NCBI RefSeq assembly: GCF_009795805.1
Contig: NZ_WTEY01000004.1
Coordinates: 62,001-126,000, forward strand
Length of the DNA: 64,000 nucleotides
Reading direction: 5' to 3'
Source of the DNA: Gilliamella sp. Pra-s52
GTDB taxonomy: Bacteria; Pseudomonadota; Gammaproteobacteria; Enterobacterales; Orbaceae
Within the stretch, counting starts at the first letter, position 1. Every line of letters starts with the position of its first letter. Under the pieces are notes generated by a model. The model saw nothing but the letters and a program-made list of their open reading frames with translations. It searched no databases and was not told the DNA's origin. This document shows positions 1 to 64,000 of the stretch, in pieces. A program made the position numbers and the translations under genes.

Positions 1-88
1 CTTATTAGTTTACCTAGATTAGCATAAATTTAAAAAAACAGATAAGTCATTATACAAGGATAATCATCAAATTGTGATTTACTTCACA

Positions 89-931
89 TTATGAGTTTTT
101 AAGTTCAGTTCGTAGTCGTTCAATATGAATGGTTAAATAAAGACTTTCATCATCAGAAAGCGGATGTTGATATTGCTGTATTAAATGTAAATCGATTTGT
201 TTAGTACATAAGTGGGATTTTTTATATTTTTGACGAATGATTTCATATAACGAAACATCTTGTTGTGTTTGCGATTGTTGATTTAATATGCGGTGTGCAA
301 AAAATTTTAAATGAGTAACAAAGCGTTGATAAGATAAGCAATTTTCATCATATTCAAAGTTAAAATGATATTTTACAATATTGAGTATTTCACGCATGAT
401 TTTGGTCATATTAACAATATTAGGCATAGTGCCATCAAGTTGTGCATTAATAATATGGAATGTAATAAAGCCTGCTTCGTCTTCAGGTAGTTCAATGCCT
501 AAACGTTCTTTAATGACTGATAGAGCGTATAAACCAATTTTAAACTCTTTAGGATAGAATTTTTTGATTTCCCACAAAAAACCATTAGGTACATCAAAAC
601 CGTGTTTGTGGCGTTCAATAGCCGAATGAATATGATCCGTTAAAGAAATATAGATACTATCTTGTAGATTGCCTTCAATAAATTTTTTTGCATGGTTAAT
701 AATAATTTCAGCCGTAGTTAACACCTCAAGCGGGATCTGAGACAGTAACTCGGCAAATTTTGATACAGTGTCTTTATCATCCAGTGAAAATTTTTTTTCA
801 ATAAGGTTGAGATCAATTAAATCGCCTTCGCGTTTTTTAAAGCCAATACCTCGACCAGTAAGAATTAGCTCTTTACCTTTTTTATCTAGAGTAACAACAA
901 CATTGTTATTTAGTATTTTATGAACTTTCAT
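89..931 (-). CDS. BglG/LicT-family transcriptional antiterminator
   Basis: Predicted RNA-binding antiterminator of a sugar PTS operon (280 aa, the usual family length). The N-terminal 55 or so residues match the CAT RNA-binding domain (MKVHKILNNNVVV start, GRGIGFKKREGD motif). Two PRD domains follow, with the conserved regulatory histidines in DHIHSAIERH (about residues 99-108) and in FVTHLKFFAHR and LTIHIERL. In this family the CAT dimer binds a RAT hairpin that overlaps a terminator, and PTS phosphorylation of the PRDs sets activity. The operon it controls is not visible and may lie left of the window. A short hairpin (939-956) lies just ahead of the start codon. Family assignment is firm; the sugar is unknown. 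Confidence 0.88.
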   Translation of the reverse strand: MKVHKILNNNVVVTLDKKGKELILTGRGIGFKKREGDLIDLNLIEKKFSLDDKDTVSKFAELLSQIPLEVLTTAEIIINHAKKFIEGNLQDSIYISLTDHIHSAIERHKHGFDVPNGFLWEIKKFYPKEFKIGLYALSVIKERLGIELPEDEAGFITFHIINAQLDGTMPNIVNMTKIMREILNIVKYHFNFEYDENCLSYQRFVTHLKFFAHRILNQQSQTQQDVSLYEIIRQKYKKSHLCTKQIDLHLIQQYQHPLSDDESLYLTIHIERLRTELKNS

Positions 932-1060
932 TCTGCTTAATCTAATTTTTTAGATTTAGCTATTATCAATCTCATTGAGAAAATAGAAAGCAGAAATATA
1001 AAAAAGTGTGATAGATATCAAACTTTTACCTAATAACTTATTTGAAAAATAATCAGTATA

Positions 1061-1095
1061 ATAAAAAGCCTCGATAGGCTAAAGCGTATCGAGGC
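1061..1095 (-). terminator. Intrinsic terminator of htpG
   Basis: A 9-bp perfect stem, GCCTCGATA (1068-1076) with TATCGAGGC (1087-1095), is followed on the minus strand by a T-run (plus-strand A-run 1063-1067). It lies just past the htpG stop codon. Confidence 0.85.
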
Positions 1096-1117
1096 GATAT
1101 TTTATTGTTTAACGTTA

Positions 1118-2992
1118 TTATTGCGCTAATAATTTATTCATGGTTTGAATAAATTTGCTTGGATCGCTTAATGAGCCTTTTTCAGCAAGTAAAGCCTGAT
1201 CAAGTAATAATTCAACCCAATCGTTAAATGCGCTTTCGTCTTGCGTATCGGCAATACGTTTAACCAATTTATGATCTGGATTGATTTCAAACGTGTATTT
1301 GATTTCAGGCGCTTTTTGACCTGCGGCAGCAAATAGTTTAGCCATTTGTGTACTCATTTCATCGGCTGCTGTGGTAACAATTGCTGGTGTATCAGTTAAG
1401 CGGTGCGTTAATTTGACCTCTTTTACTTTGTCACCTAATGCTGTTTTAACTCGTTCGATAAAAGGTTCAAGCTCTTTTTCAACTTGTTTTTGATCTTCAC
1501 TGCTTTGATCGGCAAGTTTTTCAATAGATTCATCTGATTTGCTGATTGATTGGAATTGTTTACTATCAAATTCCGTTAAATTACTCATCATCCATTCATC
1601 AATGCGATCAGATAATAATAATACTTCAATGCCTTTTTTACGGAATAGTTCTAGATGAGGACTATTTTTAGCAGCACCATAGCTATCGGCCGTAATGTAA
1701 TAGATCTTTTCTTGACCATCTTGCATACGGCTAATGTAGTCGTCTAATGAGACGGTTTGTACATCGCTATCAGTATGCGTTGAGGCAAAACGAAGTAATT
1801 TAGCAATCGCTTCACGGTTTGTAAAATCTTCACCGGTTCCTTCTTTTAGCACTAAACCAAACTCACTCCAGAACTGTTGATATTGTTCTTTGTCATCCTT
1901 GGCCAGTTTCTCTAGCATTTGTAATACACGTTTAGTGCACGCATTTCGTAAGTTTTGGGTGATTTTATTATCTTGCAAAATTTCGCGTGATACATTTAAT
2001 GGTAGATCGTTTGAATCAATCAATCCTTTTACAAAACGTAAATAGTTAGGCATAAATTGTTCAGCATCATCCATAATAAATACACGTTGTACATACAGTT
2101 TTAAACCGTGTTTATTATCACGATTCCACATATCCCAAGGTGCTTTTGATGGAATATAAAGTAAACTCGTATATTCTTGTTTACCTTCAACACGATTATG
2201 ACTCCAACTTAATGGATCGGCAAAATCATGTGATAGGTGTTTATAAAATTCTTTGTATTCTTCGTCAGTCACTTCTGATTTACTGCGTGTCCAAAGTGCT
2301 TGGGCTTTGTTGACTTTTTCCCATTTGACTTCTTTGCTTTCTTCGTCAGTGGTTTGAACTTCAACTGGGAGCGAAATGTGATCAGAATATTTACTAATAA
2401 TAGAGCGTAAACGCCAATCATCTAGGAACTCTTTTTCATCTTCTTTTAAGTGTAAAGTGATTTCAGTACCACGAGTTTCTTTATTATCATCGGATATGGT
2501 GTATTCACCTTCACCGGCTGATTCCCACATAACCGCTTCGTCAGCTTCTGCGGTCGCTGCACGGGTTCTTACTGTGACTTTATCTGCAACAATAAAAGCG
2601 GAATAAAAACCAACACCAAATTGACCAATTAATTGACTATCCTTAGCTTGATCACTACCAATAGACTCTAAGAATGCCTTAGTGCCCGATTTAGCAATTG
2701 TACCTAGGTTTTCAATGACTTCATCACGTGTCATACCAATACCATTATCAGTAATGGTTAGGGTGCCGGCTTCTTTATTGGTTGAAATGCGCACACCAAG
2801 TTCGCCATCGCCAGCATATAAGTCTGGGTTTTCTAATGCCTTGAAGCGGAGTTTGTCAGCAGCGTCAGATGCATTCGAAATGAGTTCTCTTAAAAAAATC
2901 TCTTTATTTGAATATAAAGAATGAATCATTAAATGTAGAATTTGTTTAACTTCGGATTGAAATCCACGAGTTTCAGTGCCTTGTTTACTCAT
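1118..2992 (-). CDS. htpG: Chaperone protein HtpG (bacterial Hsp90)
   Basis: ATP-dependent cytosolic chaperone, 624 aa, the normal HtpG length. The GHKL ATP-binding domain shows the [14 protein letters not shown] helix (N40 for Mg-ATP), the DNGIGM motif (residues 82-87) and the [11 protein letters not shown] lid glycines (about 123-133). The middle domain carries the catalytic-loop motif LNVSREILQ. The C-terminal dimerisation domain is complete. It is a single-gene unit with its own terminator, and the start [11 protein letters not shown] fits the family. Nothing is unusual. Confidence 0.98.
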
Positions 2993-3241
2993 TAACTAGT
3001 ACCTCTATTATATTTAGTCATTCCAATCAATGCTAACAATAAAAATGAACTTGTTATAACAACGTTTATCGTTTTGCACCGTTTCTTAGTGCACGATCAG
3101 TTAGCATTAATTGAATAAAATAACATAATGGTTTGATTTATTGATGTACTGCTATATGGGAATAAAAAATGGAATTTCAATACAAATAAGTAAATTTATT
3201 CATTGTTTGGTCGTTTTTTGTTAAAAAGTAAAGTGGAGAAC

Positions 3242-3270
3242 AAAAAAAGCCTTGATAACTCAAGGCTTTT
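3242..3270. terminator. Bidirectional intrinsic terminator
   Basis: The stem AGCCTTGA (3248-3255) / TCAAGGCT (3260-3267) has a 4-nt loop, flanked by A7 on the left and T on the right. It lies just downstream of the sodium symporter gene, which reads leftward. Confidence 0.8.
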
Positions 3271-3298
3271 ATCTGAACTAAAATTAACTTTAGGTTTT

Positions 3299-4660
3299 TT
3301 ATAAAAACCCATAAACCAAAATGATGATTACCGCAACAGGAACAATATAACGAGTTAATACCGTCCAAACAGTAAACCAAAAATCATTTAAATTTAATTC
3401 TTCACGGATACGTTTTTGATTCATCATCCAAGCACCAAATACCACAGTACCTAATCCTGTAAGTGGTAACATGATTTTACTGGTCAGGTAATCAAGTAAA
3501 TCAAAAAGATTTTTACCAAATAGTTTTACTTCAGCCCATTCATTAAATGCTAATAAACAAGCTATGCCTAAAGCCCAAATAACAAGGCTACTTGCTATTG
3601 TAGCTGATTTTCTTCCTAGTGGTGTTTTTTCTTCTAATAATTCAACGGTTGGTTCAAGTAATGAGATAGAAGAGGTTAATGCCGCAAAAGTTAAGAAAAT
3701 AAAGAATAATACACCTAAAATAGTACCACCAGCCATATTACCAAATGCAATAGGTAAAGTAACAAAAATAAGACCGGGACCTTCACCAGGTTGTAAACCA
3801 TTAGCAAAGACGAGTGGGAATATAGCCATGCCTGATAACATTGCTACAATGACGTCTAAAATTACGACTGTACAAGCTGTAGATAGCAAATTGACATCTT
3901 TTCCAAGGTATGACCCATATGCCATCATAATCCCCATACCTAAAGATAGACTAAAGAATGCATGTCCTAAGGCTGCTAACATAGCAGTACCATTAATGGC
4001 CGAAAAGTCTGGTGTAAATAAAAATTTAAAGGCTGCAGTAAAAGAGGGGCCACTCACATAGGCAGCATAACCAACTAATACTAATAATAAAATTCCCAGT
4101 CCAGGCATCATAATCTTACAGGCACGTTCTAAACCAGCACCAACCCCCATTGCAACAATAAATGCAGTAACGGCCATAAATACAGTATGCCAAGTTAATA
4201 AGTGGTTTACATTACCGAGAAAGCTTTCGAAAATTTTCCCTGTAATGTCACCATTTGCACCTTCAAAAGAACCTTGTGCAGCTAAAACAATGTAATCAGT
4301 CGCCCATCCACCAATAACACTATAAAACGATAAAATTAAAAATGAACCAACAACACCAATGATACCGACCCAACGCCATGACTTGGAATGACCTTCTGAA
4401 GCGGCAACGTCTTCCATCGTGTGAATTGGATTTTTTTGTCCACGACGACCAATTAACCATTCTAAAACTAAAATTGGTAACCCAATAACAAACATAAATA
4501 GCAAATAGGTTAGTACAAATGCAGAACCACCCATTTGTCCTGCCATATAAGGGAATTTCCAAATGTTACCCAATCCCACAGCAGAACCCGCCGCAGCTAG
4601 CATAAACCCCATGCGTGAGCTCCATTGAGAGTGGCTTTTTTTCATAGTACCCGTACTCAT
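3299..4660 (-). CDS. Sodium-dependent transporter, neurotransmitter:sodium symporter (NSS/SNF) family
   Basis: Predicted inner-membrane Na+-coupled amino-acid or related solute symporter, 453 aa with about 11-12 hydrophobic segments. The first membrane helix carries the NSS signature (AAAGSAVGLGNIWKFPYMAGQMGG, interrupted here only by position: about residues 21-44), which forms the Na+ and substrate site in LeuT-type proteins. A later helix has the FFSLSLGMGIMMAYGSYL motif. It stands alone with its own terminator, so its substrate cannot be deduced from context. The start MSTGTMKKSHSQW was chosen; the second Met (MKKSHSQW) is also possible. Confidence 0.9.
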   Translation of the reverse strand: MSTGTMKKSHSQWSSRMGFMLAAAGSAVGLGNIWKFPYMAGQMGGSAFVLTYLLFMFVIGLPILVLEWLIGRRGQKNPIHTMEDVAASEGHSKSWRWVGIIGVVGSFLILSFYSVIGGWATDYIVLAAQGSFEGANGDITGKIFESFLGNVNHLLTWHTVFMAVTAFIVAMGVGAGLERACKIMMPGLGILLLVLVGYAAYVSGPSFTAAFKFLFTPDFSAINGTAMLAALGHAFFSLSLGMGIMMAYGSYLGKDVNLLSTACTVVILDVIVAMLSGMAIFPLVFANGLQPGEGPGLIFVTLPIAFGNMAGGTILGVLFFIFLTFAALTSSISLLEPTVELLEEKTPLGRKSATIASSLVIWALGIACLLAFNEWAEVKLFGKNLFDLLDYLTSKIMLPLTGLGTVVFGAWMMNQKRIREELNLNDFWFTVWTVLTRYIVPVAVIIILVYGFL

Positions 4661-4882
4661 TAATATTTTCCTTTAATTAGTTTAATTCAGCATTGTGAAA
4701 AAAGTGCGTCTTTTATAAGTGAACTTTTAATCATGCCACGAAATAAATTGATAAACAAGAATTCATTAACTTAATGAGTCATCTATACTCAAAAAAATAG
4801 ACAATATTTGACTATTGATTGATAAAAGTAATCACATAGCATATAGTTAAACTTAGATTTTTAATGATATAAAAGAATAACC

Positions 4883-5587
4883 ATGTCGCAAAACATTGAC
4901 CAAAACGAAATTGATAAATTTTCACAACTTGCCGCCGATTGGTGGAATCCAAATGGCAAATGCAAACCACTACATATAATCAATCCATTGCGAGTGGATT
5001 ATATACAACAAAAATGCGGTTCATTAACTAACCAAATCGTTTTAGACGTGGGGTGTGGTGGTGGGATATTGTCTGAGAGCCTAGCCAAATTGGGGGCAAA
5101 TGTTACCGCTATTGATCTTGCTGAAGAGTCGCTTGCGGTTGCTAAAATGCATGCTGAGCAAAATGGTCTTACGATTAATTATCAGAAACAAACAGTTGAA
5201 GAACATGCACAGGAATACCCAGCGCATTATGATGTGATTACCTGTATGGAATTATTAGAACATGTACCAGATCCGTTTTCAATCATACAAGCCTGCGCAA
5301 CATTACTTAAACCTGATGGAAGACTATTTTTATCGACCATTAATCGCAATCATAAAGCCAAATTATTATTAATTTATGGGGCTGAATATATTGCTCGCTT
5401 AGTGCCTAAAGGTACGCACGACTTTAACCGTTTTATTCGTCCATCAGAATTAATGACACTCATTGAACAAGCAAAATTAGATGTGGAAGGTATTGTTGGT
5501 ATGGAATATCATTTATTTAAAAATCAATTCAAGCTAAGTTCAAATGTCGATATAAATTATATAGTAATGGCAAAAAATAGAGTTTAG
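4883..5587 (+). CDS. ubiG: Ubiquinone biosynthesis O-methyltransferase UbiG
   Basis: SAM-dependent methyltransferase that carries out both O-methylation steps of ubiquinone synthesis. The protein has 234 aa, close to the usual 240. SAM motif I is VLDVGCGGGILSE (residues 53-65). The UbiG-typical N-terminal stretch DKFSQLAADWWNPNGKCKPLH and the C-terminal KGTHDFNRFIRPSEL are both present. It is monocistronic here. Its product would act on the membrane-bound quinone pathway. Confidence 0.97.
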   Translation: MSQNIDQNEIDKFSQLAADWWNPNGKCKPLHIINPLRVDYIQQKCGSLTNQIVLDVGCGGGILSESLAKLGANVTAIDLAEESLAVAKMHAEQNGLTINYQKQTVEEHAQEYPAHYDVITCMELLEHVPDPFSIIQACATLLKPDGRLFLSTINRNHKAKLLLIYGAEYIARLVPKGTHDFNRFIRPSELMTLIEQAKLDVEGIVGMEYHLFKNQFKLSSNVDINYIVMAKNRV

Positions 5588-5702
5588 TTTAAAAATGTGA
5601 TCTAATTCTCAATTTCGATATTTTATTCAGTATTTTTTTAAAATTCCTCTATAATTTTACATGTTACCGATAACACGGATTTTTATTTTAGAGGAACTAT
5701 TT

Positions 5703-7025
5703 ATGCCGTTAATCATAATTGCTATAGGTGTAGCTCTGCTACTTATTTTGATGTTACCACTCCGAATTAATGGATTTATTGCACTAATTCTAGTTGCACT
5801 TAGTGTTGGTGTAATGGAAGGGATGCCAATTATGGATGTCGTAAAATCAATTAAAAATGGAGTAGGAGGTACGCTTGGTAGTTTAGCCTTAATTATGGGC
5901 TTTGGTGCAATGCTAGGAAAATTACTAGCCGATTGTGGTGGTGCTCAACGTATCGCAACAACGCTTATTGAAACATTTGGTGACAAAAAGATCCAGTGGG
6001 CAGTGACGCTTACTGGATTTATTGTTGGTTTTGCACTTTTTTATGAAGTTGGTTTTGTTTTATTATTACCATTAGTGCTAACCATTGCTGCAACATTACG
6101 AATATCTCCTTTATATGTTGGTATCCCAATGGCTGCTGCATTGTCTGTTACGCATGGCTTTTTACCTCCGCATCCTGGACCGACTGCGATTGCTGAAATT
6201 TTTAAAGCCGATATGGGAAGAACTTTACTTTATGGTACTATCATCGCCATCCCAACAGTCATTTTAGCCGGACCGGTATTAGCTGGATTACCATTTATTC
6301 GTGCAATTAATCATCCAATTGAAGAAGGTTTATATAATTCTAAAAAATTCACTGATGATCAAATGCCAAGTTTTGCTGTAAGTGTTTTTACTGCTTTAAT
6401 TCCAGTTATTTTAATGTCTATTCGTGCAGTTTGCGATATGACTTTAGATAAAGGACATGCAGTGTTACCTTATGTCGAATTTCTGGGTGATCCTGTTATA
6501 GCTACTTTAATTTCAGTATTAGTTGCGGTATTTACCTTTGGTATTTTACGCGGGCGCTCTATGGCTGAAGTTAATGGGACTTTGGTTGATTCAATTAAAA
6601 TTATTGCCATGATGTTATTGATTATTGGCGGTGGTGGTGCATTTAAACAGGTACTTGTTGATAGTGGTGTAAAAATTTACATTGAACAAATGATGCATGC
6701 ATCGAATGTTTCCCCGATTGTCATGGCTTGGTTAATTGCCGCATTACTTCGACTTGCGCTTGGTTCTGCAACGGTTGCGGCATTGACTGCAGGTGGCATT
6801 GTTTTCCCTTTAATAGCATCAACAGGTGTAAGTCCAGAATTGATGGTTATTGCTACAGGCGCTGGTAGTGTTGTGTTTTCACACGTTAATGATCCAGGAT
6901 TCTGGTTGTTTAAAGAGTATTTCAATTTAAGTATTACTGAAACAATGAAATCATGGTCATTATTAGAAACAATAATTTCTGTTTGTGGATTAGTTGGGTG
7001 TTTACTGATTAATATGTTCATTTAA
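5703..7025 (+). CDS. GntP-family gluconate:H+ symporter-like permease
   Basis: Predicted inner-membrane permease of the GntP family, 440 aa from the chosen start, rich in hydrophobic segments throughout. Family marks include GVGGTLGSLALIMGFGAMLGKLLADCGGAQRIA (positions about 50-80), the HGFLPPHPGPTAIAE loop and SGVVFSHVNDPGFWLFKEYF-like residues near the C terminus. The start at 5703 is preferred over an upstream in-frame ATG at 5661 because GAGGAAC-type ribosome-binding sequence (5691-5697) sits just ahead of it. No sugar-acid kinase or regulator is adjacent, so the substrate (gluconate, glycerate or another sugar acid) is open. Confidence 0.9.
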   Translation: MPLIIIAIGVALLLILMLPLRINGFIALILVALSVGVMEGMPIMDVVKSIKNGVGGTLGSLALIMGFGAMLGKLLADCGGAQRIATTLIETFGDKKIQWAVTLTGFIVGFALFYEVGFVLLLPLVLTIAATLRISPLYVGIPMAAALSVTHGFLPPHPGPTAIAEIFKADMGRTLLYGTIIAIPTVILAGPVLAGLPFIRAINHPIEEGLYNSKKFTDDQMPSFAVSVFTALIPVILMSIRAVCDMTLDKGHAVLPYVEFLGDPVIATLISVLVAVFTFGILRGRSMAEVNGTLVDSIKIIAMMLLIIGGGGAFKQVLVDSGVKIYIEQMMHASNVSPIVMAWLIAALLRLALGSATVAALTAGGIVFPLIASTGVSPELMVIATGAGSVVFSHVNDPGFWLFKEYFNLSITETMKSWSLLETIISVCGLVGCLLINMFI

Positions 7026-7050
7026 TTAAGCATTAATTGTTTGTTTTTTT

Positions 7051-7090
7051 ACCTCATCGGTTTTATGGAACTGGTGAGGTTTTTTATATG
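7051..7090 (+). terminator. Intrinsic terminator after the GntP-family gene
   Basis: ACCTCA (7051-7056) pairs with TGAGGT (7075-7080), and an inner CGGTT/AACTG pairing extends the stem. T-rich sequence follows (7081-7086). Confidence 0.7.
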
Positions 7091-7231
7091 TATTTATATT
7101 TTTAATTTATTTTAGTCTATTTGCTTTCTATTTGAATAAAAAATAAAATTTTGCTAGTCTTTTTTATTAAAAGCAGATAGAATGCTCCAGCAATATTTTA
7201 TCAACAATTCAACTCAATGGTGAATATTGTC

Positions 7232-8698
7232 ATGTCTCGCATAATTAAAGAAGCGCTCACGTTTGATGACGTGCTATTAGTCCCAGCTCACTCAACGGTC
7301 TTACCTAATACAGCTGATATCTCTACTCAATTAACTCAAACTATAAAGCTCAATATTCCAATGTTGTCAGCAGCAATGGATACTGTCACCGAATCAGATC
7401 TTGCTATTGCATTAGCGCAAGAAGGTGGAATAGGTTTTATACACAAAAATATGTCAATTGAAAGTCAAGCCAATCACGTAAGACGTGTTAAAAAACACGA
7501 AAGTGGCATTGTACAAGATCCCGTATCTGTTTTACCAACTGCTACTATAGAGCAGGTTATTGAATTGGCTAAAGAGTATGGTTTTGCTGGATTTCCTGTT
7601 GTGACCGAAAGCCAAGAACTTGTTGGTATTATTACCGCTCGTGATGTACGTTTTGCCACTGACTTATCTTTACCTGTTACTGCTGTTATGACACCCAAAG
7701 AGCGTTTGGTTACCGTTAATGAAGGTGAACAACGCGAAATTGTACTACAAAAAATGCACGAATACCGTGTTGAGAAGGTTCTTGTTGTTGATTCACTATT
7801 CCATCTAAAAGGAATGATCACTGTCAAAGACTATAACAAAGCGGAACAAAAACCGAATGCCTGCAAAGATGAAAAAGGTCGTTTGCGTGTAGGCGCTGCT
7901 GTTGGTGCTGCAGCAGGTAATGAAGAACGCATTGCCGCATTAGTTGAAGCTGGTGTTGACGTATTATTAATTGACTCGTCACACGGACATTCAGAAGGTG
8001 TGCTTGAACGTATTCGACAAGCAAGAAACACCTATCCAGATCTCCAGATTATTGGTGGTAATGTAGCTACAGCTGAAGGGGCTAAAGCCCTAATTGATGC
8101 TGGTGTTAGCGCTGTTAAAGTTGGAATTGGACCTGGCTCTATTTGTACAACTCGTATTGTTACTGGTGTTGGTGTACCACAAATTAGTGCTATTATGGAC
8201 GCAGTTGAAGTGGCGCAAAAACACAACATTCCTGTTATTGCTGATGGCGGAATTCGTTTTTCTGGCGATATTGCTAAAGCGATTGCTGCAGGTGCATCTT
8301 GTGTCATGGTTGGTTCTATGTTTGCTGGTACTGAAGAAGCTCCTGGCGAAATTGAATTATTCCAAGGCCGAGCCTATAAATCATACCGAGGAATGGGATC
8401 GCTTGGTGCTATGGCTAAAGGATCTTCTGATCGCTATTTCCAAACCGATAACGCTGCAGATAAACTCGTGCCAGAAGGTATAGAAGGGCGTATTGCCTAT
8501 AAAGGACAATTAAAAGAGATTATCCACCAACAAATGGGAGGATTAAGATCTTGTATGGGATTAACAGGTTGTGCAACGATTGATGAATTAAGAACCAATT
8601 CTAAATTCTATCGTATTACGGGGGCAGGTATGAAAGAAAGCCACGTTCACGATGTTCTTATTACCAAAGAACCACCTAATTATAGAGCAGGAGTATAA
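7232..8698 (+). CDS. guaB: Inosine-5'-monophosphate dehydrogenase
   Basis: Oxidises IMP to XMP with NAD+, the committed step of GMP synthesis. From the start at 7232 ([20 protein letters not shown]) the protein is 488 aa, matching the family; an upstream in-frame ATG at 7217 would add five unsupported residues. It has a TIM-barrel catalytic domain interrupted by two CBS domains (about residues 90-205). The catalytic loop [13 protein letters not shown] contains the active-site Cys (about residue 305). The XMP-site [13 protein letters not shown] and the MGSLGAM segment are intact. In enterics guaA follows directly; here a terminator follows instead. Confidence 0.97.
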
Positions 8699-8722
8699 AA
8701 AAGAGGGGAAACCCTCTTTTTA
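8697..8722 (+). terminator. Intrinsic terminator of guaB
   Basis: AAGAGGG (8701-8707), GAAA loop, CCCTCTT (8712-8718) and a T-tract, immediately after the guaB stop. Confidence 0.88.
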
Positions 8723-8763
8723 TCTCTTTGATTATCTTCAATTTAACATAAAAACCACAGAAT

Positions 8764-8805
8764 AAAAACTTCAATAAAATCAATACCTTTCCTGACTGTT
8801 TTTTT
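8764..8805 (+). repeat. Dispersed repeat, copy R1
   Basis: A conserved core AATAAAATCAATACCTTTCC continues TGACTGTTTTTTT (8773-8805). It recurs with one mismatch over 33 bp at 24291-24323, and inverted around 24425-24468 and 25322-25362. R1 lies between guaB and mmuM, which converge. The other three copies bracket the CRISPR array. Confidence 0.8.
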
Positions 8806-8889
8806 GTTATCTTTTATTGTAAGGTTTTGGGCGATTTTAATTAATATGATTTGATTATCATAGGTTGCTACGCCCAAATGTTAAGTGAT

Positions 8890-9831
8890 TCAGCTATCTT
8901 TTAATAATCTTGCAATTTCGTTAATGTCGTTTGGTGTTGTTTGACAGCACCCACCAATCAACGTAGCCCCTAGTTTTGTCCAGATAGGTAATTGATTGGC
9001 AAAGGTACAATCGTGATGATGATTTTTATGCCATTGTTTGGTGCTTGGATCGTATTGTTCTCCAGAATTGGGGTAGACAATCAGTGGTTTTTGCGTGAGT
9101 TTTTGTAACGATTCTAACGCAGCGGTAACACTTTCTAAGGCAATGCAGTTAATACCAACACTGACCACTTGTTGGCAGTGATTAAGATATTCGATAACCA
9201 AAGATAGTGGGGTGCCGTCGCTAAGATGATTGGCATCTTTTAATGTTAACGAAAACCAGCTCGTTATAGTTGAAAATTTTTCAAGAAGCTTTGTGAGAGC
9301 TTTGATTTCAGCAAAAGAGGGGAGTGTTTCGCAAGCGAGTAGATCGACTTTTGCTTCAACCAATGCTTTGATGCGGTCATAGTGAAAATCAATAAATTCT
9401 GATTCAGAAAGTTGATAATCCCCCGTATATTCTGAACCATTTGCAAGATAAGCACCATAAGGACCAACTGAACCAGCAATTAGTAGTGTTTTATTTTGTT
9501 TTGTTTCATCAAGGTATTGCCATTTCGCTTGCTTGGCAAGCTCGACACTGGTTTTTATGAGTTTGATGGATTGATCTAGTGTGATCCCCTTTTTAGCAAA
9601 TCCTAATGGTGTGGCCTGATAACTGGCGGTAATGGCGCAATCTGCGCCAGCACTAAAATAGTCATAATGAACTTGGCGAATCAGTTCGGGTTGTTCTATT
9701 AATACTTTTGCCGACCACAAACTGTCGTTAAGATCGCACCCACGGCGTTGTAACTCGCTCGCAAGTGCACCGTCAATTATGATATGCTTTTTCTGCTTTA
9801 GTAATTCATTAATAGGATTGTTATTGATCAT
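8890..9831 (-). CDS. mmuM: Homocysteine S-methyltransferase
   Basis: Transfers a methyl group from S-methylmethionine (or SAM) to homocysteine, making methionine. It is a Zn-dependent Pfam S-methyl_trans enzyme. The start at 9831 ([15 protein letters not shown]) gives 313 aa, near the E. coli MmuM length; a more upstream start at 9876 would run far into the permease gene. The zinc-ligand motif [11 protein letters not shown] is near the C terminus and a further Cys lies in GINCIA. The start codon overlaps the 3' end of the permease gene by 11 bp, so the two are translated together. Confidence 0.93.
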
Positions 9832-11224
9832 TTGGTGCCGCCTGCTTTGGATTAGATTGGGTAAAATGGTGTGCAATAAAACACAATACTACAAATGGAA
9901 TACCACAATAGAGTGCAATGCGTTGTTCAGGATCAAATGCTAAACCAATGCAGGCAATTAAGCACAAAATAAATCCTAAAATAGGCACAAGCGGGTAAAA
10001 CGGTGCTTTATATTTTAAGGCATTGAGTTCTGTTTCCGATAGCTGTTTTCTAAAAAAGTAGTGTGAGGCGCAAATACTCAACCAAACGGCCACCACGGCA
10101 AAACCTGAAATTGCGGTTAAGGCAACAAAGACGGTATCAGGTGCAATAATACTTGTTAACAATGCTAATAAGCCTCCTAACATACTAACCAGAATAGCAA
10201 ATGCGGGGATACCTTTTTTAGTGAGTTTGCTAAAGCTTTTAGGTAATGTTCCTTGATTAGAAAGCGACCACAACATGCGTCCAGAAGCATAAAGTCCCGA
10301 ATTTGCAGCCGATAAAATGGCGGTTAAAATCACAAAATTAAGAAAATCAGCCGCATAAGGTAGACCGATATTTTCAAAAACGGTCACAAAAGGACTTTCG
10401 ATAACGCCAGCTTGATCCATTGGCAATAATGCTGCTAAGACAAAAACGGTGCCAATAAAAAAGATGATAAGCCGTAAAATTGTGGTTTTAATGGCTAATG
10501 GGATTGTTTTTTCTGGCTCTTTTGTTTCACCTGCGGCAATACCTATAAGTTCAGTCCCTGAAAAGGCAAAATTGACCGATACCATCGTCATAATAATCGG
10601 GGTGATGCCATTAGGGAACCAACCATTATCGGTGATATTATGTAAAAATGGGGCAGGGATGTCGTTCTCCATTGGAACAAAACCAAAAATAGCCGCGGCA
10701 CCAGCAATAATAAAGATGATAATGGTGATCACTTTAATGATCGAAAACCAAAACTCACTTTCAGCAAAAAACTGTGCTGTAATGATGTTTAGCGCAAAAA
10801 TGACTGCGCAAAAAATAGAACACCATAGCCAAATAGGTGTATTTGGAAACCAATGTTTCATACAAAAGCCTGCTGCAGTAATGCTTGAGCCGAGAGCGAC
10901 AGTCCAAGTTAACCAATACAACCACGCAACCGTGTAGCCTGTTGCTGGACCGATAAATCGAGAGGCATAAGTGTGAAATGCTCCCGTTTCAGGCATGGCG
11001 ACAGCCAGTTCACCAAGGCATAACATGACTAAGTAGACCACTAAGGCGCCAATTAAATAGGCGATAATTGTGCCAATGGCTCCTGCGGTTGCAATAATAT
11101 AGCCAGTGTTAAAAAAGAGACCTGTACCAATAACACCACCAAGTGATAGCATAATAAGATGCCGCGTTTTCATGGTGCGTTTGAATTGGTTTTCGTTTGA
11201 TAAGTTTGGTTGTTGTGTATTCAT
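9821..11224 (-). CDS. mmuP: Amino-acid permease, probable S-methylmethionine permease
   Basis: APC-superfamily inner-membrane transporter, 467 aa with about 12 hydrophobic segments. The N terminus has the AAT-family motif [20 protein letters not shown] (residues 17-36), followed by the consensus [35 protein letters not shown] loop. It overlaps the homocysteine methyltransferase gene by 11 bp. That pairing is what points to S-methylmethionine as substrate (the mmuPM arrangement). The family also imports lysine, aromatic and other amino acids, so substrate is inferred from context. Confidence 0.85.
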
Positions 11225-11246
11225 AGTCTGTTTTATTTAATTTGTA

Positions 11247-12800
11247 TTAATTATTTTTAAGGATTTTTTGTAAAAAATCGGACTTTTGCAACGTTTGGCC
11301 ATTTAATTTGACCTCTTGTTTATCTTTAGCATAATCCACCTCAGAATAGATTCCTTCAGTGTTATTTTTTTCAAAAGTAAATAGAGGCATTTTGCTAAAT
11401 TCATCTTTTGTTATTGATTTTATTGATAAACTCTCTTTTTCGATTTGGTCAGGTGTTAGTGCTTCTTTCTTTGGTTTTTTTAGTTGAGCTACGGTATAAG
11501 CCAATACGTTAAAAGGTGCATCAACGTTTAGTTTAAGACTATCAATATTGTCAATATCAACCATAAAACGTTCTAGTCTTGATCGTATTCCTGATAGGGT
11601 GACAAAAGCGTTGGCATTCACTTCGCCTACAGGTGTTTTTAAATTTAATTTATTTAGTGAAATTTGGGAATTTAATGATGTTTGTTTATCATCAAAGTCG
11701 GTGTGATCAAAATGATTAGATAGTATCGAGACAGGAATATTTTTGTAACTAATATCTAAACTAGCGCTTCCCAAATTTGGCAAACCGAGTAATAATGATT
11801 CTGCATTGGCTTTTAATAAACCATCAACGGTATTGTTTGTTGGAGTGAAAGTATTTTCTTGATCGACCGTTAAATTGTTAATGATGAGCTTTTGATCATC
11901 TGAAAGGGATTCCGAAGAGGCATTAATTACAAATGTGATTTTGCCTATTTCAGTGTGTTCATTCGGAATTATAGCACCAGTTTTATGAAAAATATCGCCT
12001 TGGTATTTCAGATTATCAAAAGTAATATGCGGTTCGGTATAGTGATTGTGAGTGCCGAATGCCATTTTATCGGCGTTGAGATTGTAATGTATTCCTGTTT
12101 TGTCTGAATTTGGGTAGGCTGATAAATTAAATTTCTGTAGGGTGACTTGCGGTTTTGAGAAGTCTTTATCGTTTTTATAAATAAATTTATCGATATTCAC
12201 GTGGGCATATAATTGAGAAAGATCCTTATTGAATTCAATATTAATATCACCATCAGACACCTCTAACGAACCACCAATAAACCGCCAAATTTCAGTATTT
12301 TCATCGGAATCTGAATCAACAAGATTGAGCGCTTTATTAGTTAATTTTATGGTGAGATCTTCTCGATAGTTTATGCCGATATTGGCGGTAATAAATGGCT
12401 GATTACCCGCTAGTTGCCAAAGTTCTGGCGATAGTGTTTCGCTCATTGCATATTCCACCCATGCCATTTGTGGGGCGAATTTTCCCTCTGCAAGAGCAGT
12501 AATTGGAAATGGACCATGATGAATGGTGATGTTATCATTAAAAACCGTTTTTGTATCGTCAATCAACAAGTTTTTTGATGCTAGTTTTACGGTAAGGTGT
12601 AATTTTGTTGAAAAAATCGATTGTTGATAATCGCTATATTCAATTATTACATTGAATAGATCTTGGTCATTGTCAATTTTTTGTGTAATTTGTTCTATTT
12701 TTTTGTCAATGTTGTGTTTGATTATATTCCCTGTATACCAAGATGAACCAACGTATCCTAATATTGCAATAAGACCTATAGCAATTATACCTTTTTTCAT
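11247..12800 (-). CDS. DUF945 (YdgA-like) protein, paralogue 1
   Basis: 517 aa. It begins with an uncleaved-looking signal or anchor segment (KKGIIAIGLIAILGYVGSSWYTG), and the rest appears periplasmic. Shared DUF945 features are the IIKHNIDKKIEQI segment, DDTKTVFNDNITIHHGPFPI, FAPQMAWVEYAMSE and a C-terminal EGIYSEVDYAKDKQEVKLNGQ. It is the most divergent and longest of three tandem paralogues. A degenerate copy of the mfd 3' end lies directly upstream (about 12824-12890), indicating origin by tandem duplication. Function is unknown; YdgA of E. coli is a poorly understood envelope protein. Confidence 0.85.
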   Translation of the reverse strand: MKKGIIAIGLIAILGYVGSSWYTGNIIKHNIDKKIEQITQKIDNDQDLFNVIIEYSDYQQSIFSTKLHLTVKLASKNLLIDDTKTVFNDNITIHHGPFPITALAEGKFAPQMAWVEYAMSETLSPELWQLAGNQPFITANIGINYREDLTIKLTNKALNLVDSDSDENTEIWRFIGGSLEVSDGDINIEFNKDLSQLYAHVNIDKFIYKNDKDFSKPQVTLQKFNLSAYPNSDKTGIHYNLNADKMAFGTHNHYTEPHITFDNLKYQGDIFHKTGAIIPNEHTEIGKITFVINASSESLSDDQKLIINNLTVDQENTFTPTNNTVDGLLKANAESLLLGLPNLGSASLDISYKNIPVSILSNHFDHTDFDDKQTSLNSQISLNKLNLKTPVGEVNANAFVTLSGIRSRLERFMVDIDNIDSLKLNVDAPFNVLAYTVAQLKKPKKEALTPDQIEKESLSIKSITKDEFSKMPLFTFEKNNTEGIYSEVDYAKDKQEVKLNGQTLQKSDFLQKILKNN

Positions 12801-12823
12801 TGTTTTCTCTCTTTTATTGGGGC

Positions 12824-12890
12824 ATTTTTAACAATTTTAATTGATTTGCTTCTTATAGGCGATAATTTTTTGATTATTCTAAGTTATTTT
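12824..12890 (-). pseudogene. Degenerate remnant of the mfd 3' end (older copy)
   Basis: ATTTTAATTGATTTG followed by TAGGCGATAATTTTTTG-type sequence can be aligned with the mfd tail at about 16155-16200 (ATTTTAATCGATTTGAG, TAAGCGATAATTTTTTGG). It sits ahead of DUF945 paralogue 1, in the same relative place as the clearer remnant at 14516-14640. Divergence is high, so the edges are approximate. Confidence 0.55.
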
Positions 12891-12998
12891 ATTGAAGGAA
12901 AATATGTGAATTTTTATCAATTTGTTTTTTAGTTGCGTTGACGAATATCCGCCAGTAAGGGCCGGCGGACTAATTAGTTAGGTTAATTGATTGCTGAG

Positions 12999-14486
12999 CT
13001 ATAAATTATCAAAAAATTCCTCTTTTGACATTGTTTTACCATTGACTTCAACGTCATTACTATCTTTAGTTAGGCTAATATCTGAATAAAAGCCGTCGGT
13101 TTCTCCATTACTTAAAACTATAAATGGCATTTGAGATGTCAGCATTGCAGCTGCGAATTGTATCGATTGATTATTTTTTGTTATTTGTTGTTGTGTTACA
13201 TCGTTATCGTTAGGGTTTTCTATTTGTGCTGATATACGTGATAAGACGTCAAATGGTGCTTCAAGCTTGAATTTTAACGCGTTAATTTTTTCGGAATTGT
13301 CTTGAATAAGAGACAAATTATTTATATCAAATAGATCTAACAGTAGGCTAATATTAATATCGCCTGCAGCTGTGTGCCAATTTAATTTATTAAGTGAAAA
13401 TTTGACATTCTGTTTTGGATTAGTATCGGTTAAATCTGTATGTTTCATATCAAATGTGTTACTGAACCAATATTTATTTAAACTTTGAAAGTTGAAATCG
13501 ATCGCAATATTACCTAAATTTTGTTTACCGTAAATTACTGAATCAATATTAGCAAAACATGAACTATCGATGATATTTGTTGCCTCATTTAAGATATTTT
13601 TTTGATTCATAGTAATGTTATTAAAAACGAGTGGTTTGATATTTGGAGAATATGATGATGGAGATGCGAATGTCATTTTATCGACACTGCCTTGCAAATC
13701 GCCATTTTGAGTTTTGTAGTTAAAGTGACCTGTTGATTTAATGTTATCAATATCAAAACCTGTTGATGAGTGTTTGCTAATACTGTATTTCATATTACCA
13801 ATATTTAATTCATAATCTACTTCTTCTGAAGTGTTAAGCGGTTTTAATGACAGAGTTAAATCACTAAATGTAGCATTAATGTCGTCTGATAGAAGAGGTA
13901 ATTTGTCTAATTGTAATTTAGCCTTCATATCAGTACCATCAATATAGCTACTAAAAGTAAAATAACCTTTACCAATATCAATATCCTTATCCACTACTTC
14001 GATTGCTTTGCTTGCCAGTTTGGCAGTGATATATTGACCATAACTTATTCCCATATGTCCAGTAATAAATGGTCGATTCTCTGCTAATTTCCAAAGTTTT
14101 GGGCTGGTTTGTTCGGTCATTTCATACTCTAACCAAGCCATTTGTGGCGCAAATGTTCCTTTGGCAAGAGCTGCAACAGGAAAAGGACCGTGATGGATAG
14201 TGATATCATCATCAAATAGGGTTTTTGGTGTATTTATTTGTTCAGAAATATCTTTTTGTGACGCTGTAACTTTTAAATGAACTTTGGTTGACAATATACC
14301 TTTGTCGTAATTACTTTTTTCAACTGTAAAGATAAAATCGTTTTGAATTTGGTTAACCTTGTTTGTGATTTGAGCTAATTGGTTGTCAATATTGCTTTCA
14401 ATTATATTACCAGTGTGCCATGCTGTTCCAACATATGCAATTCCTAATATGGCTACGATTCCTATAGCTAAAGTTGTTTTTTTCAT
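12999..14486 (-). CDS. DUF945 (YdgA-like) protein, paralogue 2
   Basis: 495 aa. It has an N-terminal membrane anchor (TTLAIGIVAILGIAYVGTAW) and the family core IIESNIDNQLAQI, DDDITIHHGPFPV, FAPQMAWLEYEMTEQ and ENRPFITGHMGISYG. The first 75 or so residues are nearly identical to paralogue 3 and the middle diverges, consistent with recent duplication followed by change or partial gene conversion. The C terminus ETDGFYSDISLTKDSNDVEVNGK is shared. The putative product is an envelope-anchored protein facing the periplasm. Function is unknown. Confidence 0.86.
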   Translation of the reverse strand: MKKTTLAIGIVAILGIAYVGTAWHTGNIIESNIDNQLAQITNKVNQIQNDFIFTVEKSNYDKGILSTKVHLKVTASQKDISEQINTPKTLFDDDITIHHGPFPVAALAKGTFAPQMAWLEYEMTEQTSPKLWKLAENRPFITGHMGISYGQYITAKLASKAIEVVDKDIDIGKGYFTFSSYIDGTDMKAKLQLDKLPLLSDDINATFSDLTLSLKPLNTSEEVDYELNIGNMKYSISKHSSTGFDIDNIKSTGHFNYKTQNGDLQGSVDKMTFASPSSYSPNIKPLVFNNITMNQKNILNEATNIIDSSCFANIDSVIYGKQNLGNIAIDFNFQSLNKYWFSNTFDMKHTDLTDTNPKQNVKFSLNKLNWHTAAGDINISLLLDLFDINNLSLIQDNSEKINALKFKLEAPFDVLSRISAQIENPNDNDVTQQQITKNNQSIQFAAAMLTSQMPFIVLSNGETDGFYSDISLTKDSNDVEVNGKTMSKEEFFDNL

Positions 14487-14515
14487 TCTTGTTCTCTTAC
14501 TTGTATTTTAAATTA

Positions 14516-14640
14516 TCATTCTTGATTTTCTGCAAAATTGGACAACAAATTTTTAATGTATTCAATACGTTTATTTCGTTGTAATTTTGATTTTTGTCAT
14601 TTTAATCGATTTAAGGTTGTTAGGCGATTAGTTTTTTTAA
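14516..14640 (-). pseudogene. Duplicated 3' end of mfd
   Basis: The sequence from 14461 to about 14640 matches 16022 to about 16200 at a constant offset of 1561 bp, across the DUF945 start, its leader and the last 40 or so codons of mfd. Only the 3' tail of mfd is present, so it is a non-functional passenger of a tandem duplication whose unit was [mfd tail + leader + DUF945 gene]. Similarity fades after about 14620. Confidence 0.85.
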
Positions 14641-14754
14641 TTAATTTTGGTAGGATTAGTTTAATTATTTACAAGTTTTTCTTTTTAGGGGGGAAAGCAA
14701 TATTCCACCAATAGTATTGGTGGAATAGATTAGTTTAAAAAATAAACTGGTAAA

Positions 14755-16047
14755 TTATAGGTTATCAAAAAAATCTTCTTTTGACACTTTTTCCCCATTT
14801 ACGTTAACTTCGTCGCTGTCTTTAGTTAAGCTAATATCTGAATAGAAACCGTCGGTTTTGCCGTTGCTTAAGGTTAGATATGGGGAATTATGCACAAGGA
14901 AGCCAGACATCAGTTGTATGTTTTGCTTTTCTTCAGTAATTTGTTGTGAGGTTATATCATTAGCAGTAGGATATTTCATTTGCGCTGATAAGCGAGCTAA
15001 GACGTCAAATGGTGCTTCAAGCTTGAATTTAAGTTCGTTAATTTTTTCATAATCTTCTTTATCAATTGCTTCACTATCAATATCAGAGATATCAAACATT
15101 AGATTAGCATTAATATTGCCAGTAGGTGTTTGCCAATTAAATTTATTTAATGAAAACCTGATATTATATTTTTTGTCTATATCATCGTCAAAAGTTGGGT
15201 AATCCATTCCCAATTGTTTGGTAAATAGTTGTTTATTAAGTCCTTGAGTGTCAAAGTTAAAGTCTAATGTGACAGACCCCAAATTTTGTTGGCCATAAAT
15301 AAATGAATCAACATGACTAAAAAATGATCCATTAGCTGTGTTTGTAGTATTATTTAACTCAACTTTTTGGTTAATAACAAATTGATTAATCACTACAGAA
15401 GTAGGCTCGGAATTAAATGATAAAGGAGTGGTAAATGAAAGCTTATTAAGCTTAAATTTTGTGGTAATGTCTGAATCACTAGCATAGCCGCTGATAGTAT
15501 AATCACCTTTGCCAAGTTCTAATGTACCATCAATGATTGGAAACTCATTCTGAGTCACTTTTATTGCTTTGTTTGTGAGTTTGAAAGTAATATATTCACC
15601 ATAACTCATTCCTACATGCCCAGTAATAAATGGTTGATTACCGGCTAATTTCCAAAGTTGTGGGCTGATTTGTTCGCTCATTTCATACTCTAACCAAGCC
15701 ATTTGTGGCGCAAATGTACCTTCGGCAAGAGCCGCAATAGGGAAAGGGCCATGATGGATAGTGATATCATCATCAAATAGCGTTTCCGGGGTTGTAGTTT
15801 CATCAAAAGATTGTTTTTGTGACGCCGTAACTTTTAAATGAACTTTAGTTGACAATATACCTTTGTTGTAATTACTTTTTTCAACAGTAAAGATAAAATC
15901 GTTTTGAATTTGGTTAACCTTGTTTGTGATTTGAGCTAATTGGTTGTCAATATTGCTTTCAATTATGTTACCAGTGTGCCATGCTGTTCCAACATATGCA
16001 ATTCCTAATATGGCTACGATTCCTATAGCTAATGTTGTTTTTTTCAT
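14755..16047 (-). CDS. DUF945 (YdgA-like) protein, paralogue 3
   Basis: 430 aa, the shortest of the three paralogues and the one next to the intact mfd, so probably closest to the ancestral position. It has the same anchor and core as paralogue 2 (IIESNIDNQLAQI, DDDITIHHGPFPI, FAPQMAWLEYEMSEQ) and the same C-terminal TDGFYSDISLTKDSDEVNVNG block. It is about 65 residues shorter in the central region. Its start lies 29 bp downstream of the mfd stop, so it may be read with mfd. No known enzymatic motif is visible. Confidence 0.86.
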   Translation of the reverse strand: MKKTTLAIGIVAILGIAYVGTAWHTGNIIESNIDNQLAQITNKVNQIQNDFIFTVEKSNYNKGILSTKVHLKVTASQKQSFDETTTPETLFDDDITIHHGPFPIAALAEGTFAPQMAWLEYEMSEQISPQLWKLAGNQPFITGHVGMSYGEYITFKLTNKAIKVTQNEFPIIDGTLELGKGDYTISGYASDSDITTKFKLNKLSFTTPLSFNSEPTSVVINQFVINQKVELNNTTNTANGSFFSHVDSFIYGQQNLGSVTLDFNFDTQGLNKQLFTKQLGMDYPTFDDDIDKKYNIRFSLNKFNWQTPTGNINANLMFDISDIDSEAIDKEDYEKINELKFKLEAPFDVLARLSAQMKYPTANDITSQQITEEKQNIQLMSGFLVHNSPYLTLSNGKTDGFYSDISLTKDSDEVNVNGEKVSKEDFFDNL

Positions 16048-16076
16048 TCTTGTTCTCTTACTTGTATTTTAAATTA

Positions 16077-19000
16077 TCATTCTTGATTTTCTGCAAAATT
16101 GGACAACAAATTTTTAATATATTCAATACGTTCATTTCGTTGTAATTCTGATTTTTGTAATTTTAATCGATTTGAGTTTTCTAAGCGATAATTTTTTGGC
16201 TCTTTTTGGATTATTTCAATCAAATAATCAACGGACACTTTATTATTACTGCCAAATTCAATATAACCACCTTTTTCGCCAAATTCGATTTTAGTAATAC
16301 CCAGTTGGCATGCATGATAACGGATTTTGGTCATTTCTAATAAAAATAGCACAGCATCGGGTAATTGCCCAAAGCGATCACGCATTTCAACTTGAATGTC
16401 GGTGAGCTCATCAAGGTTATCAACGCTAGCAATCCGTTTATAAAGCGATAGTCGTGTGTTAACATCAGGAATAAAGTCATCGGGAATTAATGTTGGTAAT
16501 CGTAATTCTACTTCGGTGTGTTGACTATTAAGTAATGATTCGAGTGTCGGTTCTTTTCCCTCTTTTAGCGATTTAACAGCGTCATCAAGCAGTTCTATAT
16601 AAAGGTTAAAGCCAATGGTTTCGATTTGACCACTTTGATCACTGCCAAGCAGTTCACCTGCACCACGAATTTCAAGATCATGTGTTGCTAAGGCAAATCC
16701 AGCGCCTAAATCCTCGAGCGAGGCTATTGCATCAAGGCGTCTTTTGGCATCTTTGCTGAGTAATTTGGGATGTGGCGTTAATAGATAAGCATAAGCTTGA
16801 TGGTATGAGCGACCAACTCGTCCTCGTAATTGGTGTAGCTGCGCTAAACCAAATTTATCGGCACGATCAATAATGATGGTATTCGCATTAGGGATATCTA
16901 TACCTGTTTCGACAATGGTTGTACAAACCAGTAAGTTAAAACGTTGATGGTGGAAGTCATTCATAACTCGTTCTAAATCACGTTCGTGCATCTGTCCATG
17001 TGCGATGGTAATACGTGCTTCAGGGACTAATTCAGCCAAAGTTTCACTGACTTTTTCGATATCTGATACATCATTATGTAAATAATAAATTTGCCCTCCG
17101 CGTAAGATTTCGCGCAAAATGGCTTCACGAATAACTAAATCGTCGTACTCTCTAACAAATGTTTTCACCGCTAAACGGCGAGCTGGTGGTGTAGCTATAA
17201 TTGAAAGATCACGCATACCACTCATCGCCATGTTTAGGGTTCGAGGAATTGGTGTTGCAGTAAGTGTTAGAATATCAATATTGGCTCGCATTGCTTTGAT
17301 GCGTTCTTTTTGACGAACGCCAAATCGGTGTTCTTCGTCCACAATTAACAGACCAAGATCTTTCCATTTAATCTCTTCTTGTAATAATTTGTGCGTACCT
17401 ATCACGATATCTACTTTCCCTTCGCTAAGGGCTTCAATAATAGCTTTTTGTTGTTTGGCCGTTTTAAATCGCGATAAGCTTTCAATGCGTATTGGCCAGT
17501 TAGCAAAGCGATCGCAGAAACTTTCATAGTGTTGCTCGGCAAGTAGGGTAGTTGGTACTAAAACGGCGGTTTGTTTATGATTAATAACGGCTAAAAAAGC
17601 AGCACGAATCGCTACTTCCGTTTTACCAAAGCCAACATCGCCACATACTAATCTGTCCATGGCATAAGGCGAACACATATCGCCAATGACAGCACCAATG
17701 GCATTTTGTTGGTCGTCAGTTTCTTGGTAAGGAAATCCTTGGCAAAATAGTTCATACTGTTCACGGTCTTGTTTAAATTCAAAGCCGGATTTGCTTTCAC
17801 GTTCTGCGTAAATATCAAGTAATTCTGCTGCGACATCACGCACTTTTTCGGCGGCTTTTTGTCGTGCTTTACTCCAAGCATCAGTGCCTAATTTGTTGAG
17901 TGGTGCGTTTTCTTCATCACCGCCAGAATAACGACTGATTAAATTTAGTGACGAAACAGGCACATAAAGCTTAGTATCATTAGCGTAAAGTAAAATTAGG
18001 TATTCCGCTGTAATGCCACCTGTTTCTAACGTTGTGAGTCCTGCATAGCGACCCACACCGTGTTCTAAATGCACAACGGGTTTACCCGGTGTTAGCTCAG
18101 CCAAACTACGAATGAGTGAGTCAGTATTAATTGCTTGTTTATTTTCTTTTTTACGACGAATAATACGCCGACCTAATAGTTCGTTTTCAGTAATAAAAGC
18201 GTAATTTTGTTGCTGATCAATAAAGCCTTGCTCACTGGTACCAATCATTAAACAAAAACGGTTATCCACCTTTGTTTGTTCATCAAGCTGGTGAATAGAT
18301 GTTGGGTGAATACGAATTCGCCCAAGAATTTCTTGTAAAGCCTCTTTGCGTCCTTCTGATTCAACTGAAAAAATAATTTTCCCCGAAAAATCAGCAATAA
18401 ATTTTTGAAATTGCAAATAAGGATCTTTTTGTTGGATTTGAATGGCGATTTCAGGCAATGCACAATAAGGTAAATTAATATTTCTATTTGATTCAGCTAT
18501 TGTCGTATTTGATACAACTATTCTTGGGTAGTGTTTGAAATTGGCAAAAATCTCATCAATTTTAGACCAAATAATTGCTGGCTCAAGTAATGGGCGCATT
18601 GGGTCGACTTTGCGGTTTTCATAACGTTGTGTAATATCTTGCCAATATTTGTTAGCATTTTGTTCAATATTAATGGTGTTAATGATTAAGGTATTGGCTA
18701 AAAAATAAGAAAATAGTGACGTTAGTGGCTCGTTAAAAAAGAGGGCTTGCCAATATTCAATGCCAGTTGGCAAAATATTTTTACTTACTTGTTGATAGAT
18801 GCTTTCGGGATCTAATCTTACTTCAAACTTTTCTCGCCACTGACTACGAAACAGTTCGATTGATGTTTTATCAAATGGAAATTCGTGTGCGGGTAATAGT
18901 TGGATTTCTGCTATTTCGTTAAGGGTTCGTTGGCTTTCAACATCAAAGGTACGTATGCTGTCTATTTCATTGTCAAAAAAATCGATACGATAAGGTCTAT

Positions 19001-19535
19001 CACTGCCCATTGGATAGATATCAAACAGCTCGCCACGAGTGGCATATTCGCCATGCTCCATAACTTGGCTAACTGAACGATAGCCGGCATTTTCAAGCTG
19101 TAAACGCAAGTGTTCACGACTAATTTGTAGCCCTTTTTTCATCATAAATACATGTCCGCCTAGGTAGCTTTGTGGGCAAACTTTTTGCATTAGCGTATTT
19201 ATTGGTAAAATCAATGCACCTTTCGTTAAATGTCCAAGGTGATAAAGGCAGGATAAGCGTTCTGATACAATATCTTGATGTGGTGAAAAACTATCATAAG
19301 GTAATGTTTCCCAATCAGGAAAAAAGATAGCAGGAAATGGTGAAAATTGTTTGAGTTCCCCATGTATACGGGCAGTTTGTTGCATATCATCAGTAATAAT
19401 CACCACTAAACCATCGTGTGCGTCTATTGCTTGGGCACAAAATTGTGATAACGAAGAACCAATAAGTTGCCCAATTTGCTTAATTTCACCTGGTTTTTTA
19501 GGCATTAATGTTGAGATATGTTGTGTTTTAGGCAT
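16077..19535 (-). CDS. mfd: Transcription-repair coupling factor Mfd
   Basis: Superfamily-2 DNA translocase that removes stalled RNA polymerase and recruits UvrA. It is 1152 aa, full length. Visible parts in order are the UvrB-homology N-terminal domains, the RNA-polymerase-interaction region beginning LTPGKPVVHLEHGVGRY, helicase motif I GDVGFGKTEVAIRAAF, motif II VDEEHRFG, motif III LTATPIPRTL, motif VI LHQLRGRVGRS and the C-terminal TRCF domain. Its last 40 or so codons are present as remnants in front of two downstream DUF945 genes. Divergent from lolCDE. Confidence 0.98.
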   Translation of the reverse strand: MPKTQHISTLMPKKPGEIKQIGQLIGSSLSQFCAQAIDAHDGLVVIITDDMQQTARIHGELKQFSPFPAIFFPDWETLPYDSFSPHQDIVSERLSCLYHLGHLTKGALILPINTLMQKVCPQSYLGGHVFMMKKGLQISREHLRLQLENAGYRSVSQVMEHGEYATRGELFDIYPMGSDRPYRIDFFDNEIDSIRTFDVESQRTLNEIAEIQLLPAHEFPFDKTSIELFRSQWREKFEVRLDPESIYQQVSKNILPTGIEYWQALFFNEPLTSLFSYFLANTLIINTINIEQNANKYWQDITQRYENRKVDPMRPLLEPAIIWSKIDEIFANFKHYPRIVVSNTTIAESNRNINLPYCALPEIAIQIQQKDPYLQFQKFIADFSGKIIFSVESEGRKEALQEILGRIRIHPTSIHQLDEQTKVDNRFCLMIGTSEQGFIDQQQNYAFITENELLGRRIIRRKKENKQAINTDSLIRSLAELTPGKPVVHLEHGVGRYAGLTTLETGGITAEYLILLYANDTKLYVPVSSLNLISRYSGGDEENAPLNKLGTDAWSKARQKAAEKVRDVAAELLDIYAERESKSGFEFKQDREQYELFCQGFPYQETDDQQNAIGAVIGDMCSPYAMDRLVCGDVGFGKTEVAIRAAFLAVINHKQTAVLVPTTLLAEQHYESFCDRFANWPIRIESLSRFKTAKQQKAIIEALSEGKVDIVIGTHKLLQEEIKWKDLGLLIVDEEHRFGVRQKERIKAMRANIDILTLTATPIPRTLNMAMSGMRDLSIIATPPARRLAVKTFVREYDDLVIREAILREILRGGQIYYLHNDVSDIEKVSETLAELVPEARITIAHGQMHERDLERVMNDFHHQRFNLLVCTTIVETGIDIPNANTIIIDRADKFGLAQLHQLRGRVGRSYHQAYAYLLTPHPKLLSKDAKRRLDAIASLEDLGAGFALATHDLEIRGAGELLGSDQSGQIETIGFNLYIELLDDAVKSLKEGKEPTLESLLNSQHTEVELRLPTLIPDDFIPDVNTRLSLYKRIASVDNLDELTDIQVEMRDRFGQLPDAVLFLLEMTKIRYHACQLGITKIEFGEKGGYIEFGSNNKVSVDYLIEIIQKEPKNYRLENSNRLKLQKSELQRNERIEYIKNLLSNFAENQE

Positions 19536-19684
19536 GTGAATTCGTCGATTTTGCTGAAAAATTATCTCCAGATTATAACGTAACTACATGGTTGTTTTCT
19601 ATAACTGTTTAATCCTGTATGATAAGCATCTTGTATTTAACTAGCAAAACTTTGTCAAAAAAGTTTCAGGTAATCTATACGTTT

Positions 19685-20896
19685 ATGTCAAAAATATTTC
19701 GTCCATTAGTCTTTTTTATTGGTTTGCGCTATGTGTATGGGCAAAAAACGGATGGCTTTGGTCGCTTTGTGTCATGGTTGTCGATGATTGGTATTATGCT
19801 TGGTTCTATTGGTCTGATTGTAGTTTTATCAGTCATGAATGGGCTTGAAGACCAGATGCAAGGCAGTATCTTGAAGTTTTTACCTCAGGCACAGATCACA
19901 AGTTCACAGGGTCGTATTGATCCTAACGTTGTTACTGGTGAGCAATTTAGCCATATTCAAGGCGTTAATCATATTAGTCCTTTAGTTACTGGTGATGTGG
20001 TTTTGCAAAGTGAACAAAGTATCACGGTAAGTACCTTAATGGGTATTAATCCAGAAGATAATGATCCAATCAATGATTACATCTATAGCGGTTCTGTTTT
20101 AGATTTGCAAGCAGGGCAGTACAATGTCATTATTGGGCAAACATTAGCTAATCAATTAGGCGTAACAGTTGGTGACAAAATCCGCTTAATGGTGACTGAT
20201 GCTAGTCAAATTACACCAGTTGGTCGTATTCCTTCACAACGTTTGTTTAATATTGTTGGACTATTTTCAGTTAATCATGATATTAATCAAGCGCTCATTT
20301 ATGTTAATCAGTCCGATGCTAGAAATCTATTACGTTATCCTGCCAATATGATAACCAGTTGGCGTTTGTTTTTAGATAAACCACTTGATATCGCTACGGT
20401 AACGAATACTCAATTATCAGACGGATTAGTTTTTAATGATTGGCGAGCTAAACGTGGTGAACTGTTCCAAGCTATTAAAATGGAAAAAAATGTTATGGGC
20501 TTATTGATTAGTCTGATTGTTATTGTTGCCGCTTTTAACATTATCACCTCGCTAAGTTTACTTGTTATGGAAAAGCAAGGCGAAGTTGCGATTTTGAAGA
20601 CGCAAGGCTTGTCTCGCTTTAAAATTATGCTGATTTTTATTATTCAAGGAGCAAGCTCAGGGGTAATTGGCACGTTATTAGGTAGTACAATTGGTCTATT
20701 AATCGCTTGTTATCTAAACGAAATTATGCAAGTGCTTGGTTTATCGTTTGCAGGCATTCAATTACCATCATTGGTTGAACCAACACAAATTATTTTTATT
20801 ATTATTGGATTGCTTATGTTATCGCTAATTTCAACTATTTATCCTGCATATCGTGCAGCCAATATCCAACCAGCCGAGGCTTTACGTTATGAATAA
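19685..20896 (+). CDS. lolC: Lipoprotein-releasing ABC transporter permease LolC
   Basis: Inner-membrane subunit of the LolCDE complex that extracts outer-membrane lipoproteins and hands them to LolA. The start at 19685 ([19 protein letters not shown]) gives 403 aa, matching LolC; the longer frame from 19619 is unsupported. The first membrane helix block [23 protein letters not shown], a large periplasmic domain and three C-terminal helices (FtsX/MacB type) are visible. It overlaps the lolD start by 8 bp, so the operon is tightly coupled. Confidence 0.95.
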
Positions 20897-21602
20897 ACAA
20901 ATATTGCTTAGTGCCAAGAACCTTTATAAAACTTATAACGAAGGAAAAATGGTCACCGAAGTACTAAAAAATGTCACATTTGATATTTACTCTAAGTCAT
21001 TACTTGCCATTATTGGTAGTTCAGGCTCAGGTAAAAGCACGTTATTACATCTATTAGGAGGACTTGATAAACCCACTTCGGGCGAAATTATGTTTAAGTC
21101 TAAACAACTTAACCAACTATCCGAAGTCGAAAAGGCACAGCTACGTAATCAAGAAATCGGCTTTGTTTATCAGTTCCATCATTTATTACCTGATTTCACC
21201 GCCTTAGAAAACGTTGCAATGCCATTATTAATTGGTGGTGTATCGCCTAATGAAGCAAAAAAACGTGCTATGGTAATGCTTGAAGCGGTTAATTTGGCCA
21301 AACGAGCCAACCACCGTCCATCTGAACTATCAGGTGGTGAGCGTCAGCGTGTGGCAATTGGGCGAGCATTAATTAACAACCCAGCACTGGTCATGGCTGA
21401 TGAGCCAACTGGCAATTTGGATAAATCAACCGCTGATGCAATTTTTGATTTGCTTATTAAACTAAATCGGGAACATGGCACCGCATTTTTGGTGGTGACG
21501 CATGATCTTGAACTTGCCAATAAACTTGATAAACAAATGGTGATGAGAGATGGGCAACTATCTGTGAATACATCATCAGATAATCAATCAATGGATAATT
21601 AG
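20889..21602 (+). CDS. lolD: Lipoprotein-releasing ABC transporter ATPase LolD
   Basis: Cytoplasmic ATPase of LolCDE, 237 aa from 20889 ([16 protein letters not shown]). Walker A is [16 protein letters not shown], the Q-loop lies in [19 protein letters not shown], the ABC signature is [15 protein letters not shown] and Walker B is [12 protein letters not shown], followed by the H-loop VVTHD. The family-typical [13 protein letters not shown] segment supports LolD over other MacB-type ATPases. It is placed between lolC and lolE, 1 bp from the latter. Confidence 0.96.
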
Positions 21603-21603
21603 C

Positions 21604-22842
21604 ATGAATTTATCTTTAATTACCGCTATTAAATTCCGTAAAGGTCGCCGTAAAAGTGGTATGGTATCGTTAATTTCGATCATCTCAACACTCAGTATTG
21701 CCATTGGTATTGCAGCCTTAATTATTGGATTAAGTGCGATGAACGGCTTTGAGCGTGAGCTACATAATCGTGTTTTATCTGTAGTTCCACATGGGCAACT
21801 ATATCCTGAATATGGCAATTTAGATAATTGGCAACACATTCAACAAGAACTCAAGAGTAACAGCAATATTGTATCAGCCTTACCGTTTGTTAATTTTACT
21901 GGATTAATTGAAAACGGTAGCAAACTTGGGGCAGTACAAGTGCAAGGGCTTGATCCCAAGCAAGAAGCGCAAGTTAGTGCACTGCCTAATTATGTTCTGA
22001 ATAATAAATGGCAAGACTTTAAGCCCGATAGACAGCAAGTTATTATTGGGGCAGGGCTTGCTAAAAACTTGTCAGTAAACGAAGGTGGGTGGGTTTCTTT
22101 ATTAATTCCTGTATCGGGTGGACCAAACCAACTTAAACCGCCTAAGCGTGTTCGTTTACAAGTGGTGGGCATTTTAGAGCTAAGCGGTAGCTTAAGTAAC
22201 AATATTGCATTGATCCCCTTAACGGATGCACAAAAGCTACTCAATATGGGCGATAGCGTTACAGGTATTATGGTTAATGTGAACGATGTCTATCAAGCTA
22301 ATAACCTTATTGGGCAAGCTGTATTAGCACTTGATGAAACTCTGGCATTTAATAGTTGGGAACAGACCTTTGGCTTTATGTATCGTGATATTCAAATGAT
22401 CAGGCAAATTATGTATTTGGCTATGATTGTGGTAATTGGTGTGGCATGTTTTAACATTGTGTCAACATTAGTGATTGCCGTTAAAGACAAACAACGTGAT
22501 ATCGCCATATTAAAGACCCTAGGTGCAACCAATCGATTAATTCGACATATCTTTATTTGGTATGGTGTGATATCAGGGTTAATTGGTAGCGTAATGGGCG
22601 TTGCTTTAGGCGTGATATTGTCTTGGCAATTATCAAATATTATGAGCGGAGTTGAATCGTTACTAGGGCATAAAATTCTAAATAGTAATATCTATTTTAT
22701 TGACTTTTTACCTTCTGAAATTCATCTATTTGATGTGGTCATTGTGTTTATTACTGCCATGTTATTGAGCTTAATTGCTAGTTACTATCCAGCTAAACGG
22801 GCTTGCAAAATTGAACCTGCACGGATTTTAAATAGCTTTTAA
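21604..22842 (+). CDS. lolE: Lipoprotein-releasing ABC transporter permease LolE
   Basis: Second membrane subunit of LolCDE, 412 aa. It has the N-terminal helix segment SLISIISTLSIAIGIAALIIGLS with the following MNGFERELHNRVL motif, a periplasmic domain of about 220 residues and three C-terminal helices ending in ASYYPAKRACKIEPARIL. The ATG follows the lolD stop after one base. A strong terminator closes the operon at 22857-22895. LolC/LolE assignments rest on gene order and similarity to the E. coli pair. Confidence 0.94.
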   Translation: MNLSLITAIKFRKGRRKSGMVSLISIISTLSIAIGIAALIIGLSAMNGFERELHNRVLSVVPHGQLYPEYGNLDNWQHIQQELKSNSNIVSALPFVNFTGLIENGSKLGAVQVQGLDPKQEAQVSALPNYVLNNKWQDFKPDRQQVIIGAGLAKNLSVNEGGWVSLLIPVSGGPNQLKPPKRVRLQVVGILELSGSLSNNIALIPLTDAQKLLNMGDSVTGIMVNVNDVYQANNLIGQAVLALDETLAFNSWEQTFGFMYRDIQMIRQIMYLAMIVVIGVACFNIVSTLVIAVKDKQRDIAILKTLGATNRLIRHIFIWYGVISGLIGSVMGVALGVILSWQLSNIMSGVESLLGHKILNSNIYFIDFLPSEIHLFDVVIVFITAMLLSLIASYYPAKRACKIEPARILNSF

Positions 22843-22856
22843 TCGTGTTTTTGCAT

Positions 22857-22895
22857 AAAAAAGGCGCTGTTTGATGATAATCAGCGCCTTTTTAT
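22857..22895. terminator. Bidirectional terminator between lolE and the rhomboid gene
   Basis: AAGGCGCTG (22861-22869) pairs perfectly with CAGCGCCTT (22882-22890). There are A-runs to the left and T-runs to the right, so it can serve both converging genes. Confidence 0.88.
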
Positions 22896-22897
22896 TG

Positions 22898-23632
22898 CTA
22901 ATAATAGATGTAATAACTACTCGGCAAAGCGTAGTGCATATATTGCGTATAGATCCCTAATATTGTTACAGCAAATATAAGGCTAATCACAAGTAAACTT
23001 AGTTTACTGGGATATTTGAACATTTTAAGACATAAGCAAACCGCTCCACCAAGCACAAACCCAGCGCAAGCGCCACCGATATGAGCCATATTATCGATTG
23101 AAGGTAATAACCCTATCCCAGCAGTTAACACTAAACTAATTAGCATTGCTTTAACAGGCATTTCTTGTATATTGGTTTTAAACACCAAACAATAAGCTAG
23201 CAAAGCGGTAATAATACCTAAAATTGCCCCGGATGCTCCACAGCTGATTACATTTTGATTGATGGTAGCAATATCGCTTGATAAGCTCCCCACTAGTCCT
23301 GAAAGGAAATAAATACCAATAAAAGCAACACGAGGAACACGCTGTTCTAAAATCGGTCCTGTACTCCATAAAGCGAGCATATTCATTGCTAAATGTGTCA
23401 CACTGACATGCATAAATAAATTAGTAAACATCCGCCAATACTGACCGGAAAAAGTCAACTCTGCGATATCAGCACCCCAATCAATCAAAAATCGGTTTTC
23501 ATTTAGTGGCGAAAATCCACGACTATCAACTAGCCGAAATGCAAAAAAACATAAAATATTGATGACCACCAACGTCGTGGTCATTTTAGATTGACTAGCG
23601 TAATACTTGATATCATTTAACGTACTCATCAA
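22898..23632 (-). CDS. Rhomboid-family intramembrane serine protease
   Basis: Predicted inner-membrane protease, 244 aa with six or seven hydrophobic helices. The catalytic serine lies in the GASG motif (S134) and the catalytic histidine in MAHIGG (H184), the rhomboid dyad. The HVSVTHLAMNMLALWSTG segment (75-92) matches the L1-loop/helix-2 region with the conserved H and N. It is shorter than E. coli GlpG and lacks its cytosolic N-terminal domain, closer to RrtA/YqgP-like short forms. A start at the second Met is equally likely. Substrate unknown. Confidence 0.9.
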   Translation of the reverse strand: MMSTLNDIKYYASQSKMTTTLVVINILCFFAFRLVDSRGFSPLNENRFLIDWGADIAELTFSGQYWRMFTNLFMHVSVTHLAMNMLALWSTGPILEQRVPRVAFIGIYFLSGLVGSLSSDIATINQNVISCGASGAILGIITALLAYCLVFKTNIQEMPVKAMLISLVLTAGIGLLPSIDNMAHIGGACAGFVLGGAVCLCLKMFKYPSKLSLLVISLIFAVTILGIYTQYMHYALPSSYYIYY

Positions 23633-23673
23633 AAAGGTCCTTTTTAGTGTTAAATTGTATTGATAATGTGGAG

Positions 23674-24168
23674 TTAATCTAATCGTTTGCCTAGTATCAC
23701 CAAATCGCGCTGAATATTGTCAAGCTCCGCAACATTTGGAAACAATCCCCATTGTTCATACTGCATCTTTTTAAATAGATTGATACTAGGTGTGTTATGG
23801 CCAAATATATAACTTAGTATAGTTTGTATACCAGCTTGTTTAGCAAATTGCTCAATACTGTTAATCATAAACTGCCCAATTTGCTTACCCCGATAGTCTT
23901 GATGAAGATATAAGCTAATTTCAACGGTTTTGTTATAGGCAGGGCGACCATAAAATGAAGATAAACTTATCCAACCACAAGGCTTATCTTGATATTTTAT
24001 TAGCCAAAGAGGACGGTTTTGTGGGTTATGTTGATTAAACCAATCTAATTTGCTTTCAACAGAAACGGGCTGTGTATCAGCAGTGACTTGGCGGCTAGCA
24101 ATGGTTGAGTTATAAACATCGACAATAAATGGTAAATCGTCTAACAAAGCATCGTGATAAGTGATCAT
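23674..24168 (-). CDS. GNAT-family N-acetyltransferase (phosphinothricin acetyltransferase-like)
   Basis: 164 aa. It has the GNAT acetyl-CoA motif Q/R-x-x-G-x-G/A as YRGKQIGQFMINSIEQFA (residues about 93-110), followed by HNTPSINLFKKMQYEQWGLFPNV, typical of the Pat/YncA subgroup. That subgroup acetylates small amines such as phosphinothricin-like compounds or methionine derivatives. The substrate cannot be told from sequence. It reads toward the rhomboid gene with a short gap. Confidence 0.85.
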   Translation of the reverse strand: MITYHDALLDDLPFIVDVYNSTIASRQVTADTQPVSVESKLDWFNQHNPQNRPLWLIKYQDKPCGWISLSSFYGRPAYNKTVEISLYLHQDYRGKQIGQFMINSIEQFAKQAGIQTILSYIFGHNTPSINLFKKMQYEQWGLFPNVAELDNIQRDLVILGKRLD

Positions 24169-24290
24169 CTTCTTTGTGGTAAGTGATAAAAGGAGATTAT
24201 TGTAGTTTTATTATGTGTTATAGGCAATAAGGGATATTTTGATTAAAAAACAAATAAAGGTTGATGATGATTTTTTCATTTAAAAAACCA

Positions 24291-24323
24291 AATAAAATCA
24301 ATGCCTTTCCTGACTGTTTTTTT
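24291..24323 (+). repeat. Dispersed repeat, copy R2
   Basis: Matches R1 (8773-8805) at 32 of 33 positions, ending in TTTCCTGACTG plus a T-run. Confidence 0.85.
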
Positions 24324-24424
24324 ATGTAAAAAACACATAAATTACAATCACACATTACAACCAAACAAAGGTATATTTAATTATAGATTTTATTTTTTGA
24401 TTTCCTAAATTTAAAAAAATCGTA

Positions 24425-24468
24425 TAAAAATCGGTCAGGAAAGGTATTGATTTTATTAAAGTTTTTTC
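24425..24468 (-). repeat. Dispersed repeat, copy R3 (inverted)
   Basis: On the minus strand it reads AAAACTTTAATAAAATCAAT then ACCTTTCCTGACCG. It is close to R1, including the CAGAA-type sequence before it, and opposite in orientation to R2. Confidence 0.85.
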
Positions 24469-24629
24469 TGTGCGTTTTTTTGAACACAAACCTCTCCAAA
24501 CCCTTTTTTTTACGATAATTTAAAACTCAATAAAATCAAAATATTAGAAAACAGCTTAAAAAAAGGGTTTTCAAAGGCAAAATTGTTGTTTATCTTTATA
24601 TAACAAGATTTATTAAATCTTGAGTTCTA

Positions 24630-25077
24630 CTTTAACGCCGTATAGGCGGTTTAGAAAAATTATAGCAGAATTATGCAAGCATTATGATACTTTAACGCCG
24701 TATAGGCGGTTTAGAAAGTTAACAGCGGGTTAAATCCTATTGTTCAGCTCTTTAACGCCGTATAGGCGGTTTAGAAATGGTACGATAAATATTCGGAAAG
24801 TATAGTTACCTTTAACGCCGTATAGGCGGTTTAGAAATCGGGTAGTATTTGTAAATCATCATTACTAGCCTTTAACGCCGTATAGGCGGTTTAGAAAAAT
24901 TTGGGATGGTACACAGTATACTGCGGTGACTTTAACGCCGTATAGGCGGTTTAGAAAATGACGCCGGAACGACCGTTTGGTGTGTATTGCTTTAACGCCG
25001 TATAGGCGGTTTAGAAAATAGTCGAGAACCAATTTTTTTATCGCTGAATCCTTAACGCCGTATAGACGGTTTAGAAA
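24630..25077 (+). CRISPR. Orphan type I-F-like CRISPR array, 8 repeats and 7 spacers
   Basis: A 28-bp repeat (CTTTAACGCCGTATAGGCGG then TTTAGAAA) occurs at 24630, 24690, 24750, 24810, 24870, 24930, 24990 and 25050 with an exact 60-bp period, so all seven spacers are 32 bp. Repeat and spacer lengths and the GCCGTATAGGC hairpin with an AGAAA end match subtype I-F. The eighth repeat carries two changes, marking the distal end, so the leader is on the left and the array reads rightward. No cas gene lies in the window. By eye no spacer matches the prophage here. Confidence 0.96.
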
Positions 25078-25599
25078 CGGGCACATTTGGCAACAGCTGA
25101 GCACAGTGAAGATGGCATCGTAGAGGGAGTATCAGGATGATACGAGTAGCGTAGCCGAAGGCTACATTCTGCAGCCTTGCGAGGGTTTTTAGGGGATTTC
25201 GCAAAAAATCCCCTAAATCGGATGTGATCACAACAGCTATTTTATCCACCCAAAGCCTAAACGTCCGAAACCACGGCACACAACCCATTTTATGCACTAA
25301 CAAAAAAGAACTATTTTGATAAAAAAGCGGTCAGGAAAGTTACTGATTTTATTAAAGTTTTTTTGAAAATTATTTTAAGTAAAATCAGCTGTTTATATAA
25401 ACTCGTATTAATCAATGGTTCAAATAAGAGATAATTTTGCCTCAAATTTTTCAAAATAGTACATCTATTTATTTCATATTTGAAGTTTTTAAAAGCGACA
25501 TAAGTCGCTTTTAATCTTTGAATGAGTCAGTCCATTTTCCTGTATTAGTTGGTTCACTAGTTGTTAGTTGTTAGTTGTTAGTTAATATTTAAATTTATA
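25078..25599. other. Non-coding region after the CRISPR array
   Basis: The first 220 bp are clearly GC-richer than the surroundings and contain a hairpin (TTTAGGGGATTT 25188-25199 with AAATCCCCTAAA 25206-25217). An 83-codon minus-strand frame here ends inside the last CRISPR repeat and is probably not a gene. Then come repeat copy R4 (about 25322-25362), a terminator-like stem AAAAGCGAC/GTCGCTTTT (25491-25512) and three tandem GTTGTTA units near 25560-25583. The GC contrast suggests inserted DNA. Confidence 0.5.
25322..25362 (-). repeat. Dispersed repeat, copy R4 (inverted)
   Basis: On the minus strand it reads AAACTTTAATAAAATCAGTA then ACTTTCCTGACCGC. It has the same orientation as R3, so R3 and R4 form direct repeats flanking the CRISPR array. 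Confidence 0.8.
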
Positions 25600-25827
25600 T
25601 TAATTCCAGCTTGCATTACTAACTCTATTTTTTGAAACAATTGCTTTGTGAGAATTTTGGCAATTTAAACTATCACCGTGGATTTCACCGTTCTCACATT
25701 TTTTACGGTATTCATCTAGTAGTTCTTTGTTATTTTTGAAATCTTCTACTGTGTAAGTTTTTTCATTACATCCAAATAAAAACAAGCCAGTAATGAATAT
25801 TAATATTTTTTTATGGAAATTCCTTAC
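25600..25827 (-). pseudogene. EexN-like lipoprotein gene with disrupted start codon
   Basis: The readable part encodes a short lipoprotein: signal sequence ILIFITGLFLFGC with lipobox Cys, then NEKTYTVEDFKNNKELLDEY and KKCENG, resembling EexN entry-exclusion lipoproteins of conjugative elements (two Cys pairs, YTVE-x-(Y/F) motif). No ATG begins the frame. Upstream reads AAGGAATTTCCAT followed by A7 on the minus strand, where one inserted G would restore ATG-AAA-AAA-ATA five bases after AAGGAA. So a one-base deletion appears to have removed the start. A TTG at 25785 could give a truncated product without a full signal peptide. Confidence 0.5.
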
Positions 25828-25956
25828 AATTATTAGTTAATTATAATTTATCCCTATGTATATAGGGTATGTTTTAATTATAGCTTTTTATTTTGTTATT
25901 AAAATAACAATTTGTTTTTATTTAACAATTTTTGTTTTTTAAGCTTAAAATTGATT

Positions 25957-26538
25957 TTATAGCTCAATAACCACTCGTCCACGCGTAATGTCACTAATGG
26001 ATTTTTGTAGGGGTGGTGATTTGTCTTTTGTTATAGCGATATCTACTTTTACGCCTTCGGCATCAAATTCTTGATTTTCAATTAATGCATCAAGTTCTTT
26101 TAGACGGTTTTCGATAATAGGCCATTCACTATAATAACAGTGAAATTGCAGTGGAATACGAGCAATAAGTTCGATCAGTTCTGCTTGTTGTAAGCAGTGG
26201 CTGGCCGATCCGCCATAGGCACGAATTAAGCCACCAGTACCAAGCTTTATGCCGCCAAAATAACGTATTACTACTACGACAACTTGATCGCAATCTTGCC
26301 CTTCAATAGCAGAAAGGATAGGGCGACCTGCTGTGCTGGTGGGTTCGCCATCGTCATTAAATCGATATTGTTGACCAATCTTCCATGCCCAGCAGTTGTG
26401 AGTTGCATTGGGATCGCTAACGTGATCGATAAATTGCATTGCTTGTTCGGCTGAGGTGATCGGCGCCGCCTTGACAATAAAGCGGCTTTTTTTAACTTCT
26501 TCTGTTAATTCAGTTGGATTTGCTAATGTATATGGCAT
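25957..26538 (-). CDS. yigZ: YigZ/IMPACT-family protein (UPF0029)
   Basis: 193 aa, close to the family's usual 200-205. The IMPACT N-terminal domain shows [45 protein letters not shown] and [22 protein letters not shown], the strongly conserved blocks. A small C-terminal DUF1949-like ferredoxin-fold domain follows. The fold resembles ribosomal protein S5 domain 2 and the role is uncertain (possibly RNA or translation related). Divergent from nfi, with a 54-bp gap. Confidence 0.92.
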
Positions 26539-26592
26539 ATTAATTCTGGTAAAATCGTTTTATTGCGATTAATCATACTCAGCAGATTTAAA

Positions 26593-27264
26593 ATGTCTAT
26601 CAATTTACAACAATTAAAGCAAACGCAACAGACTTTGGCCAAGCAGATTAAATGCGATGATGACTTTAATTCCACAGTAAATTATGTTGGTGGTACCGAT
26701 GTTGGCTTTGAAGATAATGGCAAGGTAACTCGAGCGGCAATCGTCATTTTGCGTTATCCAACCTTCGAGGTTGTTGAGTATCATATAGCTCGAATTGAGA
26801 CTACATTTCCTTATATTCCAGGTTATTTGTCTTTTCGGGAATATCCTGCGCTACTTGCCGCTTGGCAGCAGGTAAAACAAAAACCCGATTTACTGTTAGT
26901 TGATGGGCAAGGTATTGCGCATCCTAGGCGGTTAGGTATTGCGAGTCATTTAGGCTTGTTGTTAGATATGCCGACTATTGGTGTGGCTAAAAAAAGGTTG
27001 TGTGGTGAGTCTGAATTATTAGCAAAAAAAGCTGGCAATGTTACGCCTTTGTTTGATAATAAAGAACAGGTTGGTTGGGTACTGTGTAGTAAAGATAATT
27101 GTAATCCGCTGTTTGTTTCGATTGGACATCGAGTAAGTCAAGATAGTGCTTTAAAATGGGTTAATGCTTGTTTACGTGGTTATCGTTTACCAGAACCGAC
27201 CCGTTGGGCTGATGCAATTGCTTCTAATAAACCATTATTTAAAAAGTTCCTCCATGCAAAATAA
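26593..27264 (+). CDS. nfi: Endonuclease V (deoxyinosine 3'-endonuclease)
   Basis: Cleaves DNA one base 3' of deoxyinosine and other damaged or mispaired bases, starting alternative excision repair. The start at 26593 ([13 protein letters not shown]) gives 223 aa, the same as E. coli Nfi; the frame from 26563 adds ten unsupported residues. Catalytic motifs are YVGGTDVGF (Asp36), the SFREYP glutamate and [15 protein letters not shown] (Asp). The gene overlaps the start of trmN6 by 11 bp, so the two form an operon. Confidence 0.95.
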
Positions 27265-28000
27265 TCTATTACCCTTAAAAAAAGGGGGGTTTACCTTTAA
27301 ACGTTTTTTTGTTGCTCATGACAAAAGTCCAATGAAAGTTACAACCGATAGTTGTTTGTTAGGGGCGTGGGCTCCCATTGTATTTGAGCCTAAAAAAGTG
27401 TTAGATATTGGCTGTGGTTGTGGTGTGATTGGGCTGATGTTAGCTCAGCGTTTAGAATATTATTCTTGTCAAATAGATGCAATTGATATTGACGCACAGG
27501 CAGTAATGCAATGTCAACAAAATAGCGTACAGTCAGGCTTGACTTTGATTAATGCAATTCATACTGATATTAAGCAATTTTCACCGATCGATGAGGTTGG
27601 TTATGATTTGATTGTGACTAATCCTCCTTATTTTGAACCAGCCGTCGATTGTCGAAATAGTCAAAGGCAATTAGCTCGTTATACTGAGAGCCTTAATTAT
27701 CAACAGCTTATTGATTCAGTCAGGCGTTTATTAAATCCTGAGGGTTTATTTTGTTTGGTGTTACCATATCATTTATCACATCAGTTTGTGCAATTATGTT
27801 TGTCGAATGGATTATTTTTATTTAGAGTGATGAATGTTAAGTATAGTGTAGGTAAAGATTTTTCGTTGTCGTTATTAGTTTTTTCATACAATAAACCAAA
27901 TAAAATCGATCAGCAACAATTGTGTATGCGTGATGATGATGGGCGTTATTCTCAGGCTTTTAGAGAATTATTAGCCGATTTTTATCTATTCCGTAAATAA
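27254..28000 (+). CDS. trmN6: tRNA1(Val) (adenine(37)-N6)-methyltransferase
   Basis: SAM-dependent N6-adenine methyltransferase modifying A37 of tRNA-Val (YfiC family). The start at 27254 ([18 protein letters not shown]) gives 248 aa, the family length. The N-terminal [22 protein letters not shown] block, SAM motif [11 protein letters not shown] (51-60) and the catalytic NPPYFEP motif are present. Translation probably couples to nfi through the 11-bp overlap. Confidence 0.93.
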
Positions 28001-28024
28001 CTGTCTAATATCATTAAATCGGCT

Positions 28025-29434
28025 TTAATTGGGTAAGATGTAAAAATAGATGATAGCTATTAGTGCCAAGGTGATGATGACAATAGCATACACTTTATCG
28101 TGTAAGTAACTAAAGGCCGATAAAGATCGTTCCTTTCTGGCATAAAGGTAAAAAAGCAGTCCTACACTATAAAGTATCATTGATAGTAATAGGTAAGATA
28201 CCCCCCCTGCATAAATGAGCCATATGCCATAAAGCGATCCGCATGCACCAATCATGATTAAGTAGGCATTGCTTTGTTTAATGGCTAATTTAAAAACAAA
28301 AAGTGCAGAAAGTAAGTAGGGGATAAGCACCATTGAGGTTGATAATTGAATTAAGGTGTTGTATCCAGATTGATAAAAATGGGCAAGAATAATTAATACG
28401 GTTATTAGGCTTGTTGTTAGCCATAATGCGTTGGCAGGTGTCCCTGCTTTGTTGAGTTTCCCAAAAAAGCTTGGTACGGTATGTTGTTTGCCTTGACCAC
28501 TTAAAAATAACATTTCAGCAGCAAGCATTAGCCACGATAATAAACCACCACTTACTGATACAATTAAGCCAATATTAATTAAGGTTGCTCCCCAACTACC
28601 AATTACGTGTTCAATCACTAAGGCCATTGATGGATTTTTCATTTGTGCAAGTTCTTGTTGTGGTACAATACCAAGCGATAACACAGAGACACAAACAAGT
28701 AATAAGCTAGTAATGGCAAAACCAAAGAAGGTGGCACGACTGATGCTGATCATGTTTTTTGCTCTGGCAGCATAAACGGTGGCACTTTCAATTCCTAAAT
28801 AGACCCAAACGGTATAAAGCATGGTGTTTTCGACCTGCTGTATTATTGATCCTAACTGCGGTGATCCCCAAAAATCCACTTTAAACGTCGATATTTTAAA
28901 TGCAAGGCTAACACAGACAATAAATAAACCAATCGGTACAATTTTTGCTAATGTCACTAGACAATTTAATAAAAAAGCACGATATATTCCTTTTAAGACA
29001 AAATAATGTACTATCCATAAAAATACGATAGCTGTAATAATGGCAGGTAAAGTGGTGCCATGACCAAAAAAATTAAAACAATCAAAAGATCCCAGTGCAC
29101 TAAATAAGATCACTAAGTAGCTGGTACACGACATCCACGCCGATATCCAGTATCCCCATGCGGCATTAAAGCCGATATAATCACCAAAACCTTCACGGAC
29201 ATAGCCATATAGTCCATCATTGATTTTGTAAAATCGAATCGATAAATACTGAAATATTCGCGTTAGCATGAACATGCCGAATAGGGTTATCCCCCATGCA
29301 ATGAGAATGGCTCCAGTACCTGAACCTTCGGCCATGTTTTGTGGCAGACTAAAAATTCCACTTCCTACAATACTGCCAACAACTAATAGAGTAAGGGGAA
29401 GTATGCCTAGCTTTTTTCGTATTGGTGTATTCAT
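28025..29434 (-). CDS. Basic amino-acid antiporter of the APC/APA family (ArcD-like)
   Basis: 469 aa with about 12-13 membrane helices. The N-terminal LTLLVVGSIVGSGIFSLPQ motif is the APC helix-1 signature. The KINDGLYGYVREGFGDYIGF and AAWGYWISAWM segments match arginine/ornithine and lysine exchangers of the APA family. It lies just downstream of the dimethylargininase gene on the same strand (50-bp gap). It probably imports the guanidino substrate or arginine in exchange for a product such as citrulline or ornithine. Exact substrate is inferred. Confidence 0.82.
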   Translation of the reverse strand: MNTPIRKKLGILPLTLLVVGSIVGSGIFSLPQNMAEGSGTGAILIAWGITLFGMFMLTRIFQYLSIRFYKINDGLYGYVREGFGDYIGFNAAWGYWISAWMSCTSYLVILFSALGSFDCFNFFGHGTTLPAIITAIVFLWIVHYFVLKGIYRAFLLNCLVTLAKIVPIGLFIVCVSLAFKISTFKVDFWGSPQLGSIIQQVENTMLYTVWVYLGIESATVYAARAKNMISISRATFFGFAITSLLLVCVSVLSLGIVPQQELAQMKNPSMALVIEHVIGSWGATLINIGLIVSVSGGLLSWLMLAAEMLFLSGQGKQHTVPSFFGKLNKAGTPANALWLTTSLITVLIILAHFYQSGYNTLIQLSTSMVLIPYLLSALFVFKLAIKQSNAYLIMIGACGSLYGIWLIYAGGVSYLLLSMILYSVGLLFYLYARKERSLSAFSYLHDKVYAIVIITLALIAIIYFYILPN

Positions 29435-29484
29435 CGATTCACTTATTTTTTAGTTAAATATTAGTTAGCTTTCATTGGGTTATT

Positions 29485-30255
29485 TTAAAATCTTAATGAC
29501 ATGCAACTTACGCCACCATCAATTTTTTGATATTCAGAGGTATCCACTTCAATCACTTGGTAACCTAGTTTTTCGATTTTTGCTTTTGTTATTGGGTAAC
29601 CTGCTGGCATAATTACTCTATCATTTACCCAAATGCAATTGGCTGCATAACTTTCTTGTTCAGGGATTTCAATAATATTAAGGTGCTTAAATTCGGGTTT
29701 AGTTATAAATTCCCCTGTGGCTAATAAATTGTTATTTTCCAAATAAGCAAGCCCAGTTTTTAGGTGAAGAACTTTTTCTAGTGTTACGATAGATCCCGTT
29801 AATCCATACTTTTCTAAAATAGCAATCATTTGTTTAGCACCAGCTTGGTTGGTTCGAGCTGATAAACCTATGTAGTAGTGGTTTTCAACCATCATTATAT
29901 CCCCCGCTTCAACAGTTCCAGGTGCGGTAATTCTTTCTATTTTATTTGGATAAAATCTTTCAATGGTATCAGCGATGATTTCAGTTTCTTCCCTGCGGCT
30001 TTCAGCTCCTGGTCTTGTTATAATGGCACAATGTGGTGTACAAAGAACGGCATCTTCAACAAATACGGAATCAGGAAAGCGTTCGTCAGCAGGTAATATG
30101 GTGATATCGACATCGCACTGTTGTAATGCTCGAATATAATTATTGTGCTGATCTAAGGCTTTTTGATAATTTGGTTTGCCTAAATTAGCCGATGTTAAAC
30201 CATTAATTAGTGATTTAGCTGGTGTTCTTGCAATAATATGACTAAATTTTTTCAT
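29485..30255 (-). CDS. Dimethylarginine dimethylaminohydrolase-like amidinohydrolase
   Basis: 256 aa, guanidino-modifying enzyme superfamily. The catalytic triad is visible at the positions seen in Pseudomonas DDAH (E114/H162/C249 there): E116 in VEAGDIM, H164 in VLHLKTGLA and C251 in GGVSCMSLRF near the C terminus. FVEDAVL supplies the conserved acidic substrate residues. Such enzymes hydrolyse methylated arginines to citrulline plus an amine. Some relatives are arginine deiminases, but those are much longer. The adjacent antiporter fits a small guanidine-compound utilisation unit. Confidence 0.88.
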   Translation of the reverse strand: MKKFSHIIARTPAKSLINGLTSANLGKPNYQKALDQHNNYIRALQQCDVDITILPADERFPDSVFVEDAVLCTPHCAIITRPGAESRREETEIIADTIERFYPNKIERITAPGTVEAGDIMMVENHYYIGLSARTNQAGAKQMIAILEKYGLTGSIVTLEKVLHLKTGLAYLENNNLLATGEFITKPEFKHLNIIEIPEQESYAANCIWVNDRVIMPAGYPITKAKIEKLGYQVIEVDTSEYQKIDGGVSCMSLRF

Positions 30256-30465
30256 TTTTAACCCACCTTTGTTTTATAATTATGCTATATTTTTGAATAA
30301 TAATTCACTAAAAAAACTAAATCAAGCTTAAATTTGATTTTTTATGCAATTTTGTTGTTGTGGTGTTTAGCTCTGAATTATTGTCGATTTTGAATTGTTG
30401 CGGATATCGCGAGTAGGTTACCAATTGATAATTGTGTGTTGGTATAGAAGTAATAGGGAATACAC

Positions 30466-30497
30466 AAAAAAGGGTAATATTAAATTACCCTTAAAAA
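30466..30497 (-). terminator. Intrinsic terminator of apt
   Basis: AAGGGTAAT (30470-30478) pairs with ATTACCCTT (30484-30492). The minus strand then runs into six T residues. It is placed directly after the apt stop. Confidence 0.85.
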
Positions 30498-30517
30498 GAT
30501 ATTTTTAAATAGGTGGG

Positions 30518-31069
30518 TTATTCACCTTCAAAATCGACTAATGTAAAACAATTAATGCCCATATTAGTGAGTTTAGTTTTTCCCTCTAAAGTGGGTAAAT
30601 TAATTACAAAGGCGGCATCTTGGGCAATGCCGCCTGCTTTTTGGATCAATTTTGCTGTTGCCGCAACTGTACCGCCAGTTGCCAATAAGTCATCGATGAT
30701 TAATACGCGTTCACCAGCTTTGATAGCATCTGAGTGAATTTCGAGCGTGTCTGTGCCATATTCTAGTTGATATTCTTCTTTAAATACGTGACGCGGTAAC
30801 TTATTGGGTTTTCTTACTGGTACAAAACCAATATTTAATGCTAATGCAATTGGAGCGGCGAAGATAAACCCACGCGCTTCGGTGCCAACCACTTTATCTA
30901 TTTTTTTATCTTTATAGTGATCGATTAATAGCTCAACCGAAGTACGAAATGCAACAGGATCTTCAAGCAGGCTAGTAATATCACGAAATAGAATCCCTTT
31001 TTTAGGGTAATCTGGTATGGTGATAATACTATTTTTAATAAGTGCAAGTTTTTCTTGTAATTGAGTCAT
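30518..31069 (-). CDS. apt: Adenine phosphoribosyltransferase
   Basis: Salvages adenine to AMP using PRPP. 183 aa, equal to E. coli Apt. The PRPP-binding signature is [17 protein letters not shown] (about residues 122-138), and the N-terminal [17 protein letters not shown] and [14 protein letters not shown] segments are typical. It is monocistronic with its own terminator and about 215 bp of upstream leader. Confidence 0.97.
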
Positions 31070-31284
31070 ATTAAATGTTCTCTATATCATTTCTATAAGA
31101 ATGGACAATTTTTTATTATATACTCTCGCCATTTGGCATGGCAATAAACAAAAAGCAATATCGGCATAAATTAAAATCCTTGACTTGGTTTTTTACATTT
31201 TTTTACAAATAAATACAATATTCAGACAGTTTATTTTGTAAAAAGCAGATAATTGAATAAATTTCATATAAAAAAGGAAATAAC

Positions 31285-31395
31285 ATGAAATTTATTAAAT
31301 CACTTATCTTTATTGGACTTTCTGTATTGAGTTTTTTGGGGAATGCCAAAACAAATAATCAAATACAGGTTCGTTCTGAGAGTGAATGCTTTTAG
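31285..31395 (+). CDS. Putative small exported peptide
   Basis: A 36-codon frame beginning MKFIKSLIFIGLSVLSFLGN, preceded by AAAGGAAATAAC (good ribosome-binding spacing). It is shaped like a Sec signal peptide, with two lysines, a hydrophobic core and an AKT-like cleavage region, and it leaves only about 13 mature residues with one Cys. Its stop overlaps the end of the converging Ada-type gene by 4 bp. It may be a true micro-protein or the stump of a longer secreted gene. I do not recognise it. Confidence 0.35.
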   Translation: MKFIKSLIFIGLSVLSFLGNAKTNNQIQVRSESECF

Positions 31396-32453
31396 TTTTT
31401 ATCTGAATATTTTTTTTCGTGTTCAATTAGCCAACGTTTTCGTTCTAATCCTCCTCCATATCCCATTAACTCGCCATTTGAGCCAATGACTCGGTGACAA
31501 GGTACAATAATCGCAACTCGATTAAACCCATTTGCATTTGCAACGGCACGTATAGCTTGTGGGGTATTGATTTTTTCTGCTTGTTGTTTATAGGTGGTTA
31601 GTTTTCCATAAGGAATTTGTTTTAAACAATCCCAAACGGTTTTTTGGAAGTCTGTTCCTGGTGTATGCAATTTGACATTAAAATGTTGTCTTTTCCCTTG
31701 GAAATATTCATCAATTTCTTTTTTTGTTTGTTTTATATGGTTATTATCACCAAAAATAATTTTCATTTTTAGCTGTTTTTGTAGTTGTTCGAATTCAGTT
31801 TCTAGCATCCTTCTATCTACAAATTCTAATAAGCAAATACCTTGATTGGTAGAGCATACAAACATGGGACCTAATGGCGTTGTTAAGCGATTAATTAAAA
31901 TAATGTCTTGATCAATACTTTCTAATGGTGTGTTTTTGATGATTTTTTTATAAGTATATCCAAAACCACTTAAAGATTCATATCCCGTATTATAAGCGGT
32001 ATTAATAACCTTTTTTTCGACTTTAAGCTCTTGAAAGGCTTGATTAATTCGGTACATCCTTTGATAAGTTTGGAAGGTGATTCCGTAATGTTTTTTGAAC
32101 CAGCGTCTGACTATTTCAGGGCTTATTTGATGTTTTTTTAATATGGTATCAGATACTTTTGTTTTAGGATTTTCTGTAATTAATGTTATTGCTTTAGCAA
32201 CGTCAATGGGGGGTTCATTAGCATTTTCAGTTGGTTTACAAATTTTGCAAGGTCGATATCCTGCATCAAGTGCAGCTTTAAATGTAGTAAAAAAGTCAAC
32301 ATTTTCAAATTTTGGTTTTCGTGCTCTGCAAGTTGCAATACAAAATACAGATGTCGTTTTAACCCCTGCATAGAAGATTCCCACATAGTTTTGATCTTTT
32401 GTGAGTAAAGCTTGATAATATTCTCTTATTTTGTCCGCATTACTAATAACCAT
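31392..32453 (-). CDS. ada: Ada-type bifunctional methyl-phosphotriester / O6-methylguanine-DNA methyltransferase and regulator
   Basis: Direct-reversal DNA alkylation repair protein and transcription activator, 353 aa, same layout as E. coli Ada (354 aa). The Zn-binding N-terminal cysteines are at C38, C42, C69 and C72, identical in number to E. coli, with C38 the methylphosphotriester acceptor. An AraC-type HTH follows (about 85-170, RRWFKKHYGITFQTYQR). The C-terminal alkyltransferase domain has the acceptor motif IVPCHRVIGSNG (C319). No alkB follows, and no obvious Ada box was picked out upstream. Confidence 0.94.
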   Translation of the reverse strand: MVISNADKIREYYQALLTKDQNYVGIFYAGVKTTSVFCIATCRARKPKFENVDFFTTFKAALDAGYRPCKICKPTENANEPPIDVAKAITLITENPKTKVSDTILKKHQISPEIVRRWFKKHYGITFQTYQRMYRINQAFQELKVEKKVINTAYNTGYESLSGFGYTYKKIIKNTPLESIDQDIILINRLTTPLGPMFVCSTNQGICLLEFVDRRMLETEFEQLQKQLKMKIIFGDNNHIKQTKKEIDEYFQGKRQHFNVKLHTPGTDFQKTVWDCLKQIPYGKLTTYKQQAEKINTPQAIRAVANANGFNRVAIIVPCHRVIGSNGELMGYGGGLERKRWLIEHEKKYSDKN

Positions 32454-32585
32454 AATTTTTTTAAGCCTTAATTTTATTACATCTAATAATTAGTATGCAT
32501 ATTAAATAATATAGTAGCGGCTGCAACCGAAAAAACGACAACTATTTTTTATATTGAAAATTTGTCATAAAGAAAGACTTTAGAA

Positions 32586-32628
32586 TAAAAAACTTAACCA
32601 TTTAATGATGTGTTGGTTAAGTTTTTTG
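32586..32628. terminator. Intrinsic terminator after ispE
   Basis: AACTTAACCA (32591-32600) pairs with TGGTTAAGTT (32614-32623). There is an A5 run on the left and a T-run on the right, so it works in either direction. Confidence 0.85.
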
Positions 32629-32629
32629 T

Positions 32630-33472
32630 TTAATTTGTGTATAAAGGCGAATTGTTTAACGATTTTGCGACAAAACTATTAACTGATAGTGCTGCATTAA
32701 GTTTGCCTTGAATAGCTAATGCTTGTTGCTTTGATTCACATTGGGTAAAAACACATGCACCAGTTCCTGTTAATCGAGTAGTGCCATATTGTGAAAGATA
32801 AGTAATTATATTGTTTACTTTAGGGTAGCGTTTTCGAACAACATTCTCACAATCATTTTTAAATTTGTTAAACGGCAGAGAAAGTAAATCAGCGATGTTT
32901 TGGGCTGGTGTATTACGGGTGAGTTCAGGATCATTAAATATCTTAACTGTGGATATTTCAATATTGGGGTAGGCGACTAAATACCAGTGTTCAGGAATGT
33001 CGACGCTTTGGAATTGATCACCAATGCCTTCAGCAAAAGCTGTATGCCCATGAATAAAAATAGGTACATCAGCACCAATTGTACGTCCAATTTTGATTAA
33101 TTCGTCAGTTGATAAGTTAAGTTGCCATAACTGGTTTAGTGCGACTAATACTGTTGCAGCATTGGAAGAAGCTCCACCAAGTCCGCCACCCATTGGAATT
33201 GTTTTATTAATTGTAATATCTACACCAATATTTTTTTTGTTAGCATAAGACTTTAGTCGTTCCGCAGCGATCATAATTAAATTCTTATCGTCAGGAATGC
33301 TGGCAAATGGTGTTAATAACTTTATTTTATCATCTTGACGGACTGTAAACGTCAAGATGTCATAATAATCTACAAATTGAAATAGCGTTTGTAGATTATG
33401 ATAATTATCAGCACGACGACCTGTAATATATAAAAATAGATTTAATTTAGCAGGTGATAACCATTGTTTCAT
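32630..33472 (-). CDS. ispE: 4-diphosphocytidyl-2-C-methyl-D-erythritol kinase
   Basis: GHMP-family kinase of the MEP isoprenoid pathway, 280 aa. The ATP-binding glycine motif PMGGGLGGASSNAATVL (about residues 90-106) and the N-terminal SPAKLNLFLYITGRR are characteristic. It lies 12 bp downstream of lolB on the same strand, the conserved lolB-ispE pair divergent from hemA. The prs gene that normally follows in enterics is absent and a terminator ends the unit. Confidence 0.96.
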   Translation of the reverse strand: MKQWLSPAKLNLFLYITGRRADNYHNLQTLFQFVDYYDILTFTVRQDDKIKLLTPFASIPDDKNLIMIAAERLKSYANKKNIGVDITINKTIPMGGGLGGASSNAATVLVALNQLWQLNLSTDELIKIGRTIGADVPIFIHGHTAFAEGIGDQFQSVDIPEHWYLVAYPNIEISTVKIFNDPELTRNTPAQNIADLLSLPFNKFKNDCENVVRKRYPKVNNIITYLSQYGTTRLTGTGACVFTQCESKQQALAIQGKLNAALSVNSFVAKSLNNSPLYTN

Positions 33473-33484
33473 AAATATAATCCG

Positions 33485-34105
33485 TTATCGTAGAACCCAG
33501 TCACTAATTTTTAAGCGGACAATTTCATCATCATGGGTAAGTTCAATAATTGCAGGTAAATCAATTTTTTTATTTTTATAGGTATAAGTTTTATAACTTG
33601 GAATTTTTAATGTCCATTTATTATTACCTTGCATAAAGGTGGTTGATATTAATCGCCCTGAATTATCTAATTTGTCAGCATTAATATTGTCTGAAAATCC
33701 TTTTAACCAATTATGTAAAGAATTTAATGGTATATTTACGTTAGAGATTTTTCTCATTAGATTTTCAACGTTGACATCTTGATAACTTCCGCCGTTTTTA
33801 TCAATAAGTTGTGCATAATTAGGCTCAGCTTTTAAGGTTAAAATATTGGTACCAACAGGTGTAGTTAATTTGACTTCGTAATTATCTGTTGACTGTTGGA
33901 TAATTAAAAATCGGCCATAATTACGGGACTTATCGCTCATATGAGCAATACTGCCGTTTACTTGGAATGCATTTATTTGTTGTAGATTTTGTTGGTGAGC
34001 TTGCCATTGTTGCTCAACTGAAGTGGAATTTTGCGATTTAGTTGCTTGGCAAGCTACAATAAATAAAGATAAAATGATAACAAAAGTATATTTGATATTA
34101 GACAT
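33485..34105 (-). CDS. lolB: Outer-membrane lipoprotein LolB
   Basis: Accepts lipoproteins from LolA and inserts them in the outer membrane. 206 aa. The signal peptide ends in the lipobox FIVACQA with lipid Cys at residue 19. The LolB core is recognisable (FQVNGSIAHMSDKSRNYGRF, TTPVGTNILTLKA, LHNWLKGF). It is translated with ispE and divergent from hemA, the usual chromosomal arrangement. It complements the LolCDE exporter encoded at 19.7-22.8 kb. Confidence 0.93.
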   Translation of the reverse strand: MSNIKYTFVIILSLFIVACQATKSQNSTSVEQQWQAHQQNLQQINAFQVNGSIAHMSDKSRNYGRFLIIQQSTDNYEVKLTTPVGTNILTLKAEPNYAQLIDKNGGSYQDVNVENLMRKISNVNIPLNSLHNWLKGFSDNINADKLDNSGRLISTTFMQGNNKWTLKIPSYKTYTYKNKKIDLPAIIELTHDDEIVRLKISDWVLR

Positions 34106-34288
34106 GAAATAACTCTTTAGTTGTTAATGTTTGTTGTCAGTGATAAGTGCATTATAACCGATAATTATTTGAATAAGAAAAAGTAACTATGCAAATTAAT
34201 CTTTATTCTTTTTTATGTATAATATAAGTTAGAGCACGTTTAATAAAATAATTATATCTAATATAACCTTCAAAAAAGAAGTAATGCA

Positions 34289-35560
34289 ATGTCAATTACA
34301 ATATTTGGTGTTAATCATAAAACAGCACCAATCGCTTTAAGGGAAAAGCTAGCTTTTCATACTGAGATTGTCGATAAGGCACTATATAGCTTATACCAAC
34401 ATCCTTTAGTTGAAGGGTGTGTTATTTTGTCTACCTGTAACCGAACAGAAATTTATCTTAGTTATGAACATCAAACTGATTATCTGAAATTAAAACAATC
34501 GGTTGAGCGTTGGTTAGCGCAATTTCATCATATTGATCTTGAGCATTATCAAAATTCACTTTATTGGTATGATGGTCGACAAGCTGTTGAGCATTTGATG
34601 TCGGTTGCTAGTGGTTTAGACTCCATGGTCATTGGTGAACCGCAGATCTTAGGGCAGGTTAAGCAAGCATATTGTTTTGCACAAAAGCAAAATTGCTTAT
34701 CAGTTAAATTAGAAAAATTATTTCAGACCATATTTCATGTTGCTAAAATTGTTCGCAGTGAAACTAATATTGGGGCCAATACAGCATCGGTTGCTTATGC
34801 GGCTTGTTTAGTTGCTCGTCGTCTTTTTGTTGATGTGTCATGTTTAAATATTATGCTTGTTGGGGCAGGGGAAACGATAGAGCTTATTTCTCGTTACTTA
34901 AAGCCCCATGGATTTAATAAAGTTTTTATAGCTAATCGCACCCGTGAAAAGGCATTAAAACTTGCCTCTAATATTGATGCAGAAATCATCTCATTACCAG
35001 ATATTGCTAACCGGTTAAAAGATGTTGATATTGTGATTAGTTCAACCGCAAGCCCTTTACCTATCATTGGTAAAGGAATGGTTGAACGTACCTTATGGGC
35101 TAGAAATAATCGTAAAATGTTGTTTATTGATTTAGCAGTTCCCCGTGATGTAGAGGGGGAAATTAGTAACCTTGATAATGTGCATCTTTATACTATCGAT
35201 GATTTACAAAAAACGGTTGAAAATAATCTAGAACAACGGGCTATTGCTGCCAAAGAGGCACAATATATCATTCAAGAACATGCAGAAAATTTTATTGATT
35301 GGCTTAAAGCTAGACATGCTGTTGCTTATGTTAAGCAGTATCGTAGTAATGCAGAAAGTGTTAAACGTGAGTTGCAAATAAAGGCTTTAAATGCGATCAA
35401 GCAAGGTGCTAATATTGATGAAGTGCTTTCTGAATTTTCGCATCGTTTAACCAATAAATTAATTCATGCACCTACCCAAACATTACTCAACGCAGCTACA
35501 CATGATTGTGATGACTGCTTTAAAGTGCTGAGTAAAGGCTTAGGGTTAAAAGAACATTAA
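34289..35560 (+). CDS. hemA: Glutamyl-tRNA reductase
   Basis: Reduces glutamyl-tRNA(Glu) to glutamate-1-semialdehyde, the first step of C5 haem synthesis. 423 aa. The catalytic Cys is C50 in VILSTCNRTEIY, as in E. coli. The substrate segment SGLDSMVIGEPQILGQVK, the NADPH site MLVGAGETIEL and the C-terminal dimerisation helix region are all present. The downstream neighbour is a DUF1289 gene rather than prfA. Confidence 0.97.
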   Translation: MSITIFGVNHKTAPIALREKLAFHTEIVDKALYSLYQHPLVEGCVILSTCNRTEIYLSYEHQTDYLKLKQSVERWLAQFHHIDLEHYQNSLYWYDGRQAVEHLMSVASGLDSMVIGEPQILGQVKQAYCFAQKQNCLSVKLEKLFQTIFHVAKIVRSETNIGANTASVAYAACLVARRLFVDVSCLNIMLVGAGETIELISRYLKPHGFNKVFIANRTREKALKLASNIDAEIISLPDIANRLKDVDIVISSTASPLPIIGKGMVERTLWARNNRKMLFIDLAVPRDVEGEISNLDNVHLYTIDDLQKTVENNLEQRAIAAKEAQYIIQEHAENFIDWLKARHAVAYVKQYRSNAESVKRELQIKALNAIKQGANIDEVLSEFSHRLTNKLIHAPTQTLLNAATHDCDDCFKVLSKGLGLKEH

Positions 35561-35596
35561 TAAATTGACAGTCTTCTTAGCTGGATAAGTAATAAA

Positions 35597-35848
35597 TTGG
35601 ATCAGATTGAATTTTTTGACATTCCAAGCCCTTGTAAACGCATTTGTGAAACAGATAAGCAAGGCTATTGCGTTGCGTGTTATCGTTCCAGACAAGAAAG
35701 ATTCAATTGGTTGACCTTTAATGATAGCCAAAAGAAAGAAGTTTTACGCTTATGCAAACAACGAGCATTAAAGCGTCATTATCTATTATTACAGCAGCAA
35801 CGCCAAAAATTAAATTCTATCCCATTACAAATTGAGCTTAATTTTTAA
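35597..35848 (+). CDS. DUF1289 (YdhL-like) small protein
   Basis: 83 aa from a TTG start at 35597, since no in-frame ATG precedes the conserved region. The DUF1289 cysteine pattern P-C-x3-C-x8-C-x2-C is seen as PCKRICETDKQGYCVACYRS, followed by the F-x-W-x3-(N/D)-D-x-(E/Q)-(K/R) stretch NWLTFNDSQKKEVL. It is probably a small metal-binding protein. Role unknown. It lies 36 bp after hemA and may be cotranscribed. Confidence 0.75.
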   Translation: MDQIEFFDIPSPCKRICETDKQGYCVACYRSRQERFNWLTFNDSQKKEVLRLCKQRALKRHYLLLQQQRQKLNSIPLQIELNF

Positions 35849-35968
35849 AATCTAATTATCTATTTTTAAACTGTGTATTGTAATATTATCTAACTCAGAG
35901 TAGGATTTCACTTAAATAAGTATGGCATAAGTTTGCTAACTTTTTAATTTAACTGGAATTGATAAAAT

Positions 35969-36211
35969 ATGAAAATGTGCATTGCTTGTGGCATGCCAAT
36001 GACCAGTATTGGTGATTATCCATTGCTGGATATGTCAAAAAACTACTGTAAGCATTGTTCCAATAAAGATGGAACAATGAAAACATTTGAGGAAAAATGG
36101 CATGAGGTTGCATTACACTATGCTAAAGACCACAATATTGATAGCGCTGTGGCGAAACAGACTGCTTATGTTATTTTAAAAAAATTACCTGCTTGGAAAA
36201 GGAAGGTTTAG
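35969..36211 (+). CDS. Putative zinc-ribbon protein
   Basis: 80 aa. An N-terminal zinc ribbon is formed by C-x2-C pairs in MCIACGMPM and NYCKHCSNKDG, then a helical tail with TFEEKWHEVALHYAKDHN. It matches the small 'putative zinc ribbon' family often annotated as transcriptional-regulator-like. A good ATG is present. Function unknown. It is the last chromosomal gene before the tRNA-Leu. Confidence 0.7.
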   Translation: MKMCIACGMPMTSIGDYPLLDMSKNYCKHCSNKDGTMKTFEEKWHEVALHYAKDHNIDSAVAKQTAYVILKKLPAWKRKV

Positions 36212-36311
36212 ATGTTTTTTTAAGCAGATAAGTTGCTTTGTAGATAATATCTGTTGCAGATATTACAAAGCTTAGTATAATGCCAACGTTTACTTATTAA
36301 CACTTCAAAAT

Positions 36312-36398
36312 GCCAGTGTGGCGAAATTGGTAGACGCAGCGGATTCAAAATCCGCCGCCCTTAAAAGCGTGTCGGTTCGAGTCCGACCACTGGCACCA
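36312..36398 (+). tRNA. tRNA-Leu (anticodon CAA)
   Basis: 87 nt with the 3' CCA encoded. The acceptor stem is GCCAGTG/CACTGGC. The anticodon stem GCGGA/TCCGC surrounds the loop TTCAAAA, giving anticodon CAA. A long class-II variable arm and T-loop TTCGAGTC are present. The prophage genes begin just beyond its 3' end, making it the likely attachment site. Confidence 0.95.
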
Positions 36399-36531
36399 AT
36401 AAAATCAATAACTTAACTGAATTTTTCTTTTTTCGCAAATTACCAAAAGGTAGCAAGTGGCGGTAAAATGGCGGTGCAATTTTTTTATAATCGTTTATAA
36501 TCCGTTTCCTACCATTTCAAAACAAAAATCA
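36399..36531. other. Presumed prophage attachment-side region next to tRNA-Leu
   Basis: AT-rich sequence with two direct TGGCGGT units 11 bp apart (36458-36464 and 36469-36475), followed by a third related TACC-type element. Such spaced repeats beside a tRNA are typical of integrase arm-type sites. The matching attachment repeat and the integrase gene would be outside the window, so this is inferred. Confidence 0.45.
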
Positions 36532-36560
36532 TTGACATTGATATGCTCTTTCGATAGATT
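36532..36560 (+). promoter_or_regulatory. Sigma70-type promoter of left C4-like module
   Basis: A perfect -35 TTGACA (36532-36537), 17-bp spacer and TAGATT -10 (36555-36560). The expected start, about 36567, coincides with the first base of the leader hairpin GCACTAG/CTAGTGC (36567-36586). Confidence 0.75.
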
Positions 36561-36566
36561 AGTTTT

Positions 36567-36672
36567 GCACTAGCAAAATCTAGTGCCAAGTTTAGCAGCT
36601 TGTAACTCTATAAGGAGCATAACCGCTCAAAGCGGTATTTTTATGCTTAAAGCCTAGCTACGCCTTTTCAAT
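36567..36672 (+). promoter_or_regulatory. Structured leader of left module with antisense target box and early terminator-like hairpin
   Basis: In order it holds a 5' hairpin GCACTAG-CAAAAT-CTAGTGC (36567-36586), a target box CAAGTTTAGCAG (36587-36598) complementary at 11 of 12 positions to 36725-36736 in the downstream RNA, and a terminator-like stem ACCGCT/AGCGGT with T5 (36622-36641). The 5' arm of that stem, ACCGCTC, is also complementary to GAGCGGT in the C4-like RNA. The layout recalls seqA-timm-CI of phage P4. Confidence 0.65.
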
Positions 36673-36747
36673 GGTGGGCTAAGTGAGGGAGCCGAAAGGC
36701 TCGCCGTGTTCCTTGTAGAGCGGTCTGCTAACCTTGCTTAGTTCACC
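36673..36747 (+). ncRNA. C4/CI-like antisense RNA, left copy
   Basis: A 75-nt element closed by GGTG-GG-CTAAG / CTTAG-TT-CACC, with an inner hairpin GAGCC-GAAA-GGCTC and a second arm CCG...CGG. The single-stranded box CTGCTAACCTTG (36725-36736) is complementary to TTAGCAG upstream and TTAGCGG downstream (36756-36762, using one G-U pair). It is about 70% identical to the copy at 59640-59711, with compensatory changes in stems and boxes. C4 RNAs of P1/P7 are known to be processed from the leader of the mRNA they repress. Confidence 0.7.
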
Positions 36748-36805
36748 TCCAAATTTTAGCGGGTTTGGACGTGATTAATTATAATTAATCAACAAGGAAA
36801 TAAGC
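36748..36805 (+). promoter_or_regulatory. Second target box, 20-bp palindrome and ribosome-binding site
   Basis: The target box TTAGCGG (36756-36762) lies within a TCCAAA/TTTGGA hairpin. It is followed by a perfect 20-bp palindrome TGATTAATTA/TAATTAATCA (36772-36791), then AAGGAA ahead of the ATG at 36806. Pairing with the antisense RNA would fall near the translation start region. Confidence 0.6.
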
Positions 36806-37003
36806 ATGAAAAAGAATGTTCCCCAATCAAAAAACACTTTAGTTGATATCATCGAATTAGATTTAAATAGCTTTAGTAAGCTTGAACAAGCCGAACTTGT
36901 TACTCGCCTATCCATTAACGCAGATTTAGATAAAAATGAAACCAGGCTCGCAATGTGTTGTGTTTCGGATCTTTTATACGATGCCATTAATCAAGTACAA
37001 TAA
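36806..37003 (+). CDS. Small prophage protein, LEQAE family (long form, left)
   Basis: 65 aa, start at 36806 after AAGGAAATAAGC. The core KLEQAELVTRLSINADL and the Cys-Cys segment MCCVSDLLYDA are shared with the proteins at 59384-59581 (long), 37289-37459 and 58536-58679 (short). It looks helical, has no signal peptide and no membrane segment. It is expressed from a leader with a C4-like antisense RNA, so it is probably silenced in the lysogen. In P1 and P4 the equivalent position holds antirepressor or kil-type genes. I do not recognise a named family. Confidence 0.65.
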   Translation: MKKNVPQSKNTLVDIIELDLNSFSKLEQAELVTRLSINADLDKNETRLAMCCVSDLLYDAINQVQ

Positions 37004-37225
37004 TTAGCTTGGTTTTGTAGAAAGTTAAATTATGTAATCTACTTAAAATTTCAGTTTATGCTATAAATATCTATATGATTTTTATATAGATATTTATTTT
37101 TGTTTTTATAAATCTACCTAGCTAGCTCTTACGTTAACGTTTTTATTTGTTTCTAATCTTTATACAGTTCTACATAAAACATTCAAAGAATCAGAATGTT
37201 AATTAATTGGTTGTAAAATTTTTGC
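37004..37225. other. AT-rich gap between the two small genes
   Basis: No reading frame of note. It contains an inverted repeat AAATATCTATAT/ATATAGATATTT around 37066-37099 that could end the upstream transcript. Confidence 0.4.
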
Positions 37226-37270
37226 TTGATAATCATTCCTGCAATAAATATACTGTATGTAATTACAGTA
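37226..37270 (+). promoter_or_regulatory. LexA (SOS) box overlapping a sigma70 promoter, left short gene
   Basis: TACTG-N10-CAGTA (37251-37270) is a perfect LexA operator of the enterobacterial type. It overlaps the -10 TATACT (37249-37254), which is 17 bp from the -35 TTGATA (37226-37231). Transcription would start near 37261, just ahead of AGGAGG and the ATG at 37289. This predicts tight LexA repression relieved by DNA damage. Confidence 0.85.
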
Positions 37271-37288
37271 TAAAAGGAGGGGTGAACG

Positions 37289-37459
37289 ATGGATGAAATA
37301 ACAAAAAATGATATTAAACTGGAACAAGCTGAATTTGTTAATCGATTAATGATTGATACTGAGCTGTCAGAATATGATATAAAAATTGGTTTATGTTTAT
37401 TGCATGAATTATTATTGAAGATTAAGAATAGAAATGATTCGGAAATTAAAGAAAACTAA
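37289..37459 (+). CDS. SOS-controlled small prophage protein, LEQAE family (short form, left)
   Basis: 56 aa (MDEITKNDIKLEQAEFVNRL then MIDTELSEYDIKIGLCLLHE and a charged tail). It has a strong ribosome-binding site, AAAGGAGGGG, and a LexA box directly upstream. It is nearly the same as the 47-aa protein at 58536-58679 over residues 9-44. The EQAE core and a following Cys relate it to the 65-aa proteins. A bidirectional terminator closes it. An SOS-driven small protein next to the attachment end suggests a role in prophage induction (as 186 Tum does) or a small regulator or toxin. This is inference. Confidence 0.75.
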   Translation: MDEITKNDIKLEQAEFVNRLMIDTELSEYDIKIGLCLLHELLLKIKNRNDSEIKEN

Positions 37460-37460
37460 T

Positions 37461-37482
37461 AAAAGCGGGCGCCCCCGCTTTT
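37461..37482. terminator. Strong bidirectional terminator between small gene and ogr
   Basis: AAAAGCGGG (37461-37469), loop CGCC, CCCGCTTTT (37474-37482). It ends the plus-strand SOS gene and the long minus-strand late operon finishing with ogr. Confidence 0.92.
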
Positions 37483-37484
37483 AT

Positions 37485-37697
37485 TTATGCTGCTTGATGA
37501 TTTTTGGTTGTAAGCGGTATTTTCACATTGGGATCAGGCATTGCACTTGGGACTATTGTTGCCGATATAGACTGCAAAACAACAAATGAATGACAACAAT
37601 AAATATTTGTGCACTGTCTGTATTGTTTGCGAGTTATAGGGCTTATTTCCTCGCTAGTGCGGATTATTGTTTTTGAACGGCAATGGGGACATCTCAT
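37485..37697 (-). CDS. ogr: Ogr/Delta-like late transcription activator
   Basis: 70 aa. The Ogr/Delta zinc finger is C-P-x-C (MRCPHCRSKTIIRTS) with the second pair in QCTNIYCCHSFV. In P2 and 186 this protein activates the late promoters by contacting RNA polymerase at TGT-N-ACA dyads. Three matching 21-bp dyads are present in this prophage. It is the last gene of the late tail operon, as in P2, next to the attachment end. Confidence 0.92.
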   Translation of the reverse strand: MRCPHCRSKTIIRTSEEISPITRKQYRQCTNIYCCHSFVVLQSISATIVPSAMPDPNVKIPLTTKNHQAA

Positions 37698-37773
37698 TAC
37701 TTTTACCTCTTTAGGTATTGACTAAATTATAACTAATTTTATCATAATTCTATTTTAATTCAAAATGTTATAA

Positions 37774-38850
37774 TTATTTTTCTTGTTCTTCTTTAGGTTT
37801 TTCGTCATCTTCTAATTTAATTTCGAGTTCAACATAAGTAGTATAACCGCTGTTTGTGTCTAAGCTATGCGTGCAACGGGTTATTGTCCATAGTGTTGAG
37901 TCAATTTCCTTTTTAAATCCTTCGACTGATGCGGGCATTTCTGGGTAAATGTCAGGGCGTCCTTCGGCAAGGTTGATGCTAAATTGTGATGCGCCGCGTT
38001 GTAATTTGTACCATTCATTACGAGCCGCTCGGTAAGCGTTTTGTTTTGATGCGTATGTGTGCCGTAATATTTTTACGTTTCCATCGGCACCGACTAGCAC
38101 GCCATTTTCATCTTTGTTTGTCTGGTTATTTTTGTTTTTTGTCTTTCGAGTTGCTTTGGTCTGTTGTTTTTGTTGTTGACGGTAGTCAATCCAATAAGCC
38201 TTTACACCCGTGTAAGCATTTCTATCGGCAATAGCAAAGCGGTGCTGGTCGCCAAGCTTACGGGTGATTGTTGTTGTCGGTATGTATTTGCCATTTACTG
38301 TTTTTGCCAACCCTTTTTTGAAAATAATCAGCATGCCGTTTTTTAATGTTACAGCAGCATTAAAATCATTATATAGGCGTGTTAAAAATGAAGCATCAGA
38401 TTCGTTGGTCTGGTCTATATGGGCAATGTGTTCATGCTCTATACTTTTATCTATTTTGTATAGCAAATTGTGCCGCTTTGCAATTTCTTTGGTTATTGAT
38501 CCAAGTGTTGTATCGGAGTAGCTTTTTTCGCGTTTTTCGTTTAGTGAGTCACGCAAATTGGCACTTTTGCCACGAATTGATAGTACGTCGGGCGTTCCTG
38601 AATGCTCGCATTCGTCAATGGTGAAGATGTTTTGTAAAATGACGTTATCATTGACCCAACCTAGTGATACACTAATTTGAACTCCTCGCTTGGGTAGTTC
38701 AAGTTTGCCGTCGCTATCATCTAATTCGATAGATATGGTGTCAGCATCTAACCCTCGATTATCAGTAATTTGCATCGAGATAAGACGTTTATCAAAGTTA
38801 GATGTAATATCTTTATTATCAATAGTAATTGTGTAGGTTGGTTGTTTCAT
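37774..38850 (-). CDS. D: Phage late control gene D protein (tail)
   Basis: 358 aa, P2 gpD family, part of the tail or baseplate hub near the tube (gp27/VgrG-like fold). N terminus YTITIDNKDITSNFDKRLIS; internal TLGSITKEIAKRHNL and HIDQTNESDASFLTRLYNDF match gpD. It overlaps gpU by 4 bp. A lysine/glutamine-rich stretch around residues 225-250 is longer than in P2. Confidence 0.93.
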   Translation of the reverse strand: MKQPTYTITIDNKDITSNFDKRLISMQITDNRGLDADTISIELDDSDGKLELPKRGVQISVSLGWVNDNVILQNIFTIDECEHSGTPDVLSIRGKSANLRDSLNEKREKSYSDTTLGSITKEIAKRHNLLYKIDKSIEHEHIAHIDQTNESDASFLTRLYNDFNAAVTLKNGMLIIFKKGLAKTVNGKYIPTTTITRKLGDQHRFAIADRNAYTGVKAYWIDYRQQQKQQTKATRKTKNKNNQTNKDENGVLVGADGNVKILRHTYASKQNAYRAARNEWYKLQRGASQFSINLAEGRPDIYPEMPASVEGFKKEIDSTLWTITRCTHSLDTNSGYTTYVELEIKLEDDEKPKEEQEK

Positions 38851-39263
38851 ATCATTCCTATAATATCCGCGAAAGGTAACCAGTCTGGTGGGTCAACTTT
38901 TGTTAGTGATATAGTGAATTCAATCTTGCGGGGTGCACCATCTTTAAAAAATTCCGTTTTTGTTTTTTTTAAGTTGGTCATAACGAAGAAGCCAAGAGGT
39001 ATGCCGGTACCTTCTATTAATGGCAATGAGTAGCCAAGATCGGCCATTCTTTCTAAAACGGCTAAACTTAATCTACCCCCTGTTAATTCTGGATATAATA
39101 CGCCAGACAAAGTTATCGTTTCGTTATCACGACCAATAAATTGTAATGCTGAACGTTGATTTACACGTGAATTTGCTGGAAACCGCCAATCTTTATTTTC
39201 TTCCGCAGTCTGATACGGTATTGTTTTTAAGCTGAAAACAAATAAGCCATAACACATCATCAT
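38847..39263 (-). CDS. U: Tail protein gpU
   Basis: 138 aa, P2 gpU family tail terminator or completion protein. N-terminal MMMCYGLFVFSLKTIPYQTA and DWRFPANSRVNQRSALQFIG are typical. Located between T and D as in P2, with a 4-bp overlap with D and a 1-bp gap from T. Confidence 0.93.
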   Translation of the reverse strand: MMMCYGLFVFSLKTIPYQTAEENKDWRFPANSRVNQRSALQFIGRDNETITLSGVLYPELTGGRLSLAVLERMADLGYSLPLIEGTGIPLGFFVMTNLKKTKTEFFKDGAPRKIEFTISLTKVDPPDWLPFADIIGMI

Positions 39264-39264
39264 A

Positions 39265-42186
39265 TTAATCGATATCCCTTAAACTTGATCGGTAGTGTGC
39301 TGATTGATTGCGTTCACGTCGTTCTATCTCTTTAGCTACACAACGTGCCAATTCTTTTTCATTCATGCCAGGTGCGGCATTTATTGTTATGTAATATTGT
39401 GATATACCTGAGGTACCCCTAATAGGACGGCGATTATCTACGACAACACCGCTTGAAAGTTGTGATCCTGTGGTTATTATGTTGTTTGCAAGTTGGCCAA
39501 CACTTTGTATTGCGTCATTTTGATTTCTTTCAATACCGTTAACATACCCATCAACCGTGTGCCCGCCAAATTTTGCAAATAAACGAGAAGGGGAGTGAAT
39601 ATCTAATGTATTTTTAAATCGGTTGCCAATGTTTTTTCCAAGTTGGCTCATTGAGCGGAATGCATCACTTTGGTTATGTTCAATGCCATGTATATAACCA
39701 TCAATTGTATAACCGCCGAATTTAGCAAAAACTCTGGATGGTGAGTGAATATCTAAAGTGCTTTTAAACCAGTTGCTAATATTTGTACCAAGATTTGATA
39801 CCGTTTTTTTTGTTTCGTCCCACTTATTATTTATACCAGTTATTAAACCGTCAGAAATATTTGAGCCTATTTGGGTAAATTTATTAAATAGTCCATTTTC
39901 ACCAGTAAAGATTTCTTCGATTTTTTTAGGTAAATCACGGATACGGTCGGGGATAGATATTATAAAGTCAATAATTTCTTTAATTTTGGAGTGTAATTTT
40001 TTTAATATATTTAAAGGAAATTTAATTACATCGCCGACAGTTCTCCCAAAAGATTTTCCTGATTCTTTTGCATTTTTAAACTCTTCTTTTGTTAATTTTA
40101 CCGGTTCAAACAGCTCACAAAACCAATTTATTAAGCTGCTTATTTTTTCTCCAAGCCATTTAAATCCATTTCCGATTGTTGTAACAAATGGTTCAAGATA
40201 TGAAAATTCTTCAACTACGGGTGATAATGATTCTTTCAATCCCTCCCAAAACCCAATAAAGAAAGCTTTGATTGGTTCCCAGTACTTACGAATCACTAAG
40301 GCCGCAATAACAATAACAGCAATTATTGCTGTTATTGCTAATCCTATTGGGTTTAATAAAAAAGCGCGACCAACAGAAGTGAATATGAATCCTAAACCTT
40401 TAAAAGCGGCTCCCAAGGATTTTATCGGTGAGCCAGCAATTGCAAGTAAAGTACGTCCAAAGGCTTTAAACCCACCATCGGCTATATTTGTTTTAGTGAA
40501 TAAACCACCCAGAGACAATCCTAATCGTGATAATATAAATCGGGTCATCAACATTGGACCAAATACACTCATTAGCTTTATTGCAAATGCACCAAATGCA
40601 GTGGTGATTGCCGCAACTCCTGCGCCAATAACAACTAGTGCTTTACTTAATGCTGGGTGTTTTTTTAGAAATTCACCAACACCGTGCAAAAATTTAGTTA
40701 AGCCTTGGATGGCAGATCGTAGCCAGTCATTGTTTTTTTCGAATAGTTCAACGCTGATGTTTTCGAATGCAGCATGTAGCATTGTCATATCACCAGCTAA
40801 ATTGTCGAGTTTGGTTTTTGCAACTCTGGCTGCTTCTCCATCATATTCCCCTTGCTCTCCACGCATTTTTTTCAAAAAGCCTGTCGATGCTTGAGTTAGC
40901 AAAACTTCAAATCCAGTTAAACCAATTTGCCCTGCAATTTGTTTATTTATTTGGGCTCGTTGTACATTCCCCATGTGTTTGGTGGCTTCAGATATTTCTG
41001 ACATGATATCAATAACATCACGCATATTGCCGTTTTTATCTGCAACTTTAACGCCCAGTTTTGCTACTGCATTCGATGTGCCAAGTTGTACTAAAATTTG
41101 ACGTAATGTTGTACCTGCTTGACTTCCTTGAATACCTGCATTACCCATTACAGCTGTTAGTGTTGAAATAGTCTCTAAGCTTTGTCCAAAGCTAGCTCCA
41201 ACTCCTGCGCTATATTTTAGGGATTCGCCTAGCATAGGAATATCAACATTATTGCGAGTGAACATGGCCGTTAGAACATCAGCAACATGATCCATTTTTT
41301 CTGCAGGTAATCCCATTGCCATTTGAATGTTTGATGCAATATCTGCAGTGGTACCAAGATCAACATCGCCTGCGGCAGATAGATTCAGCATGCCAGGCAT
41401 TGCTTTTAATATTTGATCTGGGTTATATCCCGTTCGACCTAAGAAATATTGTCCTTGTGCCACTTCGCTATCGGTGAATTTAGAAACTAATGGTAATTCT
41501 CGTGCTTGTTTTCGTAGTGCTAACATACGAGGATCGTTTTTGTCATCAATTCTTGTTACTGCTTGGGTTGCACTCATGCTGGCATCAAATTCGTAGCCAA
41601 CATGTAGCAGATTTTTCATACCCCTCGCTACGGTTCGCCCAGTTGATAGAGCACCATAACCAACACCACCTAGTACCGCAACTCGTTGCATTCCTGTATC
41701 GTATTTTGAACGAACTTGGTTTATTTTTTGTTGATGTTGGTTTAGTTGTTTTAGTCGTTCGGCCTGCTGACTAATACTTTGATTAGCACTGATTATTTGG
41801 TTCTTTAATGTAATTTGATGTTGTGCTAAATTTTTAGTATTAATGCCTGATTGTTGTAATTCTGCGCGTAATGGCGTTAATTTATCTTTTAATTTTTTTG
41901 TTTCTGCGGTTACTTTACTAAATTCGTGTTGCAGTTTCTTTGTTGGTGTAGATGTGTTTTTTAGTTCGAATGCCAATGACTTAGCTTTATTTTTTGCATC
42001 TTCAAACTGTTTTTTTAACTGAATAAAACCATCAACATTTTTTTGAATGTTGTTAAGTTGGTTTAATTGATTGCGTGTGTCTTTTAATTGCTGAGCTAAT
42101 CCTTTAGCACCGCTTATAACGTTACGAAGCGGTCGGCTGACATTGTCAACACCTTTCAAATTAACGTTTAATTGTAAATTATTCAT
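39265..42186 (-). CDS. T: Tail tape-measure protein gpT
   Basis: 973 aa, sets tail length. The N-terminal third is coiled coil (LNVNLKGVDNVSRPLRNVI onward), the middle has TMP_2/phage-related minor tail protein features (FDASMSATQAVTRI, AGTTLRQILVQLG), followed by hydrophobic helices around 560-640. The C-terminal region contains two or three imperfect repeats of about 43 aa built around TLDIHSPSR(V/L)FAKFGG. The ATG overlaps the E' stop. Confidence 0.95.
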   Translation of the reverse strand: MNNLQLNVNLKGVDNVSRPLRNVISGAKGLAQQLKDTRNQLNQLNNIQKNVDGFIQLKKQFEDAKNKAKSLAFELKNTSTPTKKLQHEFSKVTAETKKLKDKLTPLRAELQQSGINTKNLAQHQITLKNQIISANQSISQQAERLKQLNQHQQKINQVRSKYDTGMQRVAVLGGVGYGALSTGRTVARGMKNLLHVGYEFDASMSATQAVTRIDDKNDPRMLALRKQARELPLVSKFTDSEVAQGQYFLGRTGYNPDQILKAMPGMLNLSAAGDVDLGTTADIASNIQMAMGLPAEKMDHVADVLTAMFTRNNVDIPMLGESLKYSAGVGASFGQSLETISTLTAVMGNAGIQGSQAGTTLRQILVQLGTSNAVAKLGVKVADKNGNMRDVIDIMSEISEATKHMGNVQRAQINKQIAGQIGLTGFEVLLTQASTGFLKKMRGEQGEYDGEAARVAKTKLDNLAGDMTMLHAAFENISVELFEKNNDWLRSAIQGLTKFLHGVGEFLKKHPALSKALVVIGAGVAAITTAFGAFAIKLMSVFGPMLMTRFILSRLGLSLGGLFTKTNIADGGFKAFGRTLLAIAGSPIKSLGAAFKGLGFIFTSVGRAFLLNPIGLAITAIIAVIVIAALVIRKYWEPIKAFFIGFWEGLKESLSPVVEEFSYLEPFVTTIGNGFKWLGEKISSLINWFCELFEPVKLTKEEFKNAKESGKSFGRTVGDVIKFPLNILKKLHSKIKEIIDFIISIPDRIRDLPKKIEEIFTGENGLFNKFTQIGSNISDGLITGINNKWDETKKTVSNLGTNISNWFKSTLDIHSPSRVFAKFGGYTIDGYIHGIEHNQSDAFRSMSQLGKNIGNRFKNTLDIHSPSRLFAKFGGHTVDGYVNGIERNQNDAIQSVGQLANNIITTGSQLSSGVVVDNRRPIRGTSGISQYYITINAAPGMNEKELARCVAKEIERRERNQSAHYRSSLRDID

Positions 42187-42354
42187 CAGTTGAACCGCTT
42201 CTTAGACGGGCTTGTTCCCGCCATTCCATTAGTTCGGATAATGTAAACTTATACATAGCTGATGGTTGCCAATGAAATATTGTGGCAATATCTGCTATAG
42301 CATCTTCTACTCGGTTGGGGATCCCGTTGTTGCATTGTTCGATGTCTCTGACAA
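42179..42354 (-). CDS. E': Frameshift extension gpE' of tail protein gpE
   Basis: The -1 frame entered at the slippery heptamer T-TTT-TTG (minus strand 42358-42352) continues through IPNRVEDAIADIATIFHWQP to the conserved ending ELMEWREQARLRSGS, stop at 42179. GpE' relatives share the ADIA-x-xFHW and LMEWR motifs. As in P2, E+E' is made only by -1 frameshifting during translation of gpE. The frame has no start of its own. It overlaps the gpT ATG as ATGAATAA. Confidence 0.88.
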
Positions 42355-42606
42355 AAAACCGGCAATTACTTTTGTTATTTCAGAAAGGTCAATTAAATCT
42401 AAATTGAAAACTTCATGTTCAGCAATTGCTGGCGTTGCAATGCGTGGTAGTACCTTTGCTAGTGAATCAATATCTAGCTCGATAAAATCGACCAATTTTA
42501 CTCCTCGAAGGTCACCCGTTAAAGGTTTGCGTATTGTTAATTCAGTAATAGTTGTTTTACCTGATTGTAAGCCTGATTTTAATTTAACTTGTTGTGTGTT
42601 TTGCAT
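42307..42606 (-). CDS. E: Tail assembly protein gpE
   Basis: 99 aa from MQNTQQVKLKSGLQSGKTTI (start 42606; the 5 residues upstream are not family-like). The core LRKPLTGDLRG-type stretch reads TIRKPLTGDLRGVKLVDFIE. GpE/E+E' are tail-assembly chaperones acting with the tape measure. The gene contains the frameshift site at 42352-42358 near its 3' end. Confidence 0.9.
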   Translation of the reverse strand: MQNTQQVKLKSGLQSGKTTITELTIRKPLTGDLRGVKLVDFIELDIDSLAKVLPRIATPAIAEHEVFNLDLIDLSEITKVIAGFLSETSNNATTGSPTE

Positions 42607-42674
42607 AACTTTTACCCTCATAATAATTTTATTGATAATTGTGATAGCCCTTACGGGCTATGTTTGTTGATTTA

Positions 42675-43187
42675 TTAAATTCCAATTGCGTGGCGTGCTT
42701 GTTTTAAACGATCTTTTCCGCCAATTTTGTCAATCATATTGATATAATCGATTTCTACAGTTTCTTCGTTGTCAATAACTTCCTTATAGTAGGTGCAGTG
42801 TGTTGTAATCTTAGTCGAGTTACTTTCGCCTTGTTTGAGTTCGCCACGATCTTGTTCTTTATGCCGCCCAGTCATAATAATTTCGACTTTAGTGAAATCC
42901 TCACTATCATCTTTTTGGTAAGCACCCGCAAAGCGTAATTTAACACCATTTAATAACCCACCATGTTGTTTTAGCACTTCGTATGCTAAGCCGCCGATTG
43001 ACCACTCCACAACTAATGCATCATCATCGTAACCTAGATCGATTGGTGCAGAACCTGGCATACCGCCTCCGCGGAAGTTTTCTAACTTGCGAGTTAATTT
43101 CGGCGGCGTAAATGATTCGACCTGACCGATATAAGAAGTACCGTTAACATAAACGTTAAAGTATTTGAGTTTTTTAGGTAAAGCCAT
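42675..43187 (-). CDS. FII: Major tail tube protein gpFII
   Basis: 170 aa, P2 FII family inner tube. N terminus LPKKLKYFNVYVNGTSYIGQ and the LPKLTRK-like SFTPPKLTRKLENFRGGGMPG segment are diagnostic. Directly follows FI with a 15-bp gap. Confidence 0.95.
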   Translation of the reverse strand: MALPKKLKYFNVYVNGTSYIGQVESFTPPKLTRKLENFRGGGMPGSAPIDLGYDDDALVVEWSIGGLAYEVLKQHGGLLNGVKLRFAGAYQKDDSEDFTKVEIIMTGRHKEQDRGELKQGESNSTKITTHCTYYKEVIDNEETVEIDYINMIDKIGGKDRLKQARHAIGI

Positions 43188-43202
43188 TTAGTTGATCTCC
43201 GC

Positions 43203-44378
43203 TTAATTAGTTGCTACTGAATTAGCCAGATCGACCAAATACTTGTCAGTAATGCGCTGGCGTAACATAAGGTTTTCTAATGGTGGTACTGGGGTGTAGT
43301 CGTAATCAATATAGAGCTTACCCGCTTTTAGAATGTCTGGCGTGTTTGCTTCTGGATCAAACCATGCTTTGCCATCAACAATGTAACCGTTCGATTTTAA
43401 TTCACGGAATTTATTGTTAATGGATTCGACTAAGTCTTTAATTAATGATGCATGCATTGGCGCATCCACTAATGCAAATTGTGCTTCGGCGATGGTGTCG
43501 GCCAATACTTGTGCTGTTCGTGTGTAGTTTTCAAATGCGAATAGGTTATCAGCGGAACATGTGCGAGATCCCCAAAAGCGGTAACCTTGGTTACAAATTA
43601 ATGTGGTTACTTCATGTTCGTTTAGGTAATTTGAATCAGAGCTTTCTTCTTGCAAATCCCAAAAGACATCATGAGAAATCCCCGTTACACCATTAACGGC
43701 GACATTTGATAATGTTTTATGCCAACCGACCTGTTGGTCGATTTTGGCACGCAAACCAATAGCCCTAGCCGTTGCGGCCAATGTGACATTTTGCCTTTGT
43801 GTTGTATCAAAACCAACAAAATCAGGCCAAATTACCATGGCTTCACGTGCACCAAGTTGATCACGATAAAGTATTGCATCTTCTTTGGTTTTTGCTCCGT
43901 AAGCAGATAAGTAACAAAATGCACGCAATTTTTGTGCTAGCGATATTAGTGCGGTTGCAACTGGTAATGAGTCGTAACCCGGTACAGCCAAAATACGTGG
44001 CTTAACTTTAAGTTGGGTTTGTGCTGAAAGCAGGGCTTTCATGCCAGTATATTTGCCGTCGTTTGTTGTTGTGCCAATGATGTTTGCCGTTGTATCGGCA
44101 TCTGTTGCACCTGTTTCAACACGCACAGCAACAATAACGGGTGAACACTGATCTGCAATGGCTTCAAGCGTTGGTTTTAGTGTGCCTTGTGAACCCGCTT
44201 TACCGATTACAGAGTTAACGTTGGTAATTAAAATCGGTGTATTAAGTGGAAAATGGTTAGCGTCCGCATCATCGCCGGTACACACAATACCAATGACAGC
44301 CGTTGAAACGGTTCTGATTGTTCGTGCACCTTCATTAATTTCAATAACTCGGACGCCGTGATGGTAATCGTTGGGCAT
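43203..44378 (-). CDS. FI: Tail sheath protein gpFI
   Basis: 391 aa contractile sheath subunit. N-terminal DYHHGVRVIEINEGARTI and the internal QVGWHKTLSNVAVNGVTGIS and GYRFWGSRTCS stretches match P2-like sheath proteins. It is the first gene of the FI-FII-E-T-U-D-ogr operon, with an Ogr-type dyad about 92 bp upstream. Confidence 0.95.
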   Translation of the reverse strand: MPNDYHHGVRVIEINEGARTIRTVSTAVIGIVCTGDDADANHFPLNTPILITNVNSVIGKAGSQGTLKPTLEAIADQCSPVIVAVRVETGATDADTTANIIGTTTNDGKYTGMKALLSAQTQLKVKPRILAVPGYDSLPVATALISLAQKLRAFCYLSAYGAKTKEDAILYRDQLGAREAMVIWPDFVGFDTTQRQNVTLAATARAIGLRAKIDQQVGWHKTLSNVAVNGVTGISHDVFWDLQEESSDSNYLNEHEVTTLICNQGYRFWGSRTCSADNLFAFENYTRTAQVLADTIAEAQFALVDAPMHASLIKDLVESINNKFRELKSNGYIVDGKAWFDPEANTPDILKAGKLYIDYDYTPVPPLENLMLRQRITDKYLVDLANSVATN

Positions 44379-44469
44379 AAGATCTCCGTAGTAGTTTACA
44401 TATGTAAGTTTGTAAAATAAATGTACGGAGATAGTTGCACATTAGAAAAAATGGTGTTAGTTGTTCGGG

Positions 44470-44490
44470 TTGTAAAATGCTTATTTACAA
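44470..44490 (-). promoter_or_regulatory. Ogr-type late promoter operator (PF)
   Basis: The dyad TTGTAAA...TTTACAA (TTGT-N13-ACAA, 21 bp) lies 92-112 bp upstream of gpFI. Identical spacing occurs at 48261-48281 and 54366-54386. Confidence 0.75.
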
Positions 44491-44535
44491 GTAGACGCCA
44501 GAGAATAAAATAACTAATTTAATAATAAAGTAGAG

Positions 44536-44718
44536 CTAGCGCTCTACTTTTATTGTTGGCTTTCCATCTTTATCTGTAACAATTTCATGCCCAGTTGATT
44601 GTTTTTCCAATAAATCTTGATATTCAGATTGTGTTATTTCAATAGCATCATCTGGGATATTAGTATGTATAACGTCAAAATAAAATCCCGTGGTTGATTT
44701 ACTAAAATATATTTTCAT
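44536..44718 (-). CDS. Tail fibre assembly-like small protein
   Basis: 60 aa, MKIYFSKSTTGFYFDVIHTN with DAIEITQSEYQDLLEKQSTG, the N-terminal pattern of Tfa/gpG-type chaperones. The usual C-terminal domain is missing, so it is a short form. It starts 1 bp after the fibre gene, on which it presumably acts. Confidence 0.7.
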   Translation of the reverse strand: MKIYFSKSTTGFYFDVIHTNIPDDAIEITQSEYQDLLEKQSTGHEIVTDKDGKPTIKVER

Positions 44719-44719
44719 A

Positions 44720-45733
44720 TTAATGTCCTATGATCTCAAAATGTACAACTGGGTTAAAACCTAAATGAGGCGATGTGACAGCGATGGTTAATTTAGATGG
44801 ACTACCGTGCAGATTAGCCGATACTGAGTTGCCACACATCGAACTTTGATTATTATATGTTGTGCATGCTAATGTTACATTTACAGCATCAGAGTTGTGA
44901 GGAAATGCTATTGGCAATAATATTTCATAATAGTTAGTGTAAAATTTTGTATCACCTATTTGTTCAGAATTAAATTCGCGTATAGGATACAACTGCACAG
45001 CCCCCCACTGGCGAATTAATCCACTTGGCATAATTTCAAAGCCCGGATTCCATGCAATAACGTTAAAATCACTTTTAGATATCAATTCAGAGCCATTATA
45101 ATTCGGCCGTTTTTTAAAATTGGTCCGATCATTTACCTCATAAGTAGGTATATCTCCGCTCATTTTTTTACTAGCTGGTAATGCATTGATATCATCCGCA
45201 CTAAGGATTATATCATTCTCTAATTTTTTATTATTAATTTTTCGGGACGCGGGGACCAGAAGCTCTATACTATCATCAACATATTCACGCGTAGCTAAAA
45301 CAACAGATGGATCGATTTTTAGTTCAACCGAATCAATATTATCAATAATAATTATCATTCTGATGATTTGGGTACGACCACTACCTTCGGTTAGTTGTGG
45401 CTTATAAGTTGGAGGGCAATTACCTACTGCAATTAAATTTCCTTTATCATCAAATAGCCCGATCTCGTGAATAAACCACCCACCCTCGTTTTCGGGGATC
45501 ACTTGTTCGGCAATAATTTGATTGTGGTTGTTATTATCAACTGATAACGAATTGATTGCAGCCCGACGCACTTCGTGAATTAGTGAGGTTTGATTAGCTA
45601 TGGGTTTGGGCACAGCTCCGTTGCCATCACCAACTGCCATTTGGGTTAATTTTAGCGGAATACCTAATGCCGTTGCGTTAGCCAGTAGTTCCGCCCCTAG
45701 TTTTGTTAATATTGTGTAGTAAGTTTGACTCAT
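44720..45733 (-). CDS. H: Tail fibre protein gpH
   Basis: 337 aa, about half the P2 gpH length. The N-terminal 160 residues are the DUF3751 baseplate-attachment domain (TILTKLGAELLANATALGIP, GGWFIHEIGLFDDKGNLIAV). The C-terminal third (IMPSGLIRQWGAV onward to FEIIGH) is the receptor-binding end seen in other fibre proteins. The shaft is short. It overlaps gpI by 4 bp. Confidence 0.88.
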   Translation of the reverse strand: MSQTYYTILTKLGAELLANATALGIPLKLTQMAVGDGNGAVPKPIANQTSLIHEVRRAAINSLSVDNNNHNQIIAEQVIPENEGGWFIHEIGLFDDKGNLIAVGNCPPTYKPQLTEGSGRTQIIRMIIIIDNIDSVELKIDPSVVLATREYVDDSIELLVPASRKINNKKLENDIILSADDINALPASKKMSGDIPTYEVNDRTNFKKRPNYNGSELISKSDFNVIAWNPGFEIMPSGLIRQWGAVQLYPIREFNSEQIGDTKFYTNYYEILLPIAFPHNSDAVNVTLACTTYNNQSSMCGNSVSANLHGSPSKLTIAVTSPHLGFNPVVHFEIIGH

Positions 45734-46350
45734 GGTTGTATGCTCATTGTATCGATTAAGTGAATGGTTGCGCCAATCTGACCTTTTGATGATGTTGTAA
45801 CTGCTTGAGTAATATATGGGTAGATATTCAATGTATTACCATCATAACAACTGGCTCCAATTTTTGTGCTACCACTTGTTACGAGTTGCAGTGATAAACC
45901 TGATAAATGCCGTGAAACAGGTTTAACATCATCAATGATTCGGCTTAATTCTTGGTAAGATTCATCGGTAATACCCTTATCTGATATACCAATTTCAATT
46001 GCAAATGTGCCAGGTGTTTTGTTGCTTTGCCACCATTCGATAATATTTATCAAATAACCAAATGGTTCAACTGCACGGCGAATGGCTTCCTTGGTACCTT
46101 TTAGTTTGTGAATTTCAAATGCCTCAGCAATAACTTTACGTTTTGTTTGTTCTGGCCAGTTTTCGTCCCAACGATCAACGCTATATTGCCAAGCCAAATA
46201 AGGTAATAGTTCAAATGGGCAAGTTTTTGGATCCCAAAGTGAACGTAAATGAATAGGTGGATCACAAATCATAGCTTGTGATAGATTTTTTTCAAGTTGA
46301 GTGGCAGATGGTGGTAATAGCGTTCTATTCGTCATAACCGGCAACCTCAA
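45730..46350 (-). CDS. I: Baseplate protein gpI
   Basis: 206 aa, P2 gpI family. LRSLWDPKTCPFELLPYLAW and YSVDRWDENWPEQTKRKVI are hallmark segments. It overlaps gpJ by 26 bp and gpH by 4 bp within the baseplate cluster. Confidence 0.94.
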   Translation of the reverse strand: MRLPVMTNRTLLPPSATQLEKNLSQAMICDPPIHLRSLWDPKTCPFELLPYLAWQYSVDRWDENWPEQTKRKVIAEAFEIHKLKGTKEAIRRAVEPFGYLINIIEWWQSNKTPGTFAIEIGISDKGITDESYQELSRIIDDVKPVSRHLSGLSLQLVTSGSTKIGASCYDGNTLNIYPYITQAVTTSSKGQIGATIHLIDTMSIQP

Positions 46351-47236
46351 CTTGATAATTTGTGCAATAACTGGCTTGTTCTCGATTGATTAATATATCT
46401 TGCGTGGGTTGTAGTAATTCGACACGTTGAACACCAGCAACATGTAATGCTGAAATAATTGCACTGCGATTAATTCTACGTCCAATGCGGTGTTTTTCGG
46501 TTATATACTCTTGCAAATTATTGGCTGCTGCTTTTTTGATTGGTTCTGATTCTGGACCTGGATATAAATAAAGCTTAGCTTTTATTTCATACTCAATCAG
46601 TGTGACTGATTTAACCGTGACTCGATCAGCGATAGGGCGACGATTGTCTTGATTGACAGCATCGGCAACAATACGAATAAGATCGCTGCTAGCTATACCA
46701 TTATTCTCACGAGATAGAATTGCGAGAGTTACGCAAGCCGGTGCGGGGCTTTCGGCGGCGGCATCTAATACTCGACCATCAGCACTGCGAGCATAAAACT
46801 CATAAGCGGCACGAGGACCCGCAACGGATAAACCTTCAAATGCGGCTTGAATTCGCATTCTAAAATCGCTATCTGATTCTTTTATTTCTGGGATTGATGG
46901 CGCGACTGTATTATCTTCGTGCTGAATGATTAAACGATAAACATGAAAGTTAGCCCCTAGATTATCTAAGTCATTGCCTTTAGCGTGGGCAATCATTAAT
47001 GCGTGCGATGCTTCGTTTATACGCTGGCGTATAATTAACTCATAATACGTGCTTTCTTGTAGTAGTTTAACGATTGGCTCACTTTCATATTGCAATGTTT
47101 TTGCCACTTCATTTTGTTGTTCTTTGGGATATAGCGATATAAACCTTTCTTTACGTTGAGCAAATAAAGCTTCAAAGTCTAGTGATTCGATAATATCAGG
47201 TGCTGGGAGTTTTGATAAATCAGTTAACGTGGCCAT
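46325..47236 (-). CDS. J: Baseplate protein gpJ
   Basis: 303 aa, P2 gpJ / Mu gp47-like baseplate wedge protein. LSKLPAPDIIESLDFEALFA at the start and LGANFHVYRLII with DSDFRMRIQAAFEGLSVAGP in the middle are typical. It overlaps gpW by 13 bp. Confidence 0.95.
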   Translation of the reverse strand: MATLTDLSKLPAPDIIESLDFEALFAQRKERFISLYPKEQQNEVAKTLQYESEPIVKLLQESTYYELIIRQRINEASHALMIAHAKGNDLDNLGANFHVYRLIIQHEDNTVAPSIPEIKESDSDFRMRIQAAFEGLSVAGPRAAYEFYARSADGRVLDAAAESPAPACVTLAILSRENNGIASSDLIRIVADAVNQDNRRPIADRVTVKSVTLIEYEIKAKLYLYPGPESEPIKKAAANNLQEYITEKHRIGRRINRSAIISALHVAGVQRVELLQPTQDILINREQASYCTNYQVEVAGYDE

Positions 47237-47577
47237 GTTGCGATCTCTATGTCACTGGTAAAAGTTTGATTAGGTTTGTCTGTCCGTGAGCCTGTTAATT
47301 GCATTATCAGTTTTTCTTTATCGGCAAAAACGTCTACAGCATCTAGTTTTATACGTGGTTCCCACTGATTTAATGCCATGACTGTCGCTGAAATGACACG
47401 CAATCTGGTTGCTTCGGTGTTTGGGTTGTCTAAAAGCAAAAATAAAAACGAACCATAATCACGACGTTCAACTCGTGAGCCTATCGGTGTTGTTAAAATA
47501 TCTTTAACGGATTGATTAATGTGATCCATATCAGTAATGGTTCGACCATTCTGGTTGTTCATTCCGATATAACTCAT
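47224..47577 (-). CDS. W: Baseplate protein gpW (gp25-like)
   Basis: 117 aa. The gp25/W domain is shown by INQSVKDILTTPIGSRVERR and DYGSFLFLLLDNPN. It is a wedge component linking the baseplate to the sheath. It overlaps V by 4 bp and J by 13 bp. Confidence 0.95.
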   Translation of the reverse strand: MSYIGMNNQNGRTITDMDHINQSVKDILTTPIGSRVERRDYGSFLFLLLDNPNTEATRLRVISATVMALNQWEPRIKLDAVDVFADKEKLIMQLTGSRTDKPNQTFTSDIEIATWPR

Positions 47578-48215
47578 TTTTGAGGACCTCCAGTTAGATC
47601 GCCACCAGCTTTGACTCCATTATGTTTATGCGTATCAAGTACAACCCCGTTTGATGACAATTTGCCTTGCTGATGAATTACGTTTCCAGTTAATACACCC
47701 GTATTACCGCTAGCACCGCCACCTGTTGCGCTAAATGATTTAAATGTCACATGATCACTACATTCAACAAGTGGTGTATCAAGGTGGATTTTGGTACCCG
47801 CTTTAGCAGTGATTTGTTCACTTGCTTCAATAACTGCAGTTTTAATGCCTTTTATGGTTAAACTGCTGTTTTTCGGTTCGTATTCAAACGTTGCACCGTC
47901 TGGAAATGTTACTAAATAAGCATCTTCTGAAGTTGATGGCGCAGGGTTATCATTACAATAAAGGCTTGGTAATACGCAACCAAGTTCAAGATTACCATTT
48001 GGACTTAATATAAAAACCTGTTCACCAATAGAAGGGCGCCACCACGATCGGCTTTTACCTGCACGGTGAGTAAACCATGGTAACCAGGCAGTAACCAATT
48101 TGCCAGAACGGACTTTTACCCGATCGCCTTTGGTTTGACAAACGACGCCTTGGCGGATCAGGTTCTCAATTTTTCGTAATATATCGACTAGGTCGGCAGG
48201 GTGATAATTTTGCAT
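47574..48215 (-). CDS. V: Baseplate spike protein gpV
   Basis: 213 aa, membrane-piercing tail spike. The N-terminal OB-like domain (KVRSGKLVTAWLPWFTHRAG, WWRPSIGEQVFILSPNG) leads to a beta-helical tip. The metal-binding apex motif HxH is present near the end as DTHKHNGV. It is the first gene of V-W-J-I-H, with an Ogr-type dyad 46-66 bp upstream. Confidence 0.93.
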   Translation of the reverse strand: MQNYHPADLVDILRKIENLIRQGVVCQTKGDRVKVRSGKLVTAWLPWFTHRAGKSRSWWRPSIGEQVFILSPNGNLELGCVLPSLYCNDNPAPSTSEDAYLVTFPDGATFEYEPKNSSLTIKGIKTAVIEASEQITAKAGTKIHLDTPLVECSDHVTFKSFSATGGGASGNTGVLTGNVIHQQGKLSSNGVVLDTHKHNGVKAGGDLTGGPQK

Positions 48216-48260
48216 AGCGTTATCATTATTATTTATAGGTAAACAATAAAGCTTATCGAC

Positions 48261-48281
48261 TTGTAAAATTGATTTTTACAA
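48261..48281 (-). promoter_or_regulatory. Ogr-type late promoter operator (PV)
   Basis: TTGTAAAA-N-TTTTTACAA dyad with TTGT-N13-ACAA spacing, upstream of V and overlapping the 3' end of S, as P2 places its V promoter. Confidence 0.75.
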
Positions 48282-48737
48282 CTTGCTAGCCAAGTGGGCG
48301 ATAGTAATTTGCTCAATCGTGTTATAGTCGTGTTGATTGAATCCAAGCAGCTTTCTGGATGGATATTTAATTGTCCAATCATCTTTTTTATTTACTCGTG
48401 CACGTAATCCGTAATGATGAATGTGGGTTATACGAGATACCGAATTAATAAATTTTACGGTAGCGCAATTACTGTTTGCTGATATGCGTAGATATTTAGT
48501 TGTTCGTAGCTTGGTAAACATTTTACGGCGAATCTTTCCCGTTTTTTTTCGGAATGCTTGTGGTCTCCTTGGTTCAAAAGATGTGCCATCTGGTTGCCTT
48601 TGTGCTGTAATGCGTTTACGGTTGCTTTCTCGTAATTTTTGGGCAATTTCACGAGCTAACTTGGTGCGATTACTGTTATTTAGCTGAGTGAGTATGCCGT
48701 TTGCATACTCATGTAATTTATTTAACTCGTCGGCCAT
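48276..48737 (-). CDS. S: Tail completion protein gpS
   Basis: 153 aa, P2 gpS family (phage virion morphogenesis). The arginine-rich KLRESNRKRITAQRQPDGTS and FEPRRPQAFRKKTGKIRRKM segments are characteristic. It overlaps R by 16 bp. Confidence 0.92.
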   Translation of the reverse strand: MADELNKLHEYANGILTQLNNSNRTKLAREIAQKLRESNRKRITAQRQPDGTSFEPRRPQAFRKKTGKIRRKMFTKLRTTKYLRISANSNCATVKFINSVSRITHIHHYGLRARVNKKDDWTIKYPSRKLLGFNQHDYNTIEQITIAHLASKL

Positions 48738-49168
48738 ATTTCGTTAACCCAATCTGGTCGCATATCAATGGGTGGTTCGTCGGTAACGTGTTTGTATTCA
48801 AGCCCATTTGAACCTTTTTTCACAATGACACGCTCAGTTAATTTAAGTTCAATACTGACATCGGTAGTATTATTATTTAATTGTTCAATCTCAAATTTAA
48901 TGGCACCTTTTCTTAATTCAGGGTTTGCCATAAATTCTTGTTGGTTGATATACACCCAGCTAATTATCGGCACAACCAGATAGTCAATTGGTTGTTCATA
49001 ATCAGTAATGATCAGGTTTACTTTATACTCATATTCAAAACTAAGACTTTTTGCGGCCGTTGCTGTTATGTCACCATCATCGACAAATATATGTAATTTA
49101 TCGGGATTGTTTTTGATAAACAAATTGTTGTCTTCAAGTACTTTTCGGAGTTGGTTAATTTTTTTCAT
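48722..49168 (-). CDS. R: Tail completion protein gpR
   Basis: 148 aa, P2 gpR family. It begins MKKINQLRKVLEDNNLFIKN, and LIITDYEQPIDYLVVPIISW in the middle matches the family. It is needed for head-tail joining together with S. Confidence 0.92.
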   Translation of the reverse strand: MKKINQLRKVLEDNNLFIKNNPDKLHIFVDDGDITATAAKSLSFEYEYKVNLIITDYEQPIDYLVVPIISWVYINQQEFMANPELRKGAIKFEIEQLNNNTTDVSIELKLTERVIVKKGSNGLEYKHVTDEPPIDMRPDWVNEIWPTS

Positions 49169-49421
49169 GCTGATCCTGTTGGCATTGATAAATCATTTCG
49201 ACTTGAACCGCACATTGATGCCATGCTGTTAAGATGGCTTGGTTATCGTCAATTAATGAACGATTCTGCCTTAAATTATTCATGGGGAGATAACAAGGCG
49301 TTACGGTTGGACATCCAGTTTTGATAATCTTCACTTCCTTTAATTTCTGGCCGTGTGTACAACCGTTTAATAACATCAGGCAAATCAGTATCAGACCACA
49401 TGCGTAATTGTTTATTTTCAT
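49155..49421 (-). CDS. lysC: Outer-membrane spanin subunit, LysC/Rz1-like lipoprotein
   Basis: 88 aa. The signal peptide ends in the lipobox MLLNGC. The mature part is Cys- and Pro-containing and ends in charged residues. It overlaps LysB by 146 bp in another frame, the embedded arrangement of P2 lysB/lysC and lambda Rz/Rz1. Spanins fuse the inner and outer membranes at lysis. Confidence 0.82.
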   Translation of the reverse strand: MKINNYACGLILICLMLLNGCTHGQKLKEVKIIKTGCPTVTPCYLPMNNLRQNRSLIDDNQAILTAWHQCAVQVEMIYQCQQDQHEKN

Positions 49422-49722
49422 TGATAAGTTGCTCCAACTGTTGTTGATATTGACGATTTAACGCATCAACTGCTTGCAGTTGATTTTTTTGTTCTATCAG
49501 TTTTTGTTCATTTGCTTGGTACTGATCGCTAAGTTCAAGTAATTCATTATTTTTATAATCAATGATTTCGATTAACGCTTGCTTATCATTTTTTAGTTGT
49601 AGATTACTAGCTTGTAATTGCTTGTTTTTAGTGCTTAATAATTGATCTCGTAAATAGCCAAACGACAAACAAAGTAGCAATAGTAACCACGGTAACAATT
49701 TACTTTTTAGTAGATTTTGCAT
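49276..49722 (-). CDS. lysB: Inner-membrane spanin subunit, LysB/Rz-like
   Basis: 148 aa from MQNLLKSKLLPWLLLLLCLS at 49722; upstream in-frame Mets would extend far into the endolysin. One N-terminal membrane helix is followed by a long periplasmic coiled coil (QASNLQLKNDKQALIEIIDY through EQLINENKQLR) and a C-terminal DVIKRLYTRPE motif. It partners with LysC. Confidence 0.85.
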   Translation of the reverse strand: MQNLLKSKLLPWLLLLLCLSFGYLRDQLLSTKNKQLQASNLQLKNDKQALIEIIDYKNNELLELSDQYQANEQKLIEQKNQLQAVDALNRQYQQQLEQLINENKQLRMWSDTDLPDVIKRLYTRPEIKGSEDYQNWMSNRNALLSPHE

Positions 49723-50287
49723 AGTTTTCGTATGCCTCTTTAAGTTTTGAGTCATAGCTATTTTTTTTATAAGCTGGACCGTTGTAGAGTTTGGCAAATG
49801 TTGAAAAATCTTTGTCTTTCATTGCTTGTAATAGCTTGCAGTTTGATTTATGTGCAACAAAACGGTAAAACGCATCTAATTGCATTTCTTCGCTTTCTGT
49901 CATCTGTTGTTCAAATTGCTGCGCTGATTCATAGCCAAGTAGTTGCCAGTGGAACCCCATAATCTGAAATAAGCCCCAGCTAGTACTTTCAATTGCCGAA
50001 TCCATATCAATTTGCTTGGCCAGAGTTAGCCGATAGTTTTCACGAGCACCACCTAAATAACCACCTGCAGTGGGATTGATTAAATCAGGATAAGTATTTG
50101 ATAGTTTTTCTATATCAAAGCCATGCTTTTTAAGCTGACGGTAAAAGATATGCCTTTCAAATAGAATCACAGGCAAACCGTTTTTAATGCCTGATGAGCG
50201 AGCCTCAATTTTGGTTACCGCCTGCACCATAGCCAGTTCAACTCCTAGCTTATTAGCCACATTTTGCAATTGTTCCGTTGTTATCAT
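49700..50287 (-). CDS. Endolysin, N-acetylmuramidase (DUF3380) family
   Basis: 195 aa. The muramidase domain shows the catalytic Glu region VQAVTKIEARSSGIKNGLPV and FERHIFYRQLKKHG, with SWGLFQIMGFHWQLLGY later. P2 itself uses an unrelated endolysin (gpK), so this is a replacement in the lysis cassette. There is no signal or SAR segment, so a holin is required. It starts at the stop of the upstream small membrane gene. Confidence 0.9.
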   Translation of the reverse strand: MITTEQLQNVANKLGVELAMVQAVTKIEARSSGIKNGLPVILFERHIFYRQLKKHGFDIEKLSNTYPDLINPTAGGYLGGARENYRLTLAKQIDMDSAIESTSWGLFQIMGFHWQLLGYESAQQFEQQMTESEEMQLDAFYRFVAHKSNCKLLQAMKDKDFSTFAKLYNGPAYKKNSYDSKLKEAYENYAKSTKK

Positions 50288-50577
50288 TATTTATTTAACC
50301 TCTTATGATGCTGATGTTGATTAGGAGAACGGCAAAGCGTGCTAATGTTGCCTTTGCTTTTTAAAAAGCAGATAAGTAGTGCTATATTCATAACTACTTG
50401 GGCGCAGTAAGCACGGTTTAATAAACCGAAAGATGAGAATAAAAATACTGATGCACTTGATGTAATCATTAACCATGCTAGCCAGCTATATTTGGCTTTG
50501 TATTGGCAATTTTCACGATCGAATGTAAATAATCGAATAGCAATTAATAAACAAAGAAAAGCGTTAAGGGTTATCAT
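50287..50577 (-). CDS. Small membrane protein, phage_holin_3_7-like
   Basis: 96 aa with three hydrophobic segments (residues about 3-19, 30-50 and 54-74) and a basic His-rich tail. It resembles small lysis-cassette membrane proteins with an (I/V)RL(L/F)TFDR motif after helix 1. It overlaps the upstream holin by 4 bp. It may be a second holin or antiholin. Confidence 0.65.
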   Translation of the reverse strand: MITLNAFLCLLIAIRLFTFDRENCQYKAKYSWLAWLMITSSASVFLFSSFGLLNRAYCAQVVMNIALLICFLKSKGNISTLCRSPNQHQHHKRLNK

Positions 50578-50951
50578 GGTTTTCCCCCTTTAAATTTGTC
50601 GAATAAATCAGATGGATCATCAAACTTTTTAATTAACCACAGTAGTAGCTTGACACTTACCGCCGAGGCGACTAATGCACCAAGTCCAAGCGGTACTTTT
50701 GTTTGAATATTTGACGGGAAAAAAGGGATCAATAGATATAATGTTATTTCGGCCAGTAACATTCCTATCGCAAAAGATATAAAAAATAGAATAATACGCC
50801 GAAGTACTGAGATGTGTTCTTCACTAATCACCAGTAAAATTGATCCACAAAGCGCACCTAAAATAATGCCGTTTTCGATATTTGGATAAATCATTGATAT
50901 TGAAAACGCACTAATAACCGCCGTAAATGTTGTTGTAGTTGGTTCTGTCAT
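50574..50951 (-). CDS. Putative phage holin
   Basis: 125 aa with four hydrophobic segments and a charged C terminus (KKFDDPSDLFDKFKGG). Similar to holin family phage_holin_8 found next to DUF3380 endolysins. It lies between X and the endolysin, the holin place in P2-like phages. It would time lysis by opening the inner membrane. Confidence 0.75.
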   Translation of the reverse strand: MTEPTTTTFTAVISAFSISMIYPNIENGIILGALCGSILLVISEEHISVLRRIILFFISFAIGMLLAEITLYLLIPFFPSNIQTKVPLGLGALVASAVSVKLLLWLIKKFDDPSDLFDKFKGGKP

Positions 50952-50955
50952 TCCA

Positions 50956-51159
50956 TTAATCCCATAAGTTTAATCGTTTTTTTTCTGGCTCTGGCACGGT
51001 TTCAGGCACATTTAATGCGGTGCCCATTGGGAGCATTGCTGGCAGTTCGCATAACATTGGGTTGTTTTGATAAATAATTTCAACAATCCCTTTTGTTTTG
51101 CCAAAAATTCGATACGCTAATGCGTCAACGGTTTCATTTTGCATTGCATAGACAATCAT
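50956..51159 (-). CDS. X: Tail protein gpX
   Basis: 67 aa, LysM-like P2 gpX family: ETVDALAYRIFGKTKGIVEI then PAMLPMGTALNVPE. Its start shares a base with the L stop. Essential tail protein in P2. Confidence 0.93.
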   Translation of the reverse strand: MIVYAMQNETVDALAYRIFGKTKGIVEIIYQNNPMLCELPAMLPMGTALNVPETVPEPEKKRLNLWD

Positions 51160-51629
51160 TAAATCAATTCCATGGTTGATCGTGATTTGCCCAAGATGTC
51201 ACGAATTGCATAACGTGCATTGCGGTATAAGTTGCCCACGCTTTCGATGTTAGGTTCAATGTCACCTTTGGCTTTTGCGGTTGCATCAAAATTAATATAC
51301 TGTTCATTCAATAATGCATTTGCCCACGAATAAACCGCATGTTTGTATAAAATTAAATATTTTGATTCACCATTAATTTGCTCGTCATTTAAATTGTTAA
51401 TTGATGTAATGCCTGCCGCTTGCTTTGTTAGCCGCCAGTTATATAAGTCGTCATTTACTGCAATAATTGCACTGGCAATTGCTGTTTTTAATCGCTCAGT
51501 TGTGACGGTGCCGTCGAGCCGCTGAGTTTTTCGAACATCATTAACATTAATTGCTGGAAAAAACGAAATATTACTGATTTCGAGATTGTCAGCTTCGTTA
51601 GCACTTGCGATAGCCGTAAAGTCGTTCAT
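51159..51629 (-). CDS. L: Head completion protein gpL
   Basis: 156 aa, P2 gpL family head-tail connector. LRDGTVTTERLKTAI-like DGTVTTERLKTAIASAIIAV and the C-terminal ARYAIRDILGKSRSTMELI are typical. Confidence 0.94.
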   Translation of the reverse strand: MNDFTAIASANEADNLEISNISFFPAINVNDVRKTQRLDGTVTTERLKTAIASAIIAVNDDLYNWRLTKQAAGITSINNLNDEQINGESKYLILYKHAVYSWANALLNEQYINFDATAKAKGDIEPNIESVGNLYRNARYAIRDILGKSRSTMELI

Positions 51630-51645
51630 AATTTACCTTTGTTGA

Positions 51646-51703
51646 GCGGCGGTGGACAAAAGCGCTAACGTGTAAAATACATTTATTGCTTTTGTGCCGC
51701 CGA
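51646..51703 (-). promoter_or_regulatory. Large GC-rich hairpin between M and L
   Basis: CGGCGG (51647-51652) pairs with CCGCCG (51697-51702) and ACAAAAGC (51656-51663) with GCTTTTGT (51688-51695), with a 24-nt loop. It is the only sizeable gap in the capsid operon. It may be an RNA processing or expression-balancing element. Confidence 0.55.
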
Positions 51704-51722
51704 GGTGTGAGGGTTCACCCAG

Positions 51723-52370
51723 TTAAGAATCCGCCTTATTTAAGGCTTTTTCTAATTCTTTAATAGCTGTTTTTACGCCTGAACTTTCGTCAAGTTCAAG
51801 TGCTCGTTTTAAATAGCCTAAAGCTTGCTCTGGCTGTGTTTCTTTTAACACATAGCCAATAGCTTTATTTAATTTTGCTCTGACCTGATCAAACATATCT
51901 TTATCAGCCACTAATTCGGCAAATTTAAGCAAAACATCAGCGTTAACTGTTTGCTTATTGCTAATTTGTGTTAGCGTTGTATTAGCTAATTCTTCGGTAA
52001 TTAGTGTAGCGGTTTGGCGTTGGTACTCATCGGGTGTAACCCAATTGTGTTTTAATGCGTGTTCGGCAAGCGGGTAGGCAAGCTCAAATTGTTTAGTGTC
52101 AATCATCCATACCATTAGACGCATAAATACATCATCTTGCTGAGCATTATCAGACTCAAGCACACCGTTAATCCAATCCATATATTCGGGAATAAGTTGC
52201 TTTTTAAGCTCAATTTTTGCTTCCGTTGATTGAAATTTTTTTAAACGAATACGATCGTTATTTAGTTTGGCTAGCATCATTTCGTAAGCGTTGATTGCTC
52301 GCAGGTTGTCTGTATTACGCTCCTTTTGAGCGTAATGTTTTTGTAAAAACTTTTGTGCTGGTGATATCAT
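51723..52370 (-). CDS. M: Terminase small (endonuclease) subunit gpM
   Basis: 215 aa, P2 gpM family. MISPAQKFLQKHYAQKERNT, QDDVFMRLMVWMIDTKQFELA and LKRALELDESSGVKTAIKEL are conserved segments. It cuts cos together with gpP. Confidence 0.94.
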   Translation of the reverse strand: MISPAQKFLQKHYAQKERNTDNLRAINAYEMMLAKLNNDRIRLKKFQSTEAKIELKKQLIPEYMDWINGVLESDNAQQDDVFMRLMVWMIDTKQFELAYPLAEHALKHNWVTPDEYQRQTATLITEELANTTLTQISNKQTVNADVLLKFAELVADKDMFDQVRAKLNKAIGYVLKETQPEQALGYLKRALELDESSGVKTAIKELEKALNKADS

Positions 52371-52381
52371 CTATCTTTCCC

Positions 52382-53392
52382 TTATCTGACTTCAATATTT
52401 TCAATTAAACAGCCGGCATCATAACGTTCTACAACAAAGGCTTCGTTGGCGGATTGGAAGTCTTCAATGCGATCACGTTTAGGGTTGTCAATAATTTGAC
52501 GGCGGGCTGTTTCATTTTGAATATAGATAGCTAAATTGCTAAAAGATGTAATTAGCATTGCTCCTTTAGGGAAGTAGGGCACTCGGTATGCTGGTAATTC
52601 ACCAATTGATTTTTTAGCAAGTAAGATTTGACCTGCTACTTTTTCGGTGTTTTTATCTGCTTCGTTAGCAATAGGGAAGTACTTATCATGAAGTAATCCA
52701 CGACCACATATAACAACTAGATCGGTGTCTTCTGAATAAACTGGATCGATTAAGTTTTCAACGGCATCATAGACTAATGCGTCAAGGTTTTTATAGTCAC
52801 CACCGTTACTGGCAATAATAATTTTACCTGGTGTTACTGTACCTTCGTTCATTACTCTTTCAGGTGCATCTTCTCGGTAATGTTGTAACCAGCCTTTATT
52901 TACATCTTGTAGTAAAGGGTATGTGGTTTTATTGGAAGTTGGTGCACGATGGGTACCATTAAATCCAATCATAATACGATCTAATGCTTTTTGTTTAATT
53001 AGCGCATCACGCAAAAGGGTTTGAAAGTTCTTTTTGTGGCGCCATGCATCCAATTTTGCATAACGGATTGATGTATCGTAGTTGGTTTGTTCACAACGGT
53101 AACTAAATTGGTTTAGATCTGAGATATCTACAGCTTCACGTTCTTGTGCTGTGGTATCGGTTGTGCTGGCTGTTGTGCCTGTTACACCAACGCCAACTTT
53201 TTCACCTTCTTGAGCATCAACAAATTCAAAGTTAATTTTACTTAAGAATTCAGATGATTGTTGGGTGCGTTTTTCTAATGTTTGGTTTACCTCTGGATTG
53301 ACAGCAAAACTTTCACTGGCATCATCAATGCCATTAAGCTGTGCAATGCGGTGTTTAAATCCATTAAATAACTTTCGGGTTTCATTTCTCAT
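52382..53392 (-). CDS. N: Major capsid protein gpN
   Basis: 336 aa, P2 gpN family HK97-fold capsid. MRNETRKLFNGFKHRIAQLN, DAWRHKKNFQTLLRDALIKQ and MIGFNGTHRAPTSNKTTYPL match. N-terminal processing by gpO is expected. Confidence 0.96.
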   Translation of the reverse strand: MRNETRKLFNGFKHRIAQLNGIDDASESFAVNPEVNQTLEKRTQQSSEFLSKINFEFVDAQEGEKVGVGVTGTTASTTDTTAQEREAVDISDLNQFSYRCEQTNYDTSIRYAKLDAWRHKKNFQTLLRDALIKQKALDRIMIGFNGTHRAPTSNKTTYPLLQDVNKGWLQHYREDAPERVMNEGTVTPGKIIIASNGGDYKNLDALVYDAVENLIDPVYSEDTDLVVICGRGLLHDKYFPIANEADKNTEKVAGQILLAKKSIGELPAYRVPYFPKGAMLITSFSNLAIYIQNETARRQIIDNPKRDRIEDFQSANEAFVVERYDAGCLIENIEVR

Positions 53393-53454
53393 TATGGGTT
53401 TCCTAATTCGGTTAATCTAATTTGTTTGTTATTGTTGGTTTTAATAGTCTGCTT

Positions 53455-54294
53455 TTAGCAGTCGGTTTCAGTGTCCATGGATCCGCCCGCCGAAATTGGA
53501 CGCTCTGGCGATTCGGGAAGTTCACTCAATAGCTCGACAAGCTCAGTATTTTGTTTTTTTACTTTGGTAAGTTCGTTGGTTAATTCAACAATTTTGGCGT
53601 CAAGATTAGTAAAGCGTTCAGTTGTCGCCGTTGCGAACTGCTCGATAATCTCACCAAGTTGTACAAACTTAGTTGAGTCTTTTTCTGATTTACTTTTAAA
53701 TAAACCCGTTAGACGATCTAACATGGCACTAAAAGCGGTATCACTTTGGGGATCCACATCTTCAAAGTCGATCACTGTTTCTTCGGCAACGGTGAAAAGG
53801 TTATTTGGTGATTGTTTACGGCTAGCTAACGGGTTAACGCTTGCTTTTGCACTGAACTCTAAAAATTCGGTACCAAGGCTAGCTGGGTCGTCAGTAACAG
53901 CAAGACCAACAAGGTAAGCTTCGCCAGTGTCAGCAAATTCGGCATTAACTTCGATAGAGGTATAAACTTTTTGCTTAGCTTTATTAAGCTCAATGAGTTC
54001 ATCGGTTGGTTCAATTTGTGCAAGTAATGCAAGCTTTCCTGCTAATGGACCGGTTTTGATTTCTTCGGCTCGTAATGCTAATACATCGCCATAACGTTTA
54101 AATTGGCTATCTGGTGAATAACCTTTGATATGTTCTAAATTGATACGTGCGCCATAAACATCACGGTCATAATTTTCAGCCATTTGCTCGATCCATTCTT
54201 TTTGGATCTTACGGCCGTCGGTGGTGGCACCTTCTACCGCAACACGAAACCATTTTGATTTAATTTTTTTTGACTTCTTAACGTCTGTCCCCAT
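53455..54294 (-). CDS. O: Capsid scaffolding protein and protease gpO
   Basis: 279 aa. The serine-protease triad in P2 gpO is D19, H48, S107; the matching residues here are D26 (GATTDGRKI), H55 (INLEHIKGY) and S113 (YTSIEVN). The C-terminal half is coiled-coil scaffold (FTNLDAKIVELTNELTKVKK). First gene of O-N-M-L-X. Confidence 0.94.
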   Translation of the reverse strand: MGTDVKKSKKIKSKWFRVAVEGATTDGRKIQKEWIEQMAENYDRDVYGARINLEHIKGYSPDSQFKRYGDVLALRAEEIKTGPLAGKLALLAQIEPTDELIELNKAKQKVYTSIEVNAEFADTGEAYLVGLAVTDDPASLGTEFLEFSAKASVNPLASRKQSPNNLFTVAEETVIDFEDVDPQSDTAFSAMLDRLTGLFKSKSEKDSTKFVQLGEIIEQFATATTERFTNLDAKIVELTNELTKVKKQNTELVELLSELPESPERPISAGGSMDTETDC

Positions 54295-54365
54295 TGTTGT
54301 AATCCTTAGCTGATTGTTTTTGCATTATGTTGAATTGACAAACAAAAGAGAGCAATTGGGGCAAC

Positions 54366-54386
54366 TTGTAGATTGGCGTTTTACAA
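54366..54386. promoter_or_regulatory. Ogr-type operator in the divergent O/P late promoter region
   Basis: TTGTAGA...TTTTACAA (TTGT-N13-ACAA) lies between the divergent O and P genes, about 72-92 bp from O and 61-81 bp from P. Only one clear dyad was seen, so it may serve both directions or a second site may be degenerate. Confidence 0.68.
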
Positions 54387-54446
54387 CCTGAACAAACATA
54401 AAAAATCAAAAATGATAGGTAAATTGGCGTTACTAAAGGAGAACAC

Positions 54447-56228
54447 ATGGTAAACGTCAATTTATTAGATCATTTAATTAGTGATAATACCGACCCAAGA
54501 AAAGCCGCCAGATCGCTGTATTGGGCTGGGTATCGCATTAGCCGTATTTCTGAACTATTGAATGAAAATATTAATACCATTCATAGCTGGAAACGGCGTG
54601 ATAAGTGGGATGAATCATCCGTATTGGATAGGGTTAACGGCGTTCTTGAAGCGCAATTAATCCATCTTGTTATTAAGCCAAATAAGGAAGGTAAAGATTT
54701 TAAAGAGATTGATTTACTTAGCCGTCAGCTAGAACGTACGGCCAGAATTGAAAAATATCAAAATGGCGGTAATGAGGTCGATTTAAACCCTAATATTGCC
54801 AACCGTAATGCCAAACCGAAGCAAAAGCCTAAAACTAATCTTTTAACTGATGAACAGATCGAAAAAATTAACGAACTATTTAATGATGGCTTATATGAGC
54901 ATCAAAAAGTTTGGTACCGAGCTGGTATACAAAATCGCATTAGAAACATAAATAAATCACGCCAAATTGGGGCAACTATGTTTTTTGCACAGGAAGGGGC
55001 GGTTGATGCTGTGAATACTGGGCGTAATCAGATATTTTTATCCGCATCAAAATCACAAGCTTTTCAATTTCGGCAATATATTATTGATTTTTTCCACGGT
55101 ATCGATATGGATCTGAAAGGGGAAGTTATCCACTTTCCTCATAATGATGCTCGCCTTTACTTTTTAGGTACTAATTCGAAAACAGCACAAAGTTATCACG
55201 GTAATTTATATCTGGATGAATATTTTTGGATTAATAAATTTTTAGAACTGCGTAAAGTTGCTTCGGGTATGTCGAGCCAAAAACGTTGGCGACAAACCTA
55301 CTTTTCAACGCCTTCTAGTATTAATCACGAAGCGTATAAATTCTGGACTGGCGAGCTATTCAATAAGGGACGTAGAAAAGAGCAACGTATTAACGTTGAT
55401 ATTTCTCATCAAGCTTTAAAAAATGGCAAATTATGTGCTGATGGACAATGGCGGCAGATTGTCACCATTGAAGATGCGGAAAAACTTGGCTTTGATTTAT
55501 TCGATATTAATCAACTAAAACTAGAATATAGCCCCGATGAGTTCGCTAATTTATTTTTATGTAATTTTATTGATGATTCATCATCAGTTTTTCCGCTATC
55601 GAGTTTACAACCGTGTATGGTCGATTCTTGGGATATTTGGGATGATTATAAGCCATTTGCATTGCGTCCATTAGGTGAACGGCCTGTCTGGATCGGCTAT
55701 GACCCGTCACACACTGGGGATAGTGCGGGTTGTGCAGTTGTTTCACCGCCAATGGTTGAAGGTGGCAAGTTTAGGGTTATTGAAAAGCATCAATGGACGG
55801 GTATGGATTTTGCCTCACAAGCCGACGCTATTCGAAAAATGACTGAACGCTATAACGTTACCTACATTGGTATTGATGCTACTGGGTTAGGCGAGGGTGT
55901 TTATCAACTAGTTAAGCAATTTTATCCCGCCGTAGTGGCATTTAAATATTCAATTGAAATTAAACAAAGACTAATTTTGAAAATGCAAGATGTGATCAGA
56001 CGTCAGCGTTTAGAGTTTGATGCAGGTTGGACAGACTTAGCCCAATCATTTATGGCAATTCGAAAAACATTAACGGCCAGCCAGCGTTATGTAACGTATG
56101 TCGCTGATCGTAATGACGAGGTATCACATGCCGATATTGCATGGGCAACCATGCACGCAATTTATAACGAGCCGCTAGAAAGCATTGGCGGAGCAAACAG
56201 CAACAGCGGATTTATGGGAGTATTTTAG
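54447..56228 (+). CDS. P: Terminase large (ATPase) subunit gpP
   Basis: 593 aa, P2 gpP packaging motor. An N-terminal HTH (AARSLYWAGYRISRISELLN), Walker-A-like NKSRQIGATMFFAQE, Walker B NLYLDEYFWI and a nuclease-like domain (WIGYDPSHTGDSAGCAVV) are visible. Good AAAGGAG ribosome-binding site ahead of 54447. It is cotranscribed with Q. Confidence 0.96.
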   Translation: MVNVNLLDHLISDNTDPRKAARSLYWAGYRISRISELLNENINTIHSWKRRDKWDESSVLDRVNGVLEAQLIHLVIKPNKEGKDFKEIDLLSRQLERTARIEKYQNGGNEVDLNPNIANRNAKPKQKPKTNLLTDEQIEKINELFNDGLYEHQKVWYRAGIQNRIRNINKSRQIGATMFFAQEGAVDAVNTGRNQIFLSASKSQAFQFRQYIIDFFHGIDMDLKGEVIHFPHNDARLYFLGTNSKTAQSYHGNLYLDEYFWINKFLELRKVASGMSSQKRWRQTYFSTPSSINHEAYKFWTGELFNKGRRKEQRINVDISHQALKNGKLCADGQWRQIVTIEDAEKLGFDLFDINQLKLEYSPDEFANLFLCNFIDDSSSVFPLSSLQPCMVDSWDIWDDYKPFALRPLGERPVWIGYDPSHTGDSAGCAVVSPPMVEGGKFRVIEKHQWTGMDFASQADAIRKMTERYNVTYIGIDATGLGEGVYQLVKQFYPAVVAFKYSIEIKQRLILKMQDVIRRQRLEFDAGWTDLAQSFMAIRKTLTASQRYVTYVADRNDEVSHADIAWATMHAIYNEPLESIGGANSNSGFMGVF

Positions 56229-56230
56229 TC

Positions 56231-57217
56231 ATGACAGAATTAACACAACAAAACGAAAAAGTAGAGTGTTTTACATTTGGCGATCGTGAGCCTTTAGCCG
56301 ATGCCAAAGACTTATTAAGTTATTTACAATGCACATCGTGCGGTAATTGGTATGAACCGCCAGTTAATTTTGATACGCTGGCTAATACCTTTAGTTCATC
56401 GTCATATCATAGCAGCCCGATTTATGTAAAACGAAATATCTTAACTAGTACATTTATTCCACATAAATATTTATCACGTCAGGCATTTGAGCGAATCGCT
56501 AATGATTTTTTAATATTGGGCAACTGCTATTTAGAAAAACGAACAAATATGCTAAAGCAAACCGAGGGGCTAAAACCAACACTGGCGAAATACACACGGC
56601 GAGGTGTTGAAGAAAACGAATATTGGTATATTGATAAATATTGGGAAGAGCATAAATTTAAAAAAGGTTCGGTTTGGCATATGCTAGCACCGGATATAAA
56701 CCAAGAAATTTACGGATTACCCGAATATTTAGCCGCCATTAATTCGGTTTGGCTTGATAACTCGGCTACCGTATTCCGTCAACGTTATTATAAAAATGGT
56801 TCGCATGCTGGGTTTATTTTATATTTGTCTAACCCATCACATAACGAAAAAGATATTGAAGAATTAAAGAAAGCATTACAAAGCAGTCGCGGACCAGGAA
56901 ACTTCCGTAATTTGCTCATGTACTCACCAAACGGTAAGCCAGATGGATTAAAACTAATACCCGTTGGAGAAGTGGCCGCTAAAGATAATTTTGCAGACAT
57001 TAAGTCAGTAAGCCAAGATGATATCTTAACTGCACACCGAGTGCCGCCATCATTAATGGGCATAACACCAAAAAACACAGGTGGATTTGGTGATCCAGAA
57101 AAAGCCTCTAAAGTATTTGCTCGTAATGAAATCAAACCGTTGCAAGATAGATTTTTACAGCTAAATGATTGGATGGGCGAGGAGGTTGTTAAATTTAATC
57201 CTTATAGTCTTGAATAA
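56231..57217 (+). CDS. Q: Portal protein gpQ
   Basis: 328 aa, P2 gpQ family portal vertex protein. CTSCGNWYEPPVNFDTLANT, LSRQAFERIANDFLILGNCY and HRVPPSLMGITPKNTGGFGD are characteristic. It starts 2 bp after P and ends with its own terminator. Confidence 0.96.
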   Translation: MTELTQQNEKVECFTFGDREPLADAKDLLSYLQCTSCGNWYEPPVNFDTLANTFSSSSYHSSPIYVKRNILTSTFIPHKYLSRQAFERIANDFLILGNCYLEKRTNMLKQTEGLKPTLAKYTRRGVEENEYWYIDKYWEEHKFKKGSVWHMLAPDINQEIYGLPEYLAAINSVWLDNSATVFRQRYYKNGSHAGFILYLSNPSHNEKDIEELKKALQSSRGPGNFRNLLMYSPNGKPDGLKLIPVGEVAAKDNFADIKSVSQDDILTAHRVPPSLMGITPKNTGGFGDPEKASKVFARNEIKPLQDRFLQLNDWMGEEVVKFNPYSLE

Positions 57218-57227
57218 CAATCACAAA

Positions 57228-57252
57228 ACCAAAGCCCGAATGGGCTTTTTTA
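57228..57252 (+). terminator. Intrinsic terminator of P-Q
   Basis: AAAGCCC (57231-57237), loop GAAT, GGGCTTT (57242-57248) plus T-run, right after the Q stop. Confidence 0.85.
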
Positions 57253-57664
57253 TTACCTTCCATTCAAATTCTTTCTATAACGCTCATGTTGACACTTTTT
57301 TATTTATTGTGTGGTGATTAGTCCTTTACTCATTTTATCTATCAGTATGCTTGATTTTTAATATAATTGGGCATTTTGATGATGATTGAAAAGGTTATAG
57401 ATAAAATTGCGCCGTTGAAACCCCACGCCACCCTCGCACTAAAAGTGTGGAAAATTGTGCAAAGTTGCAAATATCAAAAAAGAAGCCCTAGCATAAGGGT
57501 TTTAGTGATCCGCGATCCTTTTTAGATCTTGCGTTTTCGTGCAGTGTAGGCGTGCAATAAAAATACATTTAAACCACATTATATGCTGATGAGGGAATTT
57601 TTTTCTTTACTAAATTGTTATACATTATATAAACTTATTAATCATCAATAAATTAGGATTCTTT
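57253..57664. other. Non-coding region with probable cos site
   Basis: No gene seen. A GC-rich island (about 57411-57438) reads on the minus strand GAGGGTGGCGTGGGGTTTC, resembling the P2/186 cohesive-end sequence (GGCG(A/T)GGCGGGGAAAGCA). It stands at the place cos occupies in P2, facing the 3' end of Q. Further right are a weak stem AAGCCCT/AGGGTTT (57484-57504) and a GATCCGCGATC palindrome, possibly packaging-related. Confidence 0.5.
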
Positions 57665-58525
57665 ATGAAAACATTACGACTTGTTTTAGCTTGGCTTTTT
57701 GGTGTGCTTTTTATTTTATTAGGAATTGCAAATTTAACTCAAACCCCTTTGATAGGAATAGTAGCGCTATTAGTAGGTATATCACTATTACCGATAACTT
57801 ATCAAATCATTTATAAAAATACACAAAAAGAGGTAAGCTCTAAGAAAAAAGCGATAATAACCACAGTATTAATTGTTGTTTGGTTTATTATTTGTGGTAT
57901 AGAAGGAGGCAAAGAAAGAGAGGAACAAGAAAAAACCTTTATTTCAGAATTTAATTTAAATAAAAAAGAAATTGTTTCACAAATCAACCAATTGATAATA
58001 GAGAAAAAATATGATGAAGCGGTATCATTAGCTGATAAATATCACTCAGCTAAAGATCAAACGGTCTTAGAACTAGCAGATCAAGCTAGATTAGAGTTAC
58101 TAAAGCTTAAAAATCAGCAAAAAATTGATGATTTATTAAATAAACTTAAAGATGTTCCTGAAACTGAATTAGAAAAACAGATTGAATTATATGACGAGCT
58201 GTTAACCGTTGACCCAGAAAACTCAGAATATAAAACCCAAAATGCTAAATTGCAAAAAGAATTAGAACGGCAAAAACTGATTAATTCCCAATTTAGTTCT
58301 TGGGATGGTTCCCATAGAAATCTTGAAAAATATATAAAATCAAAAATGAATGATCCTGATTCATTCAAACATGTTGAAACCAAATATATTGATAATGGAA
58401 GTGATAATCTAATTATCATCACTTCATTTAGAGGGAAAAATGCTTTTGGTGGTGTTATTGTTAATACGGTAACAGCTACTGTTGATTTAGATGGAAATAT
58501 AACAAGTATTATCAGTTGGAAATAA
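57665..58525 (+). CDS. Membrane protein with coiled coil and conserved C-terminal domain (prophage accessory)
   Basis: 286 aa. Three membrane segments (about residues 5-24, 28-49 and 62-79), then a charged helical or TPR-like region (80-210), then a C-terminal domain with WDGSHRNLEKYIKSKMNDPD, SFKHVETKYID and GKNAFGGVIVN. I recognise this last domain only as a recurring part of small prophage and plasmid membrane or lipoproteins without assigned function. Its place between cos/Q and A is where P2 carries tin and old, so an exclusion or defence role is possible. Confidence 0.6.
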   Translation: MKTLRLVLAWLFGVLFILLGIANLTQTPLIGIVALLVGISLLPITYQIIYKNTQKEVSSKKKAIITTVLIVVWFIICGIEGGKEREEQEKTFISEFNLNKKEIVSQINQLIIEKKYDEAVSLADKYHSAKDQTVLELADQARLELLKLKNQQKIDDLLNKLKDVPETELEKQIELYDELLTVDPENSEYKTQNAKLQKELERQKLINSQFSSWDGSHRNLEKYIKSKMNDPDSFKHVETKYIDNGSDNLIIITSFRGKNAFGGVIVNTVTATVDLDGNITSIISWK

Positions 58526-58527
58526 AT

Positions 58528-58551
58528 AAGGGGGGCTATAGCCCCTTTTTT
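58528..58551. terminator. Bidirectional terminator between accessory membrane gene and small SOS gene
   Basis: GGGGCTATAGCCCC (58532-58545), with T6 following on the plus strand and A/T-rich sequence on the other. The stop codon of the minus-strand small gene lies inside the stem. Confidence 0.85.
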
Positions 58552-58679
58552 AATAATATTTCATGCAACAAACATAAGCCGATTTTTATATCATTGTTTG
58601 ATAATTCAGCATCAATCATCAGTCTATTAATAAGTTCCGCTTGCTCCAGTTTGACGTTTTTTAAAGTATCACCATCCAT
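58536..58679 (-). CDS. SOS-controlled small prophage protein, LEQAE family (short form, right)
   Basis: 47 aa: MDGDTLKNVKLEQAELINRL then MIDAELSNNDIKIGLCLLHE and a short ILLKKGL tail. It has about 26 of 36 identities with the short protein at 37289-37459 across the core, lacking that protein's charged tail. AAGG ribosome-binding sequence and a LexA box lie upstream. The gene is well below usual annotation length limits. Function unknown; the regulation suggests activity upon DNA damage. Confidence 0.72.
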   Translation of the reverse strand: MDGDTLKNVKLEQAELINRLMIDAELSNNDIKIGLCLLHEILLKKGL

Positions 58680-58696
58680 TTTTAAACCTTAATACG

Positions 58697-58712
58697 CTGT
58701 ATATAATAACAG
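58697..58712 (-). promoter_or_regulatory. LexA (SOS) box, right short gene
   Basis: CTGT-N8-ACAG (CTGTATATAATAACAG), a canonical LexA core, 18 bp ahead of the start codon of the small gene. Same relative placement as the LexA box of its paralogue at 37251-37270. Confidence 0.8.
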
Positions 58713-58791
58713 TGTGTTGGAATCATTTTTTTGATCAAAGATATAATTTATAACTTATTGATAAGTTTAAAAATAATATATCAAAGTAATG

Positions 58792-59151
58792 CTACCCATG
58801 ATTGATATAATTAGAGATTGTTTTTTGTGATACCCCCAATATCATGGCTATATCTTTTTGTGTGTGTCCCTTTTTATATAATTGCTTAGCATTTTTCTTT
58901 CTATCTTCTATTGTATTTCCACTGTAGTGGGTAAATTTCATAATGGACAATGTTCCCACCTCTGATTTCATTGTATAAGATTCTCCATTAAAGTTTTTCC
59001 CTGAAATCTCTATACCATCTTCCGTCTTACTTATAGAACCAGTTTCAAGCCCAAAGTTCTGGAATAAATTTAAGGCATATTTTGTCATTTGATCTTGTAA
59101 TGGTTGTTTTTTAGATTTTGCTATTACTTTTGATTCAACTTTTTTATTCAT
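58792..59151 (-). CDS. HTH-domain protein (putative regulator)
   Basis: 119 aa. The C terminus is a clear helix-turn-helix of the recombinase/sigma-like type: NAKQLYKKGHTQKDIAMILG then VSQKTISNYIN (about residues 82-117). The N-terminal 75 residues (KYALNLFQNFGLETGSISKT, KNFNGESYTMKSEVG) have a beta-rich look and are unknown to me. It lies between the long and short small genes of the right module and has no counterpart in the left one. The operator-like repeats just upstream (59204-59262) suggest autoregulation. Confidence 0.65.
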   Translation of the reverse strand: MNKKVESKVIAKSKKQPLQDQMTKYALNLFQNFGLETGSISKTEDGIEISGKNFNGESYTMKSEVGTLSIMKFTHYSGNTIEDRKKNAKQLYKKGHTQKDIAMILGVSQKTISNYINHG

Positions 59152-59203
59152 AAGTTATAATCCTATTAATTTTTTTAAATTGAGCACGAAAAGCTGTTGT
59201 ATA

Positions 59204-59262
59204 CCCATGTACTAGAAGTTACTATAATTACTAGTAACTTCTAGTAACTCCTAGTGCATGGG
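59204..59262. promoter_or_regulatory. Operator-like cluster of repeats ahead of the HTH gene
   Basis: A 59-bp element bounded by CCCATG and CATGGG. Inside, ACTAGAAGTTAC (59211-59222) is a perfect inverted repeat of GTAACTTCTAGT (59234-59245), and TAGTAACT occurs twice directly and once inverted with 10-bp spacing. It sits upstream of the HTH gene and downstream of the 65-aa gene. It is a candidate binding site for the HTH protein. Confidence 0.6.
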
Positions 59263-59383
59263 ATTTTAGATTACTTAATATTGTATGTCAATTCTTTTTT
59301 AAATCTATATGAATCTAATGATCAAACGTATACCTCTCCTAAAACATCTTTACAAAATCAGCACAGTAATACGCTGGCTATTT

Positions 59384-59581
59384 TTATTTTGAACGTTCTA
59401 GCACATCACTTAGTAAATCCGCAATACAGCAAATTATAACCATAAAATCGGTGGGGGTTGAATGTGCGTTGATGCAATTACGGGCGATTGTTTCGGCTTG
59501 TTCGATTTTTGCAAAATTATTTAGATTGATGATAACGTTTTCTGATGTATCGACTGGTGTAATTTGTTTTGATATTTTCAT
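59384..59581 (-). CDS. Small prophage protein, LEQAE family (long form, right)
   Basis: 65 aa from MKISKQITPVDTSENVIINL at 59581; the longer frame from 59653 runs into the leader RNA structures. KIEQAETIARNCINA and ICCIADLLSDVL align with the left long protein (KLEQAELVTRLSINA, MCCVSDLLYDA). It is downstream of the right C4-like RNA. Overall identity to the left copy is modest while the RNA leader is better conserved, suggesting the RNA is under stronger constraint than the protein. Confidence 0.62.
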   Translation of the reverse strand: MKISKQITPVDTSENVIINLNNFAKIEQAETIARNCINAHSTPTDFMVIICCIADLLSDVLERSK

Positions 59582-59639
59582 AATATTATATCCGTTGATA
59601 ATGTTTAAACTATCACCACCAAATCTGCGAAAATATGGA
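59582..59639 (-). promoter_or_regulatory. Second target box and imperfect palindrome of right module
   Basis: The box TTCGCAG (minus strand, 59631-59625) is perfectly complementary to CTGCGAA in the RNA at 59656-59662. An imperfect TGATA...TATCA dyad (59596-59615) occupies the place of the left module's 20-bp palindrome. Confidence 0.6.
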
Positions 59640-59711
59640 GGTGAACTAAGCAAGGTTCGCAGTACCGCTCAACGAAACGGCGAGTCTTTCGACTCCCTCA
59701 CTTAGCCCACC
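59640..59711 (-). ncRNA. C4/CI-like antisense RNA, right copy
   Basis: A 72-nt element with the same closing stem GGTG-GG-CTAAG / CTTAG-TT-CACC as the left copy. The inner hairpin is GAGTC-GAAA-GACTC, a compensatory C-G to T-A change relative to the left. The antisense box CTGCGAACCTTG (plus coordinates 59651-59662) matches 11 of 12 positions to its own upstream target (59785-59796). The left RNA's box would mispair here. Confidence 0.7.
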
Positions 59712-59816
59712 ATAGAAAAGACATGACTAAGCTTTACGCATAAAAATACCGCTGACGCGGTTTATACGCCGTTGAACTAACAAGCTGCGAAACTTGACGT
59801 TAGATTTTGCTAACGT
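59712..59816 (-). promoter_or_regulatory. Structured leader of right module
   Basis: On the minus strand, the 5' hairpin ACGTTAG/CTAACGT (59816-59797) covaries with the left copy's GCACTAG/CTAGTGC. Next are the target box CAAGTTTCGCAG (59796-59785) and a terminator-like stem ACCGC-GTCA-GCGGT followed by ATTTTTA, within TATAAA...TTTATGC flanks. Confidence 0.65.
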
Positions 59817-59822
59817 ATTTTT

Positions 59823-59852
59823 ACTATATATCGATTTTAGTTTTATTGTCAA
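59823..59852 (-). promoter_or_regulatory. Sigma70-type promoter of right C4-like module
   Basis: -35 TTGACA (59852-59847), 18-bp spacer, -10 TATAGT (59828-59823). The predicted start near 59816 is the first base of the leader hairpin, as in the left copy. Confidence 0.72.
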
Positions 59853-59924
59853 CATGTGTATTTATCTTGATTTATCCAAACGGTATACAATCCTGAATGT
59901 TTTTTACAAAGTTTAGCTTTGTTT

Positions 59925-60704
59925 TTATAAATATCGGCTTAACTCCATAAGTTTATTTATTTCTTGTTTAAACTCGTCTGCGCTTTTAAATCTTTCATCA
60001 GCATTTAATGCTGTTGCTTTTTTGATAATTTTATCTGCAATACTATTACTATCGCCATTTATTGAGTTCAAATATTTAAATACTTTTCCAACTGAATAAA
60101 TATCTGTCTGTGCATTTGCTATATAACCTTGTCTTGATTCTGGTGAATAAAATTGGTTATAACATGAATAACATCGATGTAGTGGAATAGCCCAAGAGCT
60201 TGGCTCTGATAGCTTTACTTCATTTTCTGAAACGAATATGTTGTGAGGACTGATATTTTGATGAAAAAGACCATATTCATGGCAATGAATTAAAGCAGAT
60301 AATACGCAATAAATAATCCTGTAACGCTCAAGCATTGGAATATATTTAAGCGTTCTTTCTTCTAATGAAATACAATCAAAATAATCAACATCTAGCGCTA
60401 TATAATCAAAGCCGATCACATCAGTAAATACATTTATTTCATTTATAGTTAGAATGTTAGTATGTTGACTGATTTCTTTTATTCTGAAATGCTTCATATC
60501 ATCAAGTATTTTTTGAGTTGTAATGTTTGGAGTATCTGCAAAATAAAAAAATCTAACTATTTTACTTTTTTTAGATTTGCGATCATATGTAAAAAAAGTT
60601 ACATCGTCGCCACCTCTTGAAAGTTCATTTCTTACTATATAACGCCTTAATAATGTGTTTTTAAATCTTCTCAAATACTCTCTTGCATCTCTATTTTTCA
60701 TCAT
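59925..60704 (-). CDS. Protein-kinase-fold protein, predicted pseudokinase
   Basis: 259 aa. The Ser/Thr kinase fold is recognisable from the LRRYIVRNELSRGGDD lobe, the HRD-like loop FHQNISPHNIFV (residues 147-158), the SPE triplet (187-189, APE position), QTDIYSVGKVF (199-209, subdomain IX) and the C-terminal KATALNADERFKSADEFKQE. The catalytic Asp of HRD is Asn150, DFG is replaced by EPS (167-169), and no lysine stands at the VAIK position. It is coupled to gpA by the overlap TAATG. P2 and its relatives carry phage-exclusion genes in this zone, so a decoy or sensor role is possible. Confidence 0.7.
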   Translation of the reverse strand: MMKNRDAREYLRRFKNTLLRRYIVRNELSRGGDDVTFFTYDRKSKKSKIVRFFYFADTPNITTQKILDDMKHFRIKEISQHTNILTINEINVFTDVIGFDYIALDVDYFDCISLEERTLKYIPMLERYRIIYCVLSALIHCHEYGLFHQNISPHNIFVSENEVKLSEPSSWAIPLHRCYSCYNQFYSPESRQGYIANAQTDIYSVGKVFKYLNSINGDSNSIADKIIKKATALNADERFKSADEFKQEINKLMELSRYL

Positions 60705-63067
60705 TACACCTTTTTATAGTTGACTAAAATATTCGGATTTTTGAGCCAATCACTAAATTTAATATTTTTCTTTTCTAAGTATTTAAAAATTTCATCTAAT
60801 AGGTCACCAGATTTTTTTGGTTTTGAATTATCTTTTTTCACCAATAATGTAGGTTTATCGGCAATTTTAGTTTTAGGTGCTGTTACCATGATTTCATCCA
60901 ATATTTTTAAATATTCCATATTTTTATCATTTTCTTCAGGATCCGATGTTTTTATTAATAATTTTTCTCGGTCTTTATTTATCGCAACTTTTACTTTTCC
61001 ACGGTTTTTTAATAACCTACAATCACTAGAAGAATAATATGGCAAATTTAGATAAACTAGATAATTGTCTAATATTTTTACACATAAGTTTTCGTTAAAA
61101 CTAATCAATTTACCTGCTAGCAAACTGTCAATATGGTAATTTCTAAATTTTATTTGATGTTTTTTTAGCTCATTTATCACTTTTTGACGTCGATCGTCCT
61201 GCGGTGATTTTTTAACCTCCGTACAGTTATTGACAGAACTCCGAGCGTCGCTATCGCTCCTATTTTTAGAGACGATCGCCCACTTGATCAGACGTGTACA
61301 AATAAAAGAGGCCATGCCAACAATCGGCGAAAATACGCCTTTTATTTTTTTAACTTCTTCCTCGAATTGATTTTGTGTTTCTTCGTAAGAAACTCTGACA
61401 CGTAAGTCTTTACGCTGCACCATAGCACCGCCTTGTAACTGAGTGTAAGCAGCCCAATCGCCGGCATCTGCTGCCGCTAGTACTGGGTCGATTGCAGGGC
61501 TTTCGACTTTTTGACTGCCAAGTCTACGAAGTTCACGCCAAACCGTGACAGGTGCGCCACCGATTTGCTGGAATTGACGAATACCCCAACGACTAGCCCA
61601 AGCAGTCACATTTTTTGCCATTTCTTTTAGATTTTGCCCAGTTTCGTCATCGACTTCGTTATCAAGTTGATAACCGTCGATATTTTTAGAAATATATTTA
61701 GCAATGTAACCCGTTGCCGAGCCTTTCTCTTTTTCGATATTTTCAAACTTAAAGCGAGCGTACTGCGCACCTTGTTCTCCGCCGTCTTCTTCTAGTGCAT
61801 AAGCTTGCATAATTTTATAAACCTGCTGTTTGTGTTCTGGTAGCATAAAAACTAAAATATGCCAATGCGGCGTGCCGTCATGATGCGGTTCGGCAACTCT
61901 AAACCCAAAAATTTTTATACGCTCCCTGTTCAGTTTTGCCCGGATTTTTGCCCATACGCTACATAAATAACGCTGCGTGTCTCGTGGTGTGCCGCCGTTC
62001 CAGTTTTTGACAAATCCGCCTTTAGCGTGTACTGAGTGATATTTTGACGGCGCAGTCAATGTTATAAATGCCCCCTCATAGCCATACTCGTCGGCGATAT
62101 CCTCAAATCCACGCATACGGACCATAAGCTCACAACGGCGGATTGCAGGGTTAGCATTGGATTTATCGACCTGTAAAACAAGTTCAAATTGCTCGCCTGT
62201 TTCAGTATTTTCTATACATTGATTTTTGAGCCATTCCCGATTTTTCCTTTTTTGCTCTTTCCATTCACCCACGCACGTGCGACTTGCATAAGGGCTTGCG
62301 TGCTTTTGTACTTGTCCGGCAGCAATAGCCAAATGCTCACGTTGAAAACCCCATTTCCGCTTTAATCTGCTTTGCCACCATTTATCATCTGATAATTTAG
62401 CTAGCGCGATAACAATTTGCTGTTCACTGATTTCACCTTTTTTATAATCAGCAAAGTAGGGCGCTGTAATTTTTAACGGCTTGAGCTGCTCTAATGCAAA
62501 TTTATAGATAGCTAATTCATGAGCGTTATTGCTCAACTTAAATTCATCAGTTTCTAAAAACTTGATAATGAGATTGTGCATATAGCCGGCAATCTTCCCG
62601 CCAAGTTCTTCAACGTCGATTTTGTCTAAAGTTGGTAATATCGACAGCTGTTTATAGAATTCTTGTACAATCAGGCTTTTCCCGGCATTTTCGATTGCGT
62701 ATTGCTGCTGCACTTCGGTGCAACGAGTTAGCCCACAAGTGCGTAAATAGGTGTTAGCAACTTTTGAACCCTTTTCTTGATATAGCGTTAGATATTTTCT
62801 AGCGAAGTATCTACCAATAAACAAGGGAGAATCACTAAAATACGGGTGAAAATAATCATATTCATGTGGTATCTGCTCCCAAAGTGGACGCTCAATAATA
62901 GTCAATTCTTTGGGTGGTCTGCGACCTGTGGCGTATTGTGATTTTGGCTGAATGTGTTTTGTTGGTAAAAACTTGCCGACTGTATCGTAAAAATCACGCA
63001 TACAAGAAAGCAGGGCATATTTAACCCTGTGATTTAATGTTGGTAGGTTTTGCGTGATTATGGTCAT
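60704..63067 (-). CDS. A: Replication endonuclease gpA
   Basis: 787 aa, slightly longer than P2 gpA (761). It is the HUH rolling-circle initiator, with metal-binding HWH at 401-403 and the two catalytic tyrosines in GYIAKYISKNIDGY (Y454 and Y458; P2 Y450 and Y454). The extra length lies in the C terminus (a Lys-rich region with KKDNSKPKKSGDLLDEIFKY), which abuts the pseudokinase gene. It nicks the origin, which in P2 lies within A itself. Confidence 0.95.
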   Translation of the reverse strand: MTIITQNLPTLNHRVKYALLSCMRDFYDTVGKFLPTKHIQPKSQYATGRRPPKELTIIERPLWEQIPHEYDYFHPYFSDSPLFIGRYFARKYLTLYQEKGSKVANTYLRTCGLTRCTEVQQQYAIENAGKSLIVQEFYKQLSILPTLDKIDVEELGGKIAGYMHNLIIKFLETDEFKLSNNAHELAIYKFALEQLKPLKITAPYFADYKKGEISEQQIVIALAKLSDDKWWQSRLKRKWGFQREHLAIAAGQVQKHASPYASRTCVGEWKEQKRKNREWLKNQCIENTETGEQFELVLQVDKSNANPAIRRCELMVRMRGFEDIADEYGYEGAFITLTAPSKYHSVHAKGGFVKNWNGGTPRDTQRYLCSVWAKIRAKLNRERIKIFGFRVAEPHHDGTPHWHILVFMLPEHKQQVYKIMQAYALEEDGGEQGAQYARFKFENIEKEKGSATGYIAKYISKNIDGYQLDNEVDDETGQNLKEMAKNVTAWASRWGIRQFQQIGGAPVTVWRELRRLGSQKVESPAIDPVLAAADAGDWAAYTQLQGGAMVQRKDLRVRVSYEETQNQFEEEVKKIKGVFSPIVGMASFICTRLIKWAIVSKNRSDSDARSSVNNCTEVKKSPQDDRRQKVINELKKHQIKFRNYHIDSLLAGKLISFNENLCVKILDNYLVYLNLPYYSSSDCRLLKNRGKVKVAINKDREKLLIKTSDPEENDKNMEYLKILDEIMVTAPKTKIADKPTLLVKKDNSKPKKSGDLLDEIFKYLEKKNIKFSDWLKNPNILVNYKKV

Positions 63068-63085
63068 GTTATTCTTGTGCTGGGG

Positions 63086-63331
63086 TTAATGACTATCTTT
63101 GACAAGACTAAGCATTACATAGCCTTTCTGTAGATATTTTTCATCTTCTAATATGTGAGAAATGTATCGACGAATTTTGCGGCATGTATAATTGCCATTA
63201 GCAAACTCATGTAAACACAGCGCATCACCGACGTTATAATTACGATCGTTGATACGTAATTCTGCTGTTTTTCTTCCTGCTAAAATTGCCTCAAAATGTT
63301 CTGTTTGAATTTTTAAGTTATGCAGTTTCAT
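63086..63331 (-). CDS. DUF3850 (ASCH/PUA-like) protein
   Basis: 81 aa. The DUF3850 motif LKIQTEHFEAILAGRKTAEL then RINDRNYNVGDALCLHEF is clear. These small proteins have an ASCH-type fold suggesting RNA or nucleotide binding and are common next to phage replication genes. It sits 18 bp upstream of gpA in the early operon. Confidence 0.85.
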   Translation of the reverse strand: MKLHNLKIQTEHFEAILAGRKTAELRINDRNYNVGDALCLHEFANGNYTCRKIRRYISHILEDEKYLQKGYVMLSLVKDSH

Positions 63332-63347
63332 TATTTAACCTCTAAAT

Positions 63348-64000
63348 CTAAATCATATCCGGCGTTAACACGCCAATAATCTCTTTTGCAGGTTGTCGAT
63401 TACCGTTAGCGGCAACTGACCGAGTGGCGTCGATTTCGTAGATTTCGAAATCACTAAAAATACCTCTTACTATTGTGTTGTTACTGTTTGATACGATTGC
63501 AGTTGCTCCACGCCTGACAGCATGAACCAGCAAATCACGCAATAACTTCGTGACTGGGTAATTGAACTTATGGGGAGTGTAGCCAGTAAAAATATCGTTT
63601 TTAGTGCCCGAAATGTACGGCGGATCGCAATAAATAACGTCGCCTGCTTCGGCCATTTCTATCGCTGCCCTAAAGTCTGCCGCCATTAATGTAACTGGGA
63701 CGGAAATCAGCTTGTTGCTGAATTCGATTAGTTCAGCCTTGGGAAAGTAAACCTTTTTATATTTGCCATGTGGCACGTTAAACTCACCTTTTTGGTTATA
63801 ACGGCAAACACCGTTAAAGCAATGGCGATTTAAATAGATAAACTCAGCGGCACGTTCTAACGTAAAGGGTTGCGTTATGTTGCAATTAAAGCGGCAACGA
63901 ACTTCATAAAAATCGATGTCACTATCAAATAGTGATTGAGCGGTATTTACTAATTTGACTAAATCATCACGTAACCAACGATAAACGTTAATTAAATCAC
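63348..64000 (-). CDS. dam: DNA adenine methylase (Dam family), 5' end outside window
   Basis: Partial: about 217 C-terminal codons, open to the window edge. Dam-family segments are YLNRHCFNGVCRYNQKGEFN and VPHGKYKKVYFPKAELIEF, and the catalytic DPPY motif is in VIYCDPPYISG. The frame does not begin at the GTG at 63776, since it stays open upstream with clear homology. The N-terminal SAM-binding FxGxG part lies beyond the edge. Phage Dam enzymes methylate GATC, which can protect DNA from host nucleases. Confidence 0.92.
   Translation of the reverse strand, partial: DLINVYRWLRDDLVKLVNTAQSLFDSDIDFYEVRCRFNCNITQPFTLERAAEFIYLNRHCFNGVCRYNQKGEFNVPHGKYKKVYFPKAELIEFSNKLISVPVTLMAADFRAAIEMAEAGDVIYCDPPYISGTKNDIFTGYTPHKFNYPVTKLLRDLLVHAVRRGATAIVSNSNNTIVRGIFSDFEIYEIDATRSVAANGNRQPAKEIIGVLTPDMI

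Follow-up and report, generated by a model that had tools for sequence, protein, structure and literature searches.

A conserved accessory pseudokinase gene in the antiviral hotspot of a P2-like Gilliamella prophage

Gene organization of the locus

We analysed a 64,000-nucleotide stretch of DNA from Gilliamella sp. Pra-s52, hereafter referred to as the window, which carries a P2-like prophage: capsid, scaffold, terminase, portal, sheath, tape measure and baseplate proteins were recognized among the ten window proteins tested. Directly behind gpA, the gene of the replication initiator, and on the same strand lies a gene for a 259-residue homologue of Hanks-type protein kinases (Table 1), with the portal gene located further on at 56231-57217(+). 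The gene is thus placed between A and Q, as the sequence-only reading had proposed. The available parts of two reports describe this gpA-gpQ region as a hotspot of diverse anti-phage systems including tin and old (PMC9122126, PMC9519451), and one of them states that eight additional systems from the P2 hotspot were cloned, three of which were active (PMC9122126).

Matches to the isrK and C4 RNA families are arranged in tandem behind a promoter-like site with 11 of 12 consensus positions and are followed by a 65-aa open reading frame (59384-59581). The same pair of RNA families was found at two (L027 and L030) of the 16 further loci searched. In the Salmonella prophage Gifsy-1, isrK works in a toxic antiterminator circuit, according to the available part of the report (PMC4825925).

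Table 1. Features of the pseudokinase locus (positions in the window)
Feature	Position	Strand	Description
gpA	60704-63067	-	P2-type replication initiator, 787 aa; PF05840 6.1e-108; phrog_91 1.4e-231
Extra C-terminal gpA tail	60707-61042	-	Low GC; residues 676-787; ends in DLLDEIFKYLEKKNIKFSDWLKNPNIL and a few residues
Block homologous to the wkB308 prophage	59414-60799	-	79.8% nucleotide identity over 1395 alignment columns
AGGTGTAATG	60702-60711	-	Ribosome-binding-like sequence with gpA stop and pseudokinase start
Pseudokinase gene	59925-60704	-	259 aa, ATG start; R51, N150, E167; N155 kept
Sigma-70-like promoter match	59823-59852	-	11/12 consensus positions; 3' of the pseudokinase, before isrK
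isrK RNA family match	59742-59816	-	RF01394; downstream edge of the cargo slot
C4 antisense RNA family match	59634-59717	-	RF01695

Loss of the catalytic residues

The kinase homology is evident from several searches. The protein matched the Pfam family Pkinase with an E-value of 6.3e-9 and a score of 36.1 bits, which exceeds the curated threshold of 31.7, and the serine-threonine kinase family phrog_2361 with 4.1e-13, and it matched 873 distinct PDB sequences at E<=10, with titin kinase at the top (1.7e-7). The positions of the kinase motifs were derived from an alignment with motif-keeping kinases of phages, plasmids and prophages. In this alignment, HRDxKPxN corresponds to H148-Q-N150-I-S152-P-H-N155, in which the Asp and the Lys are gone and Asn155 is retained, DFG corresponds to E167-P-S, and the Lys of strand beta3 (VAIK) corresponds to Arg51. 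The alignment thus bears out the earlier recognition of HRD changed to HQN, DFG changed to EPS and a missing VAIK lysine. All three replacements, Arg51 for the beta3 Lys, Asn150 for the catalytic Asp and Glu167 for the metal-binding Asp, are shared by the only close relative found, encoded in Gilliamella sp. wkB308. The glycine loop reads SRGGDD, and both Pro188-Glu189 of the APE motif and Asp201 of helix F are retained, position 201 being Glu in the wkB308 copy.

Each catalytic residue has been exchanged in a near-isosteric manner (K to R, D to N and D to E). K to R and D to N are the changes usually introduced in the laboratory to obtain dead kinases. Judging from the changed residues, the protein would be unable to transfer phosphate, and a displaced active site is excluded as far as the alignment goes. 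The activation loop is shortened, the C-lobe is compact, and the 259 residues hold no further domain. The base composition of the gene resembles that of cargo, with 29% GC as compared with 42% for gpA 1-600 of the window and 49% for the same part of gpA in wkB308.

Predicted structure

A model was calculated with AlphaFold (AF2) from a 19-sequence alignment composed of the window protein, the wkB308 protein and 17 kinases with HRD and DFG from IMG/VR loci. For this model, pLDDT was 83.1 and pTM 0.83, and values of pLDDT below 50 were confined to residues 1-4 and to the activation loop (169-181). With the two family members alone, pLDDT was 35.9. The 17 kinases in the alignment may steer the model, but the evidence from sequence does not depend on it. 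Foldseek placed PknB first (E 2.2e-14), and VIA-align gave PknA with a Z-score of 24.9 (2.7 A over 238 residues) and PknB with 24.7 (over 231 residues), where differences of up to 1 from PknA/PknB count as ties; kinases of eukaryotes, for instance MerTK and EGFR, are among the tied matches. Structure prediction and comparison, which had been suggested as a check on the sequence-only reading, therefore returned a canonical protein kinase fold led by PknA and PknB. We regard it as highly likely that the 259-aa protein is a dead kinase fold.

Relatives and purifying selection

The family to which the protein belongs is small. When 60 relatives were searched at 1e-10, three genomes matched: the own genome, wkB308 with a protein of 76% identity, and a third (2.8e-11) whose protein is a kinase with HADLKPEN. 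Among 44 genomes of the bacterial family, three matched at E<=0.001, two of them with the pseudokinase itself and the other with a kinase having HRD and DFG (23% identity, 7e-8). Twelve of 394 genomes of the order matched at 1e-9, namely the two family members and ten others with E-values no better than 1.1e-12. The HRD-type Asp was kept in all of the best 25 of 485 frames scored with phmmer. None of the kinases compared stands out as a near relative of the pseudokinase, the best scores being at most 48 bits. Homologues in phage records (32) and plasmid records (14) were all below 60% identity, two loci were found in IMG/VR, one of them 100% identical, and a search of genome contigs yielded one locus, that of wkB308.

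The window and wkB308 genes differ at 136 nucleotides in 259 codons with neither an indel nor a stop codon, and dN/dS for this single pair is 0.243 (bootstrap 95% 0.156-0.352). Since both copies have lost the same residues and are under purifying selection, decay of the gene is unlikely, on the evidence of one pair. Judged from this pair, the pseudokinase appears to be maintained.

We also considered descent from a family of compact prophage kinases that are paired with PP2C-like phosphatases, which have the same compact C-lobe. This origin was not retained: the pair sits on a very long branch of the tree with low support nearby, and the top phmmer scores belong to other kinases of the order.

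The gpA junction and expression

The last base of the gpA TAA is the A of the pseudokinase ATG, which gives an overlap of one base. The TAATG overlap recognized in the sequence-only reading is thus present, although the term fused used there is wrong because gpA and the pseudokinase are in different frames. The overlap itself is not conserved, since 8 nt separate the gpA stop from the pseudokinase start in wkB308. Common to both copies is the start context AGGTG(N)AATG (AGGTGTAATG in the window and AGGTGGAATG in wkB308), which occurs once exactly in the window and 18 times with one mismatch, as compared with 15.4 in shuffled sequences (no excess).

Within 60704-61300, the range just upstream of the pseudokinase that was scanned, there is no promoter-like site on the minus strand. 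In addition to the match before isrK, another 11/12 promoter-like match lies at 59291, downstream of the pseudokinase. The scan found 10 sites in total against 16.8 in shuffles, so little can be concluded from whether a match is present or not. The lack of a site in the scanned range suggests that the pseudokinase probably depends on the gpA transcript, and we consider its co-expression with gpA likely. The P2 genes tin and old have promoters of their own, and the early operon of P2, including gpA, is expected to be silent in the lysogen. Dependence on the gpA transcript would fit expression in the lytic phase better than immunity in a resting lysogen.

The C-terminal tail of gpA

Both pseudokinase-linked gpA proteins extend about 110 residues past residue 675, and the other copies read are 676 to 733 aa long in total. 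In the set of gpA proteins compared, a tail of this length is limited to the two that precede a pseudokinase. The middle of the tail (671-760) is 33% identical between the window and wkB308 over 82 aligned codons, as opposed to 79% for the 24 aligned of the last 27 residues. The terminal motif also occurs in mid-tail in a gpA protein from another genus of the family (G065), in whose genome no relative of the pseudokinase was found. Across 394 genomes of the order, strong matches to the motif were restricted to G000, G065 and wkB308 (G013), and 11 further genomes matched at E-values of 0.006-0.01 on short pieces, which we took as chance. Among 50,697 phage records, the best E-value was 3 for the tail and 0.2 for its last 48 residues, and IMG/VR gave nothing for the tail and the motif beyond the same two contigs.

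The possibility that the conserved end of gpA is a docking peptide for the pseudokinase was weakened by the G065 motif and by the block boundary at 60799. Because the block shared with wkB308 begins about 31 codons before the gpA stop, the conserved end needs no docking role. The gpA tails are mosaic: in an alignment of 10 copies (L026-L033, L040 and L050), a common SVNNCT segment is followed by at least three different types of tail.

An exchangeable slot behind gpA

Of the 35 Gilliamella genomes, 13 contain gpA, at 16 places in total, and the pseudokinase follows it at two of these places; conservation as an obligate replication factor in all relatives, which the sequence-only reading had named as an observation that would speak against it, is thus not what we found. 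More distant PF05840 matches are present in Gilliamella (two, G034:C11 and G010:C90) and in G067 (one). The DNA behind gpA was read at 14 of the 16 places; the remaining two, both in one genome (G015), are a fragment and a copy for which no intact gpA was found. The slot contains the pseudokinase in two cases, a 145-147-aa protein in two others (L028 and L031), and other open reading frames or nothing recognizable in the rest. The most informative comparison is with the sibling prophage L027, which has a matching gpA and a matching isrK-C4 segment, but a 62-aa open reading frame in the slot. Its gpA matches the window up to 61192, the DNA match resumes from 59853 at the isrK promoter, and its gpA stop is 224 nt away from isrK, compared with 887 nt in both pseudokinase prophages.

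The block homologous to wkB308 comprises the last ~31 codons of gpA, the pseudokinase, isrK, C4 and a small open reading frame. Silent sites between the window and wkB308 are saturated in the gpA core (pS 0.78) compared with the pseudokinase (0.39). Because the identity of the block is high while the silent sites of the gpA core are saturated, the pseudokinase, the last ~31 gpA codons and isrK-C4 appear to have a common history that is younger than that of the gpA core. We consider it very likely that the pseudokinase is accessory, exchangeable cargo.

Comparison with known kinase systems

The pseudokinase shares its whole fold with the Hanks-type kinases PknA and PknB and differs from them by the three catalytic changes, the short activation loop and the compact C-lobe. 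PADLOC reported matches to the defence kinases PD-T4-6 (9.5e-14) and Stk2 (4.6e-12); the catalytic residues are absent from the protein. In a control with seven further proteins, the wkB308 copy gave 4.9e-11 and all six kinases from other contexts matched PD-T4-6 at 3.4e-30 to 5.2e-49. Since these control kinases score far better, the match represents a generic kinase signal, and membership in PD-T4-6 or Stk2 was dropped.

The kinds of prophage-encoded kinase that come nearest are found in KKP (PfkA-PfkB-PfpC), which controls prophage and defence according to the available part of its description (PMC11341870), and in pairs of a compact kinase and a PP2C-like protein (L066-L089). The compact prophage kinases have, as judged by eye, the same short stretch between helices F and H as the pseudokinase. 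However, the KKP and kinase-PP2C sequences compared have HRD, DFG and a phosphatase-like neighbour, whereas the pseudokinase has neither these motifs nor such a neighbour: no PP2C-type phosphatase gene adjoins it, its neighbours being gpA and the isrK/C4 module.

The compact prophage kinases (e.g. L066:2495-3999) are about 245 aa long and are followed by a gene that is PP2C-like by eye; the kinase stop and the start of this gene overlap by four bases in eight full neighbourhoods (L066, L078, L080, L081, L083, L084, L087 and L089). The same kind of pair, with an annotated PP2C, occurs on a Vibrio plasmid with a one-base overlap, and no relatives of this Vibrio kinase appeared in the scan. The Klebsiella Peduoviridae phage Kp4865-2 (L023:2938-6129) has two kinase genes lined up with a gene that, by eye, looks like a phosphatase gene, in a KKP-like arrangement.

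Bacterial pseudokinases have been grouped into the families ActPs1-3, DLHK, GLW, CP1 and DYD, beside which we set the present protein by description only, as given in the available part of a review (PMC12599244). Loss of all three motifs also occurs in these families, for instance in a CP1 member in Table 1 of that review, whose main text does not contain the word phage (PMC12599244). In PglW and some DndF proteins, an inactive kinase is paired with an active kinase in a defence protein, as described in the accessible portion of another article (PMC12839542). There, the dead kinase is a domain within a large multi-domain protein, whereas here it is a free-standing phage gene. No free-standing, phage-maintained pseudokinase of this kind came up among the papers listed in our literature searches, which did not extend to every subscription journal.

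Other kinases in Gilliamella

PF00069 was detected at 1e-4 in 13 of the 35 Gilliamella genomes, in 11 of them over the cut-off. Six of them have the kinase domain in a long frame (2,090 to 2,098 aa), the most frequent kinase-bearing candidate for a defence protein in Gilliamella, and a seventh has it in a frame of 987 aa. One of the six is G012, whose protein of 2,085 aa (L129:4331-10588) contains DUF4011, a helicase domain and REase_MTES_1575 in addition to the kinase domain; it matches three defence candidates, PDC-S37, Hhe and MkoA. The kinase domain of this G012 protein, the one copy read, has HCDLRPNN but GFG for DFG, a change that resembles the DLHK row in the available part of the pseudokinase review (PMC12599244), and the protein may itself be inactive. 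We therefore dropped the kinase-helicase protein of about 2,090 aa as an active-kinase target of the pseudokinase. In both genomes that carry the pseudokinase, no other protein matched PF00069 at E<=1e-4, and thus no target kinase is seen beside it. Kinase-type defence candidates thus exist in Gilliamella, and targeting of them by the pseudokinase is nowhere indicated.

Possible function of the pseudokinase

In our judgement, the phage pseudokinase is real, accessory and conserved, and it occupies a known hotspot; with two family members, its conservation is judged from one pair. Phage defence is an established role of kinases, and dead kinases have regulatory functions in animals, in plants and in certain bacteria. 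We propose that the gene is exchangeable cargo between gpA and the isrK/C4 module of the P2-like Gilliamella prophage. It is probably translated from the gpA message, in which case the protein would appear alongside the replication proteins in the early lytic phase. Being presumably unable to transfer phosphate, the protein might act by binding a partner. This partner would most likely come from the conflict between phage and host or between phages; it could be a kinase that acts in defence, the substrate of such a kinase, or a protein encoded by a different phage. Of the forms that the protein could take, we favour a decoy or naturally dominant-negative kinase. What the hotspot contributes to a possible conflict role is location, and the inactive kinase within the defence proteins PglW and some DndF also speaks for such a role. 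As a whole, a dead Hanks-type kinase carried as cargo and acting as a non-catalytic binder in phage conflict is the best explanation we can offer, possible yet somewhat short of probable. A more specific version seems quite improbable, namely that a phage captured a kinase, which lost its three catalytic residues, and that the resulting dominant-negative protein, made together with the initiator, disarms kinase immunity or its substrates during replication. Both this decoy reading and the best explanation were rated slightly lower because the kinase-helicase protein has GFG for DFG. If the decoy were true, it would be a phage counterpart of the pseudokinases used by animal pathogens and would give a handle on which kinase defences matter in bee-gut bacteria.

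The hotspot location is shared with genes such as tin and old, as far as the hotspot reports are available (PMC9122126, PMC9519451), and might suggest a superinfection exclusion gene of the lysogen that senses or blocks an incoming phage. Counting against this, the gene immediately follows gpA on the same strand, and gpA should be silent in the lysogen; the lack of a promoter-like site within 60704-61300, for what such scans are worth, points the same way. We consider an exclusion gene unlikely. The pseudokinase could instead have gpA as its partner, binding the special tail and tuning replication of the phage lineage. Adjacency in both members, the long tail limited to these two among the gpA copies compared and the better conservation of its last residues than of mid-tail are consistent with such a role. 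However, the mid-tail motif in a genome with no pseudokinase relative found and the start of the shared block, which explains the conserved end, speak against it, as does the lack of this end in the gpA of the other phages, and an accessory gpA partner is, in our view, unlikely.

Two further alternatives concern the protein itself. The active-site losses and the few known copies might be taken to indicate a functionless remnant of an active kinase in decay, which the low dN/dS, the intact frame and the identical losses in both copies render very improbable. A kinase-fold enzyme with another chemistry, such as the SelO-type AMPylation raised in the sequence-only reading, is conceivable insofar as the fold, Asn155 and the acidic residue at the DFG position are kept, so that binding of nucleotide and metal would be possible. 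In Pfam, however, the only families matched at E<=1 were Pkinase and PK_Tyr_Ser-Thr, with no SelO among them, and the top structural matches are canonical protein kinases. SelO is not among the 50 structural matches listed, a range that would still leave room for it. Arg for Lys and Asn for Asp are standard kinase-dead changes, and the activation loop is both shortened and poorly predicted. Such a chemistry is, we believe, very improbable.

Other genes in the window

A second candidate for cargo between A and Q is a neighbour of the portal gene and runs in the opposite direction to gpA (57665-58525(+)). It encodes a 286-aa protein with a hydrophobic N-terminus, as judged by eye, that has no Pfam family at 0.001 and matches phrog_3403 (unknown function) in its C-terminal part with 1.2e-23. 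At 58792-59151(-), a 119-aa protein has a C-terminal helix-turn-helix like that of the terminase gpP (PF06056 4.4e-6); the wkB308 prophage has no such open reading frame of at least 60 aa at this place. A D12-type adenine methylase open reading frame of 142 aa (63348-63776(-)) matches only the C-terminal half of the Pfam family. The corresponding place in wkB308 holds a 282-aa open reading frame, and the window copy, which lies near the edge of the window, looks truncated.
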